From NCBI GenBank assembly GCA_015063535.1, contig SVTY01000009.1, positions 22,743 through 86,742 on the forward strand: 64,000 nucleotides of DNA, written 5' to 3'. The position numbers and the translations under genes are program-made. Under the pieces are notes generated by a model. It did not search any database, was not told the DNA's origin, and saw only the letters and a list, made by a program, of their open reading frames with translations. Shown in pieces: positions 1-64,000 of this stretch. This DNA is from Oscillospiraceae bacterium. GTDB taxonomy: Bacteria > Bacillota > Clostridia > Oscillospirales > CAG-272. The first letter of the stretch is position 1. Each line of letters begins with the position of its first letter.

Positions 1-180
1 ATGCTGACACTGACATCGACAATGCTGACGACCTTCAGCGACGGTACGATGGACGCTTTTTCGCAAAAGCTCATGTTGGGCGGAGTCGGCGTGGCGGTCC
101 TGTCCGTCGTGCTTGTAATGGCGATTGCCATGATCGTGCAGGGCACCAAAAAAATCAAGAAAATCAAAGCAGAGGAATGA
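1..180 (+). CDS. small single-span membrane protein, possibly 5'-truncated (OadG-like?)
   Basis: The frame is open from the first base, where an ATG happens to sit, to a TGA at 178-180, giving at most 59 visible residues. Because the window begins here, the true start may lie upstream. One hydrophobic segment (about residues 25-47) is followed by a lysine-rich tail ending KKIKKIKAEE. A short N-terminal part, one helix and a basic cytosolic tail resemble gamma subunits of sodium-pump decarboxylases (OadG), but no diagnostic motif is visible. The next gene starts 4 bases after the stop, so the two are probably cotranscribed. Function is unassigned. Confidence 0.5.
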   Translation: MLTLTSTMLTTFSDGTMDAFSQKLMLGGVGVAVLSVVLVMAIAMIVQGTKKIKKIKAEE

Positions 181-184
181 AACA

Positions 185-595
185 ATGGAACAACGGAAGG
201 ATAACGAAGGCTTTCAGTATACCTATTCCGCCAAAGAGCAGGCGGAGCTGAAAAGGATTCGGGAAAAATATGCGCCCGCAAGCGAGACCGAGGATAAAAT
301 GGAACGCCTCCGTCGGCTGGATCGCAGTGTGACCCAAAAGGCACAGATCGTCTCCTTGGTGTTCGGTGTGATCGGATGTCTTATCATGGGCATCGGCATG
401 AGCTTGGCAATGACCGAGCTTTCGGATATCTTGGGTTCGTATCAAGCGTATGCCATGATCATCGGGGTAGTGATCGGCGTTCCCGGTGCTGTTTTGGTAG
501 GACTTGCCTATCCTGTCTACCAGTGGATCGTCAAGCGGGAGCGGAAAAAGATCGCCCCCGAGATCATCCGCCTTTCGGATGAGCTGATGAAATAA
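185..595 (+). CDS. two-helix membrane protein of unknown function
   Basis: This 136-residue protein has a charged cytosolic N-terminal part (residues 1-50, rich in K, E and R), two hydrophobic helices (about 55-78 and 88-113) and a basic C-terminal tail. The first helix contains FGVIGCLIMGIGMSLAM and the second VVIGVPGAVLVGLAYPVY, typical of a two-pass membrane protein. The start lies 4 bases after the previous stop, with a weak purine-rich ribosome site overlapping the end of that gene. Similar small Clostridia proteins are often labelled dihydropteridine reductase in databases without biochemical basis. I see no cofactor-binding motif and leave the function open. A U-rich palindrome follows the stop. 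Confidence 0.7.
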   Translation: MEQRKDNEGFQYTYSAKEQAELKRIREKYAPASETEDKMERLRRLDRSVTQKAQIVSLVFGVIGCLIMGIGMSLAMTELSDILGSYQAYAMIIGVVIGVPGAVLVGLAYPVYQWIVKRERKKIAPEIIRLSDELMK

Positions 596-612
596 GGAAG
601 CGGGGAAGCGAA

Positions 613-648
613 TGGTACTTTTTTCTTTTAAAAAAGAAAAAAGTACCA
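613..648. repeat. A/T-rich palindrome, dispersed family
   Basis: Two 17-base arms (613-629 and 632-648) are perfect reverse complements, beginning TGGTACTTTTTTC. It lies just after the small membrane protein gene and could act as a transcription terminator in either direction. A related A/T-rich palindrome lies at 16052-16083 just before the YfbR-like gene, and a partial one near 24955-24980, so this appears to be a dispersed element rather than a gene-specific terminator. Confidence 0.6.
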
Positions 649-737
649 AAAAAGAAAACGAAGAAAAATATTTTTGCCCCTACAATTTTATATATACGAA
701 CAACGCACAAATTTCAAGATTTTCTCAAAATCGGTAG

Positions 738-757
738 GGCGGGGGCTTGCTCCCGCC
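738..757. repeat. GC-rich hairpin GGCGGG...CCCGCC
   Basis: A short GC-rich inverted repeat, GGCGGGGGC-TTGC-TCCCGCC, sits in the gene-free stretch 596-1285. No T-run follows, so it is not a good terminator. It resembles short extragenic palindromes common in gut Clostridia. Confidence 0.45.
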
Positions 758-786
758 GAAAAGAATGAAATTTGAAACGGAATGGA

Positions 787-906
787 ACGGACAGTCGGGG
801 ACGCCTGTCCCTACAATCAATTGGGTGCAAAGCCGTTTTGTCTGTACAATGGGCGAGCTTGCTATGTCTTTACAAACCCGTAGGGACAGGCGTCCCGACT
901 GTCCGT
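787..906. repeat. inverted repeat pair enclosing 65 bp
   Basis: Bases 787-814 and 880-906 are reverse complements over 27 positions with one extra G in the left arm. Each arm is itself partly palindromic around GGGACAGGCGTCCC. No coding sequence lies between them. The arrangement looks like a pair of inverted extragenic palindromes. Confidence 0.6.
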
Positions 907-911
907 CTTAT

Positions 912-1224
912 CATGTTCGCACTCACCTCATTTTTCCGTGTCATCCTGAGCGGAGTGAAACGAAGCCGAAGTTTTGCGAGGCGCAACGAAGTAAGCGAGC
1001 AAAACCGAGGAGCGACAGCGACGAAGGGATCTACAAGCACGTTTTGCTATCTTTTTTTCGCTAAGAATCATTTCTTACCGAGAAAGGGTCTGGCAAAATC
1101 CTCTCCGAGATCCCTGCGAGCCTTCGGCTCTTGCATTTTGACGAATGTTTTCGTCAAAATGTTCGACTTCGGGCTTCGCCCTTCGCTCAGGATGACACGG
1201 AAAAATGAAGAGAGTGCAAACATA
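912..1224. repeat. MITE-like element with about 41-bp terminal inverted repeats
   Basis: The ends 912-952 and 1184-1224 are reverse complements with three mismatches in 41 positions. The inner 25 bases (928-952 and 1184-1208) match perfectly and contain TCATCCTGAGCG / CGCTCAGGATGA. A second hairpin (1134-1144 with 1151-1161) sits inside. The interior has many short GAAGCGAAG-like words and no credible gene. No clear target-site duplication is visible. Best read as a non-autonomous palindromic element. Confidence 0.55.
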
Positions 1225-1285
1225 GCTCACTTACAAGTTGTTATTATACTTGCCGTTTCTTCCTACACGAAAATTCCCGAACACC

Positions 1286-1314
1286 TTGACAAACCGCTCC
1301 GTTTGTGCTATAAT
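1286..1314 (+). promoter_or_regulatory. sigma-A promoter of tRNA-Leu
   Basis: TTGACA at 1286-1291 and TATAAT at 1309-1314 are separated by exactly 17 bases, a perfect consensus. The tRNA begins 41 bases after the -10 element. Confidence 0.9.
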
Positions 1315-1355
1315 AGGATTAATGCGGGCGCGGCTGCCGGAGAACAATTGAATAT

Positions 1356-1438
1356 GCGGGTGTGGCGGAATTGGCAGACGCGCAAGATTTAGGATCTTGT
1401 GTCTATTCGTGCAGGTTCAAGTCCTGTCACCCGTACCA
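1356..1438 (+). tRNA. tRNA-Leu (anticodon TAG)
   Basis: A full cloverleaf with a long variable arm is visible. The acceptor GCGGGTG pairs with CACCCGT (one G-U), the anticodon stem CAAGA/TCTTG encloses TTTAGGA, and the T arm carries GGTTCAAGTCC. The 3' CCA is encoded at 1436-1438. The anticodon TAG reads CUA leucine codons, and the extended variable arm fits a class II tRNA. Confidence 0.96.
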
Positions 1439-1442
1439 ATCA

Positions 1443-1472
1443 AAAAAGCCACTTGTGTCTCAGGTGGCTTTT
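1443..1472 (+). terminator. terminator after tRNA-Leu
   Basis: The inverted repeat AAAAGCCAC / GTGGCTTTT, with a 12-base loop and a short T-run, follows the tRNA directly. Confidence 0.8.
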
Positions 1473-1514
1473 CCCATATCCGATCTTATCAAGAGCTAAA
1501 GGAGGCGCACTGTG

Positions 1515-2282
1515 ATGGGAGAACCCTTGCATGAATCAACGATCAAACACGCCTTGGGCGATCGCCCCGTTTCGGTGCGTGTGCTTTCGGTGACCGATTC
1601 CACCAACAACGAGGCAAAGCGCCATGCGCTGTCGGGCACAGACGTTCCCACCGCCATTTTTGCCGAGGAGCAAACGGCGGGACGGGGACGGATGGGAAGG
1701 AGCTTTTTTTCTCCCCCTCATACAGGCATCTATCTGTCTCTCCTGCTTCCCGACAGTGGGGTGCTGACCGACACGGTGGACCTGACCACCGCCGCAGCCG
1801 TGAGCGTTCTGCGAGCCATTCGAACGGTCACGGGTATTTCCGTAGGGATCAAATGGGTCAATGACCTGTACCATCGGCAAAAAAAGGTCTGCGGCATTTT
1901 GGCGGAATCCTTTTTGGCGGGAGACAAACGCTACATCGTCATCGGCGTGGGGATCAATCTGTACACCGAGGAATTTCCCGAGGAGCTTGCCGAGCGGGCG
2001 GGAAGCCTCAGCCCCGCCGACGGATCGCTGAGAACCGCTTTGGCGGCACAGACGGTCGCCGAGCTGTACGATGCTTGGAAGCATCCGAACCGAGAGGAGC
2101 TGATGCGGGAATACCGTGCCGCCTCCGTGGTCTTGGGACGGTCGGTGATCTATACCGAAAACGGAAGGGAGCATCGGGGGATCGCCGAAGCCATCGACGA
2201 GCGGGGCAGATTGCTGGTGCGCCTGTCCGACGGCACGCTTGCCACCCTTGCCAGCGGAGAGATTTCTTTGCAAACAAATTGA
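1515..2282 (+). CDS. birA: biotin-[acetyl-CoA-carboxylase] ligase, lacking the HTH domain
   Basis: This enzyme activates biotin with ATP and attaches it to a lysine of biotin carboxyl carrier proteins. The protein (255 residues) starts straight at the catalytic domain and lacks the N-terminal helix-turn-helix of repressor-type BirA. It is therefore a monofunctional ligase. The biotin/AMP-binding signature TAGRGRMGRSF is near residue 57, followed by the KWVNDLY motif near 115 and a small SH3-like C-terminal domain. An AAAGGAGG ribosome site at 1498-1505 serves either the ATG at 1515 (9-base spacing) or a GTG at 1512 (6-base spacing). I use the ATG. tmk follows 64 bases later on the same strand and may be cotranscribed. 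Confidence 0.92.
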   Translation: MGEPLHESTIKHALGDRPVSVRVLSVTDSTNNEAKRHALSGTDVPTAIFAEEQTAGRGRMGRSFFSPPHTGIYLSLLLPDSGVLTDTVDLTTAAAVSVLRAIRTVTGISVGIKWVNDLYHRQKKVCGILAESFLAGDKRYIVIGVGINLYTEEFPEELAERAGSLSPADGSLRTALAAQTVAELYDAWKHPNREELMREYRAASVVLGRSVIYTENGREHRGIAEAIDERGRLLVRLSDGTLATLASGEISLQTN

Positions 2283-2346
2283 AAGACAAAAGTTGTGAAA
2301 TGCGGAATCTTATGTAAACAAATCGAGAATAAAGAGGGAATAAATT

Positions 2347-2976
2347 ATGAAAAATACGGCAGAAAAAGGTCGATTCATCGTTCTGGAGGGAATTGACGGC
2401 GCAGGAAAAACGACGCAGGCGGCATTGCTGGAGGCGCATCTGATCGCATCGGGCAGACAGGTCGTTCGCATGGCGGAGCCGACCGCCTTGGAAAGCGGCA
2501 TCGCTCTGCGGCGGGCACTCGGCGGAGCGGACAAAAAAAGCGAGTGGGAAATGGCGGCGCTGTTCGTTTTGGATCGCATTGCCCACAATCTGCACCCCAC
2601 CGAGGGGATTCACGCGCTGACCGAGCAAGGGGTCGACATTATTTGCGACCGTTATTACTATTCCACTCTTGCGTACCAAGGACATTCTACCGATTATGCG
2701 TGGGTCAAGGCAATGAATTTGGCTTGCCCCGCCATTCAAAAGCCCGATCTCTGTATCTATTTGGATCTGACTCCCGAGCAGAGCTTGGAGCGGATCACGG
2801 CAGGACGGCAGACAGTGGAGATCTATGAAAACCGAGAGACCTTGGAGCGGGTACGAAACGCCTTTTTCCATGTCTTTCGGGATCTTTCGGATACAGACCG
2901 CATTGAGGTGGTCGACGCCTATCGACCCATTGAGGAGATCGCCGCCGATCTGGCAGCCTTAGCCGATTCCCTCTGA
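2347..2976 (+). CDS. tmk: thymidylate kinase
   Basis: Phosphorylates dTMP to dTDP with ATP, an essential step in dTTP synthesis. The protein has 209 residues, the usual length. It opens with the P-loop VLEGIDGAGKTTQ (near residues 12-24) and carries the substrate-site DRYYYSTLAYQG motif (about 98-109). A lid-like segment around TAGRQTVEIYENRE follows. AGAGGG lies 8 or so bases before the ATG. The gene follows birA on the same strand, and no clear terminator separates it from the promoter of the sugar isomerase downstream. Confidence 0.95.
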   Translation: MKNTAEKGRFIVLEGIDGAGKTTQAALLEAHLIASGRQVVRMAEPTALESGIALRRALGGADKKSEWEMAALFVLDRIAHNLHPTEGIHALTEQGVDIICDRYYYSTLAYQGHSTDYAWVKAMNLACPAIQKPDLCIYLDLTPEQSLERITAGRQTVEIYENRETLERVRNAFFHVFRDLSDTDRIEVVDAYRPIEEIAADLAALADSL

Positions 2977-3099
2977 CAGCAGTTATTTTCAGCTCAAACC
3001 GCAGTCTCCCTATCCGACAGCCGAAAAAGTAGGCACAAAAAACGAAAAAAATGACATCCTTCAACCAAAATTCAATCAAAAACCGCGGCATTCCAAAAC

Positions 3100-3164
3100 T
3101 CAGCAATATTTGTCTCACAAAACATGCGATTTGACTTGAAAAATCATAAAATATACTATATAAT
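3100..3164 (+). promoter_or_regulatory. promoter with conserved upstream block, shared with 33572-33636
   Basis: TATAAT at 3159-3164 is preceded at 17 bases by TTGAAA (3136-3141). Upstream, TCAGCAATATTTGTCT (3100-3115) and TTGACTTGAA (3131-3140) recur exactly at 33572-33587 and 33603-33612. Both copies have the same 15-base gap between blocks and the same distance to the -10 element. This implies a common regulator-binding site controlling both sugar-metabolism transcription units. Confidence 0.75.
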
Positions 3165-3200
3165 AACCGTATAAAGTAAATTTTTATGGAGGTATTTACC

Positions 3201-4016
3201 ATGGCATTACCCGTAGCGGTTCAACTTTATTCGGTTCGTGATGACGCAAAGGCAGATTTGCGCGGTACACTCAACAAGGTCAAGGCTCTCGGATATGATG
3301 GCGTAGAGTTTGCAGGACTCCACGGCAACACGCCTGAGCAGATCAAAGCAATGTGTGAGGAGATAGGATTGATTCCCGTTTCTGCTCACGTTCCTTATTT
3401 GGATATGGTGAAAGACCCTAAGGGAGTGCTGTCTCAATATGCGACCATCGGCTGTAAATATGTTGCTGTTCCGTATTTGAATGAAGAGTATCGACCCGGA
3501 ACCGACAAGTTTCCCGAGGTCATCGAGAATGTGAAAATGATCGGAAAGGTGGCAAAAGAGCTGGGATTGCAGCTTCTGTACCACAACCACGACTTTGAGT
3601 TCGTCAAGCTGGACGGTAAATATGCGTTGGATATCCTGTATGAGGAGGTTCCCGCCGAGTATTTGCAGACCGAGTTGGATGTTTGCTGGGTCAATGTGGG
3701 CGGAGAAAATCCCCCTGCGTACATCAAAAAGTACAGCGGACGTGCGCCTGTTGTTCACCTGAAGGACTTTTACGGCGAAAAGTCTGAGGATATGTATGAG
3801 CTGATCGGTATTGAAAAGAAGGCTCCCACAAGACCGGGCAATTTCGAGTTCCGTCCCGTCGGAAGCGGCGTGCAGGACTTCCCCGCCATTCTGAAGGCTG
3901 CCGAGGAGGCAGGTGCCGAGTGGGTCGTAGTAGAGCAGGATCAGGCAACCATGGGTCTGACTCCCATGGAGAGCATTGCCAAAAGCAGAGAATATTTGAA
4001 AACCATCGGCTATTAA
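3201..4016 (+). CDS. sugar phosphate isomerase/epimerase (AP-endonuclease-2-like TIM barrel)
   Basis: A 271-residue TIM-barrel protein of the xylose isomerase-like family. It opens with the typical AVQLYSVRDD strand and contains YHNHDFEF, LDVCWVNVGG and VVEQDQ, where the His, Glu and Asp metal ligands of this family usually lie. Such proteins act as isomerases or epimerases of inosose, keto sugars or hydroxypyruvate-like substrates. The exact substrate cannot be read here. An ATG at 3186 overlaps the GGAGG ribosome site (3188-3192), so the start is 3201. It forms a unit with the Gfo/Idh/MocA oxidoreductase 42 bases downstream. Such pairs commonly act together in inositol or 3-keto-glycoside breakdown. 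Confidence 0.88.
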   Translation: MALPVAVQLYSVRDDAKADLRGTLNKVKALGYDGVEFAGLHGNTPEQIKAMCEEIGLIPVSAHVPYLDMVKDPKGVLSQYATIGCKYVAVPYLNEEYRPGTDKFPEVIENVKMIGKVAKELGLQLLYHNHDFEFVKLDGKYALDILYEEVPAEYLQTELDVCWVNVGGENPPAYIKKYSGRAPVVHLKDFYGEKSEDMYELIGIEKKAPTRPGNFEFRPVGSGVQDFPAILKAAEEAGAEWVVVEQDQATMGLTPMESIAKSREYLKTIGY

Positions 4017-4058
4017 GTCGGTTGGAAATGAATTTTTATTAAACGGAGGAACAAGAAC

Positions 4059-5237
4059 ATGGCAGACAAGTCTATGGACGGATTGAACACCTTTACTGCG
4101 GAAGAGCAGAAGGTCGTCGACACCACCAAAAAAATGAGAGTCGGTATCATCGGATGCGGATGGATCGCAGATTCTCACGCAAGATCCTATCTGAACCAGC
4201 CCGACGTAGAGATCGTGGCAGGCGCAGATCTGATTCCCGGCAAGGCAGCCGCTTTTATGGCAAAGCACGGCATTGAGGGAGCCAAGACCGATTACGCATC
4301 CCACAAGGAGATGCTGGAGGACAAGAGTCTGAAGCTGGATGCGGTATCCATTTGTACCTATAACCGTCAGCATGCACAGCCTGCGATCGATGCACTGAAC
4401 GCAGGGGTTCACGTCATGCTGGAGAAGCCCTTTACTGTTACTTTGGATGAGGCAGTAGAGGTCATGAGAGCAGAGAAGAAGAGCGGCAAGGTTCTTTCGA
4501 TCGGCTTCCAGCCCAGAATGGACGAGAATATGAAGATGATCAAGAAGATCGTCGACTCCGGCGAGCTGGGTCAGATCTACTACATCCAGACCGGCGGCGG
4601 ACGCCGTCGCGGCATTCCCACGCCTTTCGGTACCACCTTTATTGAGGACAAGACCGCAGGATTGGGTGCACTTGGTGACATTGGATGCTATTCTTTGGAT
4701 CTCGTGCTGAATGCCATTGGCTATCCGAAGCCCTTGACGGTTTCGGGCTACAAGTCTGCTTTCTTCGGAACCGATCCCAAGTATTCGGGCTATAAGGCAG
4801 GCAAGGGTGAGGAATATTCCAAGCTGTTCGGCGTGGATGACTTCGCAGCCGCATTCGTTCGTTTGGAGGGCGGGATCATTCTCGACTTCCGTATCGCTTG
4901 GGCGATGAACCTCGACACTCCCGGTGACACCATCATCATGGGTACCAAGGGAAGCCTGAGAGTTCCTTCCACCGAATGCTGGAACGGAACCTTCCATGCT
5001 CCTATGACGGTGTACCACGAGGTGGCAGGTGCTCAGGTTGCTACCGAGATCCCGCTGAAGAAGACCAACGAGGGTCTGTTCGATCTGAAGATCCGTACCT
5101 TCCTGGATGCGTGCAAGAACGGAACGCCCGCTCCCGTACCCTCTTCTCAGATCCTGTACAACCAGGCGATCATCGACGGAATTGCCAAGTCCGCAGAGGC
5201 AGGCAGAGAAGTAGAGATCGTGATCCCCGAGATCTGA
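4059..5237 (+). CDS. Gfo/Idh/MocA family NAD(P)-dependent oxidoreductase
   Basis: A 392-residue sugar dehydrogenase-type enzyme. After a roughly 30-residue N-terminal extension, the Rossmann motif GIIGCGWIADSHARSY binds the dinucleotide. The family EKP motif (HVMLEKPFTV) supplies the lysine near the nicotinamide. The C-terminal half is the alpha/beta substrate domain, with GDIGCYSLDLVL carrying a likely catalytic region. A strong AACGGAGGAA ribosome site precedes the ATG. It is cotranscribed with the sugar isomerase upstream, which suggests oxidation and isomerisation of one sugar or cyclitol. Substrate unknown. A strong terminator follows at 5259-5290. Confidence 0.9.
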   Translation: MADKSMDGLNTFTAEEQKVVDTTKKMRVGIIGCGWIADSHARSYLNQPDVEIVAGADLIPGKAAAFMAKHGIEGAKTDYASHKEMLEDKSLKLDAVSICTYNRQHAQPAIDALNAGVHVMLEKPFTVTLDEAVEVMRAEKKSGKVLSIGFQPRMDENMKMIKKIVDSGELGQIYYIQTGGGRRRGIPTPFGTTFIEDKTAGLGALGDIGCYSLDLVLNAIGYPKPLTVSGYKSAFFGTDPKYSGYKAGKGEEYSKLFGVDDFAAAFVRLEGGIILDFRIAWAMNLDTPGDTIIMGTKGSLRVPSTECWNGTFHAPMTVYHEVAGAQVATEIPLKKTNEGLFDLKIRTFLDACKNGTPAPVPSSQILYNQAIIDGIAKSAEAGREVEIVIPEI

Positions 5238-5258
5238 ATCGGAGAATAAAGGTCTACC

Positions 5259-5290
5259 GATGCCCCCATCGCAAGCGATGGGGGCATCTT
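5259..5290 (+). terminator. intrinsic terminator
   Basis: A 13-bp GC-rich stem (GATGCCCCCATCG / CGATGGGGGCATC) with an AAG-type tetraloop, followed by TTTGT. It closes the isomerase/oxidoreductase unit. Confidence 0.88.
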
Positions 5291-5406
5291 TGTCTGAAAG
5301 AAGGATCTTCTTGCATTTTTTGTCGCTCGTTCTGTCAGTTGAGGTGAGAGAAACTCGGAAAAACGGGAAAAAATTGCAAAGTTTTTGAAATTTTTTCAAT
5401 TCCCTC

Positions 5407-5435
5407 TTGCAAAATCGCAAAAATAATGGTATAAT
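5407..5435 (+). promoter_or_regulatory. sigma-A promoter of citrate synthase
   Basis: TTGCAA (5407-5412) and TATAAT (5430-5435) with a 17-base spacer, 29 bases before the start codon. Confidence 0.8.
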
Positions 5436-5464
5436 AAAAAAGATATCATCATGGAGGAGCCAAA

Positions 5465-6844
5465 ATGGAGAAAAGAAATATGGAAGAAAAAACCGAGCTT
5501 GCGCAAAAACGGGTTTTTGAGACCTGTTTGGAGGCGGCTCAGGAGGCAAATACCATTCCGCAGGAGGCGATCTCTAACTTCCGTGTGAAGCGGGGCTTGC
5601 GGGAGCAGGACGGCACCGGCGTTTTGGCGGGTGTGACGAAGGTCGGCAACGCCCACGGCTATGTGCTGTATGAGAACGAACGGATCGCTGATGAAGGAAA
5701 GCTGGAATATCGGGGCTTCAATATGTCCGCCTTGGTGGACGGCGTCAGTGCAGAGAACCGCTACGGCTTTGAGGAATGTGCCTATATTTTGCTGTTCGGG
5801 AGACTGCCGAGCCGAGAGGAGCTGGCGGATTTCACCGCACTTCTGGCAAGCAAGCGGCATCTGCCGCCTCGCTTTACCGAGGATATTCTGATGAAGGCAC
5901 CATCGCCCTCTATCATGAATAAAATGTCGATGGGCGTTTTGGCACTGTATGCGTACGACGAAAATCCCGACGATACCGAGCTGTCCAATATGCTCCGTCA
6001 GAGCATAGAGATCATTGCCCGCTTGCCGCAGATCGCCGCTCATGCCTATGCGGTGTATCGCAGCTATTTCTTTAACAAGAGTCTGAATCTGCATACGCCC
6101 AAGGACGAGCTGAGCACGGCGCAAAACTTCTTGCGGATGCTCCGTCCCGATAAGCAATATACCGAGGAGGAGGCGCATTTGCTTGATCTTTGCATGATGA
6201 TCCATGCCGAGCATGGCGGCGGAAACAACTCCACCTTCTCTTGCCGTGTGCTGTCCTCATCGGGAACCGATACCTACTCTGCCATCAGTGCCGCCATCGG
6301 TTCGCTGAAGGGCCCCTTGCACGGCGGTGCCAATATCAAGGTACAGCAGATGTTCGATTGCATGAAGGAGGATCTGCGGGATATCCGAGACGAGGAGGAG
6401 GTAGCGGCATACATCCAAAAGCTGCTCAACAAGGAAGCCTACGACCGTTCGGGTCTGGTATACGGTATGGGACATGCCATCTACACCAAATCCGACCCCA
6501 GAGCAGTCATGCTGAAGAAATATGCAGAGGAGCTGGCGATCAAAAAGGGCTACGGAGACGATTTTTGTCTGCTGGAGACCATCGAGCGGCTCACACCTTC
6601 TCTGTTCAATGCGCATAAGGGAACCAACAAGCCGATGTGCGCCAATGTGGATCTGTATTCGGGTCTGGTCTATCGGATGCTGGGGATCCCCACCGAGCTG
6701 TACACGCCGCTGTTCGCCATCTCCCGTGTGGCGGGCTGGTGTGCTCATCGCATTGAGGAATTTCAGACTGCCAAGAAGATCATTCGTCCCGCTTATAAAA
6801 ATATCGAAAAGCCGAAGGAATATATTCCACTGGAAAACAGATAA
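5465..6844 (+). CDS. citrate synthase
   Basis: Condenses oxaloacetate and acetyl-CoA to citrate, the entry to the oxidative TCA branch and to glutamate synthesis in anaerobes. The protein has 459 residues. The substrate-binding and catalytic block is clear: MIHAEHGGGNNSTF around residue 243 carries one histidine, and GSLKGPLHGGANIKV around 280 carries the second. A later GMGHAIYTKSDPRA segment matches the family's third conserved region. A ribosome site GGAGG lies before the ATG. The gene stands alone with its own promoter and shares a bidirectional terminator with the convergent SleB gene. Length and motif order fit the Clostridia-type synthase. A 2-methylcitrate synthase role is less likely without prp neighbours. 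Confidence 0.93.
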   Translation: MEKRNMEEKTELAQKRVFETCLEAAQEANTIPQEAISNFRVKRGLREQDGTGVLAGVTKVGNAHGYVLYENERIADEGKLEYRGFNMSALVDGVSAENRYGFEECAYILLFGRLPSREELADFTALLASKRHLPPRFTEDILMKAPSPSIMNKMSMGVLALYAYDENPDDTELSNMLRQSIEIIARLPQIAAHAYAVYRSYFFNKSLNLHTPKDELSTAQNFLRMLRPDKQYTEEEAHLLDLCMMIHAEHGGGNNSTFSCRVLSSSGTDTYSAISAAIGSLKGPLHGGANIKVQQMFDCMKEDLRDIRDEEEVAAYIQKLLNKEAYDRSGLVYGMGHAIYTKSDPRAVMLKKYAEELAIKKGYGDDFCLLETIERLTPSLFNAHKGTNKPMCANVDLYSGLVYRMLGIPTELYTPLFAISRVAGWCAHRIEEFQTAKKIIRPAYKNIEKPKEYIPLENR

Positions 6845-6847
6845 CGA

Positions 6848-6879
6848 ACAAGGCGACCTGCTGTGGCAGGTCGCCTTGT
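6848..6879. terminator. bidirectional terminator between convergent genes
   Basis: A 14-bp perfect stem (ACAAGGCGACCTGC / GCAGGTCGCCTTGT) with loop TGTG lies between the citrate synthase stop and the stop of the SleB-type gene. Confidence 0.85.
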
Positions 6880-6882
6880 GAT

Positions 6883-7758
6883 TTACTTATAGAAGTCGTG
6901 ATTTCCGATGGTGAAGGCAAAGGGGCGGTTCTTGGAGATCCAGTTGCTGGTGGCAATACGGGGATTCATAAAGAACAGAATATCCTCCGAAATGCGGTAG
7001 CCGTCCAGACAGATCTTCGCCGCAATGATGGCAGATGCGGTGGGTTTTTTGTAGATCGTTCCCATGGCAACGGGAGAAAATTGCGTTCCGCCGACCCTGT
7101 CGAAGATCACGCCGTAAACCGTGTTGGGGAACTGTCGGCTTTCTACCCGATTCAGCACCACGTTGCCGACCGCAATTTGTCCGTACAGGCTCTCTCCGCC
7201 CGCTTCGGCACTGATGATGCGAGACAGCCAGTACAGATCATTCGCATTGTAGTAGGCAGAGCCCGACTGTAAGGTCTTTCCCGTTGAGGTCAAGACCACG
7301 GTTCGGGTGGCATGATTCCATTCCACCTCAACGCAAAACGCCTTGGCAATGGGGCGGATCGGCACAAACAGACGGTCACTGATGTTGCGTACCTTCTGAT
7401 TGAAATAGAAGTATCTGCCCGAGGCAACGATATAATATCCGCCGTCGGTGACCGTCACCGTGGTGTTACCCTTTTTGACCGTTGCCGTAGCGGTCTTGGC
7501 ATCCCAGGTGATGGAATCTGCGCCTACCAGCTCCGAAAAGCTCCGAAGCGGAACATATGTAACCGAGTCCAAAATGACCGCTTCGTTTTGCAGAACACGT
7601 TTGGAATCCATGGTTACCGAAACCGAAGCCGCTCCTTCGGGGAATTGATAGCCTCCCGAAGCCGCTGCGGCAGAGATCGTCATGCCTGCGGCAAGCAGAG
7701 CGGCGATCACTCCCACGTTCACACGCTTCCATAGCCGTTTGATGTTGGTTGCTTTCAT
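6883..7758 (-). CDS. cell-wall hydrolase, copper amine oxidase-like N-domain plus SleB domain
   Basis: A 291-residue exported protein. It starts with a signal peptide (lysine/arginine-rich start, hydrophobic stretch, AAAA cleavage region near residue 33). A copper amine oxidase N-terminal-like domain follows (about 45-150, containing YVPLRSFSELVGA and LFVPIRPIAKAF), a common cell-surface anchoring module in Clostridia. The C-terminal part (about 170-291) is a hydrolase_2/SleB lytic domain with IISAEAGGESLYGQIAVGNV, whose glutamate is the expected catalytic residue. SleB-type enzymes cut spore cortex peptidoglycan at muramic-lactam during germination. The wall-attachment module leaves open a vegetative role. 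AGGAGG lies just upstream of the ATG. Confidence 0.88.
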   Translation of the reverse strand: MKATNIKRLWKRVNVGVIAALLAAGMTISAAAASGGYQFPEGAASVSVTMDSKRVLQNEAVILDSVTYVPLRSFSELVGADSITWDAKTATATVKKGNTTVTVTDGGYYIVASGRYFYFNQKVRNISDRLFVPIRPIAKAFCVEVEWNHATRTVVLTSTGKTLQSGSAYYNANDLYWLSRIISAEAGGESLYGQIAVGNVVLNRVESRQFPNTVYGVIFDRVGGTQFSPVAMGTIYKKPTASAIIAAKICLDGYRISEDILFFMNPRIATSNWISKNRPFAFTIGNHDFYK

Positions 7759-7913
7759 GAAGTTTACCTCCTGTCATAACTTGCCGAGTGTTACCCGACT
7801 GTGCTTTTATTATACAGGAAATCGTCACGAAATGCAACCCTCAATATTTTGCAATACAGGAATAATTCTCCACATTGTCAAAATGTTGATTAAAAAACAT
7901 CATTTATATGGAA

Positions 7914-7950
7914 AGAGTGGTGTGCTTTGTATGGGAAAGCACACCACTCT
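7914..7950 (-). terminator. 15-bp stem hairpin downstream of the lipoprotein gene
   Basis: AGAGTGGTGTGCTTT (7914-7928) pairs perfectly with 7936-7950 around a 7-base loop. On the minus strand it follows the lipoprotein stop codon by about 31 bases. The T-tract is short, so it may act more as an mRNA-end stabiliser. Confidence 0.65.
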
Positions 7951-7981
7951 GTGATGAAGCTGTGAATGTTTTCAAAAGTTC

Positions 7982-8836
7982 TTATCGTTTTGGAAAGTGC
8001 GGTGCATCCAGTACGACCGAAGGAGCATCATATAAGATCGGAGCGGATAGATCGGCAGAGCCGCCGATGGCGAGGAGCTTCCGTCCGGCAACGAGTGCCA
8101 CTTCGGTGGCACTTACGGTCAGCTTGCCGTCCGATACCGTCACAAGCCCTTGGGCGGTCTCATCCTTGGCGGCAACGATCCCACGCTCAGCGGCGGTTAC
8201 GGTCAAAGCACCGCCCGACAGGATCAGCGCATCCCGCACCCAAAGCCCCATGTCGGGGGCGGACAGTGTCACCGAGCCGCTTTCCACGGTAACGGTCTGC
8301 GTGCAGGAAAGAGCGGCTTGTCTTCGCCCGCTCAGGATCAGCGAGCCGCTTCCTCTCAAAACCAGTTGGCAGGATGCCTCTAAGCAGGCGGCAGGAAGCC
8401 GTTCCTCCTTGGGCGCAGCATCGGTATCGGTCAGACGGTTCACCGTTCCCTCCGCCGTTTCCAGAATGACACAGGCGGCGGCTTCGATCACAAGAGGCGT
8501 GGTACGGGAGGAGGACAGGGAAACGCCGTCAAGGATCAGATGAAGGGTTTCGTGTGGCGCAGAGATGCGCAGACAGCCGTCGTTCAGCGTGCCGGATATC
8601 CGATAGGTACCGCCCCTTTGAAGGGTCAGAATGTCCTCCTTGGCAGAGATATCCTCTGCCTTGCCGGTGTAGGTATACCGTCTGCCCTCCAACAGAAGAT
8701 GTCCTTCTTCCGCATCGGATGTGTCTGCGGGATCGGTGAGTGCCATCTCGGTCGGTACCGAGCCGTCGGAGTTGGGCGCACAGGCACTCAGACAGAATAA
8801 ACAAGCAAACAGGACGAAAAGAAATCGACGGTTCAT
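7982..8836 (-). CDS. secreted lipoprotein, carbohydrate-binding Cthe_2159-like
   Basis: A 284-residue lipoprotein. The signal peptide ends in the lipobox LSAC (Cys at about residue 19), followed by an acidic linker. From about residue 55 on there are short repeating strands (GTYRISGTLNDG, LILDGVSLSSS, GSLILSGRRQAAL, GALTVTAAERG), the regular beta-helix pattern of the Cthe_2159/DUF4353 family. The founding member of that family binds polygalacturonate. The surface anchoring and fold suggest binding of plant or host glycans. No catalytic residues can be assigned. The AI-2E-type permease gene lies 82 bases upstream on the same strand, so they could share a transcript. Confidence 0.75.
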   Translation of the reverse strand: MNRRFLFVLFACLFCLSACAPNSDGSVPTEMALTDPADTSDAEEGHLLLEGRRYTYTGKAEDISAKEDILTLQRGGTYRISGTLNDGCLRISAPHETLHLILDGVSLSSSRTTPLVIEAAACVILETAEGTVNRLTDTDAAPKEERLPAACLEASCQLVLRGSGSLILSGRRQAALSCTQTVTVESGSVTLSAPDMGLWVRDALILSGGALTVTAAERGIVAAKDETAQGLVTVSDGKLTVSATEVALVAGRKLLAIGGSADLSAPILYDAPSVVLDAPHFPKR

Positions 8837-8918
8837 GTAGCCTCCTTTTGCCCATATCGGGCGAGTCGGGTCTGCGCTTGGCAGAGAAGCAGCTCCGTAT
8901 CTTTTTTCGTCCTGATTT

Positions 8919-10073
8919 TTATGATGGCTTCACGGCATCCTCCGAGGAGGTTTGCCGTTTTTTGGTTTTGGTCTGCACGAACTGCTTGACCGTGCTGTAA
9001 AGAACCGAGGCGATGGGAACGCCCAGAAGCATGCCTGCAATGCCGAAGGAGGAGCCGACCGTCACGGCGATCAGAACCCATATGCCCGGCAAGCCCACCG
9101 ACCGCCCTACCACACGGGGATAGATCAGATTTCCCTCTACCTGTTGCAGAACAATAATGAAGATCACGAACCAAAGCGCACGGAGGGGATCCTCCATCAG
9201 GATCAGAAAGGCGCCGATGCCCGTGCCGATCAATGCGCCGAAGATCGGGATCAGGGCGGTCACGCCCACCAAGACCGAGATCAGCAGAGGGTAGGGCATT
9301 CCAAACAACAGCATCCCCGCAAAGCATAGGACGCCGATGATGACCGCTTCGGTCAGCTGTCCCGTCAAAAATCGAGCGAAGGTGCCCTCACACAGACGGA
9401 AGAAGCTGAGGAGCCTTTCGGCGTTTTTTTCGGAAAACAGCGAGTACAGCAATTTTTTTGCCTGTCCGCCCAAACGCTCCTTTTGCGCCAAAATATAGAT
9501 TGCGATCACGAAGGAAAGAAGGACGTCCAGAGTCAGAAGAAAGGTGGATAGGAGCCACTCAAGAGAAGCCCCCAAAACACGGTGTCCGTGCTCGGCAAAA
9601 TACTCTGCCAAAAGTGCCTCCAGTCCGTCACCGCTCAGATTCAAGGAGGGAAGGGAGATCGGGACAGAATGTGCCGCCAGCCAATCGGAGAGGCTCTGAA
9701 TGCCCTTTTGAAGAAGGGCGAGGTAGTCGGGAATGCGAGACAACAGCTCGCTGACCGTCTCAAGCAGCCGAGGAATGACGGCGGCGCACAACAGGATGAG
9801 AAGCCCCGCCAAAAGCAGCAGACAAAGGGTCAGACAGCTTGCTCGCCGCAGCCTGCGCCTGTCGCCGCCCCATCGGCGGATCCACAGACCTTCAAAAAAA
9901 CGCAACGGAAGGTTGAGAACAAAGGCGACAGCCAGTCCGCCCAAAAGGGGAGCAAGCACACCTGTCAGCCATGTCAGCAAAAGAAGCAGAGCATCGTGAT
10001 GAACCAGCGCAAAGACGATCAAAAAGCCCATACAGAGCCACAAAAAATGTCGGGCAGACGGCTTATGATCCAT
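8919..10073 (-). CDS. AI-2E family transporter (PerM/YtvI-like permease)
   Basis: A 384-residue polytopic membrane protein. Two N-terminal helices (LWLCMGFLIVFALVHHDALL and a second close behind) precede a basic loop, another helix, a long extracytoplasmic segment and a C-terminal cluster of helices. The family signature appears around VTALIPIFGALIGTGIGAFL and GNLIYPRVVGRSVGLPG. Members export diverse small molecules or drive Na+/H+ exchange. The autoinducer-2 name is historical and says nothing certain here. The start is placed at 10073, where AAGGAG precedes ATG by 6 bases. An upstream in-frame extension would run into the tRNA-Glu terminator region and has no ribosome site. Confidence 0.85.
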   Translation of the reverse strand: MDHKPSARHFLWLCMGFLIVFALVHHDALLLLLTWLTGVLAPLLGGLAVAFVLNLPLRFFEGLWIRRWGGDRRRLRRASCLTLCLLLLAGLLILLCAAVIPRLLETVSELLSRIPDYLALLQKGIQSLSDWLAAHSVPISLPSLNLSGDGLEALLAEYFAEHGHRVLGASLEWLLSTFLLTLDVLLSFVIAIYILAQKERLGGQAKKLLYSLFSEKNAERLLSFFRLCEGTFARFLTGQLTEAVIIGVLCFAGMLLFGMPYPLLISVLVGVTALIPIFGALIGTGIGAFLILMEDPLRALWFVIFIIVLQQVEGNLIYPRVVGRSVGLPGIWVLIAVTVGSSFGIAGMLLGVPIASVLYSTVKQFVQTKTKKRQTSSEDAVKPS

Positions 10074-10266
10074 ATGTTCTCCTTCCTGCGTTTTGAGCAA
10101 TGTGCCGTATGACGCTTTCGGTAGCGGCACTATCCATATATACGGATAGTGTTGCCGATTTATGACAAAGAATTTGTAAAAAAATTGTAAAAGCATACGG
10201 CGGAGATATTGTTGAAAAAGGGAAAGGAGGGAGGTGGTACGGCTTCGCCCTGCAAAATAATAAAAG

Positions 10267-10292
10267 AAACGCACCGCAAAAGCGATGCGTTT
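10267..10292 (-). terminator. terminator of tRNA-Glu
   Basis: On the minus strand AAACGCATCGC pairs with the complementary segment around TTTT, followed by TTTCTTTTATTATTTT. It lies 5 bases after the encoded CCA of tRNA-Glu. Confidence 0.75.
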
Positions 10293-10296
10293 GTTT

Positions 10297-10371
10297 TGGT
10301 GACCCGTACGGGAATCGAACCCATGTTTCCAGCGTGAGAGGCTAGCGTCTTAGCCGCTTGACCAACGGGCC
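10297..10371 (-). tRNA. tRNA-Glu (anticodon CTC)
   Basis: On the minus strand the cloverleaf runs from GGCCCGTTGGT through anticodon stem CTAGC/GCTGG with loop CTCTCAC, to the T arm GGGTTCGATTCCC and acceptor ACGGGTC. CCA is encoded at 10300-10297. Anticodon CTC reads GAG. The first acceptor pairs are sound, with one G-U at pair 2. Confidence 0.95.
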
Positions 10372-10390
10372 ATTGCTTGACAGCTTGATT

Positions 10391-10419
10391 ATTATACCAC
10401 ATTCTTTTCAAAAATGCAA
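10391..10419 (-). promoter_or_regulatory. promoter of tRNA-Glu
   Basis: On the minus strand TTGCAT (10419-10414), 17 bases, then TATAAT (10396-10391), ending 19 bases before the tRNA 5' end. Confidence 0.8.
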
Positions 10420-10439
10420 TACCTTTTTGAAAAAAAGTT

Positions 10440-10519
10440 TAAAAATTCTTGAAAGTTTTTGGAAATCATAAAACCTTTTTCCAAAAAGGTTTTATGTGGG
10501 GTGTGGGGCAAGCCCCACA
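10440..10519 (+). repeat. dispersed double-hairpin repeat, copy 1
   Basis: A U-rich lead (TTCTTGAAAGTTTTTGGAAA) is followed by a long A/T palindrome (10468-10495) and a GC hairpin TGTGGGGC-AA-GCCCCACA (10502-10519). The same order occurs at 14009-14087 and, inverted, at 24803-24865. Confidence 0.7.
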
Positions 10520-10530
10520 AAAGAAAACCA

Positions 10531-10558
10531 AAAGGCTGTTGCAAACGCAACAGCCTTT
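10531..10558 (-). terminator. terminator of thiI operon
   Basis: A perfect 12-bp stem, AAAGGCTGTTGC / GCAACAGCCTTT, with loop AAAC. On the minus strand it is followed by TTGGTTTTCTTTTG. It lies 12 bases beyond the thiI stop codon. Confidence 0.85.
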
Positions 10559-10570
10559 ATCTTTGTTCAC

Positions 10571-11752
10571 TCAATACTCCGCCTTGATATGCACCGTATA
10601 CAGCGTACCCATGGCTTCCTCCACCAAAGCGGCGAAGTCCAGCTTGTTTTCCTGCACGAGAACCTTCGCAAGCTCAGGCTTCGTTCTCGGATGCTTAGGC
10701 GTAAACACCGTACAGCAATCCTCATAGGGCTGAATGGACGTCTCAAATGCCCCAATCTTGCGGGAGATCGTCACGATCTCCTCCTTGTCCATGCCGATAC
10801 AGGGACGGAACACGGGCATGCTCACCGCCGCATCGGTCACGCCCAACGCCTGCATGGTCTGCGACGCTACCTGCCCCAGGCTCTCGCCCGTGATCAGTGC
10901 CGCACAATTCTTTTCCTTCGCTACCCGTTCGGCAATGGTCATCATGTACCGACGGAGCAGCAGCGTAAAGTAATCCTCCTCGCATGCCCGCACCAGCTCC
11001 TCCTGAATGTGGGTCAGCGAAACAACATGCACATAAATATCTCCCGCATATTCCGCAACGATCCGAGCCAGCTCCAAAACCTTGTCTCTGGCGCGCTCAC
11101 TGGTGTAGGGGAAGGATTCAAAATGAATCGCATCCAACCGCACGCCCCGCTTTGCCATCATCCAGCCCGCCACGGGCGAGTCGATGCCGCCCGACAGAAG
11201 CAACAGTCCCTTGCCGTTCGACCCCACGGGCATGCCGCCCGCTCCCTTGAACTGTCCGGCGGAAATGTATGCGCCAAACTCTCGGATCTCCACCTTCACG
11301 ATCACATCGGGATGATGCACGTCCACCCGAATGCGGGGGCATGTATCGAGAATCACCCCGCCGATCTCTCGGGATATCTCCATGGAATCGAGAGGAAACG
11401 CCTTGTCCGACCGCTTTGCCTCTACCTTAAAGGTTCGCTTGCCCTCCAAAAAGGCGGGAATATAGTCTGCCGCCGTGCGTGAGATGTCCTCCATGCTCTT
11501 CTCGCATACGGCGGCACGGGAAATGGCAACAATGCCGAATACCTTGGAAGCCGCCTCAAACATGCCGTCCATGTCGGCACTGTCATCCATCGGCTCAATG
11601 TAGATGGTGCTCTGCGCCCGATAGACGTCAAAATTGCCGTAGCACGCCGCTCGCTTTTTCATTTCACGGCTCAGCATGTCCTCAAAGCTCTTTCTGTTGG
11701 CGCCCTTCAGAACGATCTCGCCGTATTTGCACAGCAAAATTTCCTTCGTCAT
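10571..11752 (-). CDS. thiI: tRNA 4-thiouridine synthase ThiI
   Basis: Adenylates U8 of tRNA and exchanges it for sulfur to make 4-thiouridine. In some organisms it also feeds sulfur to thiamine thiazole. The 393-residue protein has the N-terminal ferredoxin-like and THUMP RNA-binding domains (about 1-165) and a PP-loop ATPase domain with LLLLSGGIDSPVAGW (near residue 180). No C-terminal rhodanese domain is present, so the persulfide must come from a partner, as in Bacillus-type ThiI working with a dedicated cysteine desulfurase. Its start ATG overlaps the stop of the upstream DUF2007 gene by four bases, indicating translational coupling. Confidence 0.93.
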   Translation of the reverse strand: MTKEILLCKYGEIVLKGANRKSFEDMLSREMKKRAACYGNFDVYRAQSTIYIEPMDDSADMDGMFEAASKVFGIVAISRAAVCEKSMEDISRTAADYIPAFLEGKRTFKVEAKRSDKAFPLDSMEISREIGGVILDTCPRIRVDVHHPDVIVKVEIREFGAYISAGQFKGAGGMPVGSNGKGLLLLSGGIDSPVAGWMMAKRGVRLDAIHFESFPYTSERARDKVLELARIVAEYAGDIYVHVVSLTHIQEELVRACEEDYFTLLLRRYMMTIAERVAKEKNCAALITGESLGQVASQTMQALGVTDAAVSMPVFRPCIGMDKEEIVTISRKIGAFETSIQPYEDCCTVFTPKHPRTKPELAKVLVQENKLDFAALVEEAMGTLYTVHIKAEY

Positions 11753-12030
11753 TCGTCCTCATCCTCCTCGGTTTGGTCGGAAGGTGCGATCAACGCCAAA
11801 GCAAGCTCCAGCTGCTCCTTCCGCACAAACAGATCGGTGCCGAATACCGAAAATCCGGCGATCACCTTCATCATGGTGCCGCTCCCCCGCTCCTTTTTCA
11901 GATACGGGATCTCGGCATCGGTCAAAATGCTTTCCAGAATCATCAATTGTGTCGGATCATAGACCGTCGTCAAAAGTGCCAACGACTCGTCGTGGGCACT
12001 GACCCGATCCAAGCCAAACAAAGAATCCAT
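11749..12030 (-). CDS. DUF2007-type small protein
   Basis: A 93-residue acidic protein with the layout of the DUF2007 (putative signal transducing protein) family. A strand with LLTTVYDPTQLMILESILTD is followed by AEIPYLKKE and the second half FSVFGTDLFVRKEQLELALALI. The short ACT-like fold is a guess from this pattern. The ATGA overlap with thiI shows they are cotranscribed and probably coexpressed. Nothing visible links its role to tRNA thiolation apart from position. The ribosome site GAAGGAGAC lies a few bases before the ATG. Confidence 0.75.
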   Translation of the reverse strand: MDSLFGLDRVSAHDESLALLTTVYDPTQLMILESILTDAEIPYLKKERGSGTMMKVIAGFSVFGTDLFVRKEQLELALALIAPSDQTEEDEDE

Positions 12031-12043
12031 GGTCGTCTCCTTC

Positions 12044-13126
12044 TCAGTTTGCGTAATAATTGGGGAAGAGAACCTCCCATACCTTCATGCAGGCGACGGT
12101 GTCGGCGGCAGAGGTGTGGGCGATGCCGTCCCATTCGATCTCAAAGCACGCCATGGCGTCGGTCAGCGACGCATGGGACAGATCGGGACGGTGCTCGGTG
12201 ATGTAGCGAACGTATTCCTGTGCACAGCAACGGATCTTTTCGTGCAATGCTTCCCGCTCCTCGGCGGTATCGTAGATGTACTTGATGTGGCTGTAATCGG
12301 TCGAAACACCGTAGGCGATGATGTTCTCCGCCTCATCGAAGATCGCACGGATCTTCGGCCCCAGCTCGTCCATCGTCGGCGCATCCACCACCATGTCGGG
12401 GGTGATCCCATGGATCTTTTCGGTGTTCTTCCACTTTTTCTTTTTCTTGGGACGAACCAGCGTGTCCATGATCAGCTTACCCGTCGCATCCACAATGGTC
12501 ACCGACAGAATTTCGTCATGATCGTAAAAGCCGGTCAGCTCCAGATCGAAGAACAGAACCTTTTCACGGGGCATGTTGTATGCCGCCTGACGGTGCGCAT
12601 CTCCCTCCGCGCGGCGAACGGCAAGCTCCGCCTCATAGCAGGCACGGCACAGCTTCTTCTTGTATCGGATGTCCTTGCCGCACTTGGCGCAGTTCAGCGG
12701 AAGCCGCTTGGCGGTGCGCTTGTCGAAGAAATAAGTCACGCTCTTGTCAGACTTCAGCGTATACGCCACAGGCTCCTCTACTACCTCATAGTGCATACGC
12801 CCCAGCCGCTCCTCCGTGTAATAACCGTTGGCGGCGGCATTTTTTGTGCTCATGCGCTCAATGACCGTTCCCGAGGGAAGGGTCATTGTGTCATGCTTTG
12901 CCTTGGGGAAATACCAGTTTTCGGGCGGAGCTTCGACCACACGGGCAGGATCAAAATAGTAAATGATCTGCCCGTCTGCCGTGATGTCATAGGCGATGGG
13001 CTCACCCGAGGGCATCAGATGCATTTTAGAAAGAGTCTGTCTTGTCAGATAATTCTTTTTATTTGCTTCTTCGCTTCCGACCTGTCTGATCTTTGCGCCG
13101 GAACGAAGGGTCATTTCATTTTTCAA
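12044..13126 (-). CDS. DEDDh 3'-5' exonuclease domain protein with zinc knuckle
   Basis: A 360-residue protein whose C-terminal half is a DnaQ-like 3'-5' exonuclease. VLFFDLELTGF carries the first Asp and Glu, the TDAMACF region another Asp, and AHTSAADT the His and last Asp. The N-terminal half has two related short segments (SGEPIAYDIT... and EEPVAYTLK..., each near a YYF/TYFF strand), then a four-cysteine knuckle, CAKCGKDIRYKKKLCRAC. The long N-terminal region is unlike plain DNA polymerase III epsilon. I choose a TTG start at 13126 because GGAGG lies exactly 6 bases before it; the next ATG (13114) would be 18 bases from that site. Substrate unknown. Confidence 0.78.
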   Translation of the reverse strand: MKNEMTLRSGAKIRQVGSEEANKKNYLTRQTLSKMHLMPSGEPIAYDITADGQIIYYFDPARVVEAPPENWYFPKAKHDTMTLPSGTVIERMSTKNAAANGYYTEERLGRMHYEVVEEPVAYTLKSDKSVTYFFDKRTAKRLPLNCAKCGKDIRYKKKLCRACYEAELAVRRAEGDAHRQAAYNMPREKVLFFDLELTGFYDHDEILSVTIVDATGKLIMDTLVRPKKKKKWKNTEKIHGITPDMVVDAPTMDELGPKIRAIFDEAENIIAYGVSTDYSHIKYIYDTAEEREALHEKIRCCAQEYVRYITEHRPDLSHASLTDAMACFEIEWDGIAHTSAADTVACMKVWEVLFPNYYAN

Positions 13127-13355
13127 GGAATGCCTCCGAATTTCGCAATGAAATAAAATCAACAAATTTTATTATATCACAGTTTGTCGAATCTGTCAAG
13201 ATACAATTTGGAAAGAGAGCGAAGAAAAAGCACTTTCTTTTGCGAAAGGATAACAGCCTTCCGTGCAGGCTTGGCGATTTTTTCAGCTTTCTCGCAGCGG
13301 GATTTCCAACCCTCCCATAAAATTCACGATTTTTCAAAAAAATCCGTCTTTTACA

Positions 13356-13384
13356 TTGACACGGTTTCATTTATCGTGTATAAT
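13356..13384 (+). promoter_or_regulatory. sigma-A promoter of the phosphoribosyltransferase gene
   Basis: TTGACA (13356-13361), 17 bases, TATAAT (13379-13384). A full consensus promoter, which may also drive aspS. Confidence 0.88.
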
Positions 13385-13444
13385 ATACCATGAGGCGGTA
13401 TGCCTTCAAAAATTCTTAAACATCATAGAAATGGAGTGGAACTC

Positions 13445-14008
13445 ATGTCAAAGCTGACCTATCCCATGACCATTGCGGGCGTAAAGAGGGAGTTGCCCCT
13501 TTGCCCCCTGAATGATACGCTGATGATCGGTGCCTTTGTTATCTTCGGAGACCCCGAGCTGACCACCGCCTGTGCCGAGGCACTGCTCAAAAAAGCTCCC
13601 GCATACGACTACCTTATCACCGCCGAGGCTAAGGGCATCCCGCTGGTGCATGAAATGGCAAGACTTGCCGGCAATCAAAAATATTTTCTGGCAAGAAAAG
13701 CCCCCAAGCTGTACATGGACGGCGTGCTTGAGGTAACGGTGCATTCCATTACCACCGCCAAGGAGCAAAAGCTGTACTTAGACGGCGCCGATGCCGCCCT
13801 CATGAAGGGAAAGCGTATCCTCATCGTCGATGATGTGATCTCCACGGGAGAATCTCTCCATGCACTGGAATCTCTTGTCGAACAGACCGGCGGCGTGATC
13901 TGCGGAAAAATGGCGATCCTTGCCGAGGGAGATGCGCAGAACCGAGAAGACCTTATCTATCTTGAAAAGCTCCCCCTCTTCGACCGCAACGGCAACGTGA
14001 TCGAATAA
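13445..14008 (+). CDS. phosphoribosyltransferase (adenine PRTase-like)
   Basis: A 187-residue type I phosphoribosyltransferase. The PRPP-binding loop is RILIVDDVISTGES near residue 119, preceded by YLITAEAKGIPLVHEMAR, the second conserved block of adenine/xanthine PRTases. It would transfer a ribose-5-phosphate from PRPP to a purine base. Adenine is the best guess from the overall layout, though this paralogue may act on another base. The start is ATG 13445 with GGAG upstream; a longer reading from 13400 has no ribosome site. A double-hairpin repeat separates it from aspS, 111 bases downstream. Confidence 0.8.
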   Translation: MSKLTYPMTIAGVKRELPLCPLNDTLMIGAFVIFGDPELTTACAEALLKKAPAYDYLITAEAKGIPLVHEMARLAGNQKYFLARKAPKLYMDGVLEVTVHSITTAKEQKLYLDGADAALMKGKRILIVDDVISTGESLHALESLVEQTGGVICGKMAILAEGDAQNREDLIYLEKLPLFDRNGNVIE

Positions 14009-14087
14009 AATTTTTGAAAGTTTTTGAAGATTTTCAAGAAACTTTTTTCAAAAAGTTTCTTGAATGGGGTTTGGGGCAATGCCCCAA
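14009..14087 (+). repeat. dispersed double-hairpin repeat, copy 2
   Basis: The U-rich lead TTTTTGAAAGTTTTTGAAGA is followed by a 13-bp palindrome (14035-14062) and the GC hairpin TTGGGGC-AAT-GCCCCAA (14071-14087). Same build and order as copies at 10440-10519 and, reversed, 24803-24865. It sits between the PRTase gene and aspS. Confidence 0.72.
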
Positions 14088-14119
14088 AATAACCAATCCC
14101 CCCAAGAAAGGATAATAAA

Positions 14120-15907
14120 ATGGCAGAATTATTAAGAGAGACCGATAAGCGTACCCACTATTGCGGCACGCTGTCGGCAAACAATGTAGGCGAGCGTGTC
14201 TGCGTCATGGGATGGGCGCAGAAGCAAAGAGACCTTGGTGCGCTCATTTTCATCGACCTACGGGACAGAAGCGGTATCGTCCAGCTGGCGTTTGACGATA
14301 AGACCGACCCCACGATCTTTGAGGCGGCATTCGGCGTGCGTGCCGAATTTGTCCTGTGCGCCAAGGGAACCGTCCGCCGCCGAGGCGAGGGAGCGGTCAA
14401 TCTGAACCTTCCCACGGGTGAGATCGAGATCGCCGTCGATGACTTTCGCATCCTGTCGGTTTCCGAAACGCCTCCCTTTGAGATCGTGGAGGATAGCCGA
14501 GTCAACGCCGAGCTTCGTTTGAAGCACCGCTATTTGGATCTTCGCCGTCCCGATATGCAGGGACGGATCATGGCACGCTCCCGCATCTCCAAGATCGCCC
14601 GAGACTACTACGCCGACAATGGCTTTGTCGATATCGAGACCCCCAATCTCTGTAAGCCCACCCCTGAGGGAGCCAGAGACTATCTCGTCCCCTCCCGTGT
14701 GCATAAGGGAAAATTTTACGCACTGCCCCAATCTCCTCAGCTCTATAAGCAGCTGCTGATGGTCGCAGGCTTCGACCGCTATTTCCAGATCGCCCGTTGC
14801 TACCGCGACGAGGATCTGCGTGCCGACCGTCAGCCTGAGTTTACGCAGATCGACACCGAAATGTCCTTCGTCACGGCAGACGACGTCATGAAGATGCACG
14901 AGGGCTTCCTCAAAAAGGTCATGAAGGACTTTTGCGGCAAGGACATCACCGAGGACTTTATCCGTATGCCCTATGCCGAGGCAATGGAGCGCTTCGGATC
15001 GGACAAGCCCGACATCCGATTCGGCTATGAGCTGACCGACCTGTCCGAGACCGTGAAGAATTGCGGCTTTAAGGTCTTTTCGGGTGCTGTCGAGAACGGC
15101 GGCTCGGTACGAGGGATCAATGTCAAGGGCGGTGCCAAATTTTCCCGTAAGGAGATCGACGCCCTTACTGAATTTGTCAAATCCTACCGTGCCAAGGGAC
15201 TGGCGTGGCTCAAGTGGGCGCCTACGGGCGAAATTTCCTCCTCCTACGCCAAATTCCTGACCGATGAGGAGAACGAGGCGATCAAAAAGGTCATGAACGC
15301 CGAGGCAGGCGACCTGGTGCTCATCGTTGCCGACCGCAACCGTGTGGTGTTCGACTCTCTCGGAGCTCTTCGCTGTGAGTGCGCCAAGAGAATGAATATT
15401 CTTGATCCCTTTGACTTCAAATTTCTGTGGGTCACCGAGTTCCCCCTGCTGGAGTACAGCGAGGAAGACGGCAGATTTTACGCCATGCACCACCCCTTCA
15501 CCTCTCCCATGGACGAGGATCTTACCTACCTTGACAGCGACCCCGGCAGAGTCCGTGCGAAAGCCTATGACATCGTGCTGAACGGCACTGAGCTGGGCGG
15601 CGGTTCCATTCGGATCCATGACGGTGCGATCCAAACCAAAATGTTCGAGGTGCTGGGACTTAGCAAGGAGGAAGCCCAAGCCAAATTCGGCTATCTGCTG
15701 GACGCCTTCCGCTATGGCGTACCGCCCCACGGCGGACTTGCCTTCGGCTTTGACCGCCTTGTGACTCTCCTTCTCGGTCTGGAGGATATCCGGGACGTCA
15801 TCGCCTTCCCGAAGGTGCAGAACGCCTCCGAGCTGATGACCAAATGCCCCTCCGAGCCCGACGCAGGTGCCCTTGCCGAGCTGGGAATTCAGATCGTTAG
15901 TGACTGA
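14120..15907 (+). CDS. aspS: aspartate--tRNA ligase
   Basis: A class II aminoacyl-tRNA synthetase that charges tRNA-Asp. At 595 residues it is the long bacterial form. It has an N-terminal OB-fold anticodon-binding domain (about 1-110), motif 1 near RYLDLRRPDMQGRIMARS, and motif 2 with YRDEDLRADRQPEFTQID. The bacterial GAD insertion lies in the middle, and motif 3 is GLAFGFDRL near residue 540. AAAGGA lies about 8 bases before the ATG. I cannot tell from sequence whether it also charges tRNA-Asn. A 32-base perfect palindrome follows at 15927-15958. Confidence 0.96.
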   Translation: MAELLRETDKRTHYCGTLSANNVGERVCVMGWAQKQRDLGALIFIDLRDRSGIVQLAFDDKTDPTIFEAAFGVRAEFVLCAKGTVRRRGEGAVNLNLPTGEIEIAVDDFRILSVSETPPFEIVEDSRVNAELRLKHRYLDLRRPDMQGRIMARSRISKIARDYYADNGFVDIETPNLCKPTPEGARDYLVPSRVHKGKFYALPQSPQLYKQLLMVAGFDRYFQIARCYRDEDLRADRQPEFTQIDTEMSFVTADDVMKMHEGFLKKVMKDFCGKDITEDFIRMPYAEAMERFGSDKPDIRFGYELTDLSETVKNCGFKVFSGAVENGGSVRGINVKGGAKFSRKEIDALTEFVKSYRAKGLAWLKWAPTGEISSSYAKFLTDEENEAIKKVMNAEAGDLVLIVADRNRVVFDSLGALRCECAKRMNILDPFDFKFLWVTEFPLLEYSEEDGRFYAMHHPFTSPMDEDLTYLDSDPGRVRAKAYDIVLNGTELGGGSIRIHDGAIQTKMFEVLGLSKEEAQAKFGYLLDAFRYGVPPHGGLAFGFDRLVTLLLGLEDIRDVIAFPKVQNASELMTKCPSEPDAGALAELGIQIVSD

Positions 15908-15926
15908 TGAGGAAGTAAGGGACGCG

Positions 15927-15985
15927 ATGGGGAAACTTCTTGCAAGAAGTTTCCCCATACCCCTTCAAGAACCTTCAAAAAATAA
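15927..15985. repeat. 32-bp perfect palindrome plus repeat remnant
   Basis: Bases 15927-15958 form an uninterrupted palindrome with half-site ATGGGGAAACTTCTTG. The following TTCAAGAACCTTCAAAAA resembles the reversed lead of the double-hairpin repeat family. It could terminate aspS transcription but lacks a clean T-run. Confidence 0.6.
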
Positions 15986-16051
15986 TTTTGTTTTCTTTTT
16001 GCTTGTTTTTTTGCAAATAAACAAGAATATTTTTGTTCAGTTTTCTTTTTG

Positions 16052-16083
16052 CTTACTTTTTCTTTTTTAAAAGAAAAAGTAAG
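16052..16083. repeat. A/T-rich palindrome, second copy
   Basis: CTTACTTTTTCTTTT pairs with AAAAGAAAAAGTAAG around a short TT centre. It has the same design as the palindrome at 613-648 and lies 24 bases before the YfbR-like gene. Confidence 0.6.
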
Positions 16084-16106
16084 ACATCTTTCCCACCGAG
16101 GTAACT

Positions 16107-16685
16107 ATGAACCATTTTTTTGCCTACATGGCACGCATGAAGCTCATCAAGCGTTGGAGCCTGATGAAATCGGTCAGCGAAGAGAATATTGCCGAGCATA
16201 GCGCGCAGGTAGCGCAGATCGCCCATGCGCTGGCGGTCATCAAAAACCAAAAATTCGGCGGCACGCTGAATGCCGACCGTGTAGCCACCCTTGGACTGTA
16301 CCATGAAACGTCGGAGGTGCTTACCGGTGATCTTCCTACACCCATCAAATATTATAACCCCGAGATCCGCAAGGCGTATAAGGACATCGAAGCGGTTGCC
16401 AACGAAAAGCTCTTGTCCATGCTGCCCGATGAGCTGACGGCGGCGTATCGTCCCTTGGTGTGTGCCGAAGAGAATACCTATGAATATCGGTTGGTCAAGG
16501 CGGCGGATAAAATTGCGGCGTATATCAAGTGCATTGAGGAGAGCCGAAGCGGCAATCGGGAATTTGCCCGAGCAGAGGAAGCTCTGCGGGCAGAGGTTGA
16601 GAGATATTACGAATACCCCGAGGTCAAATATTTCTGTGATACCTTCCTTGATACCTTTCGCAAGACATTGGACGAATTGGAATAA
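16107..16685 (+). CDS. HD-domain 5'-deoxynucleotidase (YfbR-like)
   Basis: A 192-residue HD-superfamily phosphohydrolase. VSEENIAEHSAQVAQIAHAL supplies one histidine, and LGLYHETSEVLTGDLPTPIKY is the diagnostic YfbR block, with the second metal-binding pair shown as HE rather than the canonical HD. YfbR removes phosphate from deoxyribonucleoside 5'-monophosphates and helps balance dNTP pools. A later KAADKIAAYIKCIEE segment carries the expected Asp. The ribosome site is a modest GAGGTAAC before the ATG. The sugar isomerase gene follows 32 bases downstream and is probably cotranscribed. Confidence 0.88.
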   Translation: MNHFFAYMARMKLIKRWSLMKSVSEENIAEHSAQVAQIAHALAVIKNQKFGGTLNADRVATLGLYHETSEVLTGDLPTPIKYYNPEIRKAYKDIEAVANEKLLSMLPDELTAAYRPLVCAEENTYEYRLVKAADKIAAYIKCIEESRSGNREFARAEEALRAEVERYYEYPEVKYFCDTFLDTFRKTLDELE

Positions 16686-16717
16686 CAAAATAAACAACAA
16701 GAAACAGGACAATTGTC

Positions 16718-17476
16718 ATGAAATACGGATTACAGCTTTACAGTGTGCGGGATGTAGCTGCACAAAACTTTGAGCAGACCCTTAAGCAGGTTGCCGAAAT
16801 GGGCTACAGCATGGTCGAAACGGCAGGCTTTTTCAACCATAGTGCCGAGGAGGTGAAGGCGATGCTGACACATTACGGCTTAACGATTTGTAGTACACAT
16901 ACCGGCTACAAGCAGGTATTCAATGATTTTGAGAACACCTTGGATTACCACAAGAAGGTAGGCTGTCAGAATATCATTCTGCCCGGCGCCCCCTTTTCCA
17001 CAAAGGAGGAGCTTGACTATACCGTCGATGCCATCAATCGCTGTCAGCCTATCATCGAAGCCGAAGGCTTACGGCTTCATTATCATAATCATTCTGATGA
17101 ATTTTTGCCAAATAAAGACGGTCTTATCGCAGAGGAGGAGCTGGCAAAGCGTACCAATATTTTGTTTGAGATCGACACCTTTTGGGCGTTCAATGCAGGC
17201 TTGCGAGCAATTGATGTGATGGAAAAGTATCGTGACCGATTGGCATTTATCCACCTCAAGGATGGCATCCCGCAGGAGCGAAGCGACCCGAACGGACATG
17301 CGCAGGGCAAGTCTATCGGAAGCGGCGAAGCGCCAATCAAAGAGGTACGTCAAAAGGCAAAGGAGATGGGGCTGACGATCGTGGTCGAAAGCGAGGGCTT
17401 GGAGCCGAACGGACTCGCAGAGGTCAAGCGTTGTATCGACTTCCTTAAAAAGCTGGATGCTGAAGAAGAAATGTAA
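16718..17476 (+). CDS. sugar phosphate isomerase/epimerase (TIM barrel)
   Basis: A 252-residue xylose isomerase-like TIM-barrel protein, a distant paralogue of the one at 3201. It starts KYGLQLYSVRDV and contains LHYHNHSDEFL, FEIDTFWAFNAG, FIHLKDG and VVESEG, the strands that carry metal ligands (His, Glu, Asp) in this family. A role in epimerising or isomerising a ketose, inosose or 3-keto sugar is likely, with the substrate unknown. It has no partner oxidoreductase next to it, and its upstream region lacks the shared block found at 3100 and 33572. A bidirectional terminator follows. Confidence 0.87.
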   Translation: MKYGLQLYSVRDVAAQNFEQTLKQVAEMGYSMVETAGFFNHSAEEVKAMLTHYGLTICSTHTGYKQVFNDFENTLDYHKKVGCQNIILPGAPFSTKEELDYTVDAINRCQPIIEAEGLRLHYHNHSDEFLPNKDGLIAEEELAKRTNILFEIDTFWAFNAGLRAIDVMEKYRDRLAFIHLKDGIPQERSDPNGHAQGKSIGSGEAPIKEVRQKAKEMGLTIVVESEGLEPNGLAEVKRCIDFLKKLDAEEEM

Positions 17477-17480
17477 ATAA

Positions 17481-17513
17481 AAAAGGCGCGAGAACATCGT
17501 TCTCGCGCCTTTT
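17481..17513. terminator. bidirectional terminator
   Basis: A 15-bp perfect stem, AAAAGGCGCGAGAAC / GTTCTCGCGCCTTTT, with loop ATC. It serves the isomerase gene on the plus strand and the zinc-ribbon gene on the minus strand. Confidence 0.9.
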
Positions 17514-18152
17514 TTATTCCAGTTCCAAGCTGTCTGCGTTCAAAAATTCGTGTGCGCTGATGAGGGAATCGGCAGCGATCAGCTTGGTCGCACCGCAGCG
17601 ATTGCAGGTTACCCGCACTCCGTCTCTGCCGATCTCGGCATCATAATCTCCTTCCACACCTTCGGGACAGCGGCAGCGGATCCTTCCTTCGGCATCCAGC
17701 TCCTTGATCACGTAGGTCACGATCTCGGTCACCTGCGGATCGGAAAGGATCTGCTCTCCCTGCAAGGCGTCAAAGCTCTCAAGACCGCTCTTTTCCAGCA
17801 TATCCAACAGCTTCAGCTCCGTGCGGGACAGCTCCGCCTTTACATGATTGCAGTCCCCCATCATGCAGATATTGATATCCGAATAGGGGCAGGGAAGAGC
17901 AAACAGCTCCTTGCTGAAAAAGACCGACGAGCTGACCGAAAAATGATGTGGGGTCGGACAGAGGATGCAGGGAACGGTCAGACGTACCTTGCCGTCCTTG
18001 CCGAAACGAATCGTCATTTCGCTTTCGCCGCAGGAGCATTTCAGCTTTACCATATCGGCACTGAGATTAAAAATTCCGACCGCGCTCATAACCCCTGTGC
18101 CGCAGTGCGGACAGCGATATGCCACGGTGGTTTGTTTTGCTTCCAATATCAT
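17514..18152 (-). CDS. multi-zinc-ribbon protein of unknown function
   Basis: A 212-residue protein with several cysteine pairs arranged as zinc ribbons: CPHCG near residue 14, CSCGES near 39, CILC near 61, CRCPEG around 160 and CNRCG near 182. The C-terminal ribbon pairs with the CRC cluster. The middle part (about 100-150) is helical and has SRTELKLLDMLEKSG. I do not recognise the family; it is found as conserved hypothetical protein in Clostridia. The PpiC-like gene lies 98 bases upstream on the same strand, with no clear terminator between. The pattern suggests a nucleic-acid- or metal-binding role, but that is inference. Confidence 0.72.
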   Translation of the reverse strand: MILEAKQTTVAYRCPHCGTGVMSAVGIFNLSADMVKLKCSCGESEMTIRFGKDGKVRLTVPCILCPTPHHFSVSSSVFFSKELFALPCPYSDINICMMGDCNHVKAELSRTELKLLDMLEKSGLESFDALQGEQILSDPQVTEIVTYVIKELDAEGRIRCRCPEGVEGDYDAEIGRDGVRVTCNRCGATKLIAADSLISAHEFLNADSLELE

Positions 18153-18250
18153 ATAGCTTCTCTTTTCTTTCAGATTGTGAGAACGGTTGGTTGTAAGGAA
18201 GAGGGCGCAGACCTTGTGCCGCGCCCGTTCCTGTTCTTATTGTATGCGCC

Positions 18251-20212
18251 TTATGCGTCAACCGCATTGCAGGCAGAGGTATTTACCTTGATCTTTTCAT
18301 CCTCGGCACCCGCATAGGTTGCCTCCATATCAGTATAGTATGCCTCAAAATCCTCGTTCAGCAGAGCGGTCTTGACCTCTACATACCAAAGCTCATTTCC
18401 TTCGCCGTACCAGTAGGCAACGGCAAAGGTTCCGTCGGCAAGCTGGATGTAGCTTTCGGTCAGCGTACCCACACTGTTCTTTTCATCGAACAGCCACTTG
18501 TCAAAGGCATCGCTTCCCAGCGTACCCTTGGTGTAATCCTCTATGTGGGTGTGACCCGTAGCACCGTTTTCATCGGCATAGGCTTCAAAGTCAGCCAAAG
18601 ACAAATTGTCCTTGGTTATCAAAGCGGAAATTGCTTTGGTAGCATCGGTGGTAGAATTAAAGAGCATGTATGCTACGTTCCGTGCCTTTTCGGTATCCCG
18701 ATACTGAGGAGCTCTGAGCAGATATACGGTAACGGAGTAAGCATCCACGGTGGCTTCGCTGTCTTCGGGAACCGCCGTTTCACTGCCCGTGGTCACGGTC
18801 TTGACCTCTCCCGCCTTTCTGCCGTCGGCAAATGCCCAGTCGGAGAAGGACTCTTCGTCTGCCTTTTGGTCATCGGTAAAGCTTGCTTTGTCGGACTTGG
18901 CAGAGCTCATGGCGGAGGTCAGCTTTGCGAACAGATCGCTCTTGGCTTGATTCAGAGCCTCGGCGTAGGCAACCTTAACCGTGATCTTGTTGATCTCAAC
19001 GGTGGCATTCTCGTCCGGCTCCTCGGTCTCCTCCAGCTTGACTACCTCTGTGACTTCGTCCTTTCCGTCCAAAGCTTCCTTCACGGCATCTGCGTAAATC
19101 TTGTTTTTCAAGGTCTCCTCCTGCCCCTCGCCTGTAGGCTTTTCTGCATCGCCCAGCGCATCGGTATACAGATCCTCAAAAACATCTGCCGCTACATATT
19201 CGACCACATATTTCTCAAATGCCTCGGCATCGGTCAGCTTTGCCAGCTCCTCGGCAGCAGCCTTGGCTTTTCCGATCTCGGCAAGATAAGCATCATCGGC
19301 TTTCTTCTTGTTGTCGGCATTCTCCAATACCTCGGACAGCTCCGTATCCTCGGACAGCAGATCGGCGAGTACCTCCTTTGCCACGGTGTCATAGTCTACC
19401 GTAAAGGCATAGGACGAATAATCGATACGGTTGTAGGTCTTGGTTCCCGCATTGTAGGCCTCCTCAATGCGGTTGCTTTCTACCAGATCAGCTTCCAGCT
19501 CCTCGGAGATGGCATTCATGCACTTGGTTGCCAGCGCCGAGTATTCCATTGCCTTGCGTACATCGGATATCGTTACACCCTCACCGTACATGGCGGAAAT
19601 ATAAGCATTCAGCGAATAGCCGTAGGAGGTAGCGGATTCATTCAGCTCGGAGATGGATTCCTCAATGGCTTCCTTATCCTCATCCTCTAACTCAATGCCC
19701 CGCACATCGGCTTCCTCACAGTATACGAGAACGCCCTTCACGCTCTCTACGGTCTGATCCATAAAGTAATCAAACCAAGAGCCCTCAAATTCACCCAGCA
19801 GCATGGTATCGTAGTAGGTCACCGCCGTTCCGTCCTCATTGGTCTCGGTGGTATCCCCTCCGCCGAAGGGCTGATCCTTCAGCGAGGGTGCGCCCTCGGA
19901 TACATCTAAGCTGAGCATGCTTATGTAGCTGCTGTAATTGTTATGGAAGCTCTGATACTGATTTCGGAAATAGTAAGACATCATGTTGACGTTTACCTTG
20001 TAGTTTTCGGTTGCCACCGCAGTTCTCATCCGATTGAAAACGCCGTTGGCGGACAAAAGACTAATTATCACTGTCAGCAGGACGGCAACAGTGACCACCA
20101 ACGTGATCAGGGTCATCAGCCAACTGGGCATCCCCTTCTTCTTCTTTTGGACATTCAGGGTCATTCCTTGTGTCTTTGCTCTGTTTACTCTGATTCTGTT
20201 TGACTTTCCCAT
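18251..20212 (-). CDS. membrane-anchored PpiC/SurA-like protein
   Basis: A 653-residue protein. The basic N-terminal tail (GKSNRIRVNRAK) is followed by one transmembrane helix (about residues 28-52) and a large, strongly acidic outer domain. Residues about 60-300 resemble the helical SurA N-terminal chaperone part. Residues about 530-620 look like a degraded parvulin domain: ARNVAYMLFNSTTDATKA, then LADFEAYADENGATG, then GTLGSDAFDKWLFDEK. It probably assists folding of exported proteins at the outer membrane face. The start is ATG 20212 with AAAGGTGG upstream; an in-frame ATG at 20248 has no ribosome site. Catalytic activity is doubtful because the parvulin histidines are not clear. Confidence 0.7.
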   Translation of the reverse strand: MGKSNRIRVNRAKTQGMTLNVQKKKKGMPSWLMTLITLVVTVAVLLTVIISLLSANGVFNRMRTAVATENYKVNVNMMSYYFRNQYQSFHNNYSSYISMLSLDVSEGAPSLKDQPFGGGDTTETNEDGTAVTYYDTMLLGEFEGSWFDYFMDQTVESVKGVLVYCEEADVRGIELEDEDKEAIEESISELNESATSYGYSLNAYISAMYGEGVTISDVRKAMEYSALATKCMNAISEELEADLVESNRIEEAYNAGTKTYNRIDYSSYAFTVDYDTVAKEVLADLLSEDTELSEVLENADNKKKADDAYLAEIGKAKAAAEELAKLTDAEAFEKYVVEYVAADVFEDLYTDALGDAEKPTGEGQEETLKNKIYADAVKEALDGKDEVTEVVKLEETEEPDENATVEINKITVKVAYAEALNQAKSDLFAKLTSAMSSAKSDKASFTDDQKADEESFSDWAFADGRKAGEVKTVTTGSETAVPEDSEATVDAYSVTVYLLRAPQYRDTEKARNVAYMLFNSTTDATKAISALITKDNLSLADFEAYADENGATGHTHIEDYTKGTLGSDAFDKWLFDEKNSVGTLTESYIQLADGTFAVAYWYGEGNELWYVEVKTALLNEDFEAYYTDMEATYAGAEDEKIKVNTSACNAVDA

Positions 20213-20390
20213 GATATAGGATCCACCTTTACATTTTTTGATTTTCAAGTTTGATTCTATCGCAAGGAGGGCAAACGCCTCCTTGCAATATTATAATCGT
20301 ATAGAATGATAAAAGATTGAATATTTCGTGAATAGTTTATGAATTTTGAAGAAAAACATGCAAAAATGAGAAAAAACTTCCCAAAATCCG

Positions 20391-22067
20391 TCAAACATTC
20401 ATAATGACGGGCAAAACCATCGGCTTTCGCTTGGTTTTGGAGTACAGATATTTGGATAGGGTATCCTTTACGCAGGTCTTCAGCTCCATGCGATCGGTTC
20501 GGTCTCTGCGGTCGAGACAGTCGTTGATCGCTTGAGCCGCCAGCTGGCGTACCTCCTCCATCAGCTCCTCGGACTCACGGACATAGACAAAGCCTCGCGA
20601 GACGATATCGGGACCCGACAGAAGCAGACGGGCATCGGTATCCACCGAAGCCACCACCACGATCAGCCCATCCTGTGCCAAATGGCGGCGGTCACGCAGC
20701 ACGATGTTGCCCACATCTCCCACGCCGTAGCCGTCCACCAAGATCTTGCCGGCGGGAACCGTACCGCCCCACTTGGCGCTCCGCCGATCCAGCTCCAATA
20801 CCTTTCCGATGTCGGAAATAAAGATGTTCTTGTCCGACATGCCCATATCCAACGCCAACTCCCGATTGGCGGCAAGATGGCGGTATTCTCCGTGTACGGG
20901 CATGAAGTATTTGGGCTTGATCAGTGCCTGCATGAGCTTGAGCTCCTCTTGGCAGGCGTGCCCCGATACGTGAACCTCCACGAGGGCATCGTGCAACACA
21001 CTGACCCCGTTTTTGGAAAGCTCATTGATGATTCGTCCCACCAGCTTTTCATTGCCGGGAATGGCACTGGAGGAAAGAACGACCAGATCGTTGCGCCCCA
21101 GCGTGATTTGGGAGTGATCGGCAAATGCCATGCGGTAGAGTGCCGACATCGGCTCTCCTTGACTGCCGGTCGTAATCAGTGTGAGCTGTTCGGGCTTGTA
21201 GCGCTTGATCTCGTTGATATCGATCAGCACGCCGTCGGGAACTGTCATATAACCAAGCTCCACTGCCGCACCGATGATATTCAGCATACTGCGCCCCGTA
21301 ATGGCGACCTTCCGCCCATGGTGTGCGCTGACATTGATAATTTGCTGTACCCGATGTACGTTCGAGGAGAAGGTAGCGATCACGATCCGCTTGTCGGGAT
21401 TGGTGGTGAAGATATATTCGAGGGATTTTCCCACCTTCTTTTCCGAAGGGGTATATCCCGGTCGCTCCGCATTGGTCGATTCGCACATCAGAAGCAGAAC
21501 GCCCTTTTTTCCGATCTCCCCAAGTCTTGTAATGTTCATCATCTCCCCGTCGATGGGAGTGATGTCCAGCTTGAAGTCTCCCGAATGGACGACCGTGCCC
21601 ACCGGTGTGTTGATGGCAAGACAGCAGGCGTCGGCGATCGAGTGGTTTACATGAATGAATTCCACCGAGAAGCAACCCAGCCGCACCGTAGAGCCGGCGT
21701 GAACGCAGTGAAGGGCGGGCGTGTGGGGAAGCACATGCTCCTCCAATTTATTTTTGATGATGCCCAAGGTCAGATTGGTTCCGTAGATCGGCGGATTGAT
21801 CTGACGAAGTACATAGGGAATGGCACCGATGTGGTCCTCATGCCCGTGGGTCAGCACGATGCCCCGAATTTTTTCCCGATTGGCTTCCAGATAAGAAATA
21901 TCGGGAATGACCAGATCGATCCCCAGCATATCCTCATCCGGGAAGCCGAGACCGCAGTCAATGATAATGATGTCGTCCGCATATTCCAGAACGGTCAGAT
22001 TTTTTCCGATTTCATTCAGACCGCCCAAGGGAATGACACGGAGCTTGCCTTTTTCATTTTTTGGCAT
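20391..22067 (-). CDS. rnj: ribonuclease J
   Basis: A 558-residue metallo-beta-lactamase/beta-CASP nuclease that matures and degrades RNA with 5'-exo- and endonuclease activity. The zinc site is GIVLTHGHEDHIGAIPY (HxHxDH) near residue 75, with HVNHSIADAC and the beta-CASP part (TNAERPGYTPSEK, FSSNVHRVQQI) after it. The C-terminal HVSGHACQEELK and MPVHGEYRHL segments are the usual RNase J blocks. The start is ATG 22067, where AGGAG precedes it by about 6 bases; sequence further upstream in frame reads like noncoding DNA. A single copy is seen here; a J1/J2 distinction cannot be made. Confidence 0.93.
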   Translation of the reverse strand: MPKNEKGKLRVIPLGGLNEIGKNLTVLEYADDIIIIDCGLGFPDEDMLGIDLVIPDISYLEANREKIRGIVLTHGHEDHIGAIPYVLRQINPPIYGTNLTLGIIKNKLEEHVLPHTPALHCVHAGSTVRLGCFSVEFIHVNHSIADACCLAINTPVGTVVHSGDFKLDITPIDGEMMNITRLGEIGKKGVLLLMCESTNAERPGYTPSEKKVGKSLEYIFTTNPDKRIVIATFSSNVHRVQQIINVSAHHGRKVAITGRSMLNIIGAAVELGYMTVPDGVLIDINEIKRYKPEQLTLITTGSQGEPMSALYRMAFADHSQITLGRNDLVVLSSSAIPGNEKLVGRIINELSKNGVSVLHDALVEVHVSGHACQEELKLMQALIKPKYFMPVHGEYRHLAANRELALDMGMSDKNIFISDIGKVLELDRRSAKWGGTVPAGKILVDGYGVGDVGNIVLRDRRHLAQDGLIVVVASVDTDARLLLSGPDIVSRGFVYVRESEELMEEVRQLAAQAINDCLDRRDRTDRMELKTCVKDTLSKYLYSKTKRKPMVLPVIMNV

Positions 22068-22294
22068 AAAATCTCCTGTTTTTGTTGAATTTTGATCGTA
22101 ATTTGTAAAAAAGCGAAGAAGAAATGACGAAGAAGCAGTGAATAAAGAATGAATAAAAAGCAAACAAGGAAAGCCTTCCCCTCTCAGACGGTACCGCTCC
22201 CCGCCGAGCTGCGCAAGGCATGTATGCTTATATTTTAATAAAAGTAATATTATTATACCACAGAACCGCCGCCTTGTCAAGTAGATTTTACCAC

Positions 22295-22591
22295 TTATGC
22301 CAGCAATAATACGGCAAGCCACAGCAAGGCAACCACCGATGCCCCCACAAGCAGACCGTACAAAAAGCTAAGAAATCTGCCGCTTCCCGCCTTTTTTTTC
22401 TTGTGTCCCGACGACAGCAGATTGCATTCTGCCAGAATGCGGTTGGCTTCCTTTGTCATTTCATTGTCTCTGTCTTTTCCTCTCCCCCGTTCCTCCGACA
22501 GCTCGGGGCGCAGAACAAAAAACGCCGTTTCAAAATATCGGTTTTTCCGAATTTGAATTTGAATCATATTTTTTTGAATTCCTCTGAGCAT
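22295..22591 (-). CDS. small C-terminally anchored membrane protein
   Basis: A 98-residue protein. The N-terminal strand IRKNRYFETAFFVLRPE and the following EMTKEANRILAE look like a conserved soluble module. Basic residues (HKKKKAGSGR) lead into one C-terminal hydrophobic helix (YGLLVGASVVALLWLAVLLLA). This makes it a tail-anchored protein with its bulk in the cytosol. GGGAG lies 7 bases before the ATG at 22591, and another ATG at 22567 follows AGAGGA. The family is unknown to me, and the case rests on composition and the ribosome sites. The rnj start lies 228 bases downstream. Confidence 0.6.
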   Translation of the reverse strand: MLRGIQKNMIQIQIRKNRYFETAFFVLRPELSEERGRGKDRDNEMTKEANRILAECNLLSSGHKKKKAGSGRFLSFLYGLLVGASVVALLWLAVLLLA

Positions 22592-22720
22592 CTCGCTTCT
22601 CCCAACGTTTGGCAGTGTTTGTAGTATTGCCCAAAGCCGTCTTTTTCAAACTAAATGTCTTCGAAAAACGAAAAAATTCTGAAAAAAACCAAATTTTCAT
22701 AGAAGTTCCAGTATTTGGTA

Positions 22721-22749
22721 TTGACAAGATTCGGGAAATCGTGTATAAT
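22721..22749 (+). promoter_or_regulatory. sigma-A promoter of the AbrB-family gene
   Basis: TTGACA (22721-22726), 17 bases, TATAAT (22744-22749). Full consensus. A 90-base leader with CATGTATGATCGAAAATGATCAT follows before the start codon; this contains the imperfect palindrome ATGATCGAAAATGATCAT that could bind an autoregulator. Confidence 0.87.
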
Positions 22750-22839
22750 AAAGATGTCATTCGACAGAAAGAGATGAGAAAATCTGTCATGTATGATCGA
22801 AAATGATCATTTTTAGAACTCAAAAGAAAGGAGGCACCT

Positions 22840-23085
22840 ATGAAGTCAACGGGAGTGGTTCGTAAGGTGGACGAGCTGGGACGTATTGTGTTGCCCATCG
22901 AAATTCGTAAAACCTTGGATATTCAGCAAAAGGATGCAATTGAAATTTTTACCGACGAGGATCGCATTGTGCTGCAGAAGTATCAGCCTGCCTGCATTTT
23001 CTGCAACAACATCGAGGATGTGGTGTATTTCAACGGCAAGCGGATCTGCCGCCAATGCGTAGAAAAATTGAAGAACCAGCTGTAA
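22840..23085 (+). CDS. AbrB/SpoVT-like transcriptional regulator with C-terminal zinc knuckle
   Basis: An 81-residue protein. The N-terminal 45 residues are a swapped-hairpin AbrB DNA-binding domain: STGVVRKVDELGRIVLPIEI and RKTLDIQQKDAIEIF. The C-terminal part holds CIFCNN and CRQC, two CxxC pairs expected to bind zinc. AbrB-type proteins dimerise and control transition-state, sporulation or metabolic genes. Which genes this one controls is not visible. AAAGGAGGC is an excellent ribosome site. The consensus promoter suggests strong expression, and a terminator with a T6 run follows the stop directly. Confidence 0.9.
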   Translation: MKSTGVVRKVDELGRIVLPIEIRKTLDIQQKDAIEIFTDEDRIVLQKYQPACIFCNNIEDVVYFNGKRICRQCVEKLKNQL

Positions 23086-23120
23086 AAAAAGCAGGTCATC
23101 GTGCGATGACCTGCTTTTTT
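23085..23120. terminator. terminator of the AbrB-family gene
   Basis: The inverted repeat AAAAAAGCAGGTCATC / GATGACCTGCTTTTTT with loop GTGC. It also serves the convergent EEP-family gene. Confidence 0.88.
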
Positions 23121-23134
23121 CTTTAAGAACTGCC

Positions 23135-23902
23135 TTATGCCTTGTTCATTTCCAGCGTTGTGCATACGGGGTAATGATCCGAGATATAGATGCCGTTTAC
23201 GGGGATGTCCTCTACAAGATGTGCCTCAAGGGGTTCGGCATTGGTAAAGATATAGTCGATCTTGGATTTTGGATCCCGTCTGCCGTAATCGTGGAAGGTA
23301 TAGGGAAGAGATGCGGTGGCGTCCTTGATATTGGGATAAGCCATTGCCATCGCAATACAGGCGGAGTCGGGTTGAGCATTCATATCTCCGGTCAGCACAA
23401 ACTCTCCTTTGCATTCTGAGATGCGTTGTAGGATCTGTGTCATGCCGAGTACCATCGCCGTATGTCCCCGATGATCCAGATGGGTGTTGAAAAAGTGGAT
23501 CGGTTTTTCAGGGCAATCGTTATGGCTCAATTCGGCATGAACATACTGACGGGAATAATGGCTCTGATCGCTTCCCGCGTATTGGCTGCCCGGAACCGAG
23601 GGCGTGGTGGAAAGGAATTTTGTTTCGTACGAGATCAGCTCAAACGAATCCTTGCGGTAGGCAAGAGGACAGCTCTCGCCACGGTAGTTTTCGGTTCGCC
23701 CACAGCCGAGGATCACATAGGTATCTCCTAAATTTTCTTGCAAAAAGGCACGAGCCGCGTCCTTTGCCTCCTGAAAGCCGATGAGATCGGGCTTTTCCGT
23801 TCGAATGGTTTCCAAAATTCTTTCGGTGCGGTTGGGGAATCGGTTGATCCCGTCAATTTCCACATCGACACGAAGGTTAAAGGTCATAATTTTTAATTGC
23901 AT
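23135..23902 (-). CDS. endonuclease/exonuclease/phosphatase family protein
   Basis: A 255-residue EEP-superfamily phosphodiesterase. Motifs in order are KIMTFNLRVD (Asn), PDLIGFQEAKD (metal-binding Glu), NTHLDHRG (His, Asp), LTGDMNAQPDS (Asp, Asn), DYIFTN and the final SDHYPV (Asp, His). Enzymes of this fold cleave DNA, sphingomyelin or inositol phosphates. No signal peptide is present, so it acts inside the cell. The short form resembles proteins found beside carbohydrate genes. The start is ATG 23902, 8 bases after AAAGGAA; an ATG at 23908 is too close to that site. It follows the polysaccharide deacetylase gene by 35 bases and is likely cotranscribed. Confidence 0.85.
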   Translation of the reverse strand: MQLKIMTFNLRVDVEIDGINRFPNRTERILETIRTEKPDLIGFQEAKDAARAFLQENLGDTYVILGCGRTENYRGESCPLAYRKDSFELISYETKFLSTTPSVPGSQYAGSDQSHYSRQYVHAELSHNDCPEKPIHFFNTHLDHRGHTAMVLGMTQILQRISECKGEFVLTGDMNAQPDSACIAMAMAYPNIKDATASLPYTFHDYGRRDPKSKIDYIFTNAEPLEAHLVEDIPVNGIYISDHYPVCTTLEMNKA

Positions 23903-23937
23903 CGTCATTATTCCTTTCTCTATTTGCAGCAATACGG

Positions 23938-24762
23938 TCAGGCATTCAGTTTCAGTGTTTCGCCGGGGGCAACAGAGTGATCTGCGCCGTTGCAACGGAA
24001 CCATATTGTGCGGGCAGTGGGATTTTTTACGATCGAGCCGTCTGCCGACCAGATCAAACGATTGTAGTCTTCGATGTACTCATAGATCTCGATGTTGGTC
24101 GCATACCAGATCTCGTCTTCTTTTCCCGCCATACGGTCGGTAAATTCTTCGATCACGTTCCAGTTGTTGTGATCGTCAAATTCATAGCTGTGTCCCCATA
24201 AATAGAACAATTGCGGATGATTGGATACTGACATGGTGATGAATTTGTCTGCCAGCTCCATCAGACGAGGATTGTTGTGATGACAGGTGGCAGGCATGCG
24301 CAACCAGTCGGTGGGGATACCGAAGCGTTCGGTGCTGACGGTGGTACGGGCATACACGATGCCGCAGTTGCGGAGCACCTCCACCACGCTGTTGCTGTGC
24401 GAACCGTACGGATATGCCATGCCGCGGATCAGGGTGCCGAATTGCTTCTCCAAGGCTTCCCGATCCTTGAGGATCTCCCATGTGATATTGGCGGGAGAGA
24501 GAGTCTCTAAAAACGGATGGGTGTAGGCGTGAACGGCAACCTCATGTCCGCTGTCCTTGAACAGCTCGGTGATGGCTTGTTCGGTCATACGGCGGTGAAC
24601 CTGTCCCTCCGGCGCATATAAGCCGCTGTTGACATTGAAGGTACCTTTCATTCCGTGTTTGTTCAAGATCTCCACCAAACGGATATCCTGCTTCACACCG
24701 TCGTCATAGCTGAAGGTCAGTGCCTTGGCTCTGCCTTCGGGAAAACGCATAAGAATTTTCAT
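23938..24762 (-). CDS. polysaccharide deacetylase (NodB/CE4)
   Basis: A 274-residue carbohydrate esterase family 4 protein. LTFSYDDGVKQD near residue 18 carries the two aspartates and HEVAVHAYTHPF near residue 74 the two metal-binding histidines of the NodB domain. GMKGTFNVNSGLY follows the first motif as usual. RGMAYPYGSHSNSV and FYLWGHSYEFDD match later conserved blocks. It would remove N- or O-acetyl groups from a glycan. No signal peptide is visible, which hints at an intracellular oligosaccharide substrate. It is the first gene of a two-gene unit with the EEP-family gene. Confidence 0.88.
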   Translation of the reverse strand: MKILMRFPEGRAKALTFSYDDGVKQDIRLVEILNKHGMKGTFNVNSGLYAPEGQVHRRMTEQAITELFKDSGHEVAVHAYTHPFLETLSPANITWEILKDREALEKQFGTLIRGMAYPYGSHSNSVVEVLRNCGIVYARTTVSTERFGIPTDWLRMPATCHHNNPRLMELADKFITMSVSNHPQLFYLWGHSYEFDDHNNWNVIEEFTDRMAGKEDEIWYATNIEIYEYIEDYNRLIWSADGSIVKNPTARTIWFRCNGADHSVAPGETLKLNA

Positions 24763-24802
24763 ATTGTTTTACCAACCTTTCTGAAAAAATAGTAAGAGGA
24801 TT

Positions 24803-24865
24803 GCGGGGCTTTGCCCCACACCCTATTTAAGAACTTTTTGAAAAAAGTTCTTAAAAATCTCAAAA
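24803..24865 (-). repeat. dispersed double-hairpin repeat, copy 3 (reversed)
   Basis: The GC hairpin GCGGGGC-TTT-GCCCCAC lies at the left and a 28-base palindrome (24827-24854) to its right, followed by AAATCTCAAAAACTT. On the minus strand this is the same order of lead, palindrome and GC hairpin as the copies at 10440 and 14009. Confidence 0.7.
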
Positions 24866-25111
24866 ACTTAAAAGATGGGGGATATCGTTCGATCTCTCGG
24901 AGTGAAGATCCAGTCTTATCGGATTGAAAAAGTGCGTGCAAACATGCGCATGTTTTCTTTTGCTTGCTTTTCTTTTTTAAAAGCTTTGAGCACGACTGCT
25001 GCCCAAAGGCAGATACAAGGAGTGCGAAAAGGGAAAAAGCAACGAGCATCACAACCGGCAGGGCGTGAGGCGACTATGCTTTTGACCGTCCGTAAGTCGC
25101 ATCCTCCGCAC
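24866..25111. other. gap between deacetylase and ftsK genes
   Basis: No gene is supported on either strand. A partial A/T palindrome (near 24955-24980, GCTTTTCTTTTTTAAAAGC) is the only structure. This stretch is downstream of ftsK/spoIIIE on the minus strand and upstream of the deacetylase gene, whose promoter presumably lies here, though I find no convincing hexamers. Confidence 0.5.
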
Positions 25112-27880
<2,769 letters not shown>

Positions 27881-28057
27881 GGCTCGATGAAGCCCTCCTT
27901 ATATTGACCAAAATCGGATTATTTTGACGGGGGTTGGGTATCCTATTGTGTGAAGCAGACAGGAATACAACTTATATTATAGCATAAAACCTGTCTGTGT
28001 GCAAGGTTTTTTGTATTTTTTATCATTGTTTTTCGAACGAAAAAGGGAGGATCGGCA

Positions 28058-28474
28058 ATGGCACAACAGTGGGAGTCTGTGGAAAAGAGCAAAAGAAGGC
28101 TTCGTCCCGCTTTGCGGTTTTTTCTGTTGGCATTGGCAGGGCTTCTCGCCGGCTTTGCCAATGGGCTGTTGGGCGCCGGAGGCGGGATCGTGATTGTGTT
28201 GGCTCTGGCAAGACTGTTGGAAGGCTCGGAGCTGGAGGGACGGGATCTGTATGCCAATGCGCTGTGCATCATGCTTCCCATCTCGGCGGTCTCCTGTCTT
28301 CGTTACGCCTTGGCGGGAAATCTGACCACGGAGGGCTTTGGGGTCTATGCGCTTCCCGCTATCGTGGGAGGCTTATTGGGGGGTGTTTTGCTCTCAAAGC
28401 TGAAGGCACCTCTTCTGAAAAAGCTGTTTGGTACGTTGGTCATCTGGTCGGGAATCTTGCTGATCCTGCGATAG
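28058..28474 (+). CDS. TSUP (TauE/SafE) permease, N-terminal half
   Basis: A 138-residue membrane protein with four helices. The N-terminal motif FANGLLGAGGGIVIVLALARL is the signature of the TSUP sulfite/sulfonate/anion exporter family, which normally has about 250 residues and eight helices. The next gene, 23 bases downstream, holds another half with its own GGGGLF motif. Together they form what is usually one protein, a split arrangement common in Clostridia. The ribosome site GGGAGGATC precedes ATG. The two halves probably assemble into one transporter. Substrate unknown. Confidence 0.83.
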   Translation: MAQQWESVEKSKRRLRPALRFFLLALAGLLAGFANGLLGAGGGIVIVLALARLLEGSELEGRDLYANALCIMLPISAVSCLRYALAGNLTTEGFGVYALPAIVGGLLGGVLLSKLKAPLLKKLFGTLVIWSGILLILR

Positions 28475-28497
28475 AAAGGGATGGAAAGGAAGGAACT

Positions 28498-28872
28498 ATG
28501 ATCGTAGCTATGCTGGCGGCACTTGTGATCGCCGCTTTGTCGGGAATGGGCGTGGGAGGCGGCGGATTGTTTGTGATCTATCTGTCGCTGTTTACCGATA
28601 CTCCTCAACTTACGGCACAGGGAATGAACCTGCTGTTCTTTTTGTTTTCGTCGGGTGCCTCTCTGCCCGTGCATTTGCTGCGGCGGAAGCTGTTGCTTGG
28701 CGTGATCGTTTTGATGGCATCTGCCGGGATCGCAGGGGCGTTTTTGGGAACCCTGTTGGCACGTGTGGTGGCGGGGGGACTGCTGAGGAAGATCTTCGGG
28801 GCGATGCTGGTGGTGAGCGGGATCTATTCTCTGAAGCGGAAGGAGACGGTACCCGCTTTGGCGAAAAAGTGA
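28498..28872 (+). CDS. TSUP (TauE/SafE) permease, C-terminal half
   Basis: A 124-residue membrane protein with four helices. It opens with ALSGMGVGGGGLFVIYLSLF, the second-half copy of the TSUP repeat motif, and ends in KIFGAMLVVSGIYSLKRK. It starts 23 bases after the stop of the other half, with AAGGAAGG before the ATG, so translation is independent. The frames differ, so this is not a simple single-base frameshift of a fused ancestor. The stop is followed at 28966 by the spoIIE promoter region. Confidence 0.83.
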   Translation: MIVAMLAALVIAALSGMGVGGGGLFVIYLSLFTDTPQLTAQGMNLLFFLFSSGASLPVHLLRRKLLLGVIVLMASAGIAGAFLGTLLARVVAGGLLRKIFGAMLVVSGIYSLKRKETVPALAKK

Positions 28873-28965
28873 TCGACCGAATTGAAGATTCCCCGATCTG
28901 TCCCGAGAAATTTCGACCGAAGGGTTGCCCGTATGGGAGACTTTTTCGGTCTTTTTTTCGAACGA

Positions 28966-29041
28966 TGGCGAACGATTTTTTGAAAAAGAAAATGCTCTGC
29001 GACGGAATGCGACACGTCTTTTCGCAATCATCTGCTACAAT
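28966..29041 (+). promoter_or_regulatory. putative Spo0A-activated promoter of spoIIE
   Basis: TACAAT (29036-29041) has a poor -35 at 17 bases, but GCGACA lies 21 bases upstream (29009-29014), the wide spacing typical of Spo0A-activated sigma-A promoters. Two copies of TGCGAC, 10 bases apart (28998 and 29008), resemble reversed 0A boxes (consensus TTCGNCA). TGGCGAA at 28966-28972 matches the forward 0A consensus TGNCGAA. Confidence 0.5.
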
Positions 29042-29096
29042 ACTTATGACCGCTTGAAAAAGCGAGATCGGATGGAGAAAGGAAAGGACGGCTGAC

Positions 29097-31550
29097 ATGA
29101 ACGGAAATGAAGGAAAGCTGAAGTCGGCGGCAGAAACGGAGGCACTTCCCAAAGAGGCGGTGCCGAGCAGGGAGCAGAGCGGGGAAAAAGAGAAAAAGGG
29201 CATGTCCGTTTTTTTGACGGAGCTGTTGTTCGGCGTGATGTACGCCCTGTGGGGCTATTTGTTGGGAGGCGCCGCCTTGCCCTTTGGCGCAAAGCCTTTG
29301 GGGATCGCTCTTTTGTGCAGTGCGGACAGGAGGGTATTCTATATTTTTGCGGGGCTTTGTGTGTCGGCATGGAATACGCAGGAGAGGATATTTTTGCTTG
29401 CGGTCTATGCGGCGGCACTGCTGATTCGTATCTTGGTTCGCTTGGTTTTGGATACGCCTCGGCTCCGAGCCGATCGAGAGAGGGAGGATGCGGTAACGCT
29501 GGGGCATTTGTACCCGCTCTTTTTCTCGGAGCATCTGAGCCTGCGGATGGCAACGGCGGCAATTGCCTCTTTTGCAGTGGGACTTCGCCGCTTAGCGGTG
29601 GGTGGCTTTTTGTACTATGATCTGTACGGAACCCTGTTGGCAATTTTAGTGGCACCTGTGGCGGTGCTGTTGTTTACCGGGTTTTTTGGAGAAAAAAGTA
29701 CCAATCTCTACCGTCGCTTGAGCGGATTTTTGGCGATTGCCTTTGCGTTGATCTGGGCAACGAGGTCGATCACGCTCTACGGCGTTTCCGCCTCTGTATT
29801 TGGATGTATGTTCGTTACCCTGTATCTGACAAGAAAGCAGGGGATCGTGGTGGGGGTTCTGACGGGAACGATTTGCGGACTTGCCGTATCGCCGAGTCTG
29901 GCTCCGCTGTTTGCCTTTGCGGCACTTTCCGCAGGCCTTTTGTACGGCGTATCGGTTCTGTTTGCGGCGACCGCCGCCTTTTCGGCGGGGCTGTCGTGGG
30001 GGATCTATGTGAATGGGCTGGGAGCCTTGAACGGGCTGTTGGGCGGATTGCTGACGGCGGCGGTGCTGTTTGTGGTGCTGGACAAGCTGTTTTTTACCGT
30101 GGCGGAATCGGCAGAGGAGGAAGCGGCTGTTGCCCCCGCCGTTGCGGAGGAGGTAGCGCTTGTCTGTTCTCCCGAGGGTGGTCCGTCGGAGGACAGTCTG
30201 CGGTTGGATGACACCAATCGGCGGATCAAGCAGCTATGCGAGAGCTTTTCCTCACTGTCCGAGGTGTTTTATGCGTTGAGTCGGAAGATGCAGACGCCGG
30301 GCGCCGCCGATCTGCGGCAGATCTGCGACAATGCCTTTGATGTGTCCTGTACCGGCTGTCCCGATCGCTCGGTGTGCTGGTCGGAGCGGTATCATCAGAC
30401 CTGTGCGGAGGTAGGAAATCTGAGCGCTTTGCTTCATCGGAACGGACATTTGACGCAGAGTGATCTGCCCGAGGGGATGGCATCTCGATGCGGACGGAGC
30501 AAGGATATTCTTGAGGCCATCAATCACAATACCGCCATGCACCAAAAGCAGATCTTGCAGGGAGACCGAACCGAGATCTTTGCACTGGATTACGGAGCAC
30601 TGTCCGATCTGTTGTCGGCATCTATGGTGTGTCGGGATGAGGATTATGCCTCCGAACCGACACTGACCGAACAGCTGTGCGCCGCTTTGACCGAACAGAA
30701 GCTGTCGCTACGGGGCGCACGGGTATACGGCGACCGTCGCAGACGGGTGACGGTGTGCGGGGACGATCGGGAGGCACTGATGCGGGAGCGGGATGCGATC
30801 GAGAAGACGGTGTGTCGGGTCTGTCCCTTTCCCGTGGAGGCGGGTGTGCTGACGGATCGGGAGCTTCCGACCTTGGAATTTACCGAGGCTCTTCGGCTGA
30901 CGGCGGTGTGTGCAGGACGGAATTGCCTCGCCGACGGAGAGGAAAAATATTGCGGAGACACCACGGGAATGTTCCGCCGATCGGACGGATTCTTTTATGC
31001 CTTGATCAGCGACGGCATGGGCTCGGGCCGGGAGGCGGCGCTGACCTCCGGGGTCAGCGGTCTGTTTTTGCGGCGGCTGTTGGAGGCGGGGGCATCCTGT
31101 GAGACGACCCTCGGGATGCTGAACGGATTTTTGAGGAATCGGGGCAGCGGAAGCCTACACGAATGCTCCGCAACGGTCGATCTGATGGAATTGGATCTGC
31201 TGGGCGGCAAGGCATCCTTTTACAAAAGCGGAGCGGCTCCCACTTATGTGTTCCGAAACGGAAGCCTGTTCAAGCTTCGCTCTCATACCGTACCAGTGGG
31301 GATCATCCGAGAGCTGGACACTCGCCGTATCGGATTTGATGTTAGCTCGGGCGATGTCATCGTGATGGTCAGCGACGGTGTGACAAGGGGCAAGGAGGAA
31401 TGCCCCTGGCTCTTTGATCTGCTTCGCAGTCAGGGGGAGACAGCCGCTCCCGACCGTCTTGCCGATCTGATCGTCAAATACGCCAAGAATGAGGGTGCCT
31501 GTGATGACATTTCGGTTTTGGTTATCAAACTGAAGGAAGTGGATGTATAA
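29097..31550 (+). CDS. spoIIE: stage II sporulation protein E (PP2C phosphatase)
   Basis: An 817-residue membrane phosphatase that, in the model of Bacillus, dephosphorylates the anti-anti-sigma factor SpoIIAA in the forespore and so releases sigma F. It also takes part in asymmetric septation. A hydrophilic N-terminus precedes about ten membrane helices (roughly residues 38-340). A regulatory region follows with the cysteine cluster CTGCPDRSVCW near 420, then the C-terminal PP2C domain with LISDGMGSGREAAL near 637 and VMVSDGVTRGKEE near 760. Metal-binding aspartates are present. The ribosome site AAAGGAC lies before ATG. This gene is the strongest evidence that the organism makes endospores. 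Confidence 0.93.
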   Translation: MNGNEGKLKSAAETEALPKEAVPSREQSGEKEKKGMSVFLTELLFGVMYALWGYLLGGAALPFGAKPLGIALLCSADRRVFYIFAGLCVSAWNTQERIFLLAVYAAALLIRILVRLVLDTPRLRADREREDAVTLGHLYPLFFSEHLSLRMATAAIASFAVGLRRLAVGGFLYYDLYGTLLAILVAPVAVLLFTGFFGEKSTNLYRRLSGFLAIAFALIWATRSITLYGVSASVFGCMFVTLYLTRKQGIVVGVLTGTICGLAVSPSLAPLFAFAALSAGLLYGVSVLFAATAAFSAGLSWGIYVNGLGALNGLLGGLLTAAVLFVVLDKLFFTVAESAEEEAAVAPAVAEEVALVCSPEGGPSEDSLRLDDTNRRIKQLCESFSSLSEVFYALSRKMQTPGAADLRQICDNAFDVSCTGCPDRSVCWSERYHQTCAEVGNLSALLHRNGHLTQSDLPEGMASRCGRSKDILEAINHNTAMHQKQILQGDRTEIFALDYGALSDLLSASMVCRDEDYASEPTLTEQLCAALTEQKLSLRGARVYGDRRRRVTVCGDDREALMRERDAIEKTVCRVCPFPVEAGVLTDRELPTLEFTEALRLTAVCAGRNCLADGEEKYCGDTTGMFRRSDGFFYALISDGMGSGREAALTSGVSGLFLRRLLEAGASCETTLGMLNGFLRNRGSGSLHECSATVDLMELDLLGGKASFYKSGAAPTYVFRNGSLFKLRSHTVPVGIIRELDTRRIGFDVSSGDVIVMVSDGVTRGKEECPWLFDLLRSQGETAAPDRLADLIVKYAKNEGACDDISVLVIKLKEVDV

Positions 31551-31555
31551 AAAGA

Positions 31556-31592
31556 AAAGCACAGAATGCCGATCGGCATTCTGTGCTTTTTT
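31556..31592. terminator. bidirectional terminator
   Basis: A 16-bp stem, AAAAGCACAGAATGCC / GGCATTCTGTGCTTTT with loop GATC, between the convergent spoIIE and lepA genes. T-runs on both sides. Confidence 0.9.
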
Positions 31593-31608
31593 CACATATA
31601 GAGAAAGA

Positions 31609-33429
31609 TCAGTTGTCGTCATCCAGCTTGAGGACAGCCATGAAGGCTTCGGGAGAGACCTGCACCGAGCCGAGCTGGCGCATCTTCTTTTTACCCTCCT
31701 TCTGCTTTTCCAAGAGCTTCTTCTTTCGGGTGATATCGCCACCGTAGCACTTGGCAAGCACATCCTTTCGCATTGCCTTGACCGTCTCTCTGGCGATGAT
31801 CTTGGAGCCGATGGCGGCTTGGATCGGAACCTCAAAGAGCTGACGGGGAATGTTATCCTTCAGCTTCTCGGCGATCTTACGTGCCCGTCCGTACGCCTTT
31901 TCCTCGTGGACGATGAAGGACAGGGCATCCACCTGCTCTCCGTTGAGCAGAAAATCTAGCTTGACCAGCTTACTGGGGACATATTCGCCCAGCTCATAGT
32001 CTAAGGAGGCGTAGCCTCGAGAGCGGCTTTTCAAGGCATCGAAGAAATCGTAAATGATCTCGTTGAGGGGTAGGTCATAGTGAAGCTCCACTCGGGCGGT
32101 ATCAATGTATTTCATATCGAGAAAGACCCCCCGTCTGTCCTGACACAGATCCATCAGTCCGCCCACGTACTCGGTGGGGGTGATGATATTTGCCCGAACC
32201 AGAGGCTCATAGGCGACCTCGATCTCGTCGGCGGGAGGGTAGTTGGACGGATTGTCGATCCGAACCATTTCACCGCCCTTACGCTTGATCTCATAAATGA
32301 CCGAAGGGGCGGTGGTGATCAGATCCAGATTGAACTCTCTCTCCAACCGTTCTTCGATGATCTCCATATGGAGCAGACCCAAAAATCCGCAACGGAAGCC
32401 AAAGCCCAGTGCCACGGAGGTCTCGGGCTCGAATACCAGAGCCGCATCGTTCAGCTGAAGCTTGTCCAAGGCATCCCGCAGATCTCCGTAGCGGGCGCCG
32501 TCGGCGGGGTAAATACCTGCATAGACCATGGGCTGTACCGCCTTAAAGCCGGGGAGTGCCTCGGCGGTGGGTGTGGTATCTGATGTGACGGTGTCACCGA
32601 CACGGGTATCTCCCACGCTCTTGATGGAGGCGGTGAGATAGCCCACCTCTCCTGCCGAAAGGCTGTCTGCCTTTTGCAGTCCGAAGGGGGTCATATAGCC
32701 CACGTCCACCACGTCAAAGGTGGCACCGTTGCTCATCAGACGGATCCTGTCCCCGCTTCGCACCGAGCCGTCAAAGACCCGCACGTTGACCACCACGCCG
32801 AGATAGCTGTCATAGTAGGAGTCAAAGATCAATGCCTTCAGAGGGGCGGTCTCGTCTCCCGACGGAGCGGGAACCTGCTCTACCACCGCCCGAAGCACCT
32901 GCTCGATATTCAAGCCTGTTTTTGCCGAGACGGCGGGACAGTCCTCGGCGGGAATGCCGATGATATCCTCGATCTCGCCTCGCACACGGTCGATATCGGC
33001 AGAGGGCAGGTCGATCTTATTGATAACGGGAATGATCTCCAGATCGGCATCCACGGCGAGATAGGCATTTGCCAAGGTCTGCGCCTCGATGCCTTGGGTG
33101 GCATCCACCACCAACAGCGCTCCGTCGCAGGCGTTGAGAGAGCGGGATACCTCATAATTGAAGTCTACATGCCCGGGGGTGTCGATGAGATTGAGCTGAT
33201 AGACCTCGCCGTCCTCGGCGGTATAATGCAACCGAACGGCGCGTGCCTTGATGGTAATGCCCCTCTCCCGTTCCAGCTCCATACTATCCAACAGCTGCTC
33301 CTCCATCTCTCTTGCCGAGACGGTATCGGTGGCTTCCAGAATGCGGTCTGCCAGTGTGGACTTTCCGTGGTCGATATGGGCGATGATCGAAAAATTTCGT
33401 ATATGCGTTTGCTTTTGACTGTTTGTCAT
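31609..33429 (-). CDS. lepA: elongation factor 4 (LepA)
   Basis: A 606-residue translational GTPase that binds ribosomes and affects elongation and initiation under stress. G1 is [19 protein letters not shown]2 [12 protein letters not shown]3 DTPGHVDF and G4 NKIDLP. Domains II-V follow, and the LepA-specific C-terminal domain ends [13 protein letters not shown]. The length is standard for the family. It is convergent with spoIIE. The divergent Gfo/Idh/MocA gene starts 255 bases away, leaving a shared upstream region with the conserved promoter block. Confidence 0.96.
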
Positions 33430-33571
33430 ATTTTACTCCGTAAGCATGTAATTCTTTATAAGGGTACCTTAACTAATATTATATAATATTTTGCTTTTTT
33501 TCACAAGTAGGTTTTTGAAAAAAATTCAAAAAGAGAGGGGAATGGGCAAAAAAATCCGAAAAAATGCAAAA

Positions 33572-33636
33572 TCAGCAATATTTGTCTTGAATAAAATCGA
33601 ACTTGACTTGAATTTTCGGAGAATTTGGCTTATAAT
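33572..33636 (+). promoter_or_regulatory. promoter with conserved upstream block, second copy
   Basis: TTGAAT (33608-33613), 17 bases, TATAAT (33631-33636). The block TCAGCAATATTTGTCT (33572-33587), a 15-base gap and TTGACTTGAA (33603-33612) repeat the arrangement at 3100-3140 exactly, with the same 28-base offset from TTGACTTGAA to the -10 element. Confidence 0.75.
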
Positions 33637-33684
33637 GACAGTGTATTCTACATAGAGTGCGATGAATAGGGAAGGAGCATCACT

Positions 33685-34752
33685 ATGAGTATGAACAAAA
33701 AACGAGTTGCCGTGATCGGATACGGCGGAATGGGCGGATGGCATGTAAAGCATCTGCTGGCGAGCGATGTCTGCGAGCTGGCGGGTATTTGTGATAGTAA
33801 GGAAGAGAGAAGAGCGTTGGCTCGGGAAAGGGGACTGCATGTATATGAGTCCTTTGAGGCGGTGCTTGCCGATCCCACGGTGGATCTGCTGACCCTTGCC
33901 GTTCCCAATGAGCTGCATATGCCGATGGCGGTGCAGGCGATGGAGGCGGGAAAAAATGTGATCTCCGAGAAGCCCGTTACGATGAGCTCTGAGGATCTGC
34001 AAAGGATGATCGACACGTCCGATCGCACCGGCAAGCTCTTTACCGTGCATCAGAATCGCCGTTGGGACTGCGATTATCTGATGATGAAGCAGGCGTATGC
34101 CTCCGGCGAGCTGGGTGAGGTGTTCGGCGTAGAATCCCGCATTCAGGGGTCTCGAGGAATCCCCGGAGACTGGCGAGGTAAGAAGGAGCATGGCGGCGGT
34201 ATGATCCTTGACTGGGGCGTTCATCTGATCGACCAGATGCTGGGTATCGTATATGATCGCAAGATCGAGAAGGTATATTGTCGCTGTGATCACATTACCA
34301 ATTATGAGGTGGATGACGGATTCAAGCTCGATTTGTATTTTGAGGGCGATCTGACGGCGCGGATTGAGGTGGGAACCTCTCACTTCGTTTCCATGCCTCG
34401 CTTTTATATGACAGGAACCAACGGTAGCGCCATCATTCAAAACTGGCAGGAAAATTGCCGTGTGGTTTGCTGTAAGAACTGGGAAGAGAAGGATGTCATT
34501 CCCGTGGTTACCGCAGCGGGCTTGACCAAGACGATGGCCCCCAGAGACGAAAAGACGATCTCCGAGCACGAAATTGTGCGTCCCGAGTCCGATGTGCATA
34601 ACTTCTACCGCAATGTTTGCCGTGCCTTGGACGGTAAGGAGGAGCAGATCGTGACCCATGCGCAGGTCATGCGTGTCATGAAGATCATGGAGGCTGCCTT
34701 CCGCTCCGACGAGTTGGGTACGCCCGTTGCCATCGACGACAAGATTTGCTAA
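33685..34752 (+). CDS. Gfo/Idh/MocA family oxidoreductase
   Basis: A 355-residue NAD(P)-dependent dehydrogenase. The Rossmann start is VAVIGYGGMGGWHVKHLL, the conserved EKP motif is VISEKPVTMS near residue 97, and MILDWGVHLIDQMLG carries the region of the catalytic His and Asp. It differs from the enzyme at 4059 in length and in lacking the N-terminal extension, so they are paralogues rather than duplicates. The AAGGAGCATC ribosome site precedes the ATG. The shared promoter block suggests it acts in the same sugar or cyclitol pathway as the 3201-5237 unit. Substrate unknown. Confidence 0.9.
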   Translation: MSMNKKRVAVIGYGGMGGWHVKHLLASDVCELAGICDSKEERRALARERGLHVYESFEAVLADPTVDLLTLAVPNELHMPMAVQAMEAGKNVISEKPVTMSSEDLQRMIDTSDRTGKLFTVHQNRRWDCDYLMMKQAYASGELGEVFGVESRIQGSRGIPGDWRGKKEHGGGMILDWGVHLIDQMLGIVYDRKIEKVYCRCDHITNYEVDDGFKLDLYFEGDLTARIEVGTSHFVSMPRFYMTGTNGSAIIQNWQENCRVVCCKNWEEKDVIPVVTAAGLTKTMAPRDEKTISEHEIVRPESDVHNFYRNVCRALDGKEEQIVTHAQVMRVMKIMEAAFRSDELGTPVAIDDKIC

Positions 34753-34763
34753 TCACCAAATAT

Positions 34764-34828
34764 AGTCCTCCCTCATACTATGATATCGAAGGGCAACAGC
34801 CCTCGATATTACAAGGGAGGACTTTTTT
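34764..34828 (+). promoter_or_regulatory. nested hairpin that contains the next gene's ribosome site
   Basis: An outer 10-bp stem (AGTCCTCCCT 34764-34773 with AGGGAGGACT 34814-34823) encloses an inner stem (34783-34794 with 34799-34809, one bulged A). The outer 3' arm holds GGGAGG, the ribosome site of the small gene at 34829. Six T residues follow (34823-34828). It can act as a terminator of the oxidoreductase gene and as a lid on the small gene's translation. Confidence 0.7.
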
Positions 34829-34921
34829 ATGAATAACTGTCTGTGCAACCTGTTCGACGATAACTGGATCTGGCTGATCATCATTGCTTTGCTGATCATC
34901 TTCTGCTGCTGCGGCGGCTGA
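34829..34921 (+). CDS. 30-residue cysteine-rich membrane peptide
   Basis: The frame ATG AAT AAC TGT ... TGA encodes 30 residues. The N-terminal part has NNCLCNLFDDN, followed by a hydrophobic helix (WIWLIIIALLIIF) and the C-terminal CCCGG. GGGAGG at 34815-34820 lies 8 bases before the ATG. A helix followed by cysteines and glycines resembles the small sporulation-associated peptides of the YjcZ type seen in endospore formers, but I cannot assign a family. It lies inside a terminator-like structure, so it may be expressed only when the upstream hairpin opens or from a separate transcript. Confidence 0.6.
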   Translation: MNNCLCNLFDDNWIWLIIIALLIIFCCCGG

Positions 34922-34930
34922 GACCGAAGA

Positions 34931-34962
34931 AACAGGGGTGCCTCCTTGGGGGCACCCCTGTT
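34931..34962. terminator. bidirectional terminator
   Basis: AACAGGGGTGCC pairs with GGCACCCCTGTT around CTCCTTGG-type loop bases. It closes the small peptide gene on the plus strand and the Mur ligase gene on the minus strand. Confidence 0.85.
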
Positions 34963-34964
34963 CT

Positions 34965-36452
34965 TTATGCTTGGGATTGCAGGCAGAATTGTCGGATGAT
35001 CTCGGTCTCGCTGAATTCCTCCCGCACGCCGCAGACGATCTGGTAGGATTCGTGTCCTTTGCCCGCCAGCAGAATGATATCCCCCTTTTCCGCATGGGAA
35101 AGGGCATATTCGATCGCTTTTTTGCGGTCGGCGATGGCAACGTAGGGACAGGCACCGTTGGTGAAGTAGGTGGCGATCTCGCTGATGATCGCCGATGGCG
35201 CTTCTCGGTCGGGATTATCGGAGGTGAGGATACAGAAGTCGGCATCCCGTGCCGCCACCAGCCCCAGCTCCGCACGGCGGATCTGTGTCCGCCCACCCAC
35301 CGAGCCGAACAGACAGATCAGCCGTTTCGGCTCATACGCCCGCAGGGCTTGCAGTGCCGCCTTCAGGCTGACGCCGTTGTGGGCATAGTCAATGACCGCT
35401 GTCGCCCCACTGGGAAGCTCATGGGTCTCAAACCGTCCCTTGATGCGGATATTCTTCAGCTTTTCGGCTGCTTCCTCCGGGGTCAACCCCATACGGGAGC
35501 AAACGGCAATGGCTGTCATGGCGTTATACACGCTGAATTCTCCCGGAAATGCCACCGAAACAGGAATACTTTTGGCTCCGTATGTACAGGTGAAGCTGAC
35601 ACCGATCTGCCCGGGAGAGCGGAAATAGGTGATCTCGTCGGCACAAAAGTCCGCTCCCTTTCGCAGAGAGACACCGATCTTTTCGCAACGGTTGCCGCTG
35701 ATCATTTCCTCGGCGTATTCGTCATCCGCATTGTAGACGATCTGCTCGGCACCGTAGTCGGTGAACAGGGAATGCTTACAGCATTTGTAGTCGTCAAAGT
35801 CGGGATGCTCATGCTCGCCGATGTGGTCGGGCGACAGGTTGGTAAAAATACAGATCTTGAACCGAATACCGTGAACCCGTGCCATCTTCAATGCCTGAGA
35901 GGAGACCTCCATGACCAATGTCCGCACGCCGGCGTTCAGCATTTTTCGCATATAGAAATGCAGATCGTAGCTTTCGGGGGTGGTGTTGACCGTACCGAAG
36001 GCATACTCCTTGAAATAAATTCCGTTGGAGCCGATGTAGCCTGTAGGGATCCCGCCCGCATTAAGGGCGTGATAGATCATCAGAGAGGAGGTGGTCTTTC
36101 CCTTGGTTCCCGTGACGCCGATGACGGTCATCTCGTCGGCGGGGTTGCCGAAGAAGGCGGCAGACAGGCGGGCAAGAGCAATTCGGGTGTTGGGGGTAAC
36201 GATCACAAAGGCATCGTCGGGAAGCCGTACGGGATGCTCGATCACAAAAACGCGACACATCCGATTGTACGCCGTCCGTGCATAGTCATGCCCGTCGGTG
36301 AGAGAGCCGGAGATGCAGACAAAGAGCGAGTCAGAGCCTGCTTTTCGGGAGTCGCTGCACAGAGACAGCACCTCCGTCTGCTCGGGATCCAACCCCGAGC
36401 GGTTGATCACCTCGGTAAACGGGATGACCTTCATCAATTCACTCAGCAACAT
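34965..36452 (-). CDS. Mur ligase, UDP-MurNAc-tripeptide synthetase (MurE) family
   Basis: A 495-residue ATP-dependent amide ligase. The N-terminal UDP-binding domain has SLCSDSRKAGSDSLFVCISG. The ATPase domain begins with GVTGTKGKTTSSLMIYH near residue 111 and continues with TTPESYDLHFYMRKML, MEVSSQALKMARVHGI and FTNLSPDHIGEHEH. The C-terminal amino-acid-binding domain has SDNPDREAP where MurE enzymes usually show DNPR, so the added residue (meso-DAP, lysine or another) cannot be read. The start overlaps the racemase stop by 10 bases. The operon with an Asp/Glu-type racemase raises the option of adding a D- or unusual amino acid. Confidence 0.85.
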   Translation of the reverse strand: MLLSELMKVIPFTEVINRSGLDPEQTEVLSLCSDSRKAGSDSLFVCISGSLTDGHDYARTAYNRMCRVFVIEHPVRLPDDAFVIVTPNTRIALARLSAAFFGNPADEMTVIGVTGTKGKTTSSLMIYHALNAGGIPTGYIGSNGIYFKEYAFGTVNTTPESYDLHFYMRKMLNAGVRTLVMEVSSQALKMARVHGIRFKICIFTNLSPDHIGEHEHPDFDDYKCCKHSLFTDYGAEQIVYNADDEYAEEMISGNRCEKIGVSLRKGADFCADEITYFRSPGQIGVSFTCTYGAKSIPVSVAFPGEFSVYNAMTAIAVCSRMGLTPEEAAEKLKNIRIKGRFETHELPSGATAVIDYAHNGVSLKAALQALRAYEPKRLICLFGSVGGRTQIRRAELGLVAARDADFCILTSDNPDREAPSAIISEIATYFTNGACPYVAIADRKKAIEYALSHAEKGDIILLAGKGHESYQIVCGVREEFSETEIIRQFCLQSQA

Positions 36453-37198
36453 ATCGCAGTTCCTTTCATAGGAAAAAATTTCATCAATCGGTCGTCAAAG
36501 CCCACAGGCTCCTTGCCGCACAGGCGGAGACAGGCGCAGGCGAGAACCTCCAGGGAGTCGGTCAGCTCCTCCCCCAAGCCAAGATCCCGTTTCAGCAGGG
36601 AAAGCTCGGTACAGCCGAGGATCACCGTGTCACACCCCCGATGGCGGAGCTTGTCCGCAATGCGGAGAAAGGGCTCTTTTTCGGCGGGTCTTCCTTGCTT
36701 GATCTGCTCGTAGATCATGTGGGAGATCACCGCTTGATCCTCCGAGTCACAGGTAACATAGTCCAGTCCTACACGGCGGCAGACCTGTTCATAAGCACCT
36801 GAGGCGACGGTCCCCTCCGTGGCGAGAACGCCCACACGGCGGAAGCCGCAAAAGCGGCAAAAGTCTGCGGTCTGGTCGATGATGTTGATAACGGGAACCT
36901 CCGAGACGGCAGACAGACGGTCATAAAAATGGTGCGCTGTATTGCAGGGAATGGCGATGAGGGAGGCGCCTGCTTCGATCAGCCGACGAACCTCCGCCTG
37001 CATGGCGGGGACGGGGTCGGCACAGGAGCGCCCCAAAATAAAATCGGTGCGGTCGGGGGTATCGGCACGGGAGGAAAGCAGGAAATTCAGATGATCCTGA
37101 TCCTTTGCGGCTTGGGTGTGAGCGGTCAGAAGCTCACAAAACCGAATGCCGGACATGGGACCCAGTCCCCCGAGGATCCCGAGAGTTTTTGTATTCAT
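36443..37198 (-). CDS. aspartate/glutamate racemase family protein
   Basis: A 251-residue protein of the Asp/Glu/hydantoin racemase family. The start LGILGGLGPMSGIRFCELL is typical of aspartate racemases. The two catalytic cysteines stand in AIPCNTAHHFYDRL near residue 84 and ILGCTELSLL near residue 198. It converts L-aspartate or L-glutamate to the D form without PLP. It lies between the Mur ligase (10-base overlap) and a small protein gene (3 bases apart), so the three are one operon and probably serve one cell-wall or D-amino-acid pathway. The ATG start is at 37198 (minus strand). Confidence 0.88.
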   Translation of the reverse strand: MNTKTLGILGGLGPMSGIRFCELLTAHTQAAKDQDHLNFLLSSRADTPDRTDFILGRSCADPVPAMQAEVRRLIEAGASLIAIPCNTAHHFYDRLSAVSEVPVINIIDQTADFCRFCGFRRVGVLATEGTVASGAYEQVCRRVGLDYVTCDSEDQAVISHMIYEQIKQGRPAEKEPFLRIADKLRHRGCDTVILGCTELSLLKRDLGLGEELTDSLEVLACACLRLCGKEPVGFDDRLMKFFPMKGTAICC

Positions 37199-37201
37199 TC
37201 T

Positions 37202-37618
37202 TCAAAGCACCTTTCCGAGAGATAAGACCGTGCGAGGGGCGGAGGCAAGCAGACGGCACGGTTCTGTCAGGATAAAGCGGCTTTCCAGCTCCCGACAGTA
37301 GGGAGAAAGAAGTGTGCGCTGTCCGTCGCTTAAAAGCACCAGCAGGAGCAGACTATCCTCGCTGTGATCGGCAAGGTCGATCAGCTGTTCGGTAAAAAGC
37401 CGTCCGTCCTCCGCCGACATCAGCTCCAAAAAGCCGCATCCGGGATGGAGGCGATCCCACAGACTGACACGGGTTCCACAGAGGAGGGAGGACATCCCGT
37501 AGTGTAGCCGCAGACGCAGCGCCAGACGGTGCGCAGCAAAACCGTTTCCCAAGATCACGGGAAGGACAGCCTCGCTCAGCAATTCTTTTGGTATGTGTTC
37601 CGCTTGCGGATTTGCCAT
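37202..37618 (-). CDS. small protein resembling an ATP-grasp N-terminal subdomain
   Basis: A 138-residue protein. LLSEAVLPVILGNGFAAHRL followed by HYGMSSLLCG resembles the first beta-alpha-beta unit (pre-ATP-grasp domain) of D-aspartate ligases, which often starts PVILGGD.GAYSLAR..HE.YG. LLLLVLLSDGQRTLLSP continues that pattern. No ATP-binding domain follows; the protein ends after 138 residues. It could be a truncated ligase or a stand-alone regulatory domain. First gene of the operon with the racemase (3-base gap) and Mur ligase. The family resemblance is my own reading and needs a structural search. Confidence 0.65.
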   Translation of the reverse strand: MANPQAEHIPKELLSEAVLPVILGNGFAAHRLALRLRLHYGMSSLLCGTRVSLWDRLHPGCGFLELMSAEDGRLFTEQLIDLADHSEDSLLLLVLLSDGQRTLLSPYCRELESRFILTEPCRLLASAPRTVLSLGKVL

Positions 37619-37746
37619 GAGCCCTCCTGCTTTTCTGTACGGTTATGATGGGGGAAGTGTTTCGACAAACACTTCTGTCATTCTATATTGTAACATAAAA
37701 TCACAAAAAAATAAATAGGATATGCAAGAATATTTCAAAAAAACTA

Positions 37747-37775
37747 TTGAAAAATTCTTGGAAATTGATTATAAT
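37747..37775 (+). promoter_or_regulatory. sigma-A promoter of the GNAT-manA-pyk operon
   Basis: TTGAAA (37747-37752), 17 bases, TATAAT (37770-37775), 34 bases before the start codon. Confidence 0.85.
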
Positions 37776-37809
37776 GGTATGGATTGAAAATCAACGAAAG
37801 GGGAGCGGC

Positions 37810-38406
37810 ATGAAACGAGAAACGATTTGTAAAATTTTTTCCGATCTTCCCACCCTGCATACGCCTCGTTTGCTCCTTCGTCCCATGCGGGTATCGGATG
37901 CCGAGGATATGTTTTGCTATGCCTGTCGGGAGGATGTGACCACCTATCTGCTTTGGTCTCCTCATCCGTCAATGCGGTATACGGAGGATTATCTGCGGTA
38001 CATTCAGGGACGGTATTCGCTGGGAGAATTTTACGATTGGGCGGTGGTGGAAAAGGAAAGCCGCCGCATGATCGGTACCTGCGGCTTTACCCGATTCGAG
38101 TTGCCGCACAATAGCGGAGAGCTGGGGTATGTTCTGAATCCCGAATATCACGGAAGGGGATACGGCACCGAGGCGGCGGACAGAGTGCTTCGCTTTGGCT
38201 TTGAGGTGCTGAAGCTCCATCGGATCGAAGCCAAATTTATGCAGGGAAATGAAGCATCGTTGCATGTAATGGAAAAGCTTGGCATGACCCTTGAGGGGTA
38301 CCGACGGGAGGGAATGCTGGTGAAAAGCTCCTATCGAACCATCGGCGTTTGCTCGATCCTGCGCCACGAGTTCGAGGCGGGAAGGCATCGTCGGGATAAT
38401 TTGTAG
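37810..38406 (+). CDS. GNAT family N-acetyltransferase (RimJ/RimL-like)
   Basis: A 198-residue acyl-CoA acetyltransferase. TPRLLLRPMRVSDAEDMF opens the domain, and GELGYVLNPEYHGRGYGTEAA carries the acetyl-CoA pyrophosphate loop. LKLHRIEAKFMQGNEASLHVMEKLGM is split around the conserved NxxS site of RimJ/RimL-like enzymes (NEASL). The target may be a ribosomal protein N-terminus, an antibiotic or a small molecule. AAAGGGGAG lies 4-5 bases before the ATG at 37810; a longer reading starting at 37747 lacks a site. The manA gene follows 18 bases after the stop. Confidence 0.85.
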   Translation: MKRETICKIFSDLPTLHTPRLLLRPMRVSDAEDMFCYACREDVTTYLLWSPHPSMRYTEDYLRYIQGRYSLGEFYDWAVVEKESRRMIGTCGFTRFELPHNSGELGYVLNPEYHGRGYGTEAADRVLRFGFEVLKLHRIEAKFMQGNEASLHVMEKLGMTLEGYRREGMLVKSSYRTIGVCSILRHEFEAGRHRRDNL

Positions 38407-38424
38407 AAAAGAGGAAATACTATT

Positions 38425-39387
38425 ATGAAGAGATATCCGTTAAAGCTGAGGTATATTGCCAAATCTGCCATCTGGGGCGGCACACGCCTGAAGGAGCAGT
38501 GGGGCAAAGAGATCGAGGGAGATATCATTGCCGAGACATGGGAGCTGACGGTTCGTCCGAAGGAAATGGCGGTGATCCAAAACGGAGATGCCTCAGGGCG
38601 GACGCTGGAGGAGCAGATCGCCGCATGGGGCGGAGACTGTGTGGCTCCCTCCTATCGGGTGGGAGACCGTTTCCCCATGCTGGTCAAGCTGATCGATGCT
38701 GCCGACCGTCTGTCGGTGCAGGTGCATCCCGACGACAGCTATGCCTTGCGTGTGGAAAATGACAGCGGCAAGACCGAGATGTGGTATATCGTGGATGCCG
38801 AGCCGGGTGCTTCGATCATTTACGGCTTGGCGGAGGACATCGGACGGGAGGAGTTTGCCCGTGCGGTTGCCGAAAAGCGTATAGACGGTGCCATGAATAC
38901 GTGTCCCGTGAAGGCGGGCGAAAGCTATTTCATTCCTGCGGGGATGCTTCACGCTATTGGTGCAGGGATCCTTATTGCCGAGATCCAACAAAATTCCGAT
39001 CTGACCTATCGGGTCTATGACTATGAACGCCGTCAGGCAGATGGCTCGCTTCGTCCGCTTCACACCGAAAAGGCGTTGGAGGTGGTGCGCCCCTTTGCCG
39101 AAGCGGAGGTGGATGCGCTTCGCTTTGAAAGAGGCAAGGGCGGTGATGAGCTGCTGGCAAACAGCCGCTATTTTAAGGTGCGGCGGCATGTGCTGAAGGA
39201 TGAGCGGATCGAATTGTCACGAAACAAAGACAGCTTCACCTCTTTGCTTTGCGTGGAAGGAGAGGGCGTTCTTTGTCACGACGGAACAGAGTATTCCCTT
39301 GGTCGAGGAGACAGCTATTTTATCCCTGCGGGAATGGGAGCATACACCCTCTGCGGCAGGATGACCGTCCTTTGCTCCGAGCTGTGA
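38425..39387 (+). CDS. manA: class I mannose-6-phosphate isomerase
   Basis: Converts mannose 6-phosphate to fructose 6-phosphate, zinc-dependent. The 320-residue protein is the short Bacillus-type form. Zinc ligands lie in LSVQVHPDDSYA (near residue 96) with the following KTEMWYIVDAEPGA, and the later GMLHAIGAGILIAEIQQNSD block carries a third histidine. It opens with KLRYIAKSAIWGGTRL, as usual. AGAGGAAA lies upstream of the start. Gene order GNAT, manA, pyk with short gaps indicates one operon that feeds mannose into glycolysis. Confidence 0.92.
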   Translation: MKRYPLKLRYIAKSAIWGGTRLKEQWGKEIEGDIIAETWELTVRPKEMAVIQNGDASGRTLEEQIAAWGGDCVAPSYRVGDRFPMLVKLIDAADRLSVQVHPDDSYALRVENDSGKTEMWYIVDAEPGASIIYGLAEDIGREEFARAVAEKRIDGAMNTCPVKAGESYFIPAGMLHAIGAGILIAEIQQNSDLTYRVYDYERRQADGSLRPLHTEKALEVVRPFAEAEVDALRFERGKGGDELLANSRYFKVRRHVLKDERIELSRNKDSFTSLLCVEGEGVLCHDGTEYSLGRGDSYFIPAGMGAYTLCGRMTVLCSEL

Positions 39388-39446
39388 CCGAACCCTGAGT
39401 TTAAGAATTGCCAAAAAGTATAGACTGCCAGAAAAGAGGAACCATT

Positions 39447-40859
39447 ATGCGAAAAACAAAAATTGTATGTACCATCGGTCCTGCCTGTAACAATGAGGAG
39501 ACGCTGACCGGCATGTGTCTTGCCGGTATGAATGTGGCTCGGTTGAATTTTTCTCACGGAACCCATGAGGATCACGAAAAGAGTATTGAGCTGATAAAGC
39601 GTGTTCGCCAAAAATTGGGACTTCCCATTGCCATTTTGCTGGATACCAAGGGTCCCGAATATCGGATCGGAACCTTCCGTGAGGGAAAGGTGATACTGAA
39701 TGAGGGAGATCCCTTTGTGTTTACCTCCCGGGAGGTAGAGGGGGATGAGCGGTGCGTTTCGGTCAATTACAAGAATCTGCCCGAGGAGATGGGGCGGGGC
39801 GATCGGATCCTTTTGAACAACGGTCTTGTGATCTTTGAGGTGGAGGAGATCTGTGATACCGATATCCGTTGCCGTGTGATCGTGGGTGGAGAGCTTTCCA
39901 ATCGCAAGAGCATGAGCTTTCCGGGGAAGGTGCTGAAGCAGACCTATCTTTCGGAGTACGACAAAAGCGATCTGCTGTTCGGAATTGAGCATGAGGTGGA
40001 TTTTATTGCCTGCTCCTTTGTGTCGGTGCGGCAGGATCTGATCGACGTCAAGGAGTTTTTGAAGGCGCACGGCGGTGAACAGCTTGACATCATCGCCAAG
40101 ATCGAAAATCGGTCGGGTGTGGACAATATCAAGGACATCTGCAAGGAATGCGACGGCATTATGATCGGACGGGGAGACATGGGAGTGGAGATTCCCTTTG
40201 AGGAGCTTCCCGCTATTCAAAAGCATTTGATTACCACTTGTCGACTGCTTGGTAAGCGAGTTATCACCGCCACCGAAATGCTGGAGTCGATGATCCATAA
40301 TCCCCGCCCCACCAGAGCCGAGATATCCGACGTTGCCAACGCCGTATACGACGGCACCAGTGCCATCATGCTGTCGGGCGAGACGGCGGCAGGAAAATAT
40401 CCTGTGCTGACGGTGGAGACCATGGCAAGGATCGCCTCTCAGACCGAAAAAAATATCCGGTATACCAAAATTTTCAGGGATTCGGATTTTTTGATCAAAA
40501 ATGCGGCAGATGCGATTTCCCATTCCACCTGCGGTATGGCGATCGATTTGGATGCCAAAGCTATCGTGGCATGCTCTCTGTCGGGAATGACCGCACGGAT
40601 GGTCTCCCGCTTTCGTTGCCCCGTGGATATCATCGGTATGACCACTGATGAGCGGACATGGCGCAAGCTGGCTCTTTCGTGGGGCGTGCTTCCCGCCATG
40701 AGCGAGAAGTTTTTTTCTACCGATGTACTCTTTTATGAGGCGACCAAGCTCGCCAAGCAGAGTCTCGGTCTGTCGATGGGGGATCGGGTGGTCATTACCG
40801 GCGGTATGACCAACGGTGCTTCGGGCAATACCAATATGATTCGGGTCGAGACGATCTGA
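39447..40859 (+). CDS. pyk: pyruvate kinase
   Basis: The last step of glycolysis, transferring phosphate from phosphoenolpyruvate to ADP. The 470-residue protein has KIVCTIGPACNNEETL at the N-terminus, RLNFSHGTHEDH, the active-site block IIAKIENRSGVDNIKDI with IMIGRGDMGVEI, and MLESMIHNPRPTRAEISDVA before the C-terminal allosteric domain. There is no extra PEP-utiliser phosphohistidine domain of the longer Bacillus form. AGAGGAA lies 5 bases before the ATG; a reading from 39408 is longer but without a site. Third gene of the operon; a terminator with T6 follows. Confidence 0.95.
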   Translation: MRKTKIVCTIGPACNNEETLTGMCLAGMNVARLNFSHGTHEDHEKSIELIKRVRQKLGLPIAILLDTKGPEYRIGTFREGKVILNEGDPFVFTSREVEGDERCVSVNYKNLPEEMGRGDRILLNNGLVIFEVEEICDTDIRCRVIVGGELSNRKSMSFPGKVLKQTYLSEYDKSDLLFGIEHEVDFIACSFVSVRQDLIDVKEFLKAHGGEQLDIIAKIENRSGVDNIKDICKECDGIMIGRGDMGVEIPFEELPAIQKHLITTCRLLGKRVITATEMLESMIHNPRPTRAEISDVANAVYDGTSAIMLSGETAAGKYPVLTVETMARIASQTEKNIRYTKIFRDSDFLIKNAADAISHSTCGMAIDLDAKAIVACSLSGMTARMVSRFRCPVDIIGMTTDERTWRKLALSWGVLPAMSEKFFSTDVLFYEATKLAKQSLGLSMGDRVVITGGMTNGASGNTNMIRVETI

Positions 40860-40862
40860 CTC

Positions 40863-40908
40863 TTCGGCTTTCTTCAATTTTTAAAATTTGAAGAAAGCCG
40901 AATTTTTT
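40863..40908 (+). terminator. terminator of the manA-pyk operon
   Basis: TTCGGCTTTCTTCAA pairs with TTGAAGAAAGCCGAA around an A/T loop, followed by TTTTTT. Confidence 0.9.
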
Positions 40909-40994
40909 ATGCCAAAAAAAGAAAAAATCTGAAAAAAACGTCAAAATTATGTGGTTTTGTTTCCGAGAAGGAGCAAAAAAACACGGGGGTCATA

Positions 40995-41023
40995 TTTACA
41001 AACGAAAAAATTTCTGCTATAAT
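40995..41023 (+). promoter_or_regulatory. promoter of the corrinoid methyltransferase operon
   Basis: TTTACA (40995-41000), 17 bases, TATAAT (41018-41023). The -35 is one base from consensus. A 57-base leader with CAAGCAGGTTTCACAAACGG-type sequence follows; no cobalamin riboswitch structure is visible. Confidence 0.75.
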
Positions 41024-41080
41024 AAATACAAATAAATCTTGCAAAGCAGGTTTCACAAACGGAAAACAGGAGCGTGAGGT

Positions 41081-42652
41081 ATGGAGCGTGAATTGGCAAA
41101 GCCCATGCGGCTGACCAAGGCAGAGCTGTTAAAAAGGCGTCCTATCTATCATGATGTGGTGCTTCATAAGACCGTATATGAGTCGGAGTCCTCGTTTGTC
41201 CAGATGTACACCCATGAGCTGATAGAGATCAGCATGGTGACCTCGGGCGGCGGAGTCCATCGGATCTTGAACCAGGAGATCCCCTGCAAGGAGGGCGACA
41301 TTTATATCGTTACCCCCGATATTCCTCACGGCTATTTTGTCAATGCGGCAGGGGAGTGTATGACGGTCCGTCGGTTTCTGTTTGACATTCGGGATTGGTT
41401 TGAGGGGGAGGTTCTGATCCCCGGGCATCCCCGATACTGCTACGGTGTTTTTCGGGACAATGCCGTGACTGCCTATGCCATGCTGAATGCGCAGACGCAG
41501 GAAAAGCTGCAAGGCTTGTTTGATGCTATCGTGCGGGAAATGCTGCATCAGAAGCAGGAATGGCGTGACGGCGTTCGCGCCAATTTGACATTGCTGATGA
41601 TTACCCTGGGAAGGTATGTCAACGGTGCCATCAAAAATATTCCGTCCTCGCCGCCCAAGGATTGGGGACTGGTGTCCTATACTATCCGTACTGTTACCGA
41701 GCAATTCGGTAAGACCGATCTGACACTGGAGACCATTGCGGACTCGCTGTATGTCAGCAAATCTCATCTGAGTCGGGTGTTTAAACGCCTGACGGGCGAA
41801 TCCTTTTCCGACTATCTGCGAAAGATCCGTATGACCCACGCCTGCAATCTGCTGCGGGAGACCGATCTGCGGGTGGAGGAGATCGTGCGGGAATGCGGGC
41901 AAAAGGATATCCCCTATTTTTACCGAGCCTTTCACTGCTATATGGGTATGACGCCTCATCAGTATCGTACATTGCAAGCGAGTACGCTGGAGGCAAAGGA
42001 TCAAAAGGAGCGGAATCGTTTGTTGCTTGACAGTATTTCCGAGAATCTGCGAAAGGGCAGGGCTGTCATGGTCAAGGAATTGATCGGGCAGGCACTGGAG
42101 GGAGAATGTGCGCCCGAAGCCATTCTCAATGACGGAATGCTTCGAGGCATGAGCATCATCGGCGAACAATTTAAAAACAATGAGGTCTTTGTTCCCGAGG
42201 TGCTGGTGGCAGCAAGAGCCATGAATGCCGGTATGCAGATGCTAAAGCCGTATTTATCTGCCGACGGGATATTGGCAACGGGCAGAGTCTGTATCGGTAC
42301 GGTGCAGGGGGATTTGCATGACATTGGAAAAAATCTGGTTCGGATGATGATGGAAGGCAAGGGGCTGGAGGTCATTGATCTGGGGGTAGATGTTCCCCCC
42401 GAGGTGTTCGTACGGACAGCGATCGAACAGGATTGTCAGGTGATCTGTTGCTCCGCACTTTTGACCACGACCATGAGTGTGCTTGCCGATGTGGTCGAGG
42501 AAGCCAAGAGGGCGGGCATTCGGGACAAGGTGAAGATCATGATCGGCGGTGCCCCGGTCAGCGAGGCTTTTTGCCGACGGATCGGTGCCGATTGCTACAC
42601 CGTGGATGCGGCGAGTGCCGCAGAGGCGGCGGTTGAATTATGTTGCTCTTAA
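41081..42652 (+). CDS. AraC-type regulator fused to a complete corrinoid-binding module
   Basis: A 523-residue fusion. Residues about 20-130 are an AraC cupin-like sensing domain (TSGGGVHRILNQEIPCKEG, VTPDIPHGYF). Residues about 195-300 are the two helix-turn-helix motifs (ETIADSLYVSKSHLSRVFKR; IVRECGQKDIPYFYRAFHCY). A short linker leads to residues 311-395, a B12-binding helical cap, and 398-523, a Rossmann corrinoid-binding domain with the base-off motif D411-x-H413-x-x-G416 (GTVQGDLHDIGKN). Residues 319-521 match the free corrinoid protein encoded next at 158 of 203 positions. It is probably a transcription factor that senses cobalamin, its methylation state or its partner proteins, and controls this operon. 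I know of no characterised protein of this architecture. Confidence 0.92.
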   Translation: MERELAKPMRLTKAELLKRRPIYHDVVLHKTVYESESSFVQMYTHELIEISMVTSGGGVHRILNQEIPCKEGDIYIVTPDIPHGYFVNAAGECMTVRRFLFDIRDWFEGEVLIPGHPRYCYGVFRDNAVTAYAMLNAQTQEKLQGLFDAIVREMLHQKQEWRDGVRANLTLLMITLGRYVNGAIKNIPSSPPKDWGLVSYTIRTVTEQFGKTDLTLETIADSLYVSKSHLSRVFKRLTGESFSDYLRKIRMTHACNLLRETDLRVEEIVRECGQKDIPYFYRAFHCYMGMTPHQYRTLQASTLEAKDQKERNRLLLDSISENLRKGRAVMVKELIGQALEGECAPEAILNDGMLRGMSIIGEQFKNNEVFVPEVLVAARAMNAGMQMLKPYLSADGILATGRVCIGTVQGDLHDIGKNLVRMMMEGKGLEVIDLGVDVPPEVFVRTAIEQDCQVICCSALLTTTMSVLADVVEEAKRAGIRDKVKIMIGGAPVSEAFCRRIGADCYTVDAASAAEAAVELCCS

Positions 42653-42705
42653 CGCAGTTGCGTTATGAAAAATAAAAAATAAAAACAAAAAAGGAGAAAA
42701 AAGTT

Positions 42706-43341
42706 ATGGTAAACATGAGCGAAATTTCCGAAACTCTGCAGAAGGGTAGAGCAAAGCTGGTCAAGGAGCTGGTTCAGCAGGCGCTGGATGAGGGTACCGC
42801 ACCCGCAGTCATTCTGAATGAGGGATTGCTGCACGGTATGAACATTATCGGAGAGAAATTTAAGAACAATGAAGTGTACGTTCCTGAGGTTTTGGTGGCA
42901 GCAAGAGCAATGAATGCAGGAACTGAGCTTCTGAAGCCCCATTTGGCGGCTGAGGGCGTGAGTGCAACGGGTAAGGTTTGTATCGGAACGGTACAGGGCG
43001 ACTTGCATGACATCGGTAAGAACTTGGTTCGCATGATGCTGGAGGGCAAGGGCTTGGAGGTCGTTGACTTGGGTGTTGACGTTGCTCCCGAGACCTTTGT
43101 TCAGACGGCGATCGAGCAGAATTGTCAGGTCATCTGTTGCTCCGCATTGCTGACCACCACTATGAGTGTGATGGCAGATGTAGTGAAGGCGGCTGAGGCT
43201 GCCGGCGTTCGGGACAAGGTGAAGATCATGGTTGGCGGTGCTCCCGTCAATGAGAACTTCTGTCGTGAGATCGGTGCTGATTGCTATACTACCGATGCGG
43301 CAAGCGCAGCGGATGCGGCTGTGGAGCTTTGCAAGGGTTAA
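42706..43341 (+). CDS. methyltransferase cognate corrinoid protein (MtbC/MtaC-like)
   Basis: A 211-residue methyl carrier. The N-terminal helical cap (residues about 5-88) and the Rossmann domain (about 90-211) hold a corrinoid, with H101 of GDLHDIG as the lower cobalt ligand (D99-x-H101-x-x-G104). It accepts a methyl group from a substrate-specific methyltransferase and hands it to the next one. The AAGGAG ribosome site lies 9 bases before the ATG. It starts 53 bases after the fused regulator and is followed by a hairpin (43361-43402). Family members work with trimethylamine, methanol, glycine betaine or methoxy-aromatics; the substrate is not readable. Confidence 0.94.
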   Translation: MVNMSEISETLQKGRAKLVKELVQQALDEGTAPAVILNEGLLHGMNIIGEKFKNNEVYVPEVLVAARAMNAGTELLKPHLAAEGVSATGKVCIGTVQGDLHDIGKNLVRMMLEGKGLEVVDLGVDVAPETFVQTAIEQNCQVICCSALLTTTMSVMADVVKAAEAAGVRDKVKIMVGGAPVNENFCREIGADCYTTDAASAADAAVELCKG

Positions 43342-43360
43342 TTTCGGATCGAATAACAAT

Positions 43361-43402
43361 AGGGTATCCTTTTTCCTTCCCGAGGAAGGATATCCTTTCC
43401 TT
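43361..43402 (+). terminator. intra-operon stem-loop after the corrinoid protein gene
   Basis: AGGGTATCCTTTTTCCTTC and GGAAGGATATCCT pair around CCGA, followed by T-rich TTCCTTTTATAAG. Downstream genes run in the same direction without a visible promoter, so this looks like a partial terminator or mRNA-stability element giving more corrinoid protein than methyltransferase. Confidence 0.6.
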
Positions 43403-43447
43403 TTATAAGATTTTTAAATATCAAAATATGAAAGAAAAGGAAATAAT

Positions 43448-44470
43448 ATGGCAAAAAGAAATATGAAGGCGTGGCTCGATGAGTTGCGATCCAATCCGAA
43501 AAAGAAAGCTATGCCCGTTCTGTCCTTTCCCAGTGTCAGTTTGATGAATGTGACAGTAAAGGAATTGATCGCTGACAGTACTCTGCAAGCGAAGGGTATG
43601 AAGATGGTTGCCGACGCCACCGATGCGGCGGCATCGGTCAGTCTGATGGATCTGTCGGTGGAGGCAGAATGCTTCGGTGCTACGGTGCGCTTTTCCGACA
43701 GCGAGGTTCCCACGGTAACGGGACGGCTGATCAACGATATGGAGGAAGCCGAGGCACTGGCAGTTCCCGCTGTGGGAAGCGCCCGTTCCGGCTTGTATAT
43801 TGATGCTATCCGCAAAGCTACCGACCTGATTCAGGATCGTCCGGTCTTTGCCGGAATTATCGGTCCCTTTTCCTTGGCGGCTCGGCTTTTGGATGTGTCC
43901 GAGATCATGATGGATTGTTATGACGATCCCGATATGGTGCATTTGGTTTTGGAAAAGGTCACGCAGTTTTTGATCGAATACGTCAAGGCTTACAAGGAAG
44001 CGGGCGCAAACGGTGTGGTCATGGCAGAGCCTGTTGCCGGCTTGCTTTCGCCCTCTCTCGAAGAAGAGTTTTCCGCACCGTATGTCAAGAGAATCGTCGA
44101 TGCGGTTCAGGATGACAGCTTTCTTCTGATCTATCACAACTGCGGAGACAACATTCTTTCCATGGTGGATTCCTTCCTGTCCTTCGGTGCGGCGGCATAT
44201 CATTTTGGAAATGCCATTAACATGAAGGATATGATGGAGCGGTTGCCTTCGAATGTAGTGGCAATGGGCAATGTGGATCCCGCCGGTGTGCTCCGTATGG
44301 GAACGCCCGAGACGGTTCGCACTGCCACACTTGCAGTCATGGACGAATGCTGCGGTTATCCCAACTTTGTGATCTCCTCCGGCTGTGATATTCCTCCTAT
44401 GACGCCGTGGGACAATATTTATGCATTCTTTAAGACGGTGGATGAGTTTTATGGGGAAAAAAACAGTTGA
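43448..44470 (+). CDS. UroD-family methyltransferase (MtaA/CmuA-like), zinc motif intact
   Basis: A 340-residue TIM-barrel protein of the uroporphyrinogen decarboxylase superfamily, methyltransferase branch. The zinc site H230-x-C232 (IYHNCGDN) and C313 (SSGCDIPP) match the HxC...C pattern of MtaA/MtbA-type methyl-corrinoid:thiol methyltransferases. The glycine-rich GIIGPFSLAARLLD and MAEPVAGLLSPS segments are typical. It would move the methyl group between the corrinoid protein and an acceptor or donor thiol. AAAGGAAA precedes the ATG. The next gene begins 14 bases after the stop; its TTG alternative start overlaps this gene. Confidence 0.87.
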   Translation: MAKRNMKAWLDELRSNPKKKAMPVLSFPSVSLMNVTVKELIADSTLQAKGMKMVADATDAAASVSLMDLSVEAECFGATVRFSDSEVPTVTGRLINDMEEAEALAVPAVGSARSGLYIDAIRKATDLIQDRPVFAGIIGPFSLAARLLDVSEIMMDCYDDPDMVHLVLEKVTQFLIEYVKAYKEAGANGVVMAEPVAGLLSPSLEEEFSAPYVKRIVDAVQDDSFLLIYHNCGDNILSMVDSFLSFGAAAYHFGNAINMKDMMERLPSNVVAMGNVDPAGVLRMGTPETVRTATLAVMDECCGYPNFVISSGCDIPPMTPWDNIYAFFKTVDEFYGEKNS

Positions 44471-44484
44471 GGGGAACAAAAAAG

Positions 44485-45522
44485 ATGACAGCTTCCGAAC
44501 GGATAAAAAAATATTTGTCGGGACAACCCGTTGACCGTTGCCCTGTAATTGAGTGGGCTCCTTGGTGGAATTTGACGGTTAACCGTTGGCACGGCGAGGG
44601 CTTGCCCGCTGAGCGAAAGACGGTGGAAGAGATACAGGACTACTTCGGTCTTGACAAGTGTTTGCAGACAGGGATAGGATATCATACCCCAGACACGCCC
44701 AAATCCGCAGGGCATGGACAGGGGATCGTTGCCGATGAAGCGGATTGGGAAAATGTGAAAAAGACTTTTTTTCCGCCCTTGGATAAAGAGTATTGGGACA
44801 AAAAATTTCAGCGGTTGCAGATGACGAGAGAGAGAGGAGATACGATAAATTTCTTGACGGTGGAGGGATTCTTTTGGTACCCCCGTACGCTCTTTGGTAT
44901 CGAAAATCATTTATACAGTTTTTATGATTATCCCGAGTTGTATCATGACATGTGTGAGGCGTACTCCGATTGGTTAATCAACGTGTTCCGTTACGTTTTC
45001 TCTCATTTTCAATTTGACTTTATGAGTTTTGCAGAGGATATGAGTTATAATTTGGGACCGATGATCTCCAAGGAATGCTTTGATGAGTTTCTTGCTCCGT
45101 TTTATAAAAAGGTGATTCCCGTGATTCATGAATACGGCATTCCCGTGTTTATTGATTCGGACGGCGATATTACCCAAGCGGTCGATTGGTATGCCGAGGT
45201 GGGGGCTGACGGGATGTTCCCCTTGGAGCGGAAAGCGGGCGTGGATGTTTCGATGTACCTTGACAAGCAACCGCAAATGGCATTTATCGGTCATTTCGAT
45301 AAAATGTGTATGAAATACGGTTCTGCGGCGATGCGCGAGGAGTTTGAGCGGATTCTTCCGTCAATGAAGCGGGGCAAGGTGATAGTATCGGTGGATCACC
45401 AGACGCCGCCCGACGTTTCTATTGAAAACTATAAGGAATATGTGAAACTTCTTTTTGAGTATTGTGAAAAAGCGACACACGAAAATACCGACATCAAGCC
45501 GTGTCCCGTATTTGATAATTGA
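44485..45522 (+). CDS. UroD-family methyltransferase homologue lacking the HxC zinc pair
   Basis: A 345-residue protein of the same superfamily as its neighbour but diverged. Where the zinc motif should be, the sequence reads VFIDSDGDIT (D224, D226), and VSVDHQTPPD replaces the later Cys region. It therefore cannot bind zinc in the MtaA manner. In corrinoid systems such proteins can be the substrate:corrinoid methyltransferase, as proposed for methoxy-aromatic demethylases. The start is ATG 44485 with GAGGGG about 10 bases upstream; a TTG at 44467 would overlap the previous gene by four bases. A DUF2284 gene follows 63 bases later. Confidence 0.8.
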   Translation: MTASERIKKYLSGQPVDRCPVIEWAPWWNLTVNRWHGEGLPAERKTVEEIQDYFGLDKCLQTGIGYHTPDTPKSAGHGQGIVADEADWENVKKTFFPPLDKEYWDKKFQRLQMTRERGDTINFLTVEGFFWYPRTLFGIENHLYSFYDYPELYHDMCEAYSDWLINVFRYVFSHFQFDFMSFAEDMSYNLGPMISKECFDEFLAPFYKKVIPVIHEYGIPVFIDSDGDITQAVDWYAEVGADGMFPLERKAGVDVSMYLDKQPQMAFIGHFDKMCMKYGSAAMREEFERILPSMKRGKVIVSVDHQTPPDVSIENYKEYVKLLFEYCEKATHENTDIKPCPVFDN

Positions 45523-45585
45523 CGGGCAGTAGGTTCTAAACACTGCCAAATTTTTTCTGGTTTAAGGTTACGATTGAGGAATAAT

Positions 45586-46140
45586 ATGAAAAATAAGATT
45601 TTTGATGAATTGGTAGCCGTTTCCTTGGAAAACGGTGCGACGAAAGCGCAGGTTATTGCCACGGATGCGATCGAGACAGACCGAGCGTTTCGCGATATGT
45701 GTGCCTCGAATGCGTGCGGAATGTACGGCAAATGCTATATGTGTCCGCCCGATGTGGGAGAGATCGACACGCTGATGGCAGAGGTCAGGCAATACGACTA
45801 TGCTCTTGTGTATCAGACGGTTACCGCACTGGAGGACAGCTTTGATTTTGAGGGAATGGTAGAAGCCAAAAAGAAGACCTATCCTTTGGCACAGAGGCTA
45901 CGCACGATCGTTCAGGATATGAAGCTGTCAAAGGTACTGCATCTCGGTGCGGGCGGCTGCGGCGTGTGCCCAAAATGCGCCAAGCAAACGGGAGAGCCTT
46001 GCCGTTTCCCCGATCGGGCTCTGCCGTCCTTGGAGGCTTACGGCATTAATGTATCTCAGCTTGCCAAAGCGGCAGATATGAAGTATATCAACGGAGTCAA
46101 TACCGTGACCTATTTCGGAGCGGTGCTGTTTTCTCTGTGA
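45586..46140 (+). CDS. DUF2284 cysteine-rich metal-binding protein
   Basis: A 184-residue protein with eight conserved-looking cysteines in two groups: C39, C44, C50 and C53 (CASNACGMYGKCYMCPP) and the later GGCGVCPKCAKQTGEPC. This matches DUF2284, a predicted metal- or Fe-S-binding family that often accompanies corrinoid-dependent methyl transfer. It probably carries electrons or assists cobalt reduction, but this is inference from position between the methyltransferases and the RACo-like activator. GAGGA precedes ATG at 45586; an upstream TTG at 45574 overlaps that site. The activator gene starts 10 bases after the stop. Confidence 0.85.
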   Translation: MKNKIFDELVAVSLENGATKAQVIATDAIETDRAFRDMCASNACGMYGKCYMCPPDVGEIDTLMAEVRQYDYALVYQTVTALEDSFDFEGMVEAKKKTYPLAQRLRTIVQDMKLSKVLHLGAGGCGVCPKCAKQTGEPCRFPDRALPSLEAYGINVSQLAKAADMKYINGVNTVTYFGAVLFSL

Positions 46141-46150
46141 CGGAGGCACT

Positions 46151-47665
46151 ATGAATGCGAACAAACAAACCGTAACTCTGACGGTGGACGGAGGTTTGAG
46201 ACAGATCACACCGGGACAGCGGCTGTCCTCCTATCTGACGGGAGAGCTTCCCTGCGGCGGTCACGGAAAATGCGGAAAATGTAAGGTGATCGCCAAGGGT
46301 GAGCTGTCTGCGGTGAGCCAACGGGAAAGAGAGCTGCTCAGTGAGGAGGAGTTGGCGAGAGGTGTTCGCCTGTCTTGTCTGACCGAGGTGTTGGGAGATT
46401 GTTTGGTCGAGACCGATTCTCCCCCCAAGGGAAGGGTACAGATCTTGACCGAGGGATGGATGCCCGAGGTGGGAAAGGATCCCTTTTTTACCCAATACGG
46501 TATTGCCATAGATATTGGCAGTACGACATTGGCGGCACGGTTGTATGATACCGAAGGGACGCTGTTGAGCGAGGTCAGCCGCCTCAATCCACAGGCTTCT
46601 TTTGGTGCGGATGTGGTGTCTCGGATCGAGGCAGCACTGGACGGAAGGGGCAATGATCTTAAGCAGGCGATTCTTGCGGCACTGGATGAAATGATCACAC
46701 AGCTTGCCGAAAGAGCAGGCGTTTCTGCCGAGACGGTGGATGGAATCGTGATAACGGGAAATACGGTGATGCTTCATCTGCTGACGGGGACTTCTCCCGA
46801 GCCGCTGTCTCACGCACCCTTTGTTGCCGAACGGCTGTTTGGGGAGGAATGTACGGCGGCAGAGCTGGCACTTTCGGCTGTTTTGCCCGAGGCAAAGGTG
46901 TATCTTCCCCCCTGTATTGCGGCATTTGTGGGAGCGGATACGGTCTGCGCTCTGCTTGCTACAGGGCTTTGTGTCGGGGATCAGACCAAGCTGATGGTGG
47001 ATATCGGAACCAACGGAGAAATGGGGCTGTGGCATAACGGTGCTTTGTTCGTTTGCTCCACGGCGGCAGGTCCCGCCTTTGAGGGCGTGGGGATCTCCAT
47101 GGGCATGCGGGGAACCGACGGTGCCATTGACCGAGTGTGGGCAGACGGAGAATCCTTGGCTGTTCATGTATTGGGAGAGACCCAAGCCAAGGGGATCTGC
47201 GGAAGCGGGCTTGTCGATGCCATTGCGACCTTGTTGAAGCTCGAATGGTTGGATGAAACAGGATATTTGGATGACGCTCCGATCTCTCTGACCAAAGCGG
47301 TGACTCTAACCCAAGAGGATGTGCGGATGGTTCAGCTTGCCAAAAGTGCCATTTGCGCAGGGATCGGTACGCTGCTGCGTGTGGCGGGAGCGGATGCCGC
47401 CGAAGTGCCTGTAACCGAGATCGCAGGCGGCTTCGGGTATTATCTGAACATGGCAAATGCCGCCGCTATCGGCTTGTTGCCGCCCGCACTGGAGCAAAGC
47501 GTGCGTGCGGTGGGTAATGCCGCTTTGAGCGGTGCGGCGATGCTGTTGCTGGACCGTACCCTTCAGGCAGAATGCGCCGAGCTTGCCCACAAGGCAAGGG
47601 TCGTGGAGCTTGCCTCTAATCCGATTTTTTCGGAGTTGTACATGATGGGTATGATGTTTGAATAA
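46151..47665 (+). CDS. corrinoid activation protein, RACo-like (2Fe-2S plus ASKHA ATPase)
   Basis: A 504-residue activator that uses ATP to re-reduce inactive Co(II) corrinoid to Co(I). A plant-type [2Fe-2S] ferredoxin domain has C35, C41, C44 and C76 (LPCGGHGKCGKCKV). A short linker leads to the ASKHA domain (DUF4445), with phosphate loops GIAIDIGSTTLAARLYD and KLMVDIGTNGEMGL and a later GICGSGLVDAIA. The C-terminal EIAGGFGYYLNMANAAAIGL block is typical of RACo and related RamA-like activators. It is the last gene of the operon and is expected to act on the free corrinoid protein and possibly on the fused regulator. Confidence 0.93.
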   Translation: MNANKQTVTLTVDGGLRQITPGQRLSSYLTGELPCGGHGKCGKCKVIAKGELSAVSQRERELLSEEELARGVRLSCLTEVLGDCLVETDSPPKGRVQILTEGWMPEVGKDPFFTQYGIAIDIGSTTLAARLYDTEGTLLSEVSRLNPQASFGADVVSRIEAALDGRGNDLKQAILAALDEMITQLAERAGVSAETVDGIVITGNTVMLHLLTGTSPEPLSHAPFVAERLFGEECTAAELALSAVLPEAKVYLPPCIAAFVGADTVCALLATGLCVGDQTKLMVDIGTNGEMGLWHNGALFVCSTAAGPAFEGVGISMGMRGTDGAIDRVWADGESLAVHVLGETQAKGICGSGLVDAIATLLKLEWLDETGYLDDAPISLTKAVTLTQEDVRMVQLAKSAICAGIGTLLRVAGADAAEVPVTEIAGGFGYYLNMANAAAIGLLPPALEQSVRAVGNAALSGAAMLLLDRTLQAECAELAHKARVVELASNPIFSELYMMGMMFE

Positions 47666-47672
47666 GCAAAAC

Positions 47673-47712
47673 AAGGAGCTGTGCGACATGAGTTGTGTCG
47701 CACAGCTCCTTT
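47673..47712. terminator. bidirectional terminator
   Basis: AAGGAGCTGTGCGACA pairs with TGTCGCACAGCTCCTT around a short loop; TTTTCTT follows. It ends the methyltransferase operon and the convergent FAD oxidoreductase gene. Confidence 0.9.
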
Positions 47713-47714
47713 TC

Positions 47715-49535
47715 TTAAAAGATCTCGTAATTGAACAGATGAGCGGTGGCGCATCCGTAATCATTGTTTTTTTGCTCACTGTGATAGGTGCTTAACGGAA
47801 TGAAATGTACAGCCTTAACGGTGACATTCAGCATATGCTTGACGAAGCGCAGGTGATTGTCGGTTACTTCTACCGCCACTCGGCGGACTCCCGTTTCATC
47901 CTCTATCTCAATTCGGTAGTGCTTGATCAGACAGCGGGGAAAGCCGAAGGACGTGCCATTGTGATTGAGTGGGAAGAACAGGACGGAGGAATGGTTCAAG
48001 CCATCCGGGTTTCCGTCGGTGTATTCCCGATCCAGATCGCTGTCAAAGACCAAGCGAACACCCTTTACATGCGTCGGACGGTCAAAGGTATAGGTGATCG
48101 CCTTGTTTGTCTTCCCGAAATAGCCGTTGTCGTTGCCCCATATGCGGCGGTCGATCCCGTTCAAAAGTCGGGAACAATCCCCGTACTCGCAGGAAAGGAT
48201 GGCGCATTGCGCCAAAGGGGACACGGTGCGATGCAGACCGGGCAAGAAGCAATCGTCCTCCATTAAGGTTTGCTGGATCTCTGCAATTTTTTGATCTGCT
48301 GTCTCTCTCGGGGAAAGACCGTATCGCACGGCAATAGCGGCGGCGGTTCCCGCTGCTTGTCCGATCACGCCCACGGTTCCCATGACACGGGTGGAGCTGA
48401 AGGCAATGTGGGAGGCACTGATATTTCTGCCGGCAAACATCAAATTGTCGATGTTTTTGGAATAGAGTGCGCGCAACGGAATTGAATACGGCTCACAAAG
48501 ACGGCGCTTTTGCTGATGCTTTCCGTCGGCGGAATCTATGTAAAATCCGCCGGGCAGATGGTTGTCGATCGGCCACCCGCCGTACGCAATCGTATCGGGG
48601 AAGGGAGTGCATTGTTCTACATCCTGTTGCGTTAGGACATAGTCGCCCACATAGCGGCGGCTTTCTCTTTTTCCGGGGAGGAAGCCGACCCATTCCAGCT
48701 CCCAGTTTTCGGCGCCGTGATCTCCGTGGTTTTTGATATGATCCCATACACCGAAGGCGATCTTTAACAGCTCGTCCCGAATCTCCTCTGTGTCTTCAAT
48801 GCTGTTTTGCAAGCCGCCCAGCTCGATCCAGTAGAAATTGGTATTGACGGCGTAAAGATCGTGCGGCTTATGACGCATGGCGGCATCATCGGGAAAGTCG
48901 TATGCCCATGAGGGTGGGGAATAGGAAATAGGATGATCGGTTTCTCTGCATTGAAGCATCAAACTCATGCCCATGGTATGCGTATCTGCTTTTTCTACGG
49001 CAAATTCCTCCTGAAATTCACTTTTTGCTTCTCGTCCCACTCGATATTCCGCACCTGTCAACGGTGCCAGAATGCTATCGCCCGAGCAATCCACAAAAAT
49101 TTTTGCCCGAACTTCATGCCAGAGATACGTTGTCAGCTGAAAGCCCTTTACGGCGGTGATGTGTCCGTTTGCCTCGGAGGCATCACAGCAGGTACAATTC
49201 AGGATCAGGTCAATATTTTCCTCGAAGCGTACCATTTCATACAGCAATGCATCCCATGTGCTGAAATTTCGGGTGGGGTTGCGGTGCATGTTTTTTAAAA
49301 GCAGTTCTTCCATGATCCCGGTTTCTTGCAGATCCCGAATGCGGCTTCCCGCTCCCGAGATCCACATGCGGATCTCACTGCTTGCATTTCCCCCGAGAAC
49401 GGGTCGGTCATGCATCAGAACGACCTTGGCACCGTTTCTTGCCGCCGAAATGGCGGTAAACAGTCCGCCGATTCCTCCGCCCACCACACAAATATCTGCC
49501 TCATGCAGCTTGATTTTTAATGGCTCTTTTCTCAT
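47715..49535 (-). CDS. FAD-dependent oxidoreductase (FAD_oxidored family)
   Basis: A 606-residue flavoprotein. The dinucleotide motif ADICVVGGGIGGLFTAISAA stands near residue 10, followed by VLMHDRPVLGGNASSEIRMW, a block typical of the PF12831 family. FVDCSGDSILAPLTGAEYRVG and the later NLMFAGRNISASHIAFSSTRVMG complete the FAD site. Members occur in glycan and polyol degradation clusters and may oxidise secondary alcohols. A C-terminal beta-rich domain (from about 480) is attached. GAGGAGAAG lies before the ATG at 49535. It is divergent from an AraC gene, which probably controls it; it is not clearly tied to the corrinoid operon. Confidence 0.85.
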   Translation of the reverse strand: MRKEPLKIKLHEADICVVGGGIGGLFTAISAARNGAKVVLMHDRPVLGGNASSEIRMWISGAGSRIRDLQETGIMEELLLKNMHRNPTRNFSTWDALLYEMVRFEENIDLILNCTCCDASEANGHITAVKGFQLTTYLWHEVRAKIFVDCSGDSILAPLTGAEYRVGREAKSEFQEEFAVEKADTHTMGMSLMLQCRETDHPISYSPPSWAYDFPDDAAMRHKPHDLYAVNTNFYWIELGGLQNSIEDTEEIRDELLKIAFGVWDHIKNHGDHGAENWELEWVGFLPGKRESRRYVGDYVLTQQDVEQCTPFPDTIAYGGWPIDNHLPGGFYIDSADGKHQQKRRLCEPYSIPLRALYSKNIDNLMFAGRNISASHIAFSSTRVMGTVGVIGQAAGTAAAIAVRYGLSPRETADQKIAEIQQTLMEDDCFLPGLHRTVSPLAQCAILSCEYGDCSRLLNGIDRRIWGNDNGYFGKTNKAITYTFDRPTHVKGVRLVFDSDLDREYTDGNPDGLNHSSVLFFPLNHNGTSFGFPRCLIKHYRIEIEDETGVRRVAVEVTDNHLRFVKHMLNVTVKAVHFIPLSTYHSEQKNNDYGCATAHLFNYEIF

Positions 49536-49580
49536 TTTTTTCTTCTCCTCTTGCAAAGTTACACAGAATGTGATATGATA

Positions 49581-49643
49581 ATTATAACGGTCATAAAATA
49601 AAAAATCTTGTATGTTTGTGACCTATAATTATGAATTTGTGAC
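49581..49643. promoter_or_regulatory. divergent regulatory region with 21-bp-spaced direct repeat
   Basis: TTTGTGAC occurs at 49615-49622 and 49636-49643, 21 bases apart (two helical turns), as expected for an AraC-type operator. A minus-strand -10 TATAAT sits at 49586-49581 with no fair -35, which suits an activated promoter for the FAD oxidoreductase gene. Confidence 0.55.
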
Positions 49644-49668
49644 ACAATTAAACGATAGGAGGAGGACG

Positions 49669-50568
49669 ATGCAACGAAAAACCTTTTATCCGGAAACCGG
49701 AAAGAGAACCTTTCCGGCACTGATTAACTGGACAGGTCATGATCTGAATGAATGCTTGTTTTATTCGTATCGGGATACGGTCTATGATCGCAGTACCTAC
49801 CCTGCGGATCTGCATTATCATGAATACTATGAGCTGGTGATCTTTTTGGAGGGGAATGTTCGGTATATTTGTGAATCTTCCGTTTATGTTCCTCAATACG
49901 GCGATGTGATCTTGGTGCCGCCCGGGCAATTACACATGTCTGTGCTGCAAGGGAATAGAACCCGATATCGCCGCCATGTGTTCTATCTGACACAGGATGC
50001 CTTTGACGGGGCAAGGTGCGGTGCTTTATCGGAATTGTTGAAGAAATTTACAAAGGTTCGCTTTTTGTGCGTGCCCGAACGAGAAGCATTTGGAGAGATG
50101 ATCGGGCTGTTGGAGCGGCTGAGCGGAATTTTGGGAGGAGAGGTGGAGTCGATGGAGCGGGCATTGGGATTTGGATACACCGTACAGCTTTTTTATCTGT
50201 TGAATCGCTGTGCGGCCCCCACTGAGGAGCGAAAGCAGCAATTGCCCGAACCGATCCGCCATATCAAGGAATATGTAGATTCGCATATTACCGAGTTTTC
50301 TACCGTGAACGAGGTTGCGGAGGCGTTATTTTACAGTAGAGAGTATATATCTCGGGCGTTTAAACGGTATTTTCATACCACCGTATCAGACTATATCCGA
50401 AAGAGGCGGATCGCTATGGCACGGGAACTGATTGCGGCGGGAGTTCCTTTAATCGAGGTCTGTTACCGTATCGGTTTTGGCAATATGTCTACGTTTATTC
50501 GCTCGTTTCATGCGGTGGCGGGCATGTGTCCGTCCGAATATCGGGAGATGGTGCGGAGCAAACAATAG
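49669..50568 (+). CDS. AraC family transcriptional regulator
   Basis: A 299-residue regulator. The N-terminal cupin carries LHYHEYYELVIFLEGNVRYI and VYVPQYGDVILVPPGQLHM, a sugar-sensing type fold. The C-terminal region (about 190-295) has two helix-turn-helix motifs: VNEVAEALFYSREYISRAFK and EVCYRIGFGNMSTFIRSFHA, ending in the family tail GMCPSEYR. AGGAGGAGGA is a very strong ribosome site before the ATG at 49669. It is divergent from the FAD oxidoreductase gene and separated by a spaced direct repeat, so it likely controls that gene and perhaps the dehydrogenase downstream. Confidence 0.92.
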   Translation: MQRKTFYPETGKRTFPALINWTGHDLNECLFYSYRDTVYDRSTYPADLHYHEYYELVIFLEGNVRYICESSVYVPQYGDVILVPPGQLHMSVLQGNRTRYRRHVFYLTQDAFDGARCGALSELLKKFTKVRFLCVPEREAFGEMIGLLERLSGILGGEVESMERALGFGYTVQLFYLLNRCAAPTEERKQQLPEPIRHIKEYVDSHITEFSTVNEVAEALFYSREYISRAFKRYFHTTVSDYIRKRRIAMARELIAAGVPLIEVCYRIGFGNMSTFIRSFHAVAGMCPSEYREMVRSKQ

Positions 50569-50615
50569 CTTTTTGAAAAAAATTAAAGAATCTTAAAGAA
50601 ACTTGCAAAAATCTA

Positions 50616-50644
50616 TTGCAAAACGGGGAAGAGTGTGATATAAT
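50616..50644 (+). promoter_or_regulatory. promoter of the dehydrogenase/malic enzyme unit
   Basis: TTGCAA (50616-50621), 17 bases, TATAAT (50639-50644), 44 bases before the start codon. Confidence 0.82.
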
Positions 50645-50687
50645 TTCTTTGTTAAAAAATTAACCATTCAAAAGGAGAATATCAATC

Positions 50688-51797
50688 ATGGTCAAGACCA
50701 ACATTGTCGATTGGGAAACAATCACCAATTTCGTAGTAGATTCGTTTGTGGGCTATGGTGTGCCCCGTGCGGATGCCGAGATCTGCGCAGATGTTCTGTT
50801 AGAGTCGGATAAGCGAGGCATCGAGTCTCACGGCTGTAACCGCTTTAAGCCCGTTTACCTTGACAGAATCAAGGCGGGTATTCAGAACCCCATCACCAAT
50901 TTCGAGATCATCAAGGAGACCGAGACGACCGCTGTGGTAGACGGTCACGACGGTATGGGTCAGGTCATCGGCTACAAGGCGATGAGCATGGCAATTGAGA
51001 AGGCAAAGAAGTACGGCATGGGAATGGTCGTGGTTCGCAATTCCTGCCATTACGGAATTGCGGGATACTATACCTCTATGGCAACCAAGGCAGGCTGTAT
51101 CGGTTTGACCGGCACCAATGCCCGTCCTACGGTGGCTCCTACCTTCGGTGTACAGGGTGCATTCGGAACCAACCCCTTGACTTTGGGTGTTCCTACCGAC
51201 GAGGCGTTTGATTTTAACTTTGACGCCGCTTCTTCTACGTATCAGAACGGAAAGCTGGAATATTATGCCCGTATCGGCAAGGATGCGCCCAAGGGTGCTC
51301 TTGTAAATCTGGAGGGCGAGGCTTACGAGGGAACTGCCGATGAGGCTCTCAAGGCGATGGCACGCGGCGAGGCGGCTCTTTGCACGCTGGGCGGCCCCGG
51401 CGAAGAGGGCTGCGGCTACAAGGGATATGGCTTTGCGATGTTTGTCGAGCTGCTTTCCGCTGCTTTGGCAAACGGTCACTACGGTCAGTATCTGACGGGT
51501 AAGGATGAGAACGGACAGAAGCGTCCCTTCGGTCTCGGTCACTTCTTTATCGCCATCGACACCGAGCATTTCTTGGGCGAGGATGCCTGCCGTAAGAATG
51601 CGGGCGATATCATCCGTGAGGTTCGCTCCGTTCGGAAGGCTCCCGATGCAGAGCGCATTTACAGCGCAGGCGAGAAGGAATACGAGATCCGTTTGGCGAG
51701 ACATGCGGGTGTTCCGATCAACGAGTCGGTACAGAAGGAATTTATCGCCGTTCGGGACGAGCTGGGTCTGCCCTACAAATTCCCCTTTGAGGACTAA
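50688..51797 (+). CDS. malate/L-lactate dehydrogenase family (Ldh_2)
   Basis: A 369-residue NAD(P)-dependent 2-hydroxyacid dehydrogenase of the MDH2/ureidoglycolate dehydrogenase type, not of the Rossmann LDH/MDH type. Conserved segments: SDKRGIESHGCNRF, VVDGHDGMGQVIGYKAM, VVVRNSCHYGIAGYY (the catalytic His region), NARPTVAPTFGVQGAFGTNP, and GYKGYGFAMFVELLSAALA. It may interconvert malate and oxaloacetate, or act on lactate or 2,3-diketo sugars. The malic enzyme gene follows by 68 bases in the same direction, supporting a role in malate metabolism. AAAGGAG precedes ATG. Confidence 0.88.
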   Translation: MVKTNIVDWETITNFVVDSFVGYGVPRADAEICADVLLESDKRGIESHGCNRFKPVYLDRIKAGIQNPITNFEIIKETETTAVVDGHDGMGQVIGYKAMSMAIEKAKKYGMGMVVVRNSCHYGIAGYYTSMATKAGCIGLTGTNARPTVAPTFGVQGAFGTNPLTLGVPTDEAFDFNFDAASSTYQNGKLEYYARIGKDAPKGALVNLEGEAYEGTADEALKAMARGEAALCTLGGPGEEGCGYKGYGFAMFVELLSAALANGHYGQYLTGKDENGQKRPFGLGHFFIAIDTEHFLGEDACRKNAGDIIREVRSVRKAPDAERIYSAGEKEYEIRLARHAGVPINESVQKEFIAVRDELGLPYKFPFED

Positions 51798-51865
51798 AAG
51801 CGATGGCTGTCGTTTCGACGGATACGACAGCCACTTTGCCATTGTACATAAGAAAGGAAAATAGT

Positions 51866-53044
51866 ATGAATATCAGAGAAGAATCGTTGCAGAAGCATTA
51901 TGAATGGAACGGAAAGATCGAGGTCGTTTCCCGTGTTCCCGTACAGACCCGTCAGGATCTGTCCTTGGCGTATACCCCCGGTGTGGCGGAGCCGTGTCTG
52001 GAAATTCAGAAGGATATCAATAAGTCCTACGAGCTGACCCGCCGCAGCAACTTAGTGGCGGTCATCACCGACGGTACGGCGGTGTTGGGTCTGGGTGATA
52101 TTGGGCCCGAGGCGGGCATGCCCGTCATGGAGGGCAAGTGCGTGCTGTTTAAGGAATTTGCCGATGTGGACGCCTTCCCGCTCTGCATTCGCTCCAAGGA
52201 TGTGGATACCATTGTCAATACCATTACCCTGCTGGCAGGAAGCTTTGGCGGTATCAATCTGGAGGATATCTCCGCTCCCCGTTGCTTTGAGATCGAGCGG
52301 CGGCTGAAGGAGACCTGTGACATTCCCGTATTCCACGACGACCAGCACGGAACGGCGATCGTTGTTGCGGCGGCTCTGCTGAACGCCCTGAAGGTGGTCG
52401 GCAAGGAGCTTAGCAAGGTACGGATCACCATGAGCGGTGCGGGAGCAGCAGGTATTTCCATTGCCAAGCATTTGATCAACATGGGTGCCGATCCCAAGAA
52501 GCTCCTGATGTGCGACATCAACGGTATCCTTTGCGAGGGTGACGAGAGAATGAACCCCGCTCAGGCAGCCATGGCAGCCATCACCAACGGAGAGCATAAG
52601 CAGGGAACCCTGGCGGATGCGCTGAAGGGCGCAGATATCTTTGTGGGCGTTTCGGCTCCCAATATTGTGACCAAGGAAATGATCGCAAGCATGGCGCCCG
52701 ATTCCATCGTATTCCCGATGGCAAATCCCACGCCCGAGATCATGCCCGATCTTGCCAAGGAGGCAGGAGCAAGGATCGTGGGAACGGGACGGTCGGACTT
52801 CCCCAACCAGATCAACAATCTGTTGGCATTCCCCGGAATTTTCCGCGGAGCCTTGGATTGTCGTGCCTCCTGTATCAACGAGGAAATGAAGGTTGCCGCA
52901 TCCCGTGCCTTGGCATCTCTCATTCCCGAGGACGAGGTGAACGAGGAGAACATCATCGTGTCTGCTTTGAACAAATCCGTTGCCCCCGTGGTGGCAAAGG
53001 CTGTTATGGAAGCGGCAAGAGAAACAGGCGTGGCAAAGCTTTAA
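51866..53044 (+). CDS. NAD(P)-dependent malic enzyme
   Basis: Oxidatively decarboxylates malate to pyruvate. The 392-residue short bacterial form has LAYTPGVAEPCLEI, TDGTAVLGLGDIGPEAGMPV, the metal-binding FHDDQHGTAIVVAAALLNAL, the Rossmann ITMSGAGAAGISIAKHLI, and RSDFPNQINNLLAFPGIFRG. It lacks the phosphotransacetylase domain of the MaeB long form. AAAGGAAA lies 6 bases before the ATG at 51866; a longer reading has no site. It is downstream of the Ldh_2 gene and probably cotranscribed. Bases of its 3' end (52977-53004) recur at 54692-54718 beyond the A+T-rich island. Confidence 0.94.
   Translation: MNIREESLQKHYEWNGKIEVVSRVPVQTRQDLSLAYTPGVAEPCLEIQKDINKSYELTRRSNLVAVITDGTAVLGLGDIGPEAGMPVMEGKCVLFKEFADVDAFPLCIRSKDVDTIVNTITLLAGSFGGINLEDISAPRCFEIERRLKETCDIPVFHDDQHGTAIVVAAALLNALKVVGKELSKVRITMSGAGAAGISIAKHLINMGADPKKLLMCDINGILCEGDERMNPAQAAMAAITNGEHKQGTLADALKGADIFVGVSAPNIVTKEMIASMAPDSIVFPMANPTPEIMPDLAKEAGARIVGTGRSDFPNQINNLLAFPGIFRGALDCRASCINEEMKVAASRALASLIPEDEVNEENIIVSALNKSVAPVVAKAVMEAARETGVAKL
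52977..53004 (+). repeat. left copy of island-flanking direct repeat
   Basis: Bases 52977-53004 lie inside the malic enzyme gene and recur with about three differences at 54692-54718. The shared core is CGTGGTGGCAAAGGCTGT. Confidence 0.7.
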
Positions 53045-53054
53045 TTTTAAAACA

Positions 53055-53090
53055 AAAATGCAGGACTTTTTGCAATAGTCCTGCATTTTT
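53055..53090 (+). terminator. terminator of malic enzyme gene
   Basis: AAAAATGCAGGACT pairs with AGTCCTGCATTTTT around a loop of about nine bases, followed by T-rich sequence. Confidence 0.87.
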
Positions 53091-53132
53091 TATAAAAAAA
53101 CGAAGTTTTTTTGGGAAAAGCTTACATACTAC

Positions 53133-53161
53133 TTGACATTCACTGAATGGTATGATATACT
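53133..53161 (+). promoter_or_regulatory. promoter of the island genes
   Basis: TTGACA (53133-53138), 17 bases, TATACT (53156-53161), 41 bases before the start codon of the hypothetical gene. Confidence 0.8.
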
Positions 53162-53201
53162 GTAATTAGAAAAACATGGGCTAATTATCAAAGGGACATT
53201 T

Positions 53202-53840
53202 ATGATATACAAGCTTGACGATTTTTATAGTGGTAATACAGTTTTTTCATCGAAGGAAGAACAATTCAAAGACAACATAAAATCAAAATATGATCTCAAC
53301 ATTCGCCAAACATGGAAAGCATCCCGTAGTGAAAGTGAACAATTTCACCTCTATGTTTGGATTGATCTCCCGGATGGTTGGAAAATTGAAAGAATGGTTG
53401 GAATCCGTAATACACAATTTGATATCGTATGCTCGAATCAAGAAATCATGATGTTGTATTTAGAAATATTCGGCATCAGTCAGAACAACCACAAAGAATT
53501 TTTTGTGGAGATAGATGACTATCATCAAAGTTTAGTAAGCTATGCCTACGGTCATGCAATTCTCGCAATTCGTGAATATATCCATAAATACTATCATTGC
53601 GAACAACGAAACGTCTGCCTGAATTATGCAGGACCGGATATCGTTGTTATCGGAAATCAAAAGCAATGTAAAACTTGGAATAAACACAAGAAAGCTATAA
53701 CAGAAATTTGTTTTAAACAGCTCCAAGAATTTGATGAGTTAAACGAGCTTACCCCAGCCGATGTTCGAGTAACATTTTTAGATAAAGACAAGACGGATCC
53801 GATTATGCTTAATGACATTTATATAACCAATGGAATTTAA
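53202..53840 (+). CDS. hypothetical protein in an A+T-rich island
   Basis: A 212-residue soluble protein with no signal peptide or membrane helix. It is rich in Lys, Asn, Ile and aromatic residues, and its codons favour A/T, unlike its neighbours. The middle region (FHLYVWIDLPDGWKIERM, MMLYLEIFGIS, FFVEIDDYHQSLVSYAYG) looks like an alpha/beta fold. No motif links it to a known family. It has its own promoter and lies with the lipoprotein gene between copies of the malic enzyme 3' end, so it is likely a horizontally acquired cargo gene. An orphan-immunity or defence role would be speculation. Confidence 0.7.
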   Translation: MIYKLDDFYSGNTVFSSKEEQFKDNIKSKYDLNIRQTWKASRSESEQFHLYVWIDLPDGWKIERMVGIRNTQFDIVCSNQEIMMLYLEIFGISQNNHKEFFVEIDDYHQSLVSYAYGHAILAIREYIHKYYHCEQRNVCLNYAGPDIVVIGNQKQCKTWNKHKKAITEICFKQLQEFDELNELTPADVRVTFLDKDKTDPIMLNDIYITNGI

Positions 53841-53901
53841 CAACTAATCTAAAAGCATACAACTGCTGATTCCTATAAATATTCTATCGTGAGGTTTTGA
53901 T

Positions 53902-54669
53902 ATGAAAAAAATCATTTTTCTTTTGACCGTATTCTTCGCATTTGGACTGTACGGATGTAACGAAGCAAACAATTTACAGTACGCATCGTCGGAAATTCAA
54001 ATTTCGCACAAGGAATCTGACATGCAATTCAAACTCACAGCAGAAGATACGCAAACAATAGTATCCCTTTTGAATGACGGAGATTGGGAAGATGATGTAA
54101 CCAAAACATATTGTGATTATATTTTTGAAATGTCAAATGATAGTATTGATTATTCTTCCGAAGCAGGATTGTTTAATGATACCGTCAATCGTCGGCATCT
54201 TGTGCTTTCCGACGAACAAAAAAATTATATGGAATCTCTGCTTATGGCATCATCCAACGCATTGGCAACTGAAACCGTAAGCACCCAGCAAACAGAAAAT
54301 CTTGCCGTTGGAATGACCTACGAGGAATTTCAGTCTCTCCATGCAGATGTAGACTTTCAAAAGTATCGCGGCTATATTTTTTATGTAGATGCTGACCAAA
54401 ATAATATCGTGGTAAAATTAGATGCAGATGGGCAAACAATTGAAAAATTCGAGATCTTTCCTGCCATTCAACCAAACGCAGAAGCTTTCTTTGCAATTCG
54501 TAAGGGAATGAATGTTTTTGAGGTGGTTGAAGCCGTGGGGGTACCGTTTCAAAGTGTAACACACGGTATCTCTTCTTCGGATTTCAAAGGCACCGACGGT
54601 ACGATATTCCGAGTACAATGGGATCAGAATATGCAAGTCATAGACATGGGTCAAGTCAATCCAAGTTAA
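53902..54669 (+). CDS. predicted lipoprotein in the A+T-rich island
   Basis: A 255-residue exported lipoprotein: the signal peptide MKKIIFLLTVFFAFGLYGC ends in a lipobox with Cys19. The mature part contains two segments of similar plan near residues 137 and 196 (GMTYEEFQSLHADVDFQ; IRKGMNVFEVVEAVGVPFQS), each followed by beta strands, recalling tandem BLIP/BamE-like modules. Codons are A+T-biased, as in the preceding gene. GAGGTTTTGAT lies before ATG. The function is unknown; surface attachment is likely. Confidence 0.72.
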   Translation: MKKIIFLLTVFFAFGLYGCNEANNLQYASSEIQISHKESDMQFKLTAEDTQTIVSLLNDGDWEDDVTKTYCDYIFEMSNDSIDYSSEAGLFNDTVNRRHLVLSDEQKNYMESLLMASSNALATETVSTQQTENLAVGMTYEEFQSLHADVDFQKYRGYIFYVDADQNNIVVKLDADGQTIEKFEIFPAIQPNAEAFFAIRKGMNVFEVVEAVGVPFQSVTHGISSSDFKGTDGTIFRVQWDQNMQVIDMGQVNPS

Positions 54670-54691
54670 ATCACCTTTATGCACCTGACAA

Positions 54692-54718
54692 CCGTTGTTC
54701 CGTGGTGGCAAAGGCTGT
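54692..54718 (+). repeat. right copy of island-flanking direct repeat
   Basis: This 27-base stretch, just before a terminator, repeats the malic enzyme 3' segment 52977-53004 with about three differences and contains CGTGGTGGCAAAGGCTGT. It is not in a gene here. Confidence 0.7.
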
Positions 54719-54723
54719 AAAAA

Positions 54724-54757
54724 GAGGGCTGTTGCGAGGCAACAGCCCTCAATTTTT
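54724..54757 (+). terminator. terminator ahead of the nad operon
   Basis: GAGGGCTGTTGC / GCAACAGCCCTC with loop GAG, followed by AATTTTTT. Confidence 0.88.
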
Positions 54758-54766
54758 TGAGAAAAG

Positions 54767-54807
54767 TTGACAGATGACTTGACAGATGTCAAAAAATGTG
54801 GTACAAT
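54767..54807 (+). promoter_or_regulatory. nad operon promoter with palindromic NiaR-type operator
   Basis: TTGACA (54779-54784), 17 bases, TACAAT (54802-54807). The -35 is half of the palindrome TTGACA-GA-TGTCAA (54779-54792), and TTGACAGATG is repeated 12 bases upstream (54767). The operon ends with the niaR gene, so autorepression by nicotinate-bound NiaR at this site is likely. Confidence 0.75.
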
Positions 54808-54864
54808 AGGCATACTTTCGATCGTTTGCATGAAATTTACCTCGATCGAAGGTGAAAGGCTGTT

Positions 54865-55776
54865 ATGAAAAACGAGACGATTCAACAAATCAATGAATGG
54901 AAACAAAAGAAAAACGCCGTGATCCTTGCACACTATTACGTGAGCGAGGAGGTTCAGGCGTTGGCGGATTATGTAGGAGATTCCTTTTATCTTGCCAAGG
55001 TGGCGAAGGATACCGATGCGAGTGTGTTGGTATTCTGCGGGGTGTCGTTTATGGGGGAGAGTGCCAAAATTCTCAACCCCGATAAGGTCGTGCTGATGCC
55101 CGATCTGACGGCGGATTGCCCCATGGCGCATATGGCGACGGCGGAGCGAATTGCCGAGATGCGGCGAAAATATGAGGATCTGGCGGTGGTGTGCTATATC
55201 AACTCCACGGCGGAGCTGAAGTGTCTGAGCGATGTTTGCGTGACCTCCTCCAATGCGGTGAAGATCGTTCGTGCGCTGTCCAATCGGACTGTCTTTTTTA
55301 TCCCCGACCGCAATCTCGGACGGTATGTGGCAGAGCAGGTTCCCGAAAAGAACGTGATCCTGAACGACGGATGCTGTCCCATTCACGCCGCCATTTCGGC
55401 GGAGCAGGTTCGGGAGGCAAAGCAGCTACACCCCCGTGCGAGGGTCTTGTCGCATCCCGAGTGCGACGATGCCATTCTGTCGCTCTCCGATTATATCGGC
55501 AGTACGGCGGAGATCATTGCCTATGCCAAGCAAAGCAAGGAAACCGAGTTTGTCATTTGTACCGAGGACGGCGTTTCCTTCCGTCTGCAACAGGATAATC
55601 CCGACAAGCGGTTTTATTTCCCCAAGACCTGTCCCTGCTGTCCCGATATGAAGCTGAATACTCCCGAAAAAATTTTGCGGGTGCTGATGACTGAGGAAAA
55701 TCGGGTGGAGCTTGACGAAAAGACACGCATAGCGGCGCTCAGACCCTTGGAGCGGATGCTGGAGTTGGGACGGTGA
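54865..55776 (+). CDS. nadA: quinolinate synthase
   Basis: Makes quinolinate from iminoaspartate and dihydroxyacetone phosphate in de novo NAD synthesis; it holds an oxygen-sensitive [4Fe-4S] cluster. The 303-residue protein has the family opening AVILAHYYVSEEVQALADYVGDS. Cluster cysteines are in VFCGVSFMGESAKIL, DVCVTSSNAVKIV and FPKTCPCCPDM. VLSHPECDDAI and YIGSTAEIIAYAKQS are substrate-site blocks. GAAAGG lies 6-7 bases before the ATG. It is the first gene of nadABC-niaR; nadB begins four bases after its stop. Confidence 0.96.
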   Translation: MKNETIQQINEWKQKKNAVILAHYYVSEEVQALADYVGDSFYLAKVAKDTDASVLVFCGVSFMGESAKILNPDKVVLMPDLTADCPMAHMATAERIAEMRRKYEDLAVVCYINSTAELKCLSDVCVTSSNAVKIVRALSNRTVFFIPDRNLGRYVAEQVPEKNVILNDGCCPIHAAISAEQVREAKQLHPRARVLSHPECDDAILSLSDYIGSTAEIIAYAKQSKETEFVICTEDGVSFRLQQDNPDKRFYFPKTCPCCPDMKLNTPEKILRVLMTEENRVELDEKTRIAALRPLERMLELGR

Positions 55777-55780
55777 TCGG

Positions 55781-57064
55781 ATGAAAACAAGAAAGACCGA
55801 TGTGGTCATTGTGGGCTGCGGTGTTGCGGGCTTGTACTGCGCATGGAAGCTGCCGAGGGACAAGCAGATCACGATCGTTACCAAAAGCCGAGCGGAGGAA
55901 AGCGATTCCTTTTTGGCGCAGGGCGGTATTTGCGTGCTGCGGGACGAGGAGGATTACGACTCCTTTTTCGAGGATACCCTGCGGGCGGGACATTATGAAA
56001 ACAATCGGGATTCGGTGGAGCTGATGATCCGAGGCTCCCGTGCGGTCATTGCCGATCTGGTTGCCTGCGGCGTGCGGTTCGAACAAAAGGACGGCGCTTT
56101 TGTGTATACCAAGGAGGGAGCGCATTCCCGTGCCCGTATCTTATTCCATGAGGATATCACGGGAAAGGAAATTACCTCTCATTTGTTGGAAACGGTGCGG
56201 AGACTGCCGAATGTCACTCTGATAGAAGAATATACCATGGTCGATCTGCTGGAGGCGGAGGATGCCTGTCGGGGGATCGTGGGACGAACGGCATCGGGTG
56301 AGTATTCCGCCATTGAGGCGGATTATACCGTTCTCGCCACGGGCGGGATCGGCGGCTTGTTTGCGCATTCCACCAATTTTCCCCATCTGACGGGAGACGG
56401 CTTGGCGGTGGCGTTGAAGCACAATGTCCGACTTCAGAATATTGATTACATTCAAATTCACCCCACGACCCTGTACACCGAAAAAAAGGGCAGAGAATTT
56501 CTGATCTCCGAGTCGGTGCGGGGAGAGGGAGCCGTTTTGCTGAACGGAAAGGGGGAGAGGTTCGTTCATGAGCTGTTGCCTCGGGATGTGGTGGCAAATG
56601 CGATCTTCAAGGAAATGAAAAAAGAAGGAAGCAAGCATGTTTGGCTGTCTCTTGCGCCCATTCCCACCGAGGAGATCCGTACGCATTTCCCCAATATCTA
56701 CAAGCGGTGCCTGGAGGAGGGCTACGACATTACCAAGGAGCCGATCCCCGTGGTACCCGCCCAGCACTATTTTATGGGCGGGATCGCCGTTGACCGACAC
56801 AGCAAGACCGTTATGGAGAGATTGTATGCCGTAGGCGAGACCGCCTGCAATGGGGTACACGGAAAAAATCGGTTGGCAAGCAACTCCTTGCTGGAAAGTC
56901 TGGTGTTTGCCGGACGGGCGGCAAACCACATTGGTACCGAGTATATACCGAACGAGAAACGGTCGGTATGGCAGATCGAGCCGTCGGTCTATGAGGGGAT
57001 CGAAGAACACTATCAACAAGCCGTCCTGTCGGCAATCGAAAAGGAGAAAGAAAGTCATGAATGA
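55781..57064 (+). CDS. nadB: L-aspartate oxidase, short form
   Basis: Oxidises L-aspartate to iminoaspartate using FAD; in anaerobes fumarate is a likely electron acceptor. The FAD motif VVIVGCGVAGLYCAWKL opens the protein. DSFLAQGGICVL, TGGIGGLFAHSTNFPHLTGD and GEGAVLLNGKGERFVHELL match the substrate domain, and VGETACNGVHGKNRLASNSL is the C-terminal FAD block. At 427 residues it lacks most of the C-terminal helical domain of the E. coli enzyme (about 540), which is usual in Clostridia. It starts 4 bases after nadA and overlaps nadC by 8 bases. Confidence 0.94.
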   Translation: MKTRKTDVVIVGCGVAGLYCAWKLPRDKQITIVTKSRAEESDSFLAQGGICVLRDEEDYDSFFEDTLRAGHYENNRDSVELMIRGSRAVIADLVACGVRFEQKDGAFVYTKEGAHSRARILFHEDITGKEITSHLLETVRRLPNVTLIEEYTMVDLLEAEDACRGIVGRTASGEYSAIEADYTVLATGGIGGLFAHSTNFPHLTGDGLAVALKHNVRLQNIDYIQIHPTTLYTEKKGREFLISESVRGEGAVLLNGKGERFVHELLPRDVVANAIFKEMKKEGSKHVWLSLAPIPTEEIRTHFPNIYKRCLEEGYDITKEPIPVVPAQHYFMGGIAVDRHSKTVMERLYAVGETACNGVHGKNRLASNSLLESLVFAGRAANHIGTEYIPNEKRSVWQIEPSVYEGIEEHYQQAVLSAIEKEKESHE

Positions 57065-57908
57065 AATTACGATGAAAATGAATGCGGACGAGCTGATCCT
57101 GTTGGCACTCCGCGAGGACATTACAAGCGAGGATATTACGACGAACTCGGTCATGCCCGAGGCTTGCCCCGGTGAGGTGGAGCTGATCTGTAAGCAGGAT
57201 GGCGTGGTTGCCGGTCTTGGCGTTTTTGCCCGTGTGTTTACGCTGTTGGACGAAAAAACAGAAATTTGTCTGACCTGTAAGGACGGCGACCGTGTGACTA
57301 AGGGGCAACGACTCGGCGTGGTACGGGGAGACATTCGGGTCTTGCTGTCGGGAGAGCGGACGGCACTTAACTATCTGCAACGTATGAGCGGGATCGCTAC
57401 CTATACGGCAGAGATCGCCGAGCTGTTGAAGGGGAGCAAAACCAAGCTGTTGGACACGAGAAAGACTACGCCCAATATGCGGGTATTCGAAAAATACGCC
57501 GTCAAGGTTGGCGGAGGAAATAACCACCGCTACAATCTCAGCGATGGAATTTTACTGAAGGACAATCACATCGGTGCCGCCGGCGGCGTGAAGCAGGCAG
57601 TTCAAATGGCGAAGGCATATGCCTCCTTTGTCCGAAAGATCGAGGTTGAGGTGGAGACGCTGGACATGGTTCGGGAGGCGCTGGAGGCAGGTGCCGATAT
57701 CATCATGCTGGATAATATGAGCGTGGAGGACATGAAGGAAGCGGTTCGCCTGTGTCAAGGAAAAGCCGAGACCGAGTGCAGCGGCAACGTGACACGGGAG
57801 AATATAGCACGCTTGTTGGATATCGGTGTGGACTACATTTCCAGTGGGGCATTGACCCACTCGGCACCGATTTTGGATCTGTCTCTGAAAAATCTTCATG
57901 CAATCTGA
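57057..57908 (+). CDS. nadC: nicotinate-nucleotide pyrophosphorylase (quinolinate PRTase)
   Basis: Converts quinolinate and PRPP to nicotinate mononucleotide, CO2 and pyrophosphate. The 283-residue protein has the conserved EDITSEDITTN start, LLSGERTALNYLQRMSGIAT, LLDTRKTTPNMRVFEKYAVK with the catalytic basic residues, GGGNNHRYNLSDGILLKDNH, and MLDNMSVEDMKEAVRL. AAAGGAG lies about 8 bases before the ATG at 57057, which is inside the nadB end (8-base overlap). niaR follows 11 bases after the stop. Confidence 0.96.
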   Translation: MNEITMKMNADELILLALREDITSEDITTNSVMPEACPGEVELICKQDGVVAGLGVFARVFTLLDEKTEICLTCKDGDRVTKGQRLGVVRGDIRVLLSGERTALNYLQRMSGIATYTAEIAELLKGSKTKLLDTRKTTPNMRVFEKYAVKVGGGNNHRYNLSDGILLKDNHIGAAGGVKQAVQMAKAYASFVRKIEVEVETLDMVREALEAGADIIMLDNMSVEDMKEAVRLCQGKAETECSGNVTRENIARLLDIGVDYISSGALTHSAPILDLSLKNLHAI

Positions 57909-57919
57909 GGAGTTGAAAA

Positions 57920-58432
57920 ATGAAGGCTGAAGCGAGAAGAAAGGAGCTGATCGGCATTCTGCTTTCTGAGGCAGAGCCTGTTTCCGGTGCCGTGCTGTCG
58001 GAGCGACTGGGGGTATCCCGTCAGATCATTGTGCAGGATATTTCCATGGTCAAGGCAATGGGATATGAGATCTTATCGACTCATCGGGGCTATCTTCTTC
58101 AAAAATCTCCTCTTTGTGAGCGAGTATTTAAGGTTCGGCACACGGGAGCGCAGACGGAGGATGAGCTTACCTGTATCGTCGGCTTGGGCGGGATCGTAGC
58201 GGATGTCTTTGTGTGGCATAAGGTATACGGACGTATCACAGCACCGTTGAATATTTGTTCTTTTCATCATATAGCACAGTTTTTGGAGGGAGTACGAAGC
58301 GGAAAATCCGTGGAGCTGATGAGTATTACGGGCGGGTATCATTATCACACGATCCGTGCGGAGACCGAGGAGCAGTTGGATCGCATCGGTCGGGTGTTGG
58401 ACGAAAAGGGATATACCGTGCCAGAGCTGTGA
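57920..58432 (+). CDS. niaR: transcriptional repressor NiaR of NAD synthesis
   Basis: A 170-residue niacin-responsive repressor. An N-terminal winged HTH (VLSERLGVSRQIIVQDISMVK) is followed by the 3H domain. Residues H74, E82, H141 and H143 (RHTGAQTEDEL; GGYHYHT) match the metal-ligand spacing known for this family's Thermotoga member. With nicotinate bound it would repress the nadABC operon through the palindrome at 54779-54792, and itself, since it is the last gene. GAGG precedes the ATG. Directly after its stop codon lies a fragment of tRNA-Gly. Confidence 0.93.
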   Translation: MKAEARRKELIGILLSEAEPVSGAVLSERLGVSRQIIVQDISMVKAMGYEILSTHRGYLLQKSPLCERVFKVRHTGAQTEDELTCIVGLGGIVADVFVWHKVYGRITAPLNICSFHHIAQFLEGVRSGKSVELMSITGGYHYHTIRAETEEQLDRIGRVLDEKGYTVPEL

Positions 58433-58456
58433 GAGCGAGTAACGGGAATCAGAACC
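58433..58456 (-). pseudogene. tRNA-Gly 3'-end fragment
   Basis: Bases 58433-58450 are identical to 58600-58617, the CC/acceptor/T-arm end of the intact tRNA-Gly, and the match resumes for five more bases after one inserted A. The fragment begins exactly after the niaR stop codon. It resembles an attachment-site remnant left by an integrating element. Confidence 0.65.
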
Positions 58457-58555
58457 GGCTTTGCGCCAAGCTGTGCAAAAAGTCGGAACTGAGGTGAGCG
58501 CAAAGCAAACCAATCCTTGCGGATTGGTGGGGCTCCATTCGGTAAACCCATTCGA

Positions 58556-58596
58556 ATGAAACAAGGTGATGTCTTGCAGACACCACCTTGTTTCAT
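58556..58596 (-). terminator. hairpin downstream of tRNA-Gly
   Basis: ATGAAACAAGGTG (58556-58568) pairs perfectly with CACCTTGTTTCAT (58584-58596). It follows the tRNA 3' end on the minus strand directly. No strong T-run. Confidence 0.65.
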
Positions 58597-58597
58597 T

Positions 58598-58671
58598 TGG
58601 AGCGAGTAACGGGAATCGAACCCGCAGCATCAGCTTGGGAAGCTGAGGTTTTACCATTAGACTATACCCGC
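58598..58671 (-). tRNA. tRNA-Gly (anticodon CCC)
   Basis: On the minus strand the acceptor GCGGGTA pairs with TACTCGC (one G-U), the D arm is TAGTCTAATGGTAAAAC, the anticodon stem TCAGC/GCTGA encloses TTCCCAA, and the T arm is GGGTTCGATTCCC. CCA is encoded. The anticodon CCC reads GGG glycine codons. Confidence 0.94.
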
Positions 58672-58684
58672 AAGTATCCTCTAT

Positions 58685-58713
58685 ATTGTACGCCTTTTTT
58701 GGCAATTTGTCAA
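58685..58713 (-). promoter_or_regulatory. sigma-A promoter of tRNA-Gly
   Basis: On the minus strand TTGACA (58713-58708), 17 bases, TACAAT (58690-58685), ending 13 bases before the tRNA 5' end. Confidence 0.87.
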
Positions 58714-58787
58714 GATACTTTGAGGGGATTTTTTGAAAAAACACCATTCTTTTTGTCATCCGTTCGGGAAAGGCTTGCTTTTTGTCG

Positions 58788-58818
58788 AACCGCCAAGGCA
58801 CAGCATGCCTTGGCGGTT
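58788..58818. terminator. hairpin between tRNA-Gly and AEC transporter
   Basis: AACCGCCAAGGCA (58788-58800) pairs with TGCCTTGGCGGTT (58806-58818). It lies just downstream of the AEC transporter stop (minus strand). The better T-run is on the plus strand. Confidence 0.7.
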
Positions 58819-58831
58819 GATATTTTTTACC

Positions 58832-59791
58832 TTATAATTCAATGATCTTTTGCGCAAGCCAAATGACACAGGGCATGGTAAGGATGGAGAATAGAGAGGT
58901 CGTTCCCACCGCTTGTGCCGAATAGCCGGGAGAAATGTCATAGAGCTCCGCCAGCATGGATACGGTCGTTGCCGATGGCATGGAAACGACGACGGCGGCA
59001 AAAATGATCCAATCCGAGCTACACCCCAACAATCGCATCAGTGCGCAGACCAATAGAGGCGTTGCGATCAGCTTGACAAAGCACAGGTAGTAGATCTTAC
59101 CCGACCCAAGAATTTGCTTGACGGTACGCTTTGCCAGCAGTGCGCCGATGATGAGCATGGAGATGGGAGTACAAAGTGCCGCCAAAAAGGAAAGTCCTTG
59201 CATGAGGGGCGTGGGGATAAAGAAGCCGTCGATTCCCTTCAAAAGGAAGAGAACGATGCCGATGGCACTGGGAACGGTGCCGAAGTTGACGATGACCTTT
59301 TTGGGCGTGATCTTGATATCCTTCCTCTTACGGGCAAGGATGATGATACCCCACGTCCACAGCACCAGCTGAAAGCCCACATTGAAAAACGAGCCCATAA
59401 AGCCGCCCTTGTCGCCAAAGACCGATTCCAAAATCGGGATTCCGATAAAGCCCACATTTCCGAAGATCGCAGAAAATTCCGAAAGCTTGCGTGCGTCGAT
59501 ATCCCGAAAACGGAGAAAGGCAAAATAAGAGACGGCGGCAAGAAAGATGTGTACGCCAAGGCTGAAGGCGAGGGTCAAAAATCCAAGCCCCAGATTTTCC
59601 GCCGAATAGCTCATTTTTACCAGATTGTAAATGATCATAGCGGGTTGACCGATCTTGATGATCAGTGCGGAAAGATTTTTGGAGGCGGTCTCGGTGATGA
59701 TACCCATCTTTCCTGCGATATATCCCACGATCAGCATCAGAAACAGGGTGGCTATCATATTCAAAAGAGAGGTATAGTTCAGTTGGATCAT
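58832..59791 (-). CDS. AEC family (auxin efflux carrier-like) transporter
   Basis: A 319-residue polytopic membrane protein with about ten helices. The N-terminal block LIVGYIAGKMGIITETASKNLSALIIKIGQPAMI is the first repeat of the AEC fold, seen here in overlapping short pieces. GFIGIPILESVFG and ISMLIIGALLAKRT are the conserved middle parts. MPSATTVSMLAE in the second repeat matches the crossover region. Bacterial members export malate, other dicarboxylates or amino acids. It overlaps the UDG gene by four bases (ATGA) and is the last gene of a three-gene unit with DUF1015 and UDG. Confidence 0.88.
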   Translation of the reverse strand: MIQLNYTSLLNMIATLFLMLIVGYIAGKMGIITETASKNLSALIIKIGQPAMIIYNLVKMSYSAENLGLGFLTLAFSLGVHIFLAAVSYFAFLRFRDIDARKLSEFSAIFGNVGFIGIPILESVFGDKGGFMGSFFNVGFQLVLWTWGIIILARKRKDIKITPKKVIVNFGTVPSAIGIVLFLLKGIDGFFIPTPLMQGLSFLAALCTPISMLIIGALLAKRTVKQILGSGKIYYLCFVKLIATPLLVCALMRLLGCSSDWIIFAAVVVSMPSATTVSMLAELYDISPGYSAQAVGTTSLFSILTMPCVIWLAQKIIEL

Positions 59792-60369
59792 TGTGTAAAT
59801 TCCTCGGATAATAGATCTAATTTCTCCTTAATTTGCTTCATGTCCAACAGCATTTCTTCTTTTTTACGAGGATCCCGAAGCAGGAGAGCGGGGTGATAGA
59901 CGGCGGTAATGAGAAAATTGCCTTTCTCAAACCAAATGCCGTGCTCCTTGGTAATGCGAAAATCGGGCTTAATGAGCCGCATGGCAGCGATCCGACCCAG
60001 ACAAACGATGATCTTCGGTCGGATCAGGCGCACCTGACGGCGGAGATAGTCGATGCAGGCATCCTCCTCGGCAGGAAGCGGATCTCGGTTTTTGGGAGGA
60101 CGGCATTTGAGAATATTGGCGATGTAAACACTGTCACGGGGGATATCCACCGCATACAGGTATTGATCGAGCAGTTGTCCGGCTCGTCCGACAAAGGGGG
60201 TGCCGGTCTTGTCCTCCTGCTCGCCCGGAGCTTCTCCCACGAACAGAAGATCGGCGTTTTTGTTTCCCGTACCGAACACACAGTTGGTGCGGGTCTTGTG
60301 TAGCTCGCAAGCCGTACAATCGGAGCAGGTACGAAGAAGCTGCTCCCAGGAATCGGTCGCTGGATTCAT
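59788..60369 (-). CDS. uracil-DNA glycosylase, family 4 (Fe-S)
   Basis: Removes uracil from DNA as the first step of base excision repair. The 193-residue protein has the [4Fe-4S] cysteines C15, C18, C89 and C105 in the spacing of family 4 enzymes. Motif A is [14 protein letters not shown], near residue 43, and motif B is [14 protein letters not shown] near 157. VGRAGQLLD follows motif A as usual. The Fe-S cluster is typical of anaerobes and thermophiles. The start is three bases after the DUF1015 stop, and it overlaps the AEC gene. Confidence 0.93.
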
Positions 60370-60372
60370 AGG

Positions 60373-61653
60373 TTACTCGCTTTCCGATGCGGAAGGAACG
60401 ATCCTTCTGCATTCCATGTAATATCGTTTATCCTCCGCATGTCCCATGGAGAAGGTCTTACGGGGCAATGCTCCGTCAAACATGACGGTGGGGAAGAGCT
60501 GCTCCTTGGTCATACCCGAGAACAAAAATCCAATGGCACCCTGCCGCTTGGCAAGACGGGAGAGGGAATCCTCGCCGTGGATGTAGTCCACCTCTGCTTC
60601 GGGATGTTCCTTCAAATACGCATCAACGAAATCCTGAAGGGTCCCTACGGTCAATTGACGGCAAGGGGCGGAGACTGAGATCGTACCGCAAGAATTGGTA
60701 CAGAGGTAATCTATGCTTTGCGGAGCGGCATTGCCTGTGAGTTGGGCGCAATATTCGGTCAATTTTGCGATCACATCGGCAGGATCAATGCCGAACAGAA
60801 CACGGTAGATCGGTTCAAAGCGCAAAGCATCATCATGAATATTCACCACTTCGACAAGAGCATATCGGGTGGGATGGGAGGCGGCTGCCTCTGCACCGAT
60901 CTTTTCCTTGATCTCCTCATAGGCAGCTTTGGCGGAGGCAAGGGAGTGATTCCCGTCGCCGACCGCAAACAGAAGAGGTGCGGCGGATGTTCCATACCGC
61001 TTTTCGATGGCTTTGGGAGTGATCAGCGCATCCAACGCCCGACCGACTGCCCGAACCTGTGCGCCATCCAAATACGTTCCCTTGATATGCCCGCCGCCCA
61101 GCATCAGGTCGGTCTCATAGGCAAGCTCTCCTGCTTCTGCCTGTGCCAAGGGCTCGATCACGGTTTTTTGCGGGTCGTCGATCAGAAGCATGACATGGGG
61201 GAGCTCGACCACCGCATTCCGTCGGATCGCCACTCTGGGGGGGATCCGCTCCAGCACCGTTGCTTCGGTGGCACGAATCAGAGAATCGGCTCCTTTTCGG
61301 TAATCGTAGCATTCCAGGTCAATTGCCATAACGATGCCTCGGCGTACCCGTCCGTCGGACTGCGTCCGTTCCACATAGATCATCGTATCGGAATGGGGTA
61401 AAAGAAGCGTGCTCAGATAGTCCTTCATGGCAAGATTTGCCTTGGGTATCCGCTCCTCGCTTTCGGAAAGATACACCTCGGGAAGGATCATCCGAAGGGT
61501 AGAGGGGGAATCCTTTACCATTTGCTCTGCCTGTTGCCAGTATTCGGGCTCGCTGGTAAACTGATCGCAGGCAATGACAGCCCATTTTTGGGGATCAACG
61601 GCTTGAAAGTTGGGCAGAAGGATATCTGCCGCCATATAACATTTTTTCATCAT
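60373..61653 (-). CDS. DUF1015 family protein
   Basis: A 426-residue protein of the DUF1015 family. Conserved pieces: [26 protein letters not shown], seen as shorter blocks at the start; [19 protein letters not shown] with the usual GDGNH motif near residue 240; and [21 protein letters not shown] at the end. Members are often linked to serine/phosphoserine metabolism but none is firmly characterised. GAAAGG lies 6 bases before ATG 61653; another ATG at 61650 is equally possible. First gene of DUF1015-UDG-AEC. Confidence 0.85.
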
Positions 61654-61691
61654 AAAATACCTTTCTTTGAATGTAAATTTACATGGAAGCG

Positions 61692-62507
61692 TTACGGACA
61701 AATCCGTTCAAAAATACAGTGCCAACCTTGCTTTCGGAGCTTTTGACGGTCTTGCTTTGCCCGTACCGTCCAAGCAAAGCAGGGAATACGAAGAATACGA
61801 AGGCAGAACCGATATACGGGTCGGCGTCGGTATCGCTCGTTGACCGAAAGAAAGTCGGGACGGGACAGGACGTTTAACAGTACATGGGAAAGGAGAAGGC
61901 TGATGAGCCGACTTCCTTTTCGTTGGTGCTTGGTGATCCGCGTGACCAACTGTCCTCGGGCATAGGTGGGGCGATAGTGCTTGAACCACCGCAGGATCAA
62001 AGGACTGAAGGACACGATGCAGAAGGGACCCATATAGGCATCCAACAGATGAACAGCACGCCGACAGAGTACAGGGTCTGTTCGTTCTCCCTTGATCTCG
62101 ATCATTAAAGGAACTCTTCCCCGTACCAGTGCCAACACCTCTGACAGGGTGGGGATCGTTTCATCGGTTCCGACCAGTCGCAATCGCTTTAATTCAGCGC
62201 AGGTCATCTCACCAATGCGACCCGAAACACCGCACAGGCGATTTAAGGTATCATCATGAAAGACCATGAGCACCCGATCCTTGGAAAGCTGAAGATCCAG
62301 CTCAATGCCGTAGCCCCTTTGTACCGCTTCCGCAAATGCCGAAAGCGAATTTTCGGGAATACCGTTCCCCCAAAGTCCCCGATGGGCATAGTCACGGCAG
62401 AGCAACTCCATGTCCGCACGGCCCGTTACCCTTGGCAGGATCAAAAAGAGCCAAAGGAGGAGGAAAAGGGTCAGGAACAGAGTACACAGACCGAGGATAA
62501 AGGTCAT
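61692..62507 (-). CDS. glycerophosphodiester phosphodiesterase family protein
   Basis: A 271-residue enzyme anchored by one N-terminal helix (residues about 3-25). The GDPD motif starts with YAHRGLWGNGIPENSLSAF near residue 39, and IELDLQLSKDRVLMVFHDDTL carries the Glu, Asp and His of the active site. VPLMIEIKGE and CIVSFSPLILRWF match later strands. It would split glycerophosphodiesters to glycerol 3-phosphate and an alcohol, at the outer membrane face if the helix is an anchor. It overlaps the Nudix gene by four bases (ATGA). The C-terminal tail after WTVRAKQDRQKL is short. Confidence 0.88.
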   Translation of the reverse strand: MTFILGLCTLFLTLFLLLWLFLILPRVTGRADMELLCRDYAHRGLWGNGIPENSLSAFAEAVQRGYGIELDLQLSKDRVLMVFHDDTLNRLCGVSGRIGEMTCAELKRLRLVGTDETIPTLSEVLALVRGRVPLMIEIKGERTDPVLCRRAVHLLDAYMGPFCIVSFSPLILRWFKHYRPTYARGQLVTRITKHQRKGSRLISLLLSHVLLNVLSRPDFLSVNERYRRRPVYRFCLRILRIPCFAWTVRAKQDRQKLRKQGWHCIFERICP

Positions 62508-63082
62508 TGTTCCGCCTCTGCGGGGCGCATTCTTGCCACACGCAAAACCGCCGCTTGCGTCTTCCCGTCGGGGAGCTCTCCCTTCATGACCAGCTCTACA
62601 AGCTCGGACAGGGGAATGCGGACGGTTTCCAAAAATTCATCCTCATCCGGCTGTGTTTCTCCGAAGGTTAGCTCCTCAGCAAGGTACATGTGGATCCGTT
62701 CGTCCAAAATAGCGGGCGAGCCCAAATATTCGCCAAGATAGGTCAATCGGTCGCAGACCGCACCGGTCTCCTCCCGAAGCTCCCGCCGGACTGCTTCCTC
62801 CGGATCCTCGTCCGGCGCATCCAGCTTGCCTGCCGGGATCTCCAGCAGGATCTTGCCGACGGGATATCGGTATTGACATACGCAAATGACCTCTCCCTCG
62901 GCGGTCAGCGGCAAAACGCAGACCGCACCCACATGGCGGTTATATTCTCGGGATGACGACTTTCCGTCGGGCAGAGTGATCTCGTCCAGAAAAAGACGCA
63001 AAATTTTTCCGTCGTAGATCAGTCGGGAGGATACGGGCTCTTCCCAAAGCTCCTCGGGTTTCTTTTTCATATAAGGGATCAT
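62504..63082 (-). CDS. Nudix hydrolase, ADP-ribose pyrophosphatase-like
   Basis: A 192-residue Nudix enzyme. The Nudix box begins at IPAGKLDAPDEDPEEAVRRE and ends LREETGAVC, with the metal-binding glutamates. QYRYPVGKILLEIP just upstream is the typical ADP-ribose pyrophosphatase (ADPRase) segment, and GSPAILDERIHMYLAEEL follows. It would hydrolyse ADP-ribose to AMP and ribose 5-phosphate. AGGAG precedes the ATG at 63082. First gene of the two-gene unit with the GDPD gene. Confidence 0.92.
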   Translation of the reverse strand: MIPYMKKKPEELWEEPVSSRLIYDGKILRLFLDEITLPDGKSSSREYNRHVGAVCVLPLTAEGEVICVCQYRYPVGKILLEIPAGKLDAPDEDPEEAVRRELREETGAVCDRLTYLGEYLGSPAILDERIHMYLAEELTFGETQPDEDEFLETVRIPLSELVELVMKGELPDGKTQAAVLRVARMRPAEAEQ

Positions 63083-63307
63083 GTTCGGCTCTCCTTTTGA
63101 GATGATTTTGCTTTCAACAGACAGGGAAGTGAACCCTATCTATTTATTATACATCAAAGTGAGCATAAAATCAAGATAGTAAAGGAAATTCACCGAATTT
63201 GTTTTTTCAAACCTTTGAAAAGAGAAATGAGGAAAGCCACTTGCATTCGAACAAAAAATATGATAAAATAATAGCAATGAGAAAAACGAAAGGAGCTTGG
63301 CAGAGGA

Positions 63308-63748
63308 ATGAAGCATGTGGATATCTATACCGACGGCGCATGCCGGGGCAATCCCGGGCGGGGCGGTTGGGGCGCCATTCTTGTGTACGGCGAGAAGGAA
63401 AAGGAGCTGTCGGGCGGAGAGCCGATGACGACAAACAACCGCATGGAGCTGATGGCGGCGATCGCAGCCTTGGAAGCACTGAAGGAGCCTTGCGATATTA
63501 CCTTGACCTCGGACTCCAAATATCTGACCGATGCGGTCAATAAGGGATGGCTTGCCTCTTGGAAGAAAAACGGCTGGGTGAAGGCGGATAAAAAGCCGGT
63601 TCTGAATGTAGAGCTTTGGGAACGGATCGATGGACTGCTGAACATCCATACCGTCCGCTTTGTTTGGGTGCACGGTCACAGAGGACATGTATATAATGAA
63701 CGCTGTGATGTGTTGGCGACTACCTTTGCCGACTCGTTTTCGGAGTAA
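63308..63748 (+). CDS. rnhA: ribonuclease HI
   Basis: Cuts RNA in RNA-DNA hybrids. The 146-residue protein has all catalytic acidic residues of the family: Asp in [18 protein letters not shown], Glu in [18 protein letters not shown], Asp in [16 protein letters not shown], and the last Asp in [14 protein letters not shown]. An AAAGGAG lies 12 bases before the ATG and AGAGGA directly abuts it, so initiation efficiency is uncertain. The stop is followed by the GTAC-rich stretch at the window's end. Confidence 0.94.
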
Positions 63749-63759
63749 AATAAAAAGCT

Positions 63760-64000
63760 TGAACTGGCGATCTCTACCACCCCAAGACCGAAGAATTGGT
63801 GCCATCTAGTACCTCCAAATACTACCGAGCGACAACTAGTACCAAAGGTAAATAATCCCAACTGTACTGCCACATACCAACGAGTACCAATGAGTGACAA
63901 TTAGTACTAAACAGTGACAATCAAAAATAGTGAGCAAATCATGTAACACTTGGTACTACGTGGTACAATTTGGTACAACTTCAATACCCCAAAAGCGCGC
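63760..64000. repeat. GTAC-rich repetitive stretch at window end
   Basis: GTAC occurs eight times between 63809 and 63976 (63809, 63839, 63864, 63884, 63904, 63953, 63963, 63973), often as AGTACCA or TGGTACAA. GTGACAAT occurs twice. Base composition is A+T-rich, and no gene with a ribosome site is visible. It could be the end of a mobile element or a protein-binding array that continues outside the window. Confidence 0.5.

What the first reader, a model, noticed from the sequence alone, without database searches (positions are those of the whole stretch)
41081..42652. AraC regulator fused to a complete corrinoid-binding module heads a corrinoid methyltransferase operon
The 523-residue protein has an AraC cupin domain, two AraC helix-turn-helix motifs, then the full two-domain corrinoid module (helical cap plus Rossmann fold) with base-off motif D411-x-H413-x-x-G416. 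It is the first gene of an operon encoding a free corrinoid protein, two UroD-family methyltransferases, a DUF2284 protein and a RACo-like activator. Known B12-dependent regulators such as CarH use a MerR-type DNA-binding domain and sense light. Here the sensor is a methyl-carrier domain. It could report the methylation or redox state of the carrier pool, or be methylated by the operon's own enzymes and reactivated by the RACo-like protein, tying transcription to flux. I know of no characterised protein of this kind.
Basis: partly seen in the sequence, partly recalled or inferred. Interest (0 to 1): 0.93.

Follow-up and report, generated by a model that had tools for sequence, protein, structure and literature searches.

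The report
Methyl-carrier domain turned gene switch
A predicted bacterial gene switch ends in a complete vitamin-B12-type module much like the predicted methyl-carrying protein encoded by the next gene, so it would likely sense methyl groups moving through the neighbouring enzymes, and in relatives without a separate carrier gene a single gene is predicted to make both the switch and the free carrier.

Summary
The 523-residue frame at 41081-42652 holds an AraC cupin, an AraC double HTH and a full cap-plus-Rossmann corrinoid module with D-x-H-x-x-G. It is not an assembly error: 51 full-length fusions were read in 50 genomes, and 48 of 51 have UroD-type methyltransferase genes nearby.

The larger finding was not in the original claim. 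In genomes without another close corrinoid gene, the AraC/corrinoid junction holds an in-frame ribosome-binding site and start codon (32 of 33; the exception has carrier fragments at two contig ends), where a free carrier protein would begin. Where another carrier gene exists, as in the window, that signal is usually absent (15 of 18). So in most relatives one gene probably makes both regulator and free carrier; in the window a separate gene supplies the carrier.

Fusions without the start still keep the corrinoid-binding motifs (16 of 16), with dN/dS near 0.1 in two testable pairs, which points to a corrinoid-based sensor. That it reads methylation by the operon's own enzymes, somewhat as Ada reads DNA methyl damage, is my favoured mechanism, but inferred. 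No binding, expression or translation data exist.

The parts
40863..40902 (+). terminator-like hairpin after the upstream gene; separates it from the operon
   Evidence: inverted repeat, 20-nt arms, 95% complementary, T-run after it
40995..41023 (+). promoter-like site TTTACA-17-TATAAT, 58 bases before the ATG
   Evidence: 11 of 12 matches; number of sites not above shuffles
41081..42652 (+). AraC-corrinoid fusion gene, predicted transcription regulator, 523 aa
41147..41383 (+). AraC-type cupin domain (residues 23-101), with conserved C69, H83 and, just outside, C120
41714..41968 (+). AraC double helix-turn-helix (residues 212-296)
42003..42010 (+). AAAAGGAG: ribosome-binding-site-like remnant at the junction; ATG at the homologous place is lost, TTG codons follow at 42020
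42026..42247 (+). fused corrinoid module: helical cap (residues 316-389)
42284..42631 (+). fused corrinoid module: Rossmann B12-binding domain (residues 402-517); base-off motif DxHxxG at 42311-42328
42691..42696 (+). ribosome-binding site (AAGGAG) of the separate carrier gene
42706..43341 (+). free corrinoid protein, predicted methyl carrier, 211 aa
43361..43396 (+). terminator-like hairpin (15 pairs) between carrier and methyltransferase genes
43448..44470 (+). URO-D family methyltransferase related to MtaA-type methylcobalamin:CoM methyltransferase (called MT1 here)
44467..45522 (+). second, divergent URO-D family protein (called MT2 here); candidate substrate methyltransferase
45574..46140 (+). 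DUF2284 protein
46151..47665 (+). RACo-like corrinoid reductive activase (ferredoxin, middle and ASKHA domains)

Best explanation
This is a predicted AraC-family regulator with a complete corrinoid methyl-carrier module joined behind its DNA-binding domain, and it would likely switch its operon according to whether the operon's methyltransferases have methylated that module's cobalt. Shown by sequence: the fusion, the intact corrinoid motifs, the operon, and, in relatives without another carrier gene, an in-frame ribosome-binding site and start codon at the junction. Inferred from that: one gene yields full-length regulator plus free carrier, so sensor and carrier present the same surface to the same enzymes; in the window the internal ATG is lost and a separate gene supplies the carrier. 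Inferred: the module binds corrinoid, is methylated by an operon methyltransferase (44467-45522 is the candidate for the substrate step), is emptied by the MtaA-like protein and re-reduced by the RACo-like protein, so that methyl-Co(III) reports flux whatever the methyl donor is. Direction (activation by the methylated form) is a guess by analogy with Ada.
For: Architecture and operon. Family: 120 of 120 listed hits have the same domains. 48 of 51 fusion loci have a UroD methyltransferase on the same strand in the fetched stretch, 29 DUF2284, 29 RACo (several contigs are cut short). Internal start: 32 of 33 fusions in genomes without another close corrinoid gene versus 3 of 18 with one, Fisher p 3.8e-9. 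Ribosome-binding-site match of at least 5 bases at the junction in 29 of those 33 versus 19 of 761 other in-frame ATGs of the 51 genes. The GGAG bases stay while the amino acids change (KGE, KEK, QEE, TEE). Junction RNA is weakly folded: mean -2.5 kcal/mol (n=35) versus -10.5 at other ATGs (n=743) and -9.5 at start-less junctions (n=16). Start-less fusions keep GD[LIM]HDIG, S[AS]L/M and GG in 16 of 16 and show dN/dS 0.09-0.10 in two pairs. Photoreceptor motif W-x9-EH (recalled) in 0 of 120 modules.
Against: No experiment shows corrinoid binding, methylation, DNA binding or internal initiation. The window keeps a 6-base ribosome-binding-site match before a TTG, so a weak internal start there is not excluded; allowing TTG the contrast is 32 of 33 versus 5 of 18. 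Three fusions have both an internal start and another carrier gene (L091, L099, L106). The tree-corrected test is underpowered: 6 supported pairs, about 4 in the expected direction, none against, 2 tied, median p 0.125. Start-less modules evolve faster, and 22 of 94 carrier-invariant columns are relaxed in them, so docking to the methyltransferases may be weakened. The window's fused and free modules are not sisters in the tree, so a simple tandem duplication is not shown. A sister locus (L108) carries the same kind of AraC gene unfused. The AraC cupin could be the real sensor.
Confidence: 0.5

Rival explanations
1. The fused module senses corrinoid supply or cobalt redox state, not methylation: the regulator is active only when loaded (or in one redox state), so the operon is made when its cofactor is available.
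For: Corrinoid motifs are kept in 16 of 16 start-less fusions; an activase gene is in the operon; known B12 regulators sense the cofactor (CarH, recalled; PMC11796333 passages).
Against: The module is the methyl-carrier type, related to MtgC/MtbC-like models, lacks W-x9-EH, and in most relatives is itself the operon's likely carrier. No Rfam match such as a cobalamin riboswitch at 38000-50000 says nothing either way.
Confidence: 0.3
2. The fusion is a by-product: the stop codon between adjacent AraC and carrier genes was lost, the free carrier is what matters, and the fused module does nothing in the regulator.
For: Six related loci (L120-L124, L131) have an AraC gene directly before a separate carrier gene, three of three scanned being PocR-AraC; L108 is an unfused cupin-AraC in the genus of fused ones; the junction still looks like the start of a carrier gene.
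Against: Where the internal start is gone and another gene can supply the carrier, the fused module is retained with intact motifs in 16 of 16 and dN/dS near 0.1 in 2 pairs.
Confidence: 0.12
3. The internal site at the junction is not a start but a pausing signal or a coding coincidence, and only the fusion is made; the fusion itself is both regulator and carrier.
For: Ribosome-binding-site-like motifs can pause ribosomes (recalled); no translation data here.
Against: Start codon at fixed spacing, frame-independent conservation of GGAG, weak RNA folding, and near loss when another carrier gene exists.
Confidence: 0.08

Closest known systems
CarH and related B12-dependent photoreceptor regulators (MerR HTH plus B12 domains)
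   Same: DNA-binding domain joined to a cap plus Rossmann B12 module in one protein
   Different: AraC double HTH with an extra cupin, module of methyl-carrier type, no W-x9-EH motif, methyltransferase operon instead of light response
Ada, methylation-activated regulator of E. coli (PMC4437013, passages)
   Same: regulator proposed to be switched by receiving a methyl group
   Different: Ada takes the methyl irreversibly on cysteines from damaged DNA; here a reversible corrinoid acceptor is proposed and no Ada domain is found
Monomeric corrinoid carrier proteins of methyltransferase systems (MtgC, MtbC, MttC, MtvC type)
   Same: fused and free modules match these models and solved structures
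   Different: all below the curated cut-offs of the named NCBIfam models; module sits behind an AraC regulator
type 1 mlp gene clusters (PMC10418091: abstract, passages, first part of Results)
   Same: several UroD-superfamily methyltransferases, one corrinoid protein, one Ram/RACE activase
   Different: the passages and section read mention no AraC regulator, DUF2284 or fusion (term counts AraC 0, DUF2284 0); membership of the methyltransferases was not tested
PocR-AraC regulators next to corrinoid genes
   Same: AraC gene directly before a carrier gene in related genomes
   Different: PocR sensory domain instead of cupin, and not fused
Genes with two in-frame products by internal initiation (CheA, IF2; recalled)
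   Same: one frame, two starts, shared C-terminus
   Different: here the short product would be an enzyme-system carrier and the long one its regulator

Membership tests
AraC/XylS regulators | double HTH of about 100 residues | tested here: met
   HTH_AraC twice and HTH_18 above cut-off
AraC/XylS regulators | binds DNA and controls transcription | not testable with these tools
   no expression or binding data
corrinoid methyl-carrier proteins | cap (B12-binding_2) plus B12-binding domain with DxHxxG, SxL and GG motifs | tested here: met
   all 120 hits have DxHxxG, 119 with SxL/M at the expected spacing
corrinoid methyl-carrier proteins | score above a curated model of a named carrier (MtgC, MtbC, pyl_corrinoid) | tested here: not met
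   best 206 bits against cut-off 370; pyl_corrinoid 181.5 against 215.3; the free protein also falls short
corrinoid methyl-carrier proteins | binds corrinoid and accepts methyl | not testable with these tools
   needs purified protein
CarH-type photoreceptors | MerR-type HTH | tested here: not met
   only AraC HTH found
CarH-type photoreceptors | W-x9-EH motif in the cap (recalled) | tested here: not met
   absent in P0001 and in 120 of 120 sequences searched from residue 301 on
Ada | Ada metal-binding methyl-acceptor domain | tested here: not met
   no such Pfam match
type 1 mlp gene clusters | Mlp2 and Mlp3 methyltransferases | not tested
   the paper's reference sequences were not compared
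dual-product gene by internal initiation | in-frame ribosome-binding site and start before a complete downstream domain | tested here: met
   in 35 of 51 fusions; in the window only a TTG remains
dual-product gene by internal initiation | both products observed | not testable with these tools
   no ribosome profiling or proteomics held

The most novel reading that the evidence does not exclude
A self-reporting methyl pathway: one gene makes the corrinoid carrier and, with an AraC regulator in front, its own sensor, so the Co-CH3 bond formed by the pathway's enzymes is itself the transcription signal. The regulator would answer to flux, whatever the methyl donor, and lineages with a separate carrier gene (as in the window) free the fused copy to be a sensor only.
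Probability: 0.42. Interest if true: 0.93.

Novelty: new variant of a known kind. Interest (0 to 1): 0.82.

Why it matters
Corrinoid methyltransferase systems take up many methylated compounds, and how a cell knows which of them is present is largely open (my view, not searched exhaustively). A regulator built from the carrier would need no receptor for each substrate: any enzyme that loads the carrier would load the sensor. It would also be the first case I know of where a cobalt-methyl bond is the transcription signal, and a clean case of one gene giving both a pathway part and its regulator. Loci with and without the internal start form a natural experiment.

Tried and rejected
Assembly error joining two genes: rejected by 51 full-length fusions in 50 genomes. 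CarH-like light sensing: rejected on HTH type and missing motif. A cobalamin riboswitch or other Rfam family at 38000-50000: none at gathering threshold. Simple tandem duplication of the window's fused module to give the next gene: not supported; the two modules are not sisters, although each other's identity (78%) is the fused module's highest. A larger independent set of fusions: family of G099, genera of G110 and G311 gave no full-length fusion beyond those already held, nor did the family of G575. Genome-contig scan gave one full-length relative (L009), which has the same gene layout and junction as L109 and was left out of the counts. Candidate operator repeats TTTACAAACGAAAAA/TTCACAAACGGAAAA (40995-41009, 41052-41066): two copies in AT-rich DNA, no control, not used.

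Rows dropped before counts: L108 (frame split by TAA), L120-L124 and L131 (unfused), L009 (duplicate). G318 was counted as the exception; a wider search afterwards (E 1e-15 instead of 1e-45) found fragments of a free carrier at the end of one contig and the start of another; moving it gives 32 of 32 versus 3 of 19, a post hoc change, so the headline stays 32 of 33. In that wider search the other extra hits in these genomes were 29-41% identical pieces in frames of 780-884 residues, the size of methionine-synthase-type proteins (inferred). Of 38 loci listed for free modules, 5 (L133-L136, L139) gave no row because my motif pattern missed them. In the column comparison 9 divergent carrier rows and 3 divergent fusion rows were left out. 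Four dN/dS pairs (with L087 or the window) were dropped for misalignment or saturation. Folding energies were not corrected for base composition. One search stopped with an error after printing the folding result; the rest was redone. Family, order and phylum searches scored only 3 candidates per genome, so rates are lower bounds.

Full report
1. The observation. The frame 41081-42652 is open for 523 residues. Pfam gives AraC_binding, HTH_AraC (twice), HTH_18, B12-binding_2 and B12-binding, each above its cut-off. The base-off motif D411-L-H413-D-I-G416 is there. The model from the family alignment (mean pLDDT 83.1, pTM 0.44, so domain arrangement is unsure) matches solved corrinoid proteins best (MttC in 7xcn, 4jgi) and also AraC-type regulators such as ToxT and Rns. 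The gene is followed by a free corrinoid protein, two URO-D proteins, DUF2284 and a RACo-like protein. The fused module and the free protein are 77% identical over 206 residues. In the held assembly (1.67 Mb, 84% complete) these two are the only corrinoid-module matches of the fusion protein; the other 27 of 29 matches are AraC-type.

2. A family. In the protein search the 120 listed hits all carry AraC HTH plus both B12 domains (4717 matched at E 1e-3, many of which may share only one part). All 120 have D-x-H-x-x-G, and 119 the S-x-L/M at the expected distance. In whole genomes, 43 of 394 sampled from the family match at E 1e-140 (two of these, G103 and G346, are not intact fusions), 10 of 394 from the order (one, G055, unfused) and 2 of 398 from the phylum (the window's genome and an unfused case). 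So it looks confined to this order, as far as 3 scored candidates per genome can tell. I took 51 intact fusions from 50 genomes, the window included. 48 of 51 have a UroD methyltransferase on the same strand in the fetched stretch, 42 an MT1-like one, 29 DUF2284, 29 RACo; the three without are L093 (contig ends soon after), L114 and L119.

3. The junction. In 35 of 51 fusions the junction DNA holds a ribosome-binding site (at least 4 bases of AAGGAGGT at proper spacing) and an in-frame ATG (once GTG) 5 to 8 codons before the conserved I-S-E-N of the carrier, so the inner product would be a 209-216 residue carrier whose first residues look like those of genuine free carriers. The GGAG bases are kept in different reading frames, giving K-G-E, K-E-K, Q-E-E or T-E-E, which argues for selection on the RNA. 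A match of 5 or more bases occurs at 29 of the 33 junctions in genomes without another carrier gene but at 19 of 761 other in-frame ATGs of the same 51 genes. The RNA around the inner start is weakly folded: mean -2.5 kcal/mol (35) against -10.5 (743 other ATGs); start-less junctions are at -9.5 (16) (not corrected for composition). At protein level 72 of 118 database fusions have a methionine at the right place, 68 of them with a compatible dipeptide before it; 2 of the 120 were not scored.

4. The trade-off. I searched all 50 fusion genomes (and G346) for other genes like the window's free carrier (E 1e-45). Without another one, 32 of 33 fusions have the inner start; with one, 3 of 18 (Fisher p 3.8e-9; with TTG allowed 32 of 33 and 5 of 18, p 2.2e-7). 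The exception, G318, has pieces of a free carrier at two contig ends, found afterwards. The three with both are L091, L099 and L106. Loci are not independent; on a tree of the AraC part the start trait changes 11 times and another-carrier 13 times, and the supported independent pairs (6) go about 4 to 0 in the expected direction with 2 ties, median p 0.125. In the tree of modules, fused and free ones interleave (18 label changes, least possible 2; quick method, many weak forks), as expected if the same protein serves both roles. The window's free protein lies among dual-use carriers and its fused module near other start-less fusions (weak support), so the carrier gene is a second gene, not shown to be a tandem copy.

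5. What the start-less fusions tell. In them another gene can provide the carrier, yet 16 of 16 keep GD[LIM]HDIG, S[AS]L/M and GG. Two pairs that can be aligned give dN/dS 0.093 (L105/L107) and 0.097 (L075/L083), against 0.055-0.094 in five dual-use pairs. Of 94 columns almost invariant in carriers, 72 are kept in 13 start-less fusions and 22 are relaxed. So a corrinoid site is probably needed in the regulator itself, while some carrier constraints are eased. Which constraints these are (methyltransferase docking, activase docking, stability) I could not test, and loss of docking would count against the methylation reading.

6. Mechanism. MT1 resembles MtaA (4ay7, E 2.7e-17); MT2 is divergent, with no solved relative at E 1e-3, and MT2-like genes vary from locus to locus (22-29% identity in most loci, 67-73% in two), as expected if donors differ. 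I infer: an MT2-type enzyme methylates carrier and regulator from its own donor, MT1 removes the methyl, the RACo-like protein repairs oxidised cobalt. The regulator then reads how much methyl flows. Ada is the nearest working analogue: an activator made active by methylation (PMC4437013, passages). Supply or redox sensing is the main rival.

7. What is known. Ten searches of the paper library gave nothing on an AraC-corrinoid fusion or such a dual-product gene; the library lacks most subscription papers. The closest gene-cluster paper (PMC10418091; outline, passages and first part of Results) has no hit for AraC or DUF2284. The B12-photoreceptor survey (PMC11796333, passages) lists HTH, GGDEF and other partners, with no hit for AraC. 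PMC3306737 and PMC7478625 (passages) were not relevant.

8. Verdict. Observation confirmed; interpretation partly supported and extended. The dual-product gene is strongly supported by sequence, corrinoid sensing moderately, methylation as the signal is the best single guess.

Noticed in passing
window 40995-41066: Near-repeat TTTACAAACGAAAAA / TTCACAAACGGAAAA, one copy over the -35 hexamer and one downstream of the -10; possible operator, no control done.
   Followed up: no
window 43361-43396: 15-pair terminator-like hairpin between the free carrier gene and the methyltransferase genes; could make carrier mRNA more abundant than enzyme mRNA.
   Followed up: no
P0001 residues 69, 83, 120: C69 and C120 are invariant in the 32-sequence alignment and H83 nearly so, unusual for an AraC cupin; possible metal, redox or ligand site.
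   Followed up: partly
L099:6730-8019 and L097:9570-10724: Two protein families without Pfam match recur on the regulator's strand in 15 and 11 fusion loci; by eye they may be remote UroD-like proteins.
   Followed up: partly
L120, L123, L131 (also L121, L122, L124): Unfused loci in which an AraC gene (PocR-AraC in the three scanned) directly precedes a free corrinoid gene; possible ancestral layout.
   Followed up: partly
L108:5028-6626: Cupin-AraC and carrier separated by an in-frame TAA in a genus (g3) whose other members are fused.
   Followed up: partly
window 47715-49556 (-) and 49612-50568 (+): FAD-dependent oxidoreductase gene and a second cupin-AraC regulator beyond the operon.
   Followed up: no
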